A stretch of DNA of 22,345 nucleotides from a virus. The notes below the pieces were generated by a model that was not told the origin of the DNA, made no database searches, and saw nothing but the letters and a program-made list of their open reading frames with translations. The stretch's first letter is position 1, and each line of letters begins with the position of its first letter. This document shows positions 1 to 22,345 of the stretch, piece after piece. The stretch is from positions 1 to 22,345 of IMG/VR virus record IMGVR_UViG_3300036885_000027. One strand, 5' to 3'. Position numbers and translations under genes: made by a program.

Positions 1-1201
1 CATCGAAAGTTTCATCATAGGTATCTGTGACGGCATTAGTACCATCCTCATTAATCTCATTATCATCATTTTCATTGATTAAATTAAGCGGAGTTAAAGT
101 AACTCTGACCGATGTTGCGTCTATGTTAAGCAATCCAATACTGTCAAAATTTCCGGGATTGAGGACATAGGACATTGACGTTGCTTGTGAAGTTTGATTA
201 CCTATCGTACTGTCAAATATTGCCCAACGGTTTGTAGAACCGATTAAAAACCAATAGTCAGTAGAAATAAGTTTTCCATTAGAGTCATACGAAACAGGGT
301 TATTGTTAAAATTATTATCTGTTTTTGACTGATAAATTGTATGGACATTCGGAGTTGTGACCATTACATAATCGTCAGTAGAATAAAAGGCCGATCCGCT
401 TAACATGTATATATCGCCGATTTGAACGCAGGCGTAAATATTTCCATTTGGCGCGACTGCCATATCCTGCCATTCCTTATTCCCTTGGCTTAATAATACA
501 AAGTTCCCGGTTCCTCCTTTTTGCACATAAATATCACCGTTCTCAACACAAGCATAAATATTGCCGTTTTCATCAGCTGTTAATCCTGTCCAATAACGAA
601 GGGTTTGCCCTAGAGAAATAAAATCTCCCTCGCCGTTCGTCTGCATATAAATATTTCCCGGCGTGCAATCGCAGGCATAGATATTACCGTTTGGCGCGGC
701 GCACATTCCATACCATCCCCTTGAAGCCTGACTCAACGCAATGAAATTGCCCGTTCCAGCGGTCTGCTTATAAATATCGCCGTTATATACGCAAGCATAA
801 ACGTTACCATTACCGCTCGCGCACATTCCATACCAAGCGCAGGCCGTTTGAGCTAATGAAACAAAATTTCCTGCTCCCGCAGTTTGCATATAAATATTAT
901 CTGTATTTCCTACGCAGGCATAGATATTACCGTTTGGCGCGGCGCACATAGACATCCAATTACGGGAAGTTTGGCTCAACGCGACAAAATTTCCCGTGCC
1001 GGCGGTTTGCATATAAATATCTCCTGTCCAGTTGCAAGCGTAAATATTGCCGTTCGGCGCCGCGCATATCCCCCGCCAATAACGAGAAGTTTGCGAAAGA
1101 GCGGCAAAAATAAAAGAAGCCCATTCTGAATAATCCGCTTCCGGCACGTCCGAAGATACGAGCATTGCATCAGTTATATTTATAGGTAAAACGAAATCCA
1201 T
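1..1201 (-). CDS. Repeat-rich, propeller-like tail-associated protein (3' end outside window)
   Basis: Reading from ATG at 1201 the frame is open for 400 codons and leaves the window. Residues about 30-268 hold six tandem units of 40-41 residues, each with an NGNIYAC (or NGNVYAC) motif, at residues 50, 90, 131, 171, 212 and 252, followed by GDIY-QTAGTGNF and a W-GMCAAP strand. This periodicity suits a six-bladed beta-propeller or similar solenoid. Residues about 270-375 are a separate beta-rich region (STDDY... NRWAIFD... LLNIDATSVRVTL) that resembles domains I associate with phage tail/baseplate proteins. The ATG overlaps the tape measure stop by one base (TAATG), so translation is probably coupled. 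Role inferred: distal tail component, perhaps binding host surface glycans. The presence of about two cysteines per repeat is odd for a virion protein. Distal function cannot be judged because the C-terminus is missing. Confidence 0.8.
   Translation of the reverse strand, partial: MDFVLPINITDAMLVSSDVPEADYSEWASFIFAALSQTSRYWRGICAAPNGNIYACNWTGDIYMQTAGTGNFVALSQTSRNWMSMCAAPNGNIYACVGNTDNIYMQTAGAGNFVSLAQTACAWYGMCASGNGNVYACVYNGDIYKQTAGTGNFIALSQASRGWYGMCAAPNGNIYACDCTPGNIYMQTNGEGDFISLGQTLRYWTGLTADENGNIYACVENGDIYVQKGGTGNFVLLSQGNKEWQDMAVAPNGNIYACVQIGDIYMLSGSAFYSTDDYVMVTTPNVHTIYQSKTDNNFNNNPVSYDSNGKLISTDYWFLIGSTNRWAIFDSTIGNQTSQATSMSYVLNPGNFDSIGLLNIDATSVRVTLTPLNLINENDDNEINEDGTNAVTDTYDETFD
398..1114 (-). repeat. 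Six tandem ~120-bp coding repeats
   Basis: Six in-frame units of 120-123 bp encode the 40-41 residue repeats of the propeller-like protein. The core coding NGNIYAC recurs almost unchanged at DNA level, and the outer units are more diverged than the central ones. The length alternation (40, 41, 40, 41, 40 residues) comes from one extra residue in the loop before or after the motif. Similar DNA between units makes this a likely site for recombination that changes repeat number. Confidence 0.85.
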
Positions 1202-4200
1202 TAACTTACCGTCCTTGTCTCAGGGAGACCCACTCCCTCCCATTGGTTAATAATTCTGGTTACTTTATCAGAATTTACTTTTGAAGATGCATTGCTCTGG
1301 GCAATTTCTTTTCGCAATGCCTTTACTTCAGCAACTAATTCAGCATAACTTGCGCCTGTTATAGTTGCGGGGTAACTCTTTTTCGGGGATACAACAAGTT
1401 CTGTACCATGTAATGTCGCTTGATAACCACTGTCTGGGCCAATAGCCATGCCGCCATCAGCATAAGAAGGCAGTCCTGCTAAAGCCCGTTGATATGCAAT
1501 ATTAGTTGAATAGTTTTCCGGTTTGATCGCGGCAGTTGCCGCCTCGATATATTTATAATACTGATCTGCTGTTTTAGCCAAAAGCATTAATTCGGTATAG
1601 TCCGCCGTACCGGTCGCTGTTGTTAAGTCCTGCGATTCGACAAGGGAACGATAACCTGCCCGTGTTGAAGGTAAAGACATTCCGTATTGAGACATCGCCT
1701 CAGATAATTGAGTTTTGAGTATTCTTTGTTTCTCAGTATCGTTAAAAAAAGCATCATAATAAGATTGCATAGCAGATGTAATTTTATCGAGTCCACCGGC
1801 AATGGTTACAAGCGTCTCACTGAATTTTATCGCTGCCGGAATTGTGCCGTTGAATTTTTGATTTGTCATTTCGAGATAATGCGCAATAGTTTCTCTGTCT
1901 GTCACTAGTCGAATTGCCGTTTCTAACAATCCCTCATTTAATTTCTGATATTCTTTCAACATCGAACCGAACAGAACTTCAACTGCTGTATCGGAAATAT
2001 TGGAAATATATTCCTGGAGGGCTTTATTCATCTGGTCGGTAGTCATGCCCTGAAGATTAATTTTTGTTTCTGCAAAGGCATAATTAAGAGCGGCATTGGT
2101 ATCTGTACCTAATTCTTTAGATAATGTAACTAGAGTCGAACCAAGGTTTTTAAATACCAATGTTAGCATATCCGTAACTTGACTATTGAGAGGAGATAAA
2201 ACATCACTTGTACTAGACGAACCACCACCAAACAATCCCCATAATGCACCAGTGGTATCCGTTGTTACCGTGGTGTATTGTTGGGCTGCGGCAGAAGCAC
2301 CTTTGAGAATATCGTTTACAATATTTTTACCTATATCTATACCCGTGGCATTGACGGTGGTTGTGGAACTTCCAAATAATCCGCCTTGCAGCCAATTCAT
2401 AGCATTATCCAGCCATTTAAGGCCGGTATTCCACCCCGAACCTCCGCCCATTCCGAATATGTCAGCATTGTTTGTCGTACCGGTTATAGTTGGAGCAGAG
2501 GAAAGGCCGCCGGTCCTGACGATAGAGGTCACGAGTCCGGTGATATTATTATTGAGGTTCTGAAGTTCATAAAAAATGCTGGTTAATTTGGTGTCTTCAA
2601 CATTGTAAATTGATTCCAGCATTTTATAGGAATTTTCAATGGATTGTGATCCGGTATTATCTGCCGCACCGAGAACGGTTGTTTTTCCGGTATAAGTCGG
2701 CGCATTTGCCGCTGACCCCACACTTGCACTATTTGCACCTCCAACAATTCCAGCTGCACTAAGAACTGCCGCTACAATCGCCATCATTGCCGCTACACGT
2801 GCAAAGGCAGTATAAGCATCCCCACTCGCCCCAGCATTAAGCGTTGCTGTAGCCCCAGTTGTAATTGCTAATCCCGCTTCTGCTTGGGTTGCCGCTACTG
2901 TCGCAGGTATTCCTGCTAAAATAGCAAGATTTTTTTGAACAATCATGAGTTGCTCTGCTATCTGTGCGGCCTTCTTAGCATCTTGCATAATTTGATAGCC
3001 TTTTGATTCCTTATCCATTAATGCGCTGGCATTATCAAAAACAGCAATTGCATTTGTAATCGTTTCTTTCTGGTATTTATGTTCACTATCATAATTATTA
3101 CTTATTGTAGTAATTTCATCATCTAATGCTTTATGTTTATCTTGCGTTTTTTTCTGATCGGCTGCTCTTGTTTGTAAATCAGTTTTTGCATTCGCTGCTG
3201 CTACTTCTGCTGCTGTTTTTTTACCTTGATTTCCCAATTCAATTATTGCATTCTTTTCTGTTTCTATTGCTACAAGCCTTGCTTTTTTTTCTAATTCTAT
3301 TTTTTCAATTATTTTATTATAAACAATTTCTTCAAATCCTGAAATTTGGGAATAATAATCAATTTCTAACTGCAAAGTATTTTGTTTAGCTTCATTTATT
3401 AATGCAGTTTCTGCCGCTTTTCTATCAAACACAACCTTCATGCCTAATAATTGTGCATCAGAAAGTTCTTTAGCATATTGGATTTGCCTATCTGAAAATG
3501 CCTTTGCCGCCTGAGTTGCCTTTTCAGCACCAGCATCATCACCCATCCCTTTAAGATAAATTGCTCTATCTTCCAGTCTTTTTACATATTCTTTTTGTAA
3601 ATCAGAAGTTAATTTCTGTGCATCATCTTTCTCTTTATTTACACTTGAACCTTGAGCATTGTTGAATTGCTGTTCCATCAAGTCAACTTTATTCTTAATA
3701 GCCAACGCGGTTAATTCTTGATATTGTTCAGATGTCTTACCTTGCACAATTTCAAGATAAGATAACTGCATATCAAGCATTTTCTTCTCAGTGGCATTGC
3801 GTAAAATAAATATCTCATTATCTCTTGCTTTTTCAAGTAATACTATTTGCTCTTTTGTATGAGACGCAGAAGCCATTTCTTTCTGGTATTTTTGTTCAAT
3901 TTCCAATATTTGAAAAGCAAGTGACTGTGATGATAAATCACCTAATGATTTATAAAGATTGGACATTGTAGCGAGGGTTTTCTGTGCTGCATCCTCATTA
4001 GCTATTGCCCTATCACCCTCATCCTTTGCGTACTCTTTGTTATACTTAGCATAAATTTCATTATCTTTAGCTTGCAGAACGGCTTCAGCATCAAACTTTT
4101 TACCAACACCGTCTTTGGATATAGTTGCTGCATATGCTTCTAATGCTGTTTGCTTTTCAGCATTATCATATTCTTTTTGCAAATACTGATTAAGAGCAAT

Positions 4201-5655
4201 TTCTTTTGCATCATATAAAGTTTGAATAGTTTTGTATTCATCTTGACCAGCACGCTGACTTAACTTTGCTACCTGTTCAGCAGTCTTAACTTGCTCATCA
4301 TAGTAAGCCTTATCCGCTTGCATTTTCTTTTGGATAATTTCTTGCTGATCTTTAACTGAATCTTTAGGTTCAGCACCCTTTCCTGGTAGTACAGTAGGAA
4401 CAGGAGTTTTACCTTGTGCATCAGCTTTTGCTTTCATTGCGGCATCAGTATTGTCTTTTTCCTGTTCTTTTCTAAATAAGTCTCTTTGTTTTTTTTCTGT
4501 ATCATATTCTTCTTTAATCCAAGCTAGTTTTGCTTCGTGTTTTCTTTTGGCACTAGCAAGATTAGCTTCTTGATCGGCAAACGTGGAGTTTAAATAAATA
4601 TCAGCTACTTTTGCTGCATACGTAATGTACTCTAAATCTTCTTTGAAACCTTTTGCAAATATCGACCAAACATCTATAATTCCATAAACCATAGATATTC
4701 CAGCCATTCTCACTTCTTCAAATTTGTTTAAAATTGTACCCACTTCCCATCCAATAATTGCTGCTGTGAATACTCCAAAACCTAATGTCATTTTACTGGT
4801 AACTAAAGTAACTCTTGCAGACATTATATCCCATTTTACCATAAACCAATCTAGTGCAGTACCTGCTTTAATAGCTGCTGATACTGCGGCAATTGCCCAT
4901 AAACCAAAGAAAACAATAGTTGCTTCTATAGCAAATTTCAACATAGCCATTATGTTGTTAATTGATTTTACAATTTCACCAGTATTCGCTCTTATCCATG
5001 TATTAGCTTTTTGCCCTTCTGCAATAAGGTCTTTATAAACATCTTTAAATAAACCTTGTTGTAAAATCATCCATGTCGTTTGAAGTGATGATTTGGTAGC
5101 TTCCCACATTTTATTAACATCACCAGTCGCTGCTGCATAACCAACTAAATAAGGTTCTATTCTAGCTAACCAATCATTATGTTTTTGTGCTTCTGCATTT
5201 AATTCTTTGAGTCCGCCTTTATATACACCTTCTCTTTTGATAGCTTGGTCAATTGCCATTGCAACCCTATTCCTTGACGATACTTGTCCAAGCAATAAAG
5301 CATTTGTTTCTTTTGTTGACTCAATTTCTATGCGTTGTCCACCCCAAGCAATATAAATTGCATTTGTAAGTGCCGTTGTAGTTTCTACTTGTTTTTTGTT
5401 ATTTCCGTCTAATATAACCCCGTTTCGTGCCATTGCATTATTGACCAACATTACCTGTTCAAGATTCATAAAAGAATTAGCATCTATTTGCATTAAAACA
5501 GGAACAAGTTCTTTGGCATATGCAAGGTTTTTCTTATAATTCTCTGCTATATTCCCCGAAGTTCCCTGTATATTGGTTATTGTTGCAGCAACGGCTATAG
5601 CTGACATTTGCATCTTATCAATTGTCTCAACACCAGACATAAAAAATTCTGCCAC
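1201..5655 (-). CDS. Tape measure protein, main (C-terminal) part, split from its N-terminus
   Basis: This encodes most of a phage tail length tape measure protein. The 1484 residues from GTG at 5655 show two hydrophobic segments (about 240-264 and 288-306), a long Lys/Glu/Ala/Gln-rich coiled-coil region (about 370-930), an Ala-rich hydrophobic stretch (about 940-1040) and a C-terminal YADGG...SGY-ATLHGTE motif (about 1397-1418), which is common at tape measure C-termini. The frame is open upstream to 5709, just after a TGA at 5710-5712. Neither the GTG nor the nearby ATG has a Shine-Dalgarno sequence, and the residues encoded upstream of the GTG (LYAAYYVISNVGRVV) read like the continuation of a tape measure N-terminal region. 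I therefore see this as the larger part of one roughly 1650-residue protein, whose start is the ORF at 5673-6191. Independent translation is possible but poorly supported. Confidence 0.9.
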   Translation of the reverse strand: MAEFFMSGVETIDKMQMSAIAVAATITNIQGTSGNIAENYKKNLAYAKELVPVLMQIDANSFMNLEQVMLVNNAMARNGVILDGNNKKQVETTTALTNAIYIAWGGQRIEIESTKETNALLLGQVSSRNRVAMAIDQAIKREGVYKGGLKELNAEAQKHNDWLARIEPYLVGYAAATGDVNKMWEATKSSLQTTWMILQQGLFKDVYKDLIAEGQKANTWIRANTGEIVKSINNIMAMLKFAIEATIVFFGLWAIAAVSAAIKAGTALDWFMVKWDIMSARVTLVTSKMTLGFGVFTAAIIGWEVGTILNKFEEVRMAGISMVYGIIDVWSIFAKGFKEDLEYITYAAKVADIYLNSTFADQEANLASAKRKHEAKLAWIKEEYDTEKKQRDLFRKEQEKDNTDAAMKAKADAQGKTPVPTVLPGKGAEPKDSVKDQQEIIQKKMQADKAYYDEQVKTAEQVAKLSQRAGQDEYKTIQTLYDAKEIALNQYLQKEYDNAEKQTALEAYAATISKDGVGKKFDAEAVLQAKDNEIYAKYNKEYAKDEGDRAIANEDAAQKTLATMSNLYKSLGDLSSQSLAFQILEIEQKYQKEMASASHTKEQIVLLEKARDNEIFILRNATEKKMLDMQLSYLEIVQGKTSEQYQELTALAIKNKVDLMEQQFNNAQGSSVNKEKDDAQKLTSDLQKEYVKRLEDRAIYLKGMGDDAGAEKATQAAKAFSDRQIQYAKELSDAQLLGMKVVFDRKAAETALINEAKQNTLQLEIDYYSQISGFEEIVYNKIIEKIELEKKARLVAIETEKNAIIELGNQGKKTAAEVAAANAKTDLQTRAADQKKTQDKHKALDDEITTISNNYDSEHKYQKETITNAIAVFDNASALMDKESKGYQIMQDAKKAAQIAEQLMIVQKNLAILAGIPATVAATQAEAGLAITTGATATLNAGASGDAYTAFARVAAMMAIVAAVLSAAGIVGGANSASVGSAANAPTYTGKTTVLGAADNTGSQSIENSYKMLESIYNVEDTKLTSIFYELQNLNNNITGLVTSIVRTGGLSSAPTITGTTNNADIFGMGGGSGWNTGLKWLDNAMNWLQGGLFGSSTTTVNATGIDIGKNIVNDILKGASAAAQQYTTVTTDTTGALWGLFGGGSSSTSDVLSPLNSQVTDMLTLVFKNLGSTLVTLSKELGTDTNAALNYAFAETKINLQGMTTDQMNKALQEYISNISDTAVEVLFGSMLKEYQKLNEGLLETAIRLVTDRETIAHYLEMTNQKFNGTIPAAIKFSETLVTIAGGLDKITSAMQSYYDAFFNDTEKQRILKTQLSEAMSQYGMSLPSTRAGYRSLVESQDLTTATGTADYTELMLLAKTADQYYKYIEAATAAIKPENYSTNIAYQRALAGLPSYADGGMAIGPDSGYQATLHGTELVVSPKKSYPATITGASYAELVAEVKALRKEIAQSNASSKVNSDKVTRIINQWEGVGLPETRTVS

Positions 5656-5672
5656 AACACGACCAACATTAC

Positions 5673-6191
5673 TTATGACATAGTAAGCGGCATAGAGGCC
5701 ATTGACATTTCATGGTCGCCTACCATTTCTTTGTTGAGTGTTTTTAACTGCTCATTCTTAGCATGTTCTGCATTAATGCGTTCTTGGTCATTCTTAAAAC
5801 CAATAGTTTTTATAGCATCAAAAGAGGCAATGACAGACGCTTTTTGTGCTTCAATAGCCGCCATAGACCTGATACCTAAAGTCTCAAAAAGTGGATTTGC
5901 ATTCATCTTTTGATTTGCAACATTAATTGAAGTTACCATTGCTGCATACGATCTCTCAACTTCCGCAAGTGATGATTTTGCAGATAGACCGATTTTGCTA
6001 AAAGCTAATTCAGCCCTTGTTGCCATTGCAGCATATATTTCATCAGAGGTAACTCCCAATCTCTGAAAATTACTATTAATGGTAGCAGCTGCTTCTTTTG
6101 ATTCAGCAAGTATCTTTTTTTGAGCATTGGTATAGGCAGTGGTTTCTAAATCGAGGCTCACGACCATCTCGCCAACTGGTTTTTTTGCCAT
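5673..6191 (-). CDS. Tape measure protein N-terminal part (frame-broken)
   Basis: A 172-residue ORF starting at ATG 6191 with a good GAGGAG site 7 bases upstream, overlapping the preceding gene's stop by one base (TAATG). It opens with a VVSLDLETTAYTNAQKKI segment, is then largely helical, and ends in SMASMPLTMS before TAA. The opening looks like the extreme N-terminus of tape measure proteins (a beta strand followed by helices), and the protein stops abruptly where the -1 frame carries on with tape-measure-like sequence. The two frames are both open only across about 34 bases (5676-5709). The likely history is a small deletion; see the finding on TCTATG repeats. It could also be a separate short protein. 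I see no classical slippery heptamer in the overlap. Confidence 0.8.
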   Translation of the reverse strand: MAKKPVGEMVVSLDLETTAYTNAQKKILAESKEAAATINSNFQRLGVTSDEIYAAMATRAELAFSKIGLSAKSSLAEVERSYAAMVTSINVANQKMNANPLFETLGIRSMAAIEAQKASVIASFDAIKTIGFKNDQERINAEHAKNEQLKTLNKEMVGDHEMSMASMPLTMS

Positions 6192-6640
6192 TATTTAACT
6201 CCTCGTGGCCCACCGCCATTTTCACAAATATCAACCACGTCACTCATGGATTCACTTAATGCTGGACGAAAGAATGGTTTAGCCCCACCCTTCCATCCGC
6301 CTTTGCCATATTCAAGTTGCAAAGCCCACCATGCATCATAATTTCCTGACATCACCCAGATGTTCTTTACAGCAGGATTCTTTGACCTAACAGTACGAAT
6401 GGTATTCACCATTTCCTTGTGATAGCGGGCTGTCCATGATGCTCCAGATTTTTTGCCTGTTTTATCATTTCTGACTGTTTTATATGGCCCATGTTCTTTC
6501 CACTGTTCAGCAAGAATTGTATTCAATTTTACCTTTGCCTTATCTCGAATAACATCAGCCGCACTTTCAACCCGGTCTAATGCCGCATCAAAAAATTCAT
6601 TATCATATTTCGACATATCAAGAGTAAACTTAACGGCCAT
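6191..6640 (-). CDS. HK97 gp10-like tail completion/minor tail protein
   Basis: This 149-residue protein has the hallmarks of the HK97 gp10-like family: an N-terminal helical segment beginning after MAVKFTLDMSKYD, a middle part with WTARYHKEMVNTIRT and NIWVMSGNYDAWWALQLEYG, and the typical closing 'large-aromatic-Tyr-Gly then PFFRPAL' motif near residues 110-130. Family members usually take part in finishing the head-tail interface and normally sit between the head-tail adaptor and the tail terminator. Here the gene lies next to the tape measure instead. It overlaps the preceding 50-aa ORF by 11 bases and the next ORF by one base, consistent with coupled translation in one operon. Confidence 0.75.
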   Translation of the reverse strand: MAVKFTLDMSKYDNEFFDAALDRVESAADVIRDKAKVKLNTILAEQWKEHGPYKTVRNDKTGKKSGASWTARYHKEMVNTIRTVRSKNPAVKNIWVMSGNYDAWWALQLEYGKGGWKGGAKPFFRPALSESMSDVVDICENGGGPRGVK

Positions 6641-6782
6641 ACTTTAACAGTTCCCTTGCCTTTTGAAGTTTTGGAGTTGGAACTAATCTTAAGGGGCTTT
6701 TTAAATCTTTATCAATTTTTTTTAGAAATTTTTGTGATTCTTTTAAATTCAATTTTGGCGTAGGAGTTATTGGTCGTGCCAT
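6630..6782 (-). CDS. Small basic ORF, 50 aa, unknown function
   Basis: ATG at 6782 is preceded by AGAGG at a spacing of about 6 bases, and the ORF ends with TAA at 6630-6632, overlapping the next gene by 11 bases. The 50-residue product is Lys-rich with two PTPKL motifs, at residues 7-11 and 36-40 (PTPKLNLKESQ and PTPKLQKAREL), each leading into a predicted short helix. No membrane segment or signal peptide is visible. I do not recognise a family. Its ribosome site, its tight packing between tail genes and the lack of any alternative use of these bases make it a probable real gene. A role in tail assembly is only guessed from position. Confidence 0.6.
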   Translation of the reverse strand: MARPITPTPKLNLKESQKFLKKIDKDLKSPLRLVPTPKLQKARELLKYGR

Positions 6783-6825
6783 GTTAACCTCTCAACCCTC
6801 TTTATCACTTTTCAACCGCTAAACT

Positions 6826-7347
6826 TTATGATTGCTTTATAGCCTGTCGCAAATCAGAATTTGTCTTCATCTGCTTGGCAACTATATTGCCAATCTCTTT
6901 ACCATCAATGGCAATATTTACATGGATGTTATCTTCTTCTTTTAGTAACCTATTGAATACACGAATCACCATTAAAAAGCACTCATATGGGCTAACAATA
7001 CTACCATCATGGTCAATGGCCGCCCACACCGCTAAATGGTTCAAGTCAACATGTTTGTTACTTTCACCATCCCAAACATTGATGATTTGCCGACGACATA
7101 ACATGAATATCCTTGCAGCAGCCTCACATCCCGGAATCAAATTCACTTGGCAAGGATTGCATGGAGGCTTTTCAGATGGGTTCCTTTCAGTATACATTGA
7201 TCGGCAAAGGAAGCAATGCGTAAGCACCGTTCCATCATCGAGTTCTAATGAATTTGCATTCTGACGATCCTGAAAGTTAACCCAATCACAAATATTCTTT
7301 ACTTCGATTGACTCATCCATTGCTCCTACCTTTCTGGCTTTCGCCAT
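6826..7347 (-). CDS. Second T-like tail assembly chaperone domain (paralogue of 7347-7721)
   Basis: This 173-residue protein matches, in order, the frameshift-encoded T-like domain just upstream: an ICDW motif (CEW upstream), a Cys pair HCFLC, a second pair PPCNPC, a helix with EAAARIF, then VDLNHLAVWAAI and a C-terminal helical part. The two Cys pairs could bind a zinc ion. Its C-terminal 65 residues or so, ending in IAKQMKT-like helix, have no match in the upstream copy. The start overlaps the preceding stop by one base (TAATG at 7347). A second ATG at 7320 has AAAGG and GGAG upstream and keeps all conserved motifs, so the protein may start there (164 aa). Position between tube and tape measure supports a chaperone or tail tip role. 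Confidence is high that it is a gene, moderate for function. Confidence 0.7.
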   Translation of the reverse strand: MAKARKVGAMDESIEVKNICDWVNFQDRQNANSLELDDGTVLTHCFLCRSMYTERNPSEKPPCNPCQVNLIPGCEAAARIFMLCRRQIINVWDGESNKHVDLNHLAVWAAIDHDGSIVSPYECFLMVIRVFNRLLKEEDNIHVNIAIDGKEIGNIVAKQMKTNSDLRQAIKQS

Positions 7348-7721
7348 TACCCTTCGTTATCCCTTTTCCTTTGTTGAGCCTCATGCCACGCTTTTAAAAT
7401 ATTTTGGAACGTCTGCCATTCGTCTTTAATCCCACCAGGATATTTTTCAATTGCTTTCCAAAGAGACGGATGATGAAGGTCAACCTCAAAACTCTGCTCA
7501 CCATTGAATCTTGTTTCACATTGAGAACGAACTATTAAAAAGATTTTAGCAGCAGTTTCATTCTCTGGTAATAACTCCACCCGTTTCTTTTCATCCATGC
7601 AGGTTTCGCACGGAGGTTCTTGCGGGGGAGTTCGTTCACCCATCATTATTTTGCATCGAGTGGGACAGTAAGGGGGGTCGTCCCCCCCGTATAGTGTTAT
7701 GTAGCTGGCCCACTCACAGAG
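7347..7721 (-). CDS. T-like extension of tail assembly chaperone, read by -1 frameshift
   Basis: This frame is open from the slippery site at 7721-7727 to TAA at 7347 (124 codons). Read after a -1 slip, it begins LCEWASYITLYGG, then has YCPTRC and PPCETC Cys pairs, a PENETAAKIF helix and VDLHHPSLWKAIEKY. A possible independent start is ATG ATG at 7641-7646 (99 aa), but it has no ribosome site and would leave out the CEW and first Cys-pair motifs that are conserved in the downstream paralogue. The predicted fusion with the upstream gene is 148 + 124 = 272 residues. By analogy with lambda gpG/gpGT, the T part would recruit tail tube subunits to the tape measure. This is inference from gene order and the slippery site. 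Confidence 0.75.
   Translation of the reverse strand, partial: LCEWASYITLYGGDDPPYCPTRCKIMMGERTPPQEPPCETCMDEKKRVELLPENETAAKIFLIVRSQCETRFNGEQSFEVDLHHPSLWKAIEKYPGGIKDEWQTFQNILKAWHEAQQRKRDNEG
7671..7688 (-). other. GC hairpin inside the frameshift extension
   Basis: Six G:C pairs (7682-7687 with 7672-7677) plus a possible G:U pair close a four-base ACGA loop. It lies 9 bases past the zero-frame stop of the chaperone and in the -1 frame is read through as Gly-Gly-Asp-Asp-Pro-Pro. No T-run follows on the minus strand, so it is not a standard intrinsic terminator. It may stall ribosomes, protect the transcript end, or have no role. Confidence 0.6.
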
Positions 7722-8164
7722 TTTTTTGATGTTTCTTCTTCAATGCTATGACTATCAATGGTTTGCTGGCAATCAGTAAAGAAACGATCAAAGAAATCCT
7801 TTTGCATCAAAGCGATTTTATTCTCTCTGGTGCATTCGATAACCTTTCGTGTCTTTTTGTCCTTCCAACCTTCAAGACCAGTAATAGCGTAATCAATAGC
7901 ATCGTCTTTTTGCTTTATGATTTCTGCTGTAGTCAAGTCTTTCAGATTTGAATGTTTCTCATTCTGTCTAGTTTTAGAATTAATTTTCCATTCGACAATC
8001 CGCTCTCTTGAATTTATTTGCTCTTCAAAAAACGGTTTCCAACTTCTTATCTGAACCTTGACCCCTTTTATTGGTTCATCCCAAATGATGTCTCCTGTAT
8101 TTGGATCAATTTTAGACATACGAAAATCAAACCACTCACCTTTGTTTTCAAGATCAATAAACAT
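7697..8164 (-). CDS. Tail assembly chaperone, G-like
   Basis: A 155-residue protein between the tail tube gene and the tape measure, the usual place for the gpG-type tail assembly chaperone. It contains a WFDFRMSKIDP beta region (residues 11-21), a central charged helix and, at 93-116, ITGLEGWKD followed by ECTRENK, a pattern I associate with this chaperone class (a 'small insert then C-T-x-E-N-K' segment that precedes a helix). The C-terminus is acidic and disordered (IEEETSKNSV...). I chose ATG 8164 because AAAGAG lies about 9 bases upstream; a TTG at 8191 would add nine residues and lacks a site. The slippery heptamer covers codons 146-148, eight codons before the TAA at 7697. Confidence 0.75.
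   Translation of the reverse strand: MFIDLENKGEWFDFRMSKIDPNTGDIIWDEPIKGVKVQIRSWKPFFEEQINSRERIVEWKINSKTRQNEKHSNLKDLTTAEIIKQKDDAIDYAITGLEGWKDKKTRKVIECTRENKIALMQKDFFDRFFTDCQQTIDSHSIEEETSKNSVSGPAT
7721..7727 (-). promoter_or_regulatory. Predicted -1 ribosomal frameshift heptamer (A AAA AAC)
   Basis: On the minus strand the zero-frame codons are TCA AAA AAC, giving a perfect X XXY YYZ slippery heptamer. Tandem slippage to AAA AAA keeps pairing and moves the ribosome into a -1 frame that stays open through the zero-frame stop and into the T-like domain. A purine-rich GAAGAAGAA stretch lies about 9-17 bases upstream and could act as a weak internal Shine-Dalgarno stimulator. A GC hairpin lies 32 bases downstream. 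Confidence 0.75.
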
Positions 8165-8238
8165 GACTCTACACTCTTTTCTTTCAGGCAATGCCTAGTT
8201 ATGTAGACTCCGTACCACTACAAAGCCTACGGGTTAAA

Positions 8239-8667
8239 TTACGAACCTGACCCTACTTGTTCCATCGCTTGACTGGATACCTGACCGGAAAAGGAAATTG
8301 TACCAAAGTTGTTTCTCGGTAAGGTCACTGCGTTTGCCTTGGTGACGATGATAAATCCGCCAGCACTTACTCTCCAGAATGTCGAAGTGTTGGCATAGAG
8401 ATAAAGATCGGTCAGATGTGTTCCTGCCTGGCAAAGAGCCGATAAAGCTAACTGTCCATTGGTATCAGTCGGATCATAATTCCCGTTAAATTCAATCGTC
8501 CCGGCCTCTCCTAATTCTGCAACTTCGTAAACCTTTGTTCCCGTATCTCCAAAGGCTGTTGGTGCCGATGTTACCGGCAGATTAAAACCACTCATTGACC
8601 ATGACACCATGTTGGCTACCACGACACTTCCATACATAACTTTTCCATTTACTCCCGAAATTTTCAT
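8239..8667 (-). CDS. Major tail (tube) protein
   Basis: A 142-residue, beta-rich protein starting at ATG 8667 with the strongest ribosome site in the window (TAGGAGG, 8 bases before the ATG), as expected for an abundant virion protein. It has a short N-terminal strand region (MKISGVNGKVMYGSVVVANMV), an insert rich in Gly/Thr/Asp with EAGTIEFNGNYDPTD (about residues 56-70) and closing strands (RNNFGTISFSGQVSSQ). These features suit the single-domain siphovirus tail tube fold, which stacks as hexameric rings around the tape measure. It is followed directly by the tail assembly chaperone gene, the conserved order for tube genes. A divergent or decoration-like protein is the main alternative. Confidence 0.75.
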   Translation of the reverse strand: MKISGVNGKVMYGSVVVANMVSWSMSGFNLPVTSAPTAFGDTGTKVYEVAELGEAGTIEFNGNYDPTDTNGQLALSALCQAGTHLTDLYLYANTSTFWRVSAGGFIIVTKANAVTLPRNNFGTISFSGQVSSQAMEQVGSGS

Positions 8668-8699
8668 CTTACTTACCTCCTATATAGGTTCTTTTTAAA

Positions 8700-10094
8700 T
8701 TATACTACTACTTCAACCTCCGGCCCTGCCGAAGTCATAAATTCTTTCAACTGTTCTAATTTTTCTTCAGCATCAGGTGATAATCCTAATGCTGTTGAAT
8801 CTACTTTCCATTTTTCATTAAATCTATCGTGAAGCATTTTGTAGTTTTTTCTAAACGTCTCACAGGGAAACCACTTGAACGACCTTAGACAATAGTGTTC
8901 ACAAAACGCATCAATTACAAATGCTTGCCCACCCATTTCCCATGTCTGTAAAACACACAATGTGCCGTATAGATCAAATCCGGTCAATGTTTCATCAAAC
9001 CTAAATCCACTCTTCATATTGACAATTATCACTGCCTCGTCAAAGCAACAGGCTGGATGCGGAAAAGTATGAATGTCGGAAGTATCAAAATAATCAGGAA
9101 TCCGCATATCGTGAAACTTTCCGCAAATTAAACCACTTGCATCCTTACCGATAACCCCCGCAACAACCCAACTATCTGGTAATAATTTAATCTGACTTTT
9201 TACCTGATCTATCCAACCTGATCTTAGATAAACATCCTGATGAACTAAACAGCAAATATCCGCGCCTTCATTTTCAGCTTTGTCCAAAAGTATGTTTAAT
9301 CCCTTGGTAGCTGATTCGGCATTCTGCACATAGTTCATCGATCCTTGTATTTGTGATCGTTTTAAAACCATGTCCAGTCTCAGTGTGTCATTCACCAAAA
9401 CACCAAAATTGACATTGAATTTCTCTCCTGCTTCTGCCTGAGTAATTTTGATAAATTCATCAAGTTGATTTTCATAATTCACTATCAGATCATCATAATC
9501 ACTTTCTTTTTCACCGGGAATAACTACAACCTGACAACCGCACATTTTCGCCTCGGTAATCAAGGCCGTATTGTCATCATAGGTAAAAAATACTTCTTTT
9601 CCATTCAGTAATAATGCAAGTTCTTCCCGTGTTTCAGGCCATTCGTAAGTAATTTCACACATACACTCAGTTTCGGGTATGTGCGGAACATTAATTCCCT
9701 TGCCTACCCAAAAACAAGCACCTGAGCGTGGTAAATGTTCGTTTCTAAAAAAGTCCTCAATGATTGGAACGGTTAAAACGGGAGCATCATAATAATTTTC
9801 TGACCATGTAAAAATAAGTTCATTTTTAGCATAAACTTTGTCACCACCAAGTAAACTAGGTGTATTTAAAACCCATCGCACAACTGTATTGCCGTTCATC
9901 GGATTTCCTGATACGGTCTCAGGATAAATAACGATTGCATTAGAAGGTACTTTCCATCCTTGATAAAATCCACCGATTATTTCAACTTTATAGTTCTTTG
10001 CTTCAAGAGATTTTCCAAGTGAATATAATGCCCTTACACCGGCTGAACTATTCCGGTAAGGAGGGGCTAAAATTATGTAAGGATGCTTATTCAA
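8700..10094 (-). CDS. Two-domain glycosyltransferase
   Basis: Reading from TTG 10094, the product is 464 residues. I chose this start because AAAGGAG lies 5 bases upstream and it leaves the 62-aa ORF upstream intact; the longer frame to 10196 has no site and would overlap that ORF almost entirely. Residues about 1-215 resemble a GT-B type donor-binding half, with WVLNTPSLLGG (75-85) and YDDNTALITEAKMCGC (172-187). Residues about 225-400 resemble a GT-A type transferase with VHQDVYL (284-290), an acidic site of the kind that binds metal and sugar nucleotide, then FDETLTGFDLYG and a final FCEHYC. The fusion suggests sugar transfer in two steps, or one half being regulatory. Target is unknown: virion proteins are likely, given the setting between tail genes, but host cell-surface sugars are possible. 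Confidence 0.7.
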   Translation of the reverse strand: MNKHPYIILAPPYRNSSAGVRALYSLGKSLEAKNYKVEIIGGFYQGWKVPSNAIVIYPETVSGNPMNGNTVVRWVLNTPSLLGGDKVYAKNELIFTWSENYYDAPVLTVPIIEDFFRNEHLPRSGACFWVGKGINVPHIPETECMCEITYEWPETREELALLLNGKEVFFTYDDNTALITEAKMCGCQVVVIPGEKESDYDDLIVNYENQLDEFIKITQAEAGEKFNVNFGVLVNDTLRLDMVLKRSQIQGSMNYVQNAESATKGLNILLDKAENEGADICCLVHQDVYLRSGWIDQVKSQIKLLPDSWVVAGVIGKDASGLICGKFHDMRIPDYFDTSDIHTFPHPACCFDEAVIIVNMKSGFRFDETLTGFDLYGTLCVLQTWEMGGQAFVIDAFCEHYCLRSFKWFPCETFRKNYKMLHDRFNEKWKVDSTALGLSPDAEEKLEQLKEFMTSAGPEVEVVV

Positions 10095-10275
10095 TGTTAC
10101 TCCTTTCTTCTGATGTAATATCCCAATCATCCATTGCTTGTCGTGCTTCATCGGGGGTACGCTTCCCCTCTGACTGAAACATTCTTTCACTATCATCGCC
10201 CATTGTAGGGGGTATTTCTACCCACCTAAAAGCAATCCATTCCTGTCTTGTGATTTTACTAAGTTCCTTTTCCAT
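10087..10275 (-). CDS. Small acidic ORF, 62 aa, unknown function
   Basis: ATG at 10275 has AAAGGA about 5 bases upstream, and the frame ends in TAA at 10087, 8 bases into the glycosyltransferase gene. The product is hydrophilic and acidic near its C-terminus, with ITRQEWIAFRWVEIP in the first third and EARQAMDDWDITSEERSNIE at the end. No membrane segment, Cys pair or known fold is visible. It might be a small tail protein or an accessory partner of the glycosyltransferase. The strong ribosome site and the close fit with both neighbours support it as a real gene. Confidence 0.55.
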   Translation of the reverse strand: MEKELSKITRQEWIAFRWVEIPPTMGDDSERMFQSEGKRTPDEARQAMDDWDITSEERSNIE

Positions 10276-10291
10276 GCGTTCCTTTCTATTC

Positions 10292-10918
10292 CTATTGTGT
10301 CGTTATTTCATAATCCTGCACATAGTGTTTTACGGTCTGCGTTCCGCTTGGTGTGGTTATATCTTCAATCATCGTCTGCAATCCCGCCCGTTTCATCCAA
10401 ACCAAATCATTACTCGTTATCATCAAAAAGCAATCGTCAAAAAGCACCCTTAAATCATTGTGAAGACCTGTTATTTCTACAGCCGAACTGGATGCTGAAA
10501 ATATTGAAAACTGAATTAATGTCTCTCCCCCTTTTTTTGCAAAAACATTATCGTCATTATTGGTTACAACAAAAAAAACAATGTAAGGATAGTCCGCACC
10601 TGTATCAGCTTCGTCTAAAAATAATCTTCCTCCAATATTGGTATAAAGGTCGTTTGGAACAGTTCTAAATCTTTCATTAATGGCCTTTAAAAGATTACCA
10701 ATAATCTCATTTTCTTCACCAACTGCGCTCTGCCCATATATTCCTACCAAAGAGGATAACGCTCCAAATAATGTCCCATATTTAACTACTGATATATCAG
10801 GAGCATGATAAGTACCAGGTACTCCGCCCACCGTATCAATATCCAAAACATTCCCAATAGCCGGGTAGTCGCCTGCTTGATAGGGAAAATAACCATTGGG
10901 AAAATATGGATAATTCAT
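10292..10918 (-). CDS. Tail completion protein paralogue with N-terminal extension
   Basis: Residues about 74-208 closely match the protein at 14252-14662. In one 75-residue stretch I hand-counted 49 identities (segment starting IGGR-FLDEA and ending ITS). The conserved block (DEA.TG.. .YP, KKG...LIQFS.FS, AEITG..NDL..LFD) resembles the tail completion/terminator group (DUF3168/HK97 gp11-like), which closes the head-proximal end of the tail tube. The first 73 residues (MNYPYFPNGYFPYQAGDYP, Tyr/Pro/Gly-rich, then a hydrophobic segment) are absent in the other copy and could be a linker that attaches the neighbouring adhesin-like proteins. The ATG overlaps the previous stop (TAATG at 10918). 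The second copy may have lost the terminator role. Confidence 0.7.
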   Translation of the reverse strand: MNYPYFPNGYFPYQAGDYPAIGNVLDIDTVGGVPGTYHAPDISVVKYGTLFGALSSLVGIYGQSAVGEENEIIGNLLKAINERFRTVPNDLYTNIGGRLFLDEADTGADYPYIVFFVVTNNDDNVFAKKGGETLIQFSIFSASSSAVEITGLHNDLRVLFDDCFLMITSNDLVWMKRAGLQTMIEDITTPSGTQTVKHYVQDYEITTQ

Positions 10919-12813
10919 TAATCACCGTCCAAAGTTATTGAAGTACGATTTCCATCCGTATCTGTCGTGGCAGTTATTCGTGCTTTTGTGTCCGCGTTAT
11001 CTTTAAATATGATTGTTGCCGTTCCACCGCCGGTCGATTTACCCGCCGCAAAGGAAAGTAATATTTTCATTATCTTTCTAAAAGATAGAGAACCTTCTAC
11101 AACTTCATCATGTATTTGGTCAACAGTAGGTGGTGCTGTATAACTTGTAGTTTTCATAACAGTGGAATCTTTGGCTACTGTGCTATCCAACGCCATGCCG
11201 GAAGGTGCGGCTGTAACTTTGCTTTCCGCGTTCACGTTTGCGCCGGTGAAAGACAACGCCGTGGGAATCTTTGTTGTCAGAGTCGCTTCTTTGGCTACGG
11301 TTGAATTAAGTGCCATGTCGGTAGGTGGAGTAATTGCCACCGTGAAGCCGAAGGCGGAGAGCGTTCTTGTTGCTGCACCCCAAACCGCCGTGGCTATATC
11401 GGCAACCAGAGTCCCGAAACTGGATAGTGTGCGAACAGACACAGCCCAAACATCCGCCGCTGAATGGGTACTGAACCCTGTTGCTGTTAACCATGAACCT
11501 GCGCCGTGAGCCGTTGCTAATGCCGCTGGTATTGCTGCATCACTAATCGCTGTATCACAGGCAGCATTTACATCCGCATCCGTTGGAAGTGCAGCAAGTT
11601 GAGTATCAAGGTTTGCGCTTGCCAATCCCACGGCTCCCCTTACTCCTGCTGCGTCGAGTCCACCACCGCCTGACAAAGCGTTGGAGTCCACCTGATTAGT
11701 TACGGTAAATCTGAATTTATCAGTGACAACTTTGATAGCGTCAACAACCGTCTTGATTGCGCTGGTGGCGGAGTCAAGATAGGTATTAAGTAAATCAAGA
11801 TAGCCTGCCCTTGCTGCTGATAAACGGGTTAAAAGAGTAGTAACGCCGGAAGAATCGGAAGGCGCATTTGTTAAGGTCGTCACCGTTCCACTATCAACTA
11901 TAACATGCTGTGAGGCTGCCAAGGTAGCCGCCGGAATGGTCGCTGCCTTAATTCCTGTCGTAACTAAAAGTGTATTTAACGCCGTGAGGCCGTATGTAGC
12001 AAACTCATTCACTGCCGCAACTATCGCTTGGATAAAGGTCGAAGATTTTAGAATCAAATCCGCGCCAGTTGAGGACAAGGCATAACCTGTTTTATCAGAT
12101 ACAGTAGAAACGGTATAACCCGTTTTATCTGAAACCGTACTTGCTGTATATCCGGTCTTATCGGAGTTTGTAGTGATTGTTCCACCGGTAATCGTCCTTG
12201 CCGCCAATTCCCAAACGGCTGTTGCCAAAGCAACCATAAAAGTTGCCCCGTGAAGTATAAGGTCAAGTCCAGTTGCGGATAGACTAAAACCAGTTTTGTC
12301 GCCAACAAGAACACTTGCTCCAATGTCGCGGCCTGTTTGAGTCGTTCCGCCAATCTTTAAAGCATTAGCGTCAATCTGATTAGCGACTGTAAAAGCCATT
12401 TTATCGGTTTGCGTTTTGATTGCACCTGTATCTGTTTTAACAGCGGGTAAATCTGTATCGTGAATGTCGTTTATATGCGTATGAATTGCCGCCACGTCAG
12501 TGCCTATTTCGTCCTGTGTATTTGCTGCTGTGTATAAGGTGCAAGTAAAAGGAACCGTCCCTGTCGTGTTGTCAGTAATGTAAACCCAAATCCAATCACC
12601 GTTCATTTCCGTATTCGCCAGAACAAGGCTTAACTGCCCGTAGGTGGTATCTTCTTCCGTAACGCTTGCCGTAATGTCAGCAACCGCCCCACCGTCAATG
12701 CTTACTTTCTTTGTGTAAGTTCCGGGATTAGCCACAATCGTTCCGTCATTCTTGTAGAGAGTAAACGATAATGTAAAAGCGACGTTTTTCTTTGGAGGCC
12801 ATTGAGAAGCCAT
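10918..12813 (-). CDS. BppU-like repeat-rich virion protein (probable tail fibre or appendage)
   Basis: A 631-residue protein. Residues 1-95 look like an N-terminal Ig-like/BppU-type domain (KNDGTIVANPGTY, SIDGGAVADIT, GQLSLVLANTEM). Then come short hydrophilic repeats: DKTGF at 172 and DKTGY at 218, 229 and 240, and AVW-x-RTL-type motifs (199-208, about 450 and 475). Paired TVAK elements and a closing region, FKDNADTKARITATT with GNRTSITLDGD, finish the chain. The closing region is a pattern I have often seen at the ends of phage structural proteins. The start at 12813 is preceded by AGGAGGG, two bases beyond the previous gene's stop. Lack of a trimeric collar or enzymatic domain leaves host binding as inference. 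Confidence 0.65.
   Translation of the reverse strand: MASQWPPKKNVAFTLSFTLYKNDGTIVANPGTYTKKVSIDGGAVADITASVTEEDTTYGQLSLVLANTEMNGDWIWVYITDNTTGTVPFTCTLYTAANTQDEIGTDVAAIHTHINDIHDTDLPAVKTDTGAIKTQTDKMAFTVANQIDANALKIGGTTQTGRDIGASVLVGDKTGFSLSATGLDLILHGATFMVALATAVWELAARTITGGTITTNSDKTGYTASTVSDKTGYTVSTVSDKTGYALSSTGADLILKSSTFIQAIVAAVNEFATYGLTALNTLLVTTGIKAATIPAATLAASQHVIVDSGTVTTLTNAPSDSSGVTTLLTRLSAARAGYLDLLNTYLDSATSAIKTVVDAIKVVTDKFRFTVTNQVDSNALSGGGGLDAAGVRGAVGLASANLDTQLAALPTDADVNAACDTAISDAAIPAALATAHGAGSWLTATGFSTHSAADVWAVSVRTLSSFGTLVADIATAVWGAATRTLSAFGFTVAITPPTDMALNSTVAKEATLTTKIPTALSFTGANVNAESKVTAAPSGMALDSTVAKDSTVMKTTSYTAPPTVDQIHDEVVEGSLSFRKIMKILLSFAAGKSTGGGTATIIFKDNADTKARITATTDTDGNRTSITLDGD
12073..12165 (-). 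repeat. Three-fold 33-bp repeat (SDKTGY units)
   Basis: In-frame 33-base units encode SDKTGYTASTV, SDKTGYTVSTV and SDKTGYALSST (residues 217-247) in a row, each closely similar in DNA. A looser match sits at residue 171 (GDKTGFSLSAT). The block repeats at a larger scale: each DKTG segment is followed by a DLIL...F..A segment. Confidence 0.8.
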
Positions 12814-12814
12814 A

Positions 12815-14185
12815 TTAAAACCCTCCTATTCGGGGTATGAATTTATGTTTAAAAAGTTGTGTTGCGTAGGTTGGACTGCCACCCGCCTCTATCGTCACAT
12901 ATAGATACGGGTCTTTTGTGCCTGCTGTATTCTCAGCCATCGCAAAATAGGTCAAAAGCAATCCATCTGGCGGTGCTGAATTACCATAATCATAGGTATA
13001 ATTTCTAACGCAACTTTTATAAACACCAGTTCCAATTACAGTTCCAACGGCAGTTTTCCCAGAACTATTATAACTAAATATACTATACTGATTTATGGTT
13101 GGATTTAATGAGGCAAAATAATTTCCTGTAAAATTATTAAAATCGTCGTTAGCTAATGTGTCAGATTGAGTTCCTTGTTGAGTACATATTACTCTATTGC
13201 ATGTACCTAAAGCGTATAAATACTCATCTACACTGGAAATCGTGCCTGCCAGTCCCGCAACATTATAATAAAAAAAAGCTCTAGTATTTGTATAAAAACT
13301 CATAAATAAATAACTGGAAGACACAGCCATCCCAGAACTATCATCTTTTGTACCAGAGGTTGCGTCATGGGAACCAGCCCATGTTGCCGCGTCGTTCGTT
13401 ATCTGCCCATCCGCTGTACTTGAATAAACCATGTCAGCGTCAATCAGGAACGACTTTGGCAGGGTAATCTTGCTAAACACTTCTGTTGGTTCTTTGGTGT
13501 AGAGATATTCGCCTTCGCCTATTTTAGTTAGAGAATGTTTAACGAGTTGCGGGTAAGGAAATCCGTTTTCATCTTGCAAAGGTTGAAATGTGTCAACGTC
13601 CACAAGATACGGTTTTCCAATCCGTAAGAAGAATTTTTTGCCACGATATATCCAGTATTCATCAAGGTCATCACGATAAATTACTGTGCAGCCGACAAAG
13701 GATAACTGCATGGTGACTTTAAAACTCTCTGTCAGATTATCAGCAAGCACCATGACACGGGTTCTTTGTCTTGCTCCCTGAATGTAAAGATTATCCCCAA
13801 ACTTAGTGATGATAGAATTTACTTCAATACGGTCACGCAGATTAATTGTCTGTGCTTTACCATTAATTTCTATTCCCTGAATGGAAAATTCAACAGCCTC
13901 AGAACCACTTTGGTTGTCGTCGGGTCTTAGACCTATCAGCTTATAGGCGTCGTCAGATTGTTTCGTTCCTACCGACACAATGCCCTTATCACGCAGGAAT
14001 ATTCTATTTGCGGACAATGTAGAAGTGTCAAGTTTGGAAACAGCATTGACAGGCGCATAAATTAGACCATTGTAAAAATAATCAGGGTTTTGAAGCGTCT
14101 TGCATTTATACTGCTTAACGCCCCTGACATTGGTCAGATATTCAGTTATGTGCCGGTTGACTGCACCTTGACTTGTTATTTCCAT
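12815..14185 (-). CDS. Unrecognised virion-type protein, 456 aa
   Basis: I do not recognise a family. The protein is beta-rich, without a signal peptide or membrane segment. It contains a first part with many aromatic and Asn/Asp/Gly residues, and in the second half Ser/Thr/Asn-rich turns (VYSSTADGQITND, ATSGTKDDSSGMAV), which fit a surface-exposed structural protein such as a propeller, fibre or receptor-binding unit. It starts at ATG 14185 with AGGTGG about 4 bases upstream, ends with TAA at 12815 and lies next to the fibre-like protein 10918-12813, with which it may be co-translated. Position between the two tail completion paralogues suggests an accessory cassette. Codon use resembles the neighbours. 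Confidence 0.55.
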   Translation of the reverse strand: MEITSQGAVNRHITEYLTNVRGVKQYKCKTLQNPDYFYNGLIYAPVNAVSKLDTSTLSANRIFLRDKGIVSVGTKQSDDAYKLIGLRPDDNQSGSEAVEFSIQGIEINGKAQTINLRDRIEVNSIITKFGDNLYIQGARQRTRVMVLADNLTESFKVTMQLSFVGCTVIYRDDLDEYWIYRGKKFFLRIGKPYLVDVDTFQPLQDENGFPYPQLVKHSLTKIGEGEYLYTKEPTEVFSKITLPKSFLIDADMVYSSTADGQITNDAATWAGSHDATSGTKDDSSGMAVSSSYLFMSFYTNTRAFFYYNVAGLAGTISSVDEYLYALGTCNRVICTQQGTQSDTLANDDFNNFTGNYFASLNPTINQYSIFSYNSSGKTAVGTVIGTGVYKSCVRNYTYDYGNSAPPDGLLLTYFAMAENTAGTKDPYLYVTIEAGGSPTYATQLFKHKFIPRIGGF

Positions 14186-14251
14186 TTACCACCTATTGTC
14201 TCTCCCCATGCAGTTGCAGGGTTTAAAACCTATAACTTAATTCCAGTTGAC

Positions 14252-14662
14252 CTACCCAACTTCTTTGCAGGTTATAAAAACAAATTCTCGTTTCTTGTCA
14301 GCGTCAATTCCATCCGGTGTTGTTATATCCTCAGTCATTGTCGTTAAATTTGACCAGTGCATATTGTTAAAAATGGTACTTGTTATAGTCAATGTGCATT
14401 CGTCAAAAAGGGATATAAGATCATTATACATTCCTGTTATTTCAGCCGCACTTTGTGAAGATGAAAACAATGAAAACTGAATCAATACTTCTTTGCCCTT
14501 CTTTTGAAAAGCATTGTCTGGAGTTCCGGTGACAATGAAATAAACACAATAAGGAAATTCAGTTCCGGTTGGTGCTTCGTCTAAAAATATTCTCCCACCG
14601 ATATCATTTGAAAATGATGAATTAGCGAACTTCCCAAATATTGCTGTGAGTAAATTTGTCAA
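14252..14662 (-). CDS. Tail completion (terminator-type) protein
   Basis: A 136-residue protein starting at TTG 14662, for which GGAGG lies 7 bases upstream inside the end of the adaptor gene. The TTGA overlap with that gene's TGA is typical of coupled translation; the longer frame to 14680 has no such site. Core motifs are IGGRIFLDEAPTGTEFPY, KKGKEVLIQFS, AAEITGMYNDLISLFDEC and MTEDITTPDG, which fit the DUF3168/HK97 gp11-like tail completion group. Its location directly after connector and adaptor genes is the canonical one, so of the two copies in this window this one is the better candidate for the real terminator. Confidence 0.7.
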   Translation of the reverse strand: MTNLLTAIFGKFANSSFSNDIGGRIFLDEAPTGTEFPYCVYFIVTGTPDNAFQKKGKEVLIQFSLFSSSQSAAEITGMYNDLISLFDECTLTITSTIFNNMHWSNLTTMTEDITTPDGIDADKKREFVFITCKEVG

Positions 14663-14979
14663 CCTGCCGCCTCCAAACAAGTAATAATTAATTCTTCATT
14701 ATATTCATATGGATTTGTAATTCCACTGATTGAAAAATATCTATTACCAAATTTTATTCGCCATGACGCTTTGAATACAGATAAATAACGAATAGTAATT
14801 TGATGACTTGCATTTAATCCTTGTTGCATTGCCTCAGTTTTCCTATGAGACGAAAGAGGAGAAATCTCAGCAAAGACAGTTTTATAATCAACCCAAGTTG
14901 AAGTTGACCCTCCCATTCCATCAGAAACTTTAGTTTGGTACTGGATCGTCACCCGTTTTGAAAGATCACCCGCCCTCAT
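14659..14979 (-). CDS. Head-tail adaptor (SPP1 gp16-like)
   Basis: A 106-residue protein with the characteristic opening MRAGDLSKRVTIQYQ, a WVDYKTVFAEISPLS strand and a closing region with ISGITNPYEYNEELIITCLEA. These match the phage head-tail joining/adaptor family (SPP1 gp16, PF05521), which closes the connector and joins it to the tail. It starts at ATG 14979, overlapping the connector stop in ATGA, and ends in TGA at 14659, overlapping the next gene's TTG. The gene order connector-adaptor-completion is as expected. Confidence 0.85.
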   Translation of the reverse strand: MRAGDLSKRVTIQYQTKVSDGMGGSTSTWVDYKTVFAEISPLSSHRKTEAMQQGLNASHQITIRYLSVFKASWRIKFGNRYFSISGITNPYEYNEELIITCLEAAG

Positions 14980-16004
14980 ATAAATTCATCCCATAATCGA
15001 CACGAAGCTAATATACGTTCAGGAACTATATTTTCAGCAATTACGGTACGACTTCGAGCTTCAATAAAAGATTCACGATGTTCATATAAATCGGCTGCAA
15101 CCATTTTCATTGCAACTTTTATCTTGTATGGAACTAAGGTAGCTGTTGTCCATCCGCAAATAAATTTTATTGTTATTGGATTTGACGGATAGAGTTGACC
15201 TGTTGGCCATACAATACCCCACGGTAAAACTATCTTCCCGCATTGGTCTCCGTTTGTTTCGACAATGTAATCTTTATTCTCTGTTAATGTTGTTTCATTT
15301 CCTGCTGTATCTTTCCATTTAACAGAAGTCACGATTTGTAAATTGCCAAATGGAAGTTTAATATAATAACTTGATAAATTGTTTGTTTGCGTAAATTGTA
15401 AATTCGGTTCACGCGATGGTGTGCCACGATAACCACTTCGTCCCGGCCAGTTTACAGGATAATATTCCCATGTTTGAATAAGCAATGCTCTACCTGTAAT
15501 GTCTTCAATATATTCCCGTGAAGTCGTGATAATAGAATTTAAAAGATCATCTTCATAAGATGTTGAGACAAGTCGAATTACTGTGGTTGAAAATTCACTT
15601 GCCTGAGTTACTACTTTTGCTACAGTTCTAATATATCGTTTTGCACCGGTGTATGCTTTTTCCTGAGTTGAGGAAGTTGCACTAATTATAACTTGTGTAA
15701 ATGCACCAGTTAGCCAATCATTAACTGTGGTTTTATCATCAGACTCTTGAATTTTAATATCAACAACTCCACCAGTTGTGACTATTCCATATTGAGCAAC
15801 TACAATAGAACTATAGCCGATAACTTCAACCCAGTCGCCAACGATATGAGTATAATCGTTATTGATGGCATGACTGCCAGGAGCAATTGAAATTGTCTCG
15901 TCAATATTATCAGCAAAACTTCCCGAATCTAAACGAAGATGGAGTTTCAAATCGCTCAAAGAAATTGGTTCAATAGTCGGAGCCGTTATGAGTTTGATGT
16001 TCAT
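14976..16004 (-). CDS. Head-tail connector protein with internal beta domain
   Basis: A gp6/phiE125 gp8-like connector of 342 residues from ATG 16004, which has AAGGA 6 bases upstream (a TTG at 16010 has no better site). The family signature is split. Residues 1-27 carry the opening TAPTIEPISLSDLKLHLRL, and residues about 150-342 carry the rest: YEDDLLNSIITTSREYIEDITGRALL, a QTWE strand, WKDTAGNETTL and the C-terminal helices. Between them, residues 29-149 form an added beta-rich domain with IKIQESDD and GAKRYIRTVAKV, like strands in decoration proteins. Typical members are about 200 residues. The connector ring caps the portal vertex, so the insert would stick out around the neck. It overlaps the next gene by 4 bases. 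Confidence 0.8.
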   Translation of the reverse strand: MNIKLITAPTIEPISLSDLKLHLRLDSGSFADNIDETISIAPGSHAINNDYTHIVGDWVEVIGYSSIVVAQYGIVTTGGVVDIKIQESDDKTTVNDWLTGAFTQVIISATSSTQEKAYTGAKRYIRTVAKVVTQASEFSTTVIRLVSTSYEDDLLNSIITTSREYIEDITGRALLIQTWEYYPVNWPGRSGYRGTPSREPNLQFTQTNNLSSYYIKLPFGNLQIVTSVKWKDTAGNETTLTENKDYIVETNGDQCGKIVLPWGIVWPTGQLYPSNPITIKFICGWTTATLVPYKIKVAMKMVAADLYEHRESFIEARSRTVIAENIVPERILASCRLWDEFI

Positions 16005-16013
16005 AAACAATCC

Positions 16014-16436
16014 TTAAACGTGAGTTCCTGTTATTTCCACACCATTAACCCATGCTTTTTTATTAAGAGCAATATCAGCAGCGACAGCACCAACGGCAAC
16101 TTCAGTAGTATCGACCACTTCTGTTTTCCCTGCTATTCCAAAAATTGTTTTCCCTGCTTTAATATTCGCTGTTGCTAAGTCTGTATCAATATTCGATAAA
16201 GTGTCTACTGGATAAAAACCAGTTGCCATATTATTACTTGCAGGGTCAAGAGTTTGTGCGGATACAACAACATCGGTCAAGTCAACAACCCATGCTGTAC
16301 CGTTAAATATTCTCCTTGCACCGGTATCAAGTGCTATGAATTTACTTCCCGTTGGAATATCGACAACTGACAAAGTTGCAATGTCAGCATTTACACCTAT
16401 ATAATTATGTATGGTTGTTAGCAATGTAAGTGCCAT
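16014..16436 (-). CDS. Small virion-type protein, 140 aa, shared N-terminus and IFGIAG-type C-terminus
   Basis: ATG at 16436 follows GGAGG at 4-5 bases, so the start is firm. Residues 1-52 (LLTTIHNYIG ... IPTGSKFIALDTGARRIFNGTAWVVD) match the whole preceding 50-residue product, including the G-S-[KT]-F-...-DTG....IF[ND]GT-W motif. Residues about 70-140 contain a NIKAGKTIFGIAGKTEV and AWVNGVEITGT pattern like repeats seen in phage structural proteins. A role as a head decoration or a tail/neck-associated protein is guessed from context. Confidence 0.6.
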   Translation of the reverse strand: MALTLLTTIHNYIGVNADIATLSVVDIPTGSKFIALDTGARRIFNGTAWVVDLTDVVVSAQTLDPASNNMATGFYPVDTLSNIDTDLATANIKAGKTIFGIAGKTEVVDTTEVAVGAVAADIALNKKAWVNGVEITGTHV

Positions 16437-16445
16437 AAATCCTCC

Positions 16446-16598
16446 TTACTTCCTTATGTTCCAATTCGTACCGTCAAAAATATAAAAGTCTCCTGTATCA
16501 GTTTCGTAGAATGTAGAACCGATAGGACAATCTGACGGTTTGGTATCAGTTGACAAACCTATAAATTTTTGAATTGTAGTGACTAATTGTATTGTCAT
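16446..16598 (-). CDS. Small virion-type protein, 50 aa
   Basis: The ATG at 16598 follows the TAA of the 37-aa ORF by one base, so termination-reinitiation is the likely means of translation; an upstream TTG at 16631 would overlap most of that ORF. The product of 50 residues (MTIQLVTTIQKFIGLSTD ... IGSTFYETDTGDFYIFDGTNWNIRK) is homologous to the N-terminal third of the next gene, with ETDTG..YIFDGTNW as the clearest segment. I see no known family. It may be a stripped-down copy of the neighbour or a stand-alone small structural protein. Confidence 0.6.
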   Translation of the reverse strand: MTIQLVTTIQKFIGLSTDTKPSDCPIGSTFYETDTGDFYIFDGTNWNIRK

Positions 16599-16599
16599 T

Positions 16600-16713
16600 T
16601 TATTCTTGCTCGTCAGTGTTTTCTTCCACAATTTCTTCCGATTTGGATTCTTCTACTTCTTCCGGTTTTGTTTCTTCCACAATTTCTTCCAGTGGTGATT
16701 GTCTCCTTATCAT
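16600..16713 (-). CDS. Acidic small ORF, 37 aa
   Basis: ATG at 16713 is preceded by AAAGGAG at 6 bases, which is a strong ribosome site, and a TAA closes the frame one base before the next gene. The product is mostly Glu (MIRRQSPLEEIVEETKPEEVE at the start, EEIVEENTDEQE at the end), with a 20-base direct repeat (16620-16639 and 16671-16690) that gives the repeated EEIVEE unit. The N-terminal RR may offset the acidity. No family is recognisable. Functions to consider are a disordered acidic linker, a mimic of nucleic acid, or simply a leader for coupled translation. Confidence 0.6.
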   Translation of the reverse strand: MIRRQSPLEEIVEETKPEEVEESKSEEIVEENTDEQE

Positions 16714-16729
16714 GGGAAACTCCTTTAAT

Positions 16730-16758
16730 GGAAGGATGTCATAAAAGACCATCCTTCC
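16730..16758 (-). other. Perfect 9-bp hairpin upstream of the 37-aa ORF
   Basis: GGAAGGATG and its exact complement CATCCTTCC flank an 11-base loop. The hairpin lies between the stop of the 16773-17243 gene and the AAAGGAG of the 37-aa ORF. No T-run follows on the minus strand, so it is not a textbook intrinsic terminator; it could stabilise the upstream mRNA or limit access to the downstream site. Confidence 0.65.
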
Positions 16759-16772
16759 GGTTGAAAAGTTAA

Positions 16773-17243
16773 TTATGCAGCCTCAACATACGCACCATCA
16801 TCAATCGGCACGTACCATAAAGACCATTTTACTTTACCTGTTGAGTTGCCAGTTCCAATAACTGCCTGAATGATTCCTGCTGAAACAACATAAACCGGAG
16901 CGGCAGTTAGAAGTGCAGCAGCTTGTCCAGTTGAAAGCGTAAGATTGGAACCTACAGTGGCGGGAAGTGTTAATTTGGATTCAATAAGAGCCGCAGCCAA
17001 ACTTGCACCTGCACCTGTTAATGGAGTGTCAACTGCACTTCCAGATGAATTACAGTTAATTTGTAAAGTTGTTGCTTCTGTTGCATTTGCCGTAAATTCA
17101 CCGAGGAAATGCAACAGAGCTATACGGCCGCCGATCACATTAAATAATGTCTGCGTTGCATCAATCAGTGCTATGTCTCTGTCAACTCTTATGCCAAGAA
17201 CTAAATCGGCAATTCTACTTATGGTACTTGGATTATAATTCAT
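16773..17243 (-). CDS. Head decoration-like protein, 156 aa
   Basis: Beginning at ATG 17243, which has CCAAGGAGG 8-9 bases upstream, the product runs to 156 residues; a longer frame to 17288 has no site. It holds a beta-strand core GGRIALLHFLGEFT, Thr/Ala/Gly-rich segments, a SAGIIQAVIGTGN strand, and the ending STGKVKWSLWYVPIDDGAYVEAA. I recognise this 'GGR...LGE...TG-KW-L-Y-P-DGA-V-AA' arrangement from phage structural genes near the capsid gene, where it goes unnamed. It probably decorates the capsid or forms head fibres. The GC hairpin upstream and another downstream isolate it. Confidence 0.65.
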   Translation of the reverse strand: MNYNPSTISRIADLVLGIRVDRDIALIDATQTLFNVIGGRIALLHFLGEFTANATEATTLQINCNSSGSAVDTPLTGAGASLAAALIESKLTLPATVGSNLTLSTGQAAALLTAAPVYVVSAGIIQAVIGTGNSTGKVKWSLWYVPIDDGAYVEAA

Positions 17244-17298
17244 TGCTTTTATCCTCCTTGGATATGGGGGATCATCTTTCCAGATCACCCTAGTTAGT

Positions 17299-17318
17299 GG
17301 GCGAGATTTATCCCGCCC
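17299..17318 (-). other. GC hairpin between two head genes
   Basis: GGGCGGGA pairs with TCTCGCCC (with one G:T pair inside) around a TAAA loop, an 8-bp stem. It lies just after the stop of the 17328-17825 gene. A following T-run is missing on the minus strand. Like the two neighbouring hairpins it marks a boundary between abundant virion genes, as for an mRNA stability or partial termination element. Confidence 0.65.
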
Positions 17319-17327
17319 GTTTAAATA

Positions 17328-17825
17328 TTAGACAATGGCCATCGAGGTTTTATTAGCATCCTGATAACGTCCACCACTCAAAATTACATCGACACTACCA
17401 ATAGAGGCCGCTCCAGGATCGGCAACACAAACTCTGAATCCGATATGGTTAGCCAATAACATGGAACCTCTAATTTCAATGACATAACTTGCGGGAGTTG
17501 TAGTTGCTACAGGAATCAAACCTGCTGCCGCTGTGGTTGTCCAAGTCCGCGTCCCATGGACATCACCATTTGCAAGAATAGACGATGTTTCATAACGATA
17601 AAACGGAAACATAATCTGTGTTGCCACAGATGGAGTTACATCAAGACAAGATTCAATCGTAATTACAGCAGCCGCCTTTGGCAAGGCAAAATGGACTAAT
17701 ACTAAAGCCTGATCGAAATTTTCCATCAAAACAATCATTGGACTTTTAACACCGGCTAATGCATCCATGTCAATAGGTACATACACATTGGGAATATAAT
17801 GGATATTTTCTAAAGTTACTTTCAT
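17328..17825 (-). CDS. Jelly-roll/decoration-like virion protein, 165 aa
   Basis: ATG at 17825 follows AAGGAG by 7 bases. The 165-residue protein is beta-rich: MENFDQALVLVHFALPKAA, AVITIESCLDVTPSVATQIMF, an aromatic strand FPFYRYE, ASYVIEIRGSMLL and, near the end, VDVILSGGRYQDAN. The order of strands and the final ILSGGRY motif are like those of small phage proteins found beside major capsid genes, and suggest a capsid decoration or a related head-associated protein. A GC hairpin lies on each side. Family assignment is by memory of pattern, not by search. Confidence 0.6.
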   Translation of the reverse strand: MKVTLENIHYIPNVYVPIDMDALAGVKSPMIVLMENFDQALVLVHFALPKAAAVITIESCLDVTPSVATQIMFPFYRYETSSILANGDVHGTRTWTTTAAAGLIPVATTTPASYVIEIRGSMLLANHIGFRVCVADPGAASIGSVDVILSGGRYQDANKTSMAIV

Positions 17826-17854
17826 TTTAATTCTCCTTATTAGGGTTTGCTAAA

Positions 17855-17873
17855 GGGGTGGATTACCCACCCC
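17855..17873 (-). other. GC hairpin upstream of the 17328-17825 gene
   Basis: GGGGTGG and CCACCCC form a 7-bp perfect stem with a five-base loop, between the stop of the HNH gene and the ribosome site of the next gene. No T-run follows. Together with the hairpins at 17299-17318 and 16730-16758 it forms a series at successive junctions. Confidence 0.65.
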
Positions 17874-17884
17874 TGTTTGGTTAG

Positions 17885-18553
17885 TTAGTTGACTATAGCT
17901 TCCGGTTGATTTTCATATTTCAAACGGATAATTTCAGTGTAACCTGCTTGCCAAAAATCACGGTTATAGTTTGCGCGACAATTACAACTCACGCAAAGTG
18001 TGATAAGGTTCTCTGGGTTGCAATTTTTTTTGTCGTAATCGATGTGATGACAGGTCAAGGTATTGACTTCTCCTCGACAATCAGGGTTTTGGCATTCGTG
18101 GTTATCACGTTCCCGGATACCTGCCTTAAATCTCTTGTCCACGAAAATTGGAGGGTATGGTTCGTAAGAAATTCCACCTTTCCAATTTGAATTTCCTGCC
18201 CCATTCATTGCCGTGTTACCAAAATTGGGATTTGCCTCACCTTTGAAGTTTTCAGATCGCCACTTTCCATAACAAGTATCGTTACAGAAATTCTTTTCAT
18301 TGATAAGACTTGGAAACCTGAATAACTCTACTCCGCATTGAGAACAAGGAACTGACTTTTTGTGGATATCACGTTTCTTCGCTCCACCATTGAATTTATC
18401 AGTTTGTAGTTGCGGACGAGCGGAAATCCCAAACTTCTTGAGACGCCACGAAATACCACCATGAGTGGGTAGACCTAACGTATCAGCACATTGCCGGAGC
18501 GTCAGGTCTTGCCCGATATAGAGATTTTCAAGTTGCTGTTTCGTAACGTTCAC
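17885..18553 (-). CDS. Free-standing HNH endonuclease (homing-type)
   Basis: This 222-residue protein has an N-terminal helix-turn-helix (residues 1-45, with a LRQCADTLGLPTHGGISWRLKKFG segment split as 19-28 and 29-42), a zinc-finger-like region (CSQC at 70-73, CNDTC at 90-94), an NSNWKGG DNA-binding motif (121-127, as in NUMOD3 proteins) and a C-terminal HNH nuclease: C154, C159, H169-H170, PEN at 180-182, and CVSC at 187-190. Residue 191, usually His in this type, is Asn, followed by a conserved NYNRDF stretch. It starts at GTG 18553 with AAGGTAGG upstream. The gene sits between capsid and decoration genes with no matching intron, so it is likely a selfish homing endonuclease. Confidence 0.85.
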   Translation of the reverse strand: MNVTKQQLENLYIGQDLTLRQCADTLGLPTHGGISWRLKKFGISARPQLQTDKFNGGAKKRDIHKKSVPCSQCGVELFRFPSLINEKNFCNDTCYGKWRSENFKGEANPNFGNTAMNGAGNSNWKGGISYEPYPPIFVDKRFKAGIRERDNHECQNPDCRGEVNTLTCHHIDYDKKNCNPENLITLCVSCNCRANYNRDFWQAGYTEIIRLKYENQPEAIVN

Positions 18554-18561
18554 AGTTTAAC

Positions 18562-19869
18562 CTACCTTGCCTGGAGGGCCACGAAGTGGCTTTGTGTTGC
18601 ACCAGTACCACCCTTGTAAGGAGTTAAGGCACTTGCACGAACCGGCTGTCCATCTATGCGTAATACAAAGCGAAACACCGATTCGTCGTAAACAAATCTT
18701 ACGTGAATGCTTACGTCGCTCTGAATCCCGCCTTTCTGAGCAAGAATATAGCCATTCATATCAGCCAGAAGAATATCACCCACGTCGCCCAATGCACTGG
18801 ACTGCTCAATCGGAATAACAGGACGACCAAGTAGAGAACCATAAGGTGCGCCACTGATTCCACCAGGAGGTACAAATACCAACTGACCACCAGTGCCAAC
18901 TGCAATTGACATCGTATACAACTGTGGTAGACACATCTGGTTTACGTACCAAGAAGCATTAAGATAACTATTGGCAAAAATACGCGAAGACATCTTGATT
19001 ACATTTTCCGCAACGATTGTGTCCGCTTTCTGACCAGTTTCTTTGTCAACTGTTACTAAACAACCTGAATTGAGAATACCAAGAGGCTGACCGGCTCCGG
19101 TACCGCGAAGGATAGCATCGTCTACCAAAAATCCGAACTCTGATGGGAAAGCCGCCCGTATAAATCCTTCAAGAGCAGCCGCATCAGCTAACAATTCATC
19201 GGTTGCATAACAAAGACCAATGAGTTTGTGCAGATTCAATTCAATCTTACGGAATTTGGGTTTACTTGCCGTTTTCTGGTCTGCTTCATCCGCCCAATAA
19301 CCTACAATTCCACCGAACCGTGACGATGCACGCGAAGTTTCGTCAACACCATTGATCTTGATAGAATTGGCAGCGGCACTAATCGGTTGAGGACGGCATT
19401 TGGGAGCCAAAACACCAGTCTTGATAAGGTCTTGCAAAAGATCGTTGACAAAATCCTGTTGAACTAAAAATCCACCATCGGATTGGACAGTTTCACTCAT
19501 TCCTGAAGCTGCCGCATTGTAAAGACGAGGGTCAACTTGTCCGCCTGGACGACCGGCATTGACAACGGCAAGCATCTGCTGACCAAGACTCTTGAATCGG
19601 TCTTTTTTGTCCTGAACGGAAATTATTTTTTTATCTTTCTCTACAGTTTGCCGTCCTTCAGGTTGTTCTAATAGAGTTCCAATTCTTTCCTGTCGAGTCA
19701 AATTGGTAATAATGTTGTTTGTATCTTCAACAACATTCATCATTTCATCTTTCAATGACAATTCTTCAGTAACTAAATCACGGTTTTCCGCCGTAGCTTT
19801 TGCATCAATATCAGCAACCTTTTTCATAAGGTTTTTGATGTCTTCTTTGTATTGTGTAATCGTTTTCAT
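18562..19869 (-). CDS. Major capsid protein, HK97 fold
   Basis: A 435-residue HK97-type major capsid protein. Residues 1-about 105 are charged and helical (KEDIKNLMKKVADIDAKATA), the delta/scaffold domain normally cut off by the head protease. From residue about 123 the mature part begins with SGMSETVQSDGGFLVQQDF, then the E-loop and P-domain region with NKINGVDE-like strand, HKLIGLCYATDELLAD, RGTGAGQPLGIL, LPQLYTMS, LLGRPVIPIE and, at the end, QPVRASALTPYKGG. All of these are typical of the family. It begins at ATG 19869 with AAGGAG about 11 bases upstream, follows the protease gene by 22 bases and ends in TAG at 18562. Crosslinking or decoration sites cannot be judged from sequence. Confidence 0.95.
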   Translation of the reverse strand: MKTITQYKEDIKNLMKKVADIDAKATAENRDLVTEELSLKDEMMNVVEDTNNIITNLTRQERIGTLLEQPEGRQTVEKDKKIISVQDKKDRFKSLGQQMLAVVNAGRPGGQVDPRLYNAAASGMSETVQSDGGFLVQQDFVNDLLQDLIKTGVLAPKCRPQPISAAANSIKINGVDETSRASSRFGGIVGYWADEADQKTASKPKFRKIELNLHKLIGLCYATDELLADAAALEGFIRAAFPSEFGFLVDDAILRGTGAGQPLGILNSGCLVTVDKETGQKADTIVAENVIKMSSRIFANSYLNASWYVNQMCLPQLYTMSIAVGTGGQLVFVPPGGISGAPYGSLLGRPVIPIEQSSALGDVGDILLADMNGYILAQKGGIQSDVSIHVRFVYDESVFRFVLRIDGQPVRASALTPYKGGTGATQSHFVALQAR

Positions 19870-19891
19870 ATTAATTTTTTCTCCTTAATTT

Positions 19892-21067
19892 TTAAATTGA
19901 TGGTGCTATAATTTCAGCGCGAGTTAACAAATCAGAAATTCTGTCTTTCTTTTTAAGTTCAACATAACGCTGAACTTTAGGAAGTTCCTGTTCATCTGCA
20001 TCACACAGATCACCAGAAAAACCTTTTGCCATAATTTCCTTTGCTTGTTTCCGAGAATGTCCAGCATCACGCAGGGCTTTCTCAGTTTCTTTTGCTGTTG
20101 GAACTTTATTTGTAATGTTTATTTTTTGCGGGATATGTTGAAATCCCGCTTTTAACATTGTAGGTACAAATTTAGCACAGGCCGCCATATCAACTTCACC
20201 GGAAATCTCGTCAATAAAACCACACGCAAGAGCTTCATCAGCAGTTAACCAAGTTTCGGCTTTCATCATGTCATTGATTTCTGTGTCATCTTTTCCTGTT
20301 TTTGAAATATATGTATTTGCAATAGCTCCATTAACTTTGTCAAGTTTATCGGCAAAGTCTCTCATGTCGTCTGAATTACCCATGACCATGCCAGACGCCT
20401 TGTGGATCATAAAGAGAGCGTTCTCTGCCATAATTACCTTGTCTCCAGCCAAGGCTATTACCGAGGAAATGGAAGCTGCCAAACCATCAATGTATGTTGT
20501 CACATTTGCCGGATGCTGTTTGATAAGATTGTAAATTGTTATTCCATCAAAGACTAATCCACCGGGTGAATTAATATGAAGATCAATTTGAGATGATTTT
20601 ATTGCTGAAAGTTCTTTTTGAAATCCTTTTGCCGTAATTCCACCACCAGACCACCCATCTTCTCCGATTTCTTCATAAATCCATATTTCTGACTTATCAA
20701 CTTTGTTTTTTATTTCGTACCATGACAATGCCTTCGCACCATCAATCTTTTCCAGCAATGCACCGGCAGCATTTTCAATATCTGTTTCACCCTGCTGGGC
20801 GGCTCTCTGTTTAGCGGCAATCACACCAGAACGGAATACCTTACCGTCTTTTCCATAGGGATACTTGTAATATGCTTTTGTCTCTTTTGTTGCGTCCGTG
20901 TCAATTCCAAGATGGAAACTTGAATATTTATCCCAATCAGGAGGATCGCCTAAAAGTTTATTTCCATCTTCAGCGGAAAATGACCACGCACTTGTCTTGT
21001 CAACATTTCCCGAATCAATAAGACTATTCGCATGACTCTTTCCTTTCGTATTTAATTTTACTGACAT
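19892..21067 (-). CDS. Head maturation protease, ClpP/S49-like, with N-terminal extension
   Basis: A 391-residue protein with ATG at 21067 and AGGAGG 8 bases upstream. Residues about 130-310 form the ClpP-like fold: HINSPGGLVFDG, then DGLAASISS with the nucleophile Ser199, FMIHKAS with His222, and TADEALACGFIDE. The last 80 residues are charged. Residues 1-112 are an extra domain (WSFSAEDGNKLLGDP, KYPYGKDGKVFRSGV, NAAGALLEKID), a block I associate with phage prohead protease genes but not with cellular ClpP. The enzyme would process the capsid scaffold domain in prohead maturation. Gene order portal-protease-capsid is as in HK97-like phages. Confidence 0.9.
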   Translation of the reverse strand: MSVKLNTKGKSHANSLIDSGNVDKTSAWSFSAEDGNKLLGDPPDWDKYSSFHLGIDTDATKETKAYYKYPYGKDGKVFRSGVIAAKQRAAQQGETDIENAAGALLEKIDGAKALSWYEIKNKVDKSEIWIYEEIGEDGWSGGGITAKGFQKELSAIKSSQIDLHINSPGGLVFDGITIYNLIKQHPANVTTYIDGLAASISSVIALAGDKVIMAENALFMIHKASGMVMGNSDDMRDFADKLDKVNGAIANTYISKTGKDDTEINDMMKAETWLTADEALACGFIDEISGEVDMAACAKFVPTMLKAGFQHIPQKINITNKVPTAKETEKALRDAGHSRKQAKEIMAKGFSGDLCDADEQELPKVQRYVELKKKDRISDLLTRAEIIAPSI

Positions 21068-21100
21068 TTTAACTTCCTCCTATTGCACTATCCGGGTAGG

Positions 21101-22345
21101 TTACTTTCCTTTACTATTGCCGGGTTTTTGTAATACTGGTGTTTGTTCTGTCGGTAATGTGGGAGTAACTGGTTGTTTTCCAGCATTTTCCAGACTCGTC
21201 ATATTTAGGGGTACAAGGTGAATATCTCCACCAGGGATTGGATTCATATCTTCCTTCTCACGAACTTCATTAATTGAAAATACTCCTCTATCTAACATTA
21301 TAGCATAAAATGCAGAACGACTTGCAGCATCTCCGCGCATTAATCCTTCAACAATATGCTTAAAATATAAACGACCATAACCGCTCAATGATTTGTCACT
21401 GGCAGTAAGTAACTGCATATTATAATTCTGTTCTAAAGTGACCAACCACGGCAATAGAGAATCAATTACAAAAGATAATTGTTCCGATTCGATATTGGAA
21501 AAACTTGATTTTGTAAGGTCTTTTAATTTATGTGGCGGAAGATTAAACCATCGAGCTACTTCTGGTATTTGAAATTGCCGGGACTCTAAAAATTGCGAAT
21601 CGTTTGGGGGAATCCCTAACTTTTCAATTTTCATTCCTTCTTCAAGTAACATAAGTCTATGGGATTTACCTAACCCACTGTATGTTTCAGCCAAACTTGT
21701 TCTTAAATTTGAATTTGCTTGTGCTGATAATGAATTTGGATGTGATATAATTACTCCTGGATGTGTTCCTTGTCCAAAATACATTGAACCGAAGGTTTCC
21801 AGTGCCATGCCAAGTCCAATTGATTTGTTTGCCATTGAAATAACCGAATATCCCATAAATCCATCAAACCCTAGACCTGGGATATGAAGTATTTTATCAC
21901 GAGGCATTATTATTTCTTCACTGTCAACACGAATACCATAAACAAATTCACCGTCTTTCATGTGGGGTCTTACACGGTTTGGAGTAATTGGCCATAATTC
22001 CACAATTTCTCCATATCCGTTACGAATCTTTTCGGCATAACCATTTCCCCACAACAGGATATGTGCCATCATTGTTTCACGTCCTGATTTTGCCGTCATG
22101 ATTGGATTCCATTGATCATGCATAACTCGGTAAAGAATCCTATTATCAAGTATTTGTTTTTTATCATCTTTACGTTGATAAAGGTGAAGAGGAAGAGCAC
22201 CAATAGTACCAGAGATTAAAGTCACGGCATTGTAAACAGCCGAATATGTTAATGCTGATTGTTCATCTACATTTTCACCGGATAAAGATTGGTTATTAGC
22301 AAGATTCCATAATGAGGGATTCCATGCTTTAGGGTCAGATAAGGA
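21101..22345 (-). CDS. Portal protein, HK97-like (5' end outside window)
   Basis: The frame is open from the window edge (22345, in frame) to TAA at 21101, giving 414 visible residues, so any start at GTG 22225 would be artificial. Typical portal features occur in order: SAVYNAVTLISGTIGALPLHLYQ region (shown in part), MMAHILLWGNGYAEK, WPITPNRVRP, LHIPGLGFDGFMG, EEGMKIEKLGIPPNDSQF, VARWFNLPPHKLKD, SSFSNIESE, and the MLDRGVFSINEVREKEDMNPIPGGD wing/crown region (in part). The last 30 residues are a Pro/Thr-rich tail. A portal dodecamer forms the DNA gateway at one capsid vertex. The first residues and any scaffold-binding part are missing. Confidence 0.95.
   Translation of the reverse strand, partial: SLSDPKAWNPSLWNLANNQSLSGENVDEQSALTYSAVYNAVTLISGTIGALPLHLYQRKDDKKQILDNRILYRVMHDQWNPIMTAKSGRETMMAHILLWGNGYAEKIRNGYGEIVELWPITPNRVRPHMKDGEFVYGIRVDSEEIIMPRDKILHIPGLGFDGFMGYSVISMANKSIGLGMALETFGSMYFGQGTHPGVIISHPNSLSAQANSNLRTSLAETYSGLGKSHRLMLLEEGMKIEKLGIPPNDSQFLESRQFQIPEVARWFNLPPHKLKDLTKSSFSNIESEQLSFVIDSLLPWLVTLEQNYNMQLLTASDKSLSGYGRLYFKHIVEGLMRGDAASRSAFYAIMLDRGVFSINEVREKEDMNPIPGGDIHLVPLNMTSLENAGKQPVTPTLPTEQTPVLQKPGNSKGK

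Follow-up and report, generated by a model that had tools for sequence, protein, structure and literature searches.

Two adjacent open reading frames (ORFs) on the minus strand of a 22,345-nucleotide stretch of viral DNA (IMG/VR record IMGVR_UViG_3300036885_000027, positions 1 to 22,345; hereafter the window) raise the question of whether they are separate genes or a single gene that is read in two ways. The first, G, begins at ATG 8164 and encodes 155 amino acids before a stop codon at 7699 to 7697 (7697–8164, minus strand). The second, T, would be placed by an ordinary gene caller at 7347–7646 (minus strand), where it starts at an ATG that lacks a ribosome-binding site. An earlier note, made from the letters of the window, had proposed that a −1 programmed frameshift links the two. 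We consider it highly likely, given the sequence evidence assembled here, that the two ORFs are one gene expressed by −1 ribosomal frameshifting of the lambda G/GT type; the register, a slippery heptamer and covarying stems are kept across 45 loci.

The G and T frames meet at a candidate slip site

In the zero frame, the 3′ end of G reads ...GAA ACA TCA AAA AAC TCT GTG AGT GGG CCA GCT ACA TAA, and includes the heptamer A AAA AAC (7721–7727, minus strand). The earlier note had assigned the longer string TCA AAA AAC to positions 7727 to 7721. The heptamer indeed occupies these positions in the X XXY YYZ register, whereas the TCA codon begins outside them, at 7729. As had also been stated, the G stop codon is the eighth codon past the AAC of the heptamer. 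The −1 frame carries no stop codon from 7721 to 7349–7347, and thus remains open past the G stop and through the 50-base gap (7696 to 7647) that precedes ATG 7646. This extension (7347–7721, minus strand) comprises 124 codons and a stop, and specifies cysteine pairs and a DUF1799-like C-terminal part. Joined to 148 residues of G, it yields a predicted G-T fusion of 272 amino acids, the length originally given, and its first 25 residues are those that a gene call at ATG 7646 misses.

The sequence of the junction itself should be revised. The peptide expected previously was K-L-C-E-W, but S-K-N-L-C-E-W is more likely if both tRNAs slip, the A-site tRNA-Asn doing so after pairing with AAC. A K at the junction position would mean slippage with the P-site tRNA alone in place.

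Relatives keep the register and a slippery heptamer

To define the scope of what follows, the locus set (n = 45) consists of the window, 43 distinct loci obtained from IMG/VR profile scans, and the locus L103. These loci are kin, a few of them near-identical, and hence do not represent 45 independent events. Searches of the window G and T proteins against 50,697 phage records gave no match, and three other T proteins likewise found nothing in the phage collection. Two scans of T profiles against genome contigs also revealed no relative, so no host genome was found.

All 45 loci place T in the −1 frame relative to G, and all have a slippery heptamer, in register, at the homologous site where T homology starts. 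The heptamer is A AAA AAC in 42 loci, and is replaced by A AAT TTT in L010, A AAT TTG in L021 and A AAT TTA in L022. Of the 6,883 other codon positions in the G ORFs, 37 (0.54%) carry an in-register X XXY YYZ sequence, and none carries A AAA AAC. Because the three exceptional heptamers have changed in sequence yet stayed slippery, these data suggest that slipperiness, rather than the residues Lys-Asn, is under conservation.

The same loci bear on the possibility that T is an independent gene, whose translation begins at ATG 7649 or ATG 7646 through re-initiation after the G stop. The cistrons are close, and in the window the pair of ATG codons lies about 50 nucleotides past the G stop. However, no Shine–Dalgarno (SD)-like sequence was found at either ATG, consistent with the earlier observation that the second ORF lacks a ribosome site, and the stretch of T frame from the heptamer to these codons has no ATG, GTG or TTG. 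Moreover, a conserved Trp and the first Cys pair of T are encoded upstream of both ATGs and recur in close relatives and in a paralogue at 6826–7347, which upholds the claim that the gap is coding. In L026, none of the codons ATG, GTG and TTG is found in the T frame from the point where it opens until 180 nucleotides past the heptamer. Several other loci have their first such codon only ~117 to 177 nucleotides past the heptamer, and in L025, L029, L030, L031 and L036 this late start codon, at 159 to 177 nucleotides past the heptamer, lies inside the conserved domain. An independent start would also leave the conserved −1 register, the heptamer and the downstream stems unexplained. We regard such a start for T as very improbable.

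Predicted stem-loops follow the heptamer

A two-tiered stem-loop, kept in A-type relatives, is predicted at 7657–7716 (minus strand) of the window. Its outer tier pairs GAGTGGG with CCCACTC (7715–7709 with 7664–7658) and adds pairs between 7707–7705 and 7668–7666, and its inner tier pairs GGGGGG with CCCCCC (7688–7683 with 7677–7672). This hairpin, which was absent from the earlier note, begins 4 to 5 nucleotides past the heptamer and has a predicted free energy of −28.5 kcal/mol (z −3.11). It exceeds in strength all 1,486 sampled 60-nucleotide windows of the minus strand.

Each of the main T subfamilies (A-, D- and C-type) has its own stem starting 4 to 8 nucleotides past the heptamer, and the three designs share no common sequence. 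The D-type stem consists of 14 base pairs and a 10-nucleotide loop (TGGATCGAG...CTCGATCCA and variants), and the C-type stem of 11 base pairs that close a 40-nucleotide loop. Other or less clear folds are present in a few loci, such as L032, L029 and L058. Among 20 D-type sequences, two-sided changes occur in 8 of the 14 pairs, and 85.7% of cells are paired versus 75.2% in shuffled alignments, with none of 500 shuffles as high; this value falls to 47% or less when the pairing is slid. For the eight C-type sequences, 96.6% of cells are paired versus 88.2% when shuffled, and two-sided changes are found in four pairs. Both the paired cells and the covariation score of the C-type stem are matched by 0 of 500 shuffles, whereas its count of two-sided pairs (32/500) and its further pair types (496/500) do not stand above all shuffles. 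The covariation found in the D- and C-type stems indicates that downstream RNA structure is probably under selection. For the A-type stem, which is that of the window, z is −3.1 in the window and −4.1 at another A-type locus; across six sequences this stem is conserved, but its covariation is not above that of shuffles. Rfam matches across the junction region were all under gathering scores.

An SD-like element precedes the slip site in most relatives

In the majority of relatives, such an element is found 4 to 14 nucleotides 5′ of the heptamer. The mean best SD duplex is −6.93 kcal/mol compared with a background of −3.27 kcal/mol, and 64% of loci reach −6 kcal/mol or lower compared with 16% of the background. 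Part of this signal arises because the upstream region is Glu-rich. Nonetheless, it goes beyond what synonymous recoding of the region gives (−5.47; paired p 2e-4, a value that ignores the kinship of the loci). The element is nearly absent from the window, where the best duplex is only −1.9 kcal/mol.

Given this element near the slip site, the signal of the relatives would be dnaX-like. The dnaX-type signal comprises an SD sequence, a heptamer and a hairpin; the heptamer and hairpin are common to both systems, and most relatives add the SD-like element. The two differ in that the window is without a clear SD, in that the heptamer here is A AAA AAC rather than the A AAA AAG of dnaX, and in that the dnaX product is a shorter protein, whereas the product here would be a longer fusion.

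These elements are relevant to a second alternative, wherein the frame changes during transcription, by slippage of the polymerase along the A run, and not on the ribosome. The heptamer does sit within a run of six to seven A residues in most members, as such slippage would favor. Yet a run of six A is short for transcriptional slippage, and L010, L021 and L022 have no long homopolymer while remaining two-tRNA slippery in the −1 register. Furthermore, a stem 4 to 8 nucleotides downstream together with an SD-like element upstream suits a translating ribosome. Slippage by the polymerase is, in our judgment, no more probable than a separate start for T. Lastly, a sequencing error at the junction, or decay of a formerly continuous gene, is scarcely credible as an explanation despite the broken tape measure gene in the same window, since the −1 arrangement recurs with covarying stems in the 44 other loci, which come from many metagenomes, none of these relatives has G and T fused in one frame, and codon changes in the gap between the window and L011 are mostly synonymous (six versus one nonsynonymous; other pairs are mixed).

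Relationship of G and T to tail assembly chaperones

The earlier note had recommended a search of the fusion against tail chaperone profiles. Such matches are indeed obtained with relatives, whereas the G and T proteins of the window itself give no significant match. Among the 33 members of the G family, 18 hit the PHROG 313 profile (tail assembly chaperone), with a best value of 4.4e-14; the window G has no PHROG 313 match and aligns with the other G proteins of the family. For T, 13 of 22 relatives match Pfam PF08809 (DUF1799) at E values up to 1 (best 1.8e-4), although L066, with 27 bits against a curated cut-off of 26, is the sole T relative above that threshold, and the window T scores below it (13.4 bits, E 0.09). 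These matches span the C-terminal part of T alone, and not its cysteine region. T relatives also match PHROG 680 (best 1.4e-9). Thus, gene order, PHROG 313 for G and DUF1799 for T support a tail-chaperone identity, a link that runs through the relatives.

Four cysteines of T are invariant in an alignment of 22 sequences and probably bind zinc, perhaps as a zinc knuckle, although matches of T relatives to zinc-ribbon profiles are weak. A literature search brought to light no zinc-bearing tail chaperone, judging by titles and abstracts. AlphaFold models have pLDDT values of 83 for T and 80 for G. On comparison with folds in the PDB, T gave Z scores of at most 3.1 and G gave no match, and profiles of G and T found no significant sequence match in the PDB. 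Matches in BFVD were weak (E > 0.01), though several of the top ones are tail or tape-measure chaperones.

Proposed mechanism and comparison with known systems

From the computed register, slip site, stem, conservation and family links, we infer the following course of translation. Most ribosomes would terminate at the G stop and release the 155-amino-acid G protein. A minority, paused by the hairpin, would allow the P- and A-site tRNAs (Lys and Asn) to slip one base back on A AAA AAC, and the slipped ribosomes would then read on through T to produce the fusion. Lambda makes G and GT at about 30:1; both attach to the tape measure protein, and the T part draws in the tail tube protein (PMC5009743). 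By analogy with lambda gpG/gpGT, the G protein described here may coat the tape measure protein and T may bring in the tail tube protein, and the G:GT ratio would be set by the frequency of slippage.

The lambda-type G/GT mechanism is already well known in tailed phages. Its features include a −1 slip near the end of G, a T domain present only as a fusion and a position before the tape measure gene, all of which are shared by the layout predicted here. Lambda slips on G GGA AAG, and the present family differs from it in its A AAA AAC slip site, its strong covarying stems and the four-cysteine motif of T. The frameshifts of lambda gpG/gpGT and of other tail assembly chaperones were reportedly treated by Xu, Hendrix and Duda in 2004, and PMC5009743 reviews them.

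In E. coli, A AAA AAC is a less effective slip site than A AAA AAG (PMC5009743). An archaeal host was considered since the halovirus HCTV-2 uses A AAA AAC (PMC5009743), and was set aside because the related record L012 contains a phage lysozyme, which points to bacteria.

The nearest annotated G is that of Caulobacter phage CcrColossus (gp116/gp117, NC_019406), which carries the annotation "programmed frameshift". Its G is 25% identical to the short G type of our family, a weak relationship (tblastn E 0.6 with L046). Its slip site, G GGA AAC, lies directly before TGA, as A AAA AAC does in many of our loci, and its T begins with KLI, a likeness to the T proteins described here. In contrast, the CcrColossus T is without cysteine pairs, and this large phage belongs to another lineage.

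What is very probably new, judging from the sequences, is a lineage of lambda-type G/GT frameshifts with RNA signals in uncultured phages, characterized by the invariant four-cysteine T motif, by G and T types that are combined in different ways at the slip site, and by an SD-like element in most relatives. This finding provides a working gene structure for an uncultured phage lineage whose T ordinary gene calling would truncate. It also connects DUF1799 of Pfam, at least in part, with the T half that tail chaperones produce by frameshifting. In addition, the family constitutes a natural series of ~45 signals, in which the slip site is shared while the stem takes three designs and the SD element varies, suited to probing how the G:GT ratio is controlled.

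Possible exchange of G and T modules and a second copy of T

Sorting the proteins into types with simple motif-based rules shows that the long G type and the short G type each occur alongside C-type as well as D-type T. The pairwise identities of G correlate with those of T at only 0.32, and L013 and L015 are 77% identical in T versus 35% in G. This mixing of types, the low correlation and the contrast between L013 and L015 suggest that G and T have been exchanged at or near the slip site.

A second T-domain copy, of the D type, is located immediately downstream in the window (6826–7347, minus strand) and starts at its own ATG, which overlaps the T stop (TAATG). It is 40% identical to the T of L015 and 30% identical to the T of the window, and its homology begins near the residue that matches the frameshift junction. 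Where the heptamer would be, it reads GTA AAG AAT ATT, and no stem was found at its start (z 0.34). The copy thus offers an internal contrast, in which an own start is present and the frameshift signals are gone. It is the only one found among the loci searched; L103 runs from T straight to the next gene. Because its last 32 residues resemble the C terminus of the L003 tape measure protein, this copy may be a recombination remnant.

A broader proposal, which we offer tentatively and would not yet call probable, is that the slip site serves as an evolutionary joint. G modules and T modules with separate ancestries might be swapped there, each T bringing its own stem folded from the codons of its N-terminal cysteine region, such that one heptamer serves interchangeable halves. 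The neighboring T copy might then represent the reverse step, wherein an own start was gained and the signal was lost.

Gene neighborhood

The genes of the window run in the order tail terminator, probable major tail protein, G, T, T copy, tail completion protein and tape measure. G and T therefore lie between a major tail protein-like gene (8239–8667, minus strand; phrog_158, a weak match at E 0.017) and the tape measure gene (phrog_7740, 1.3e-33), an order that L012 shares. The tail completion gene (6191–6640, minus strand; phrog_5, E 1e-4) has an orthologue in L103 that directly follows T.

The tape measure gene (1201–6191, minus strand) occupies two frames, 5673–6191 and 1201–5655, and is apparently broken near 5691–5697. 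It is intact in L003 and L012, and the window seems to be short of a small stretch at this position, where no slippery heptamer was found. The missing stretch reflects a genuine lesion or else a mistake in assembly. Because this gene looks broken, the record may be a decaying prophage or may carry an assembly error.

Several other genes of the window merit mention. Two genes, at 10292–10918 and 14252–14680, both resemble tail terminator/tail completion gp17 and are kept apart by unrelated genes encoding 631 and 456 amino acids. Between the tail terminator-like and probable major tail protein genes lies a gene for a 498-amino-acid protein (8700–10196) that has no significant profile match and appears glycosyltransferase-like by eye. 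Finally, an HNH endonuclease gene (17885–18553), probably mobile, adjoins the major capsid gene.
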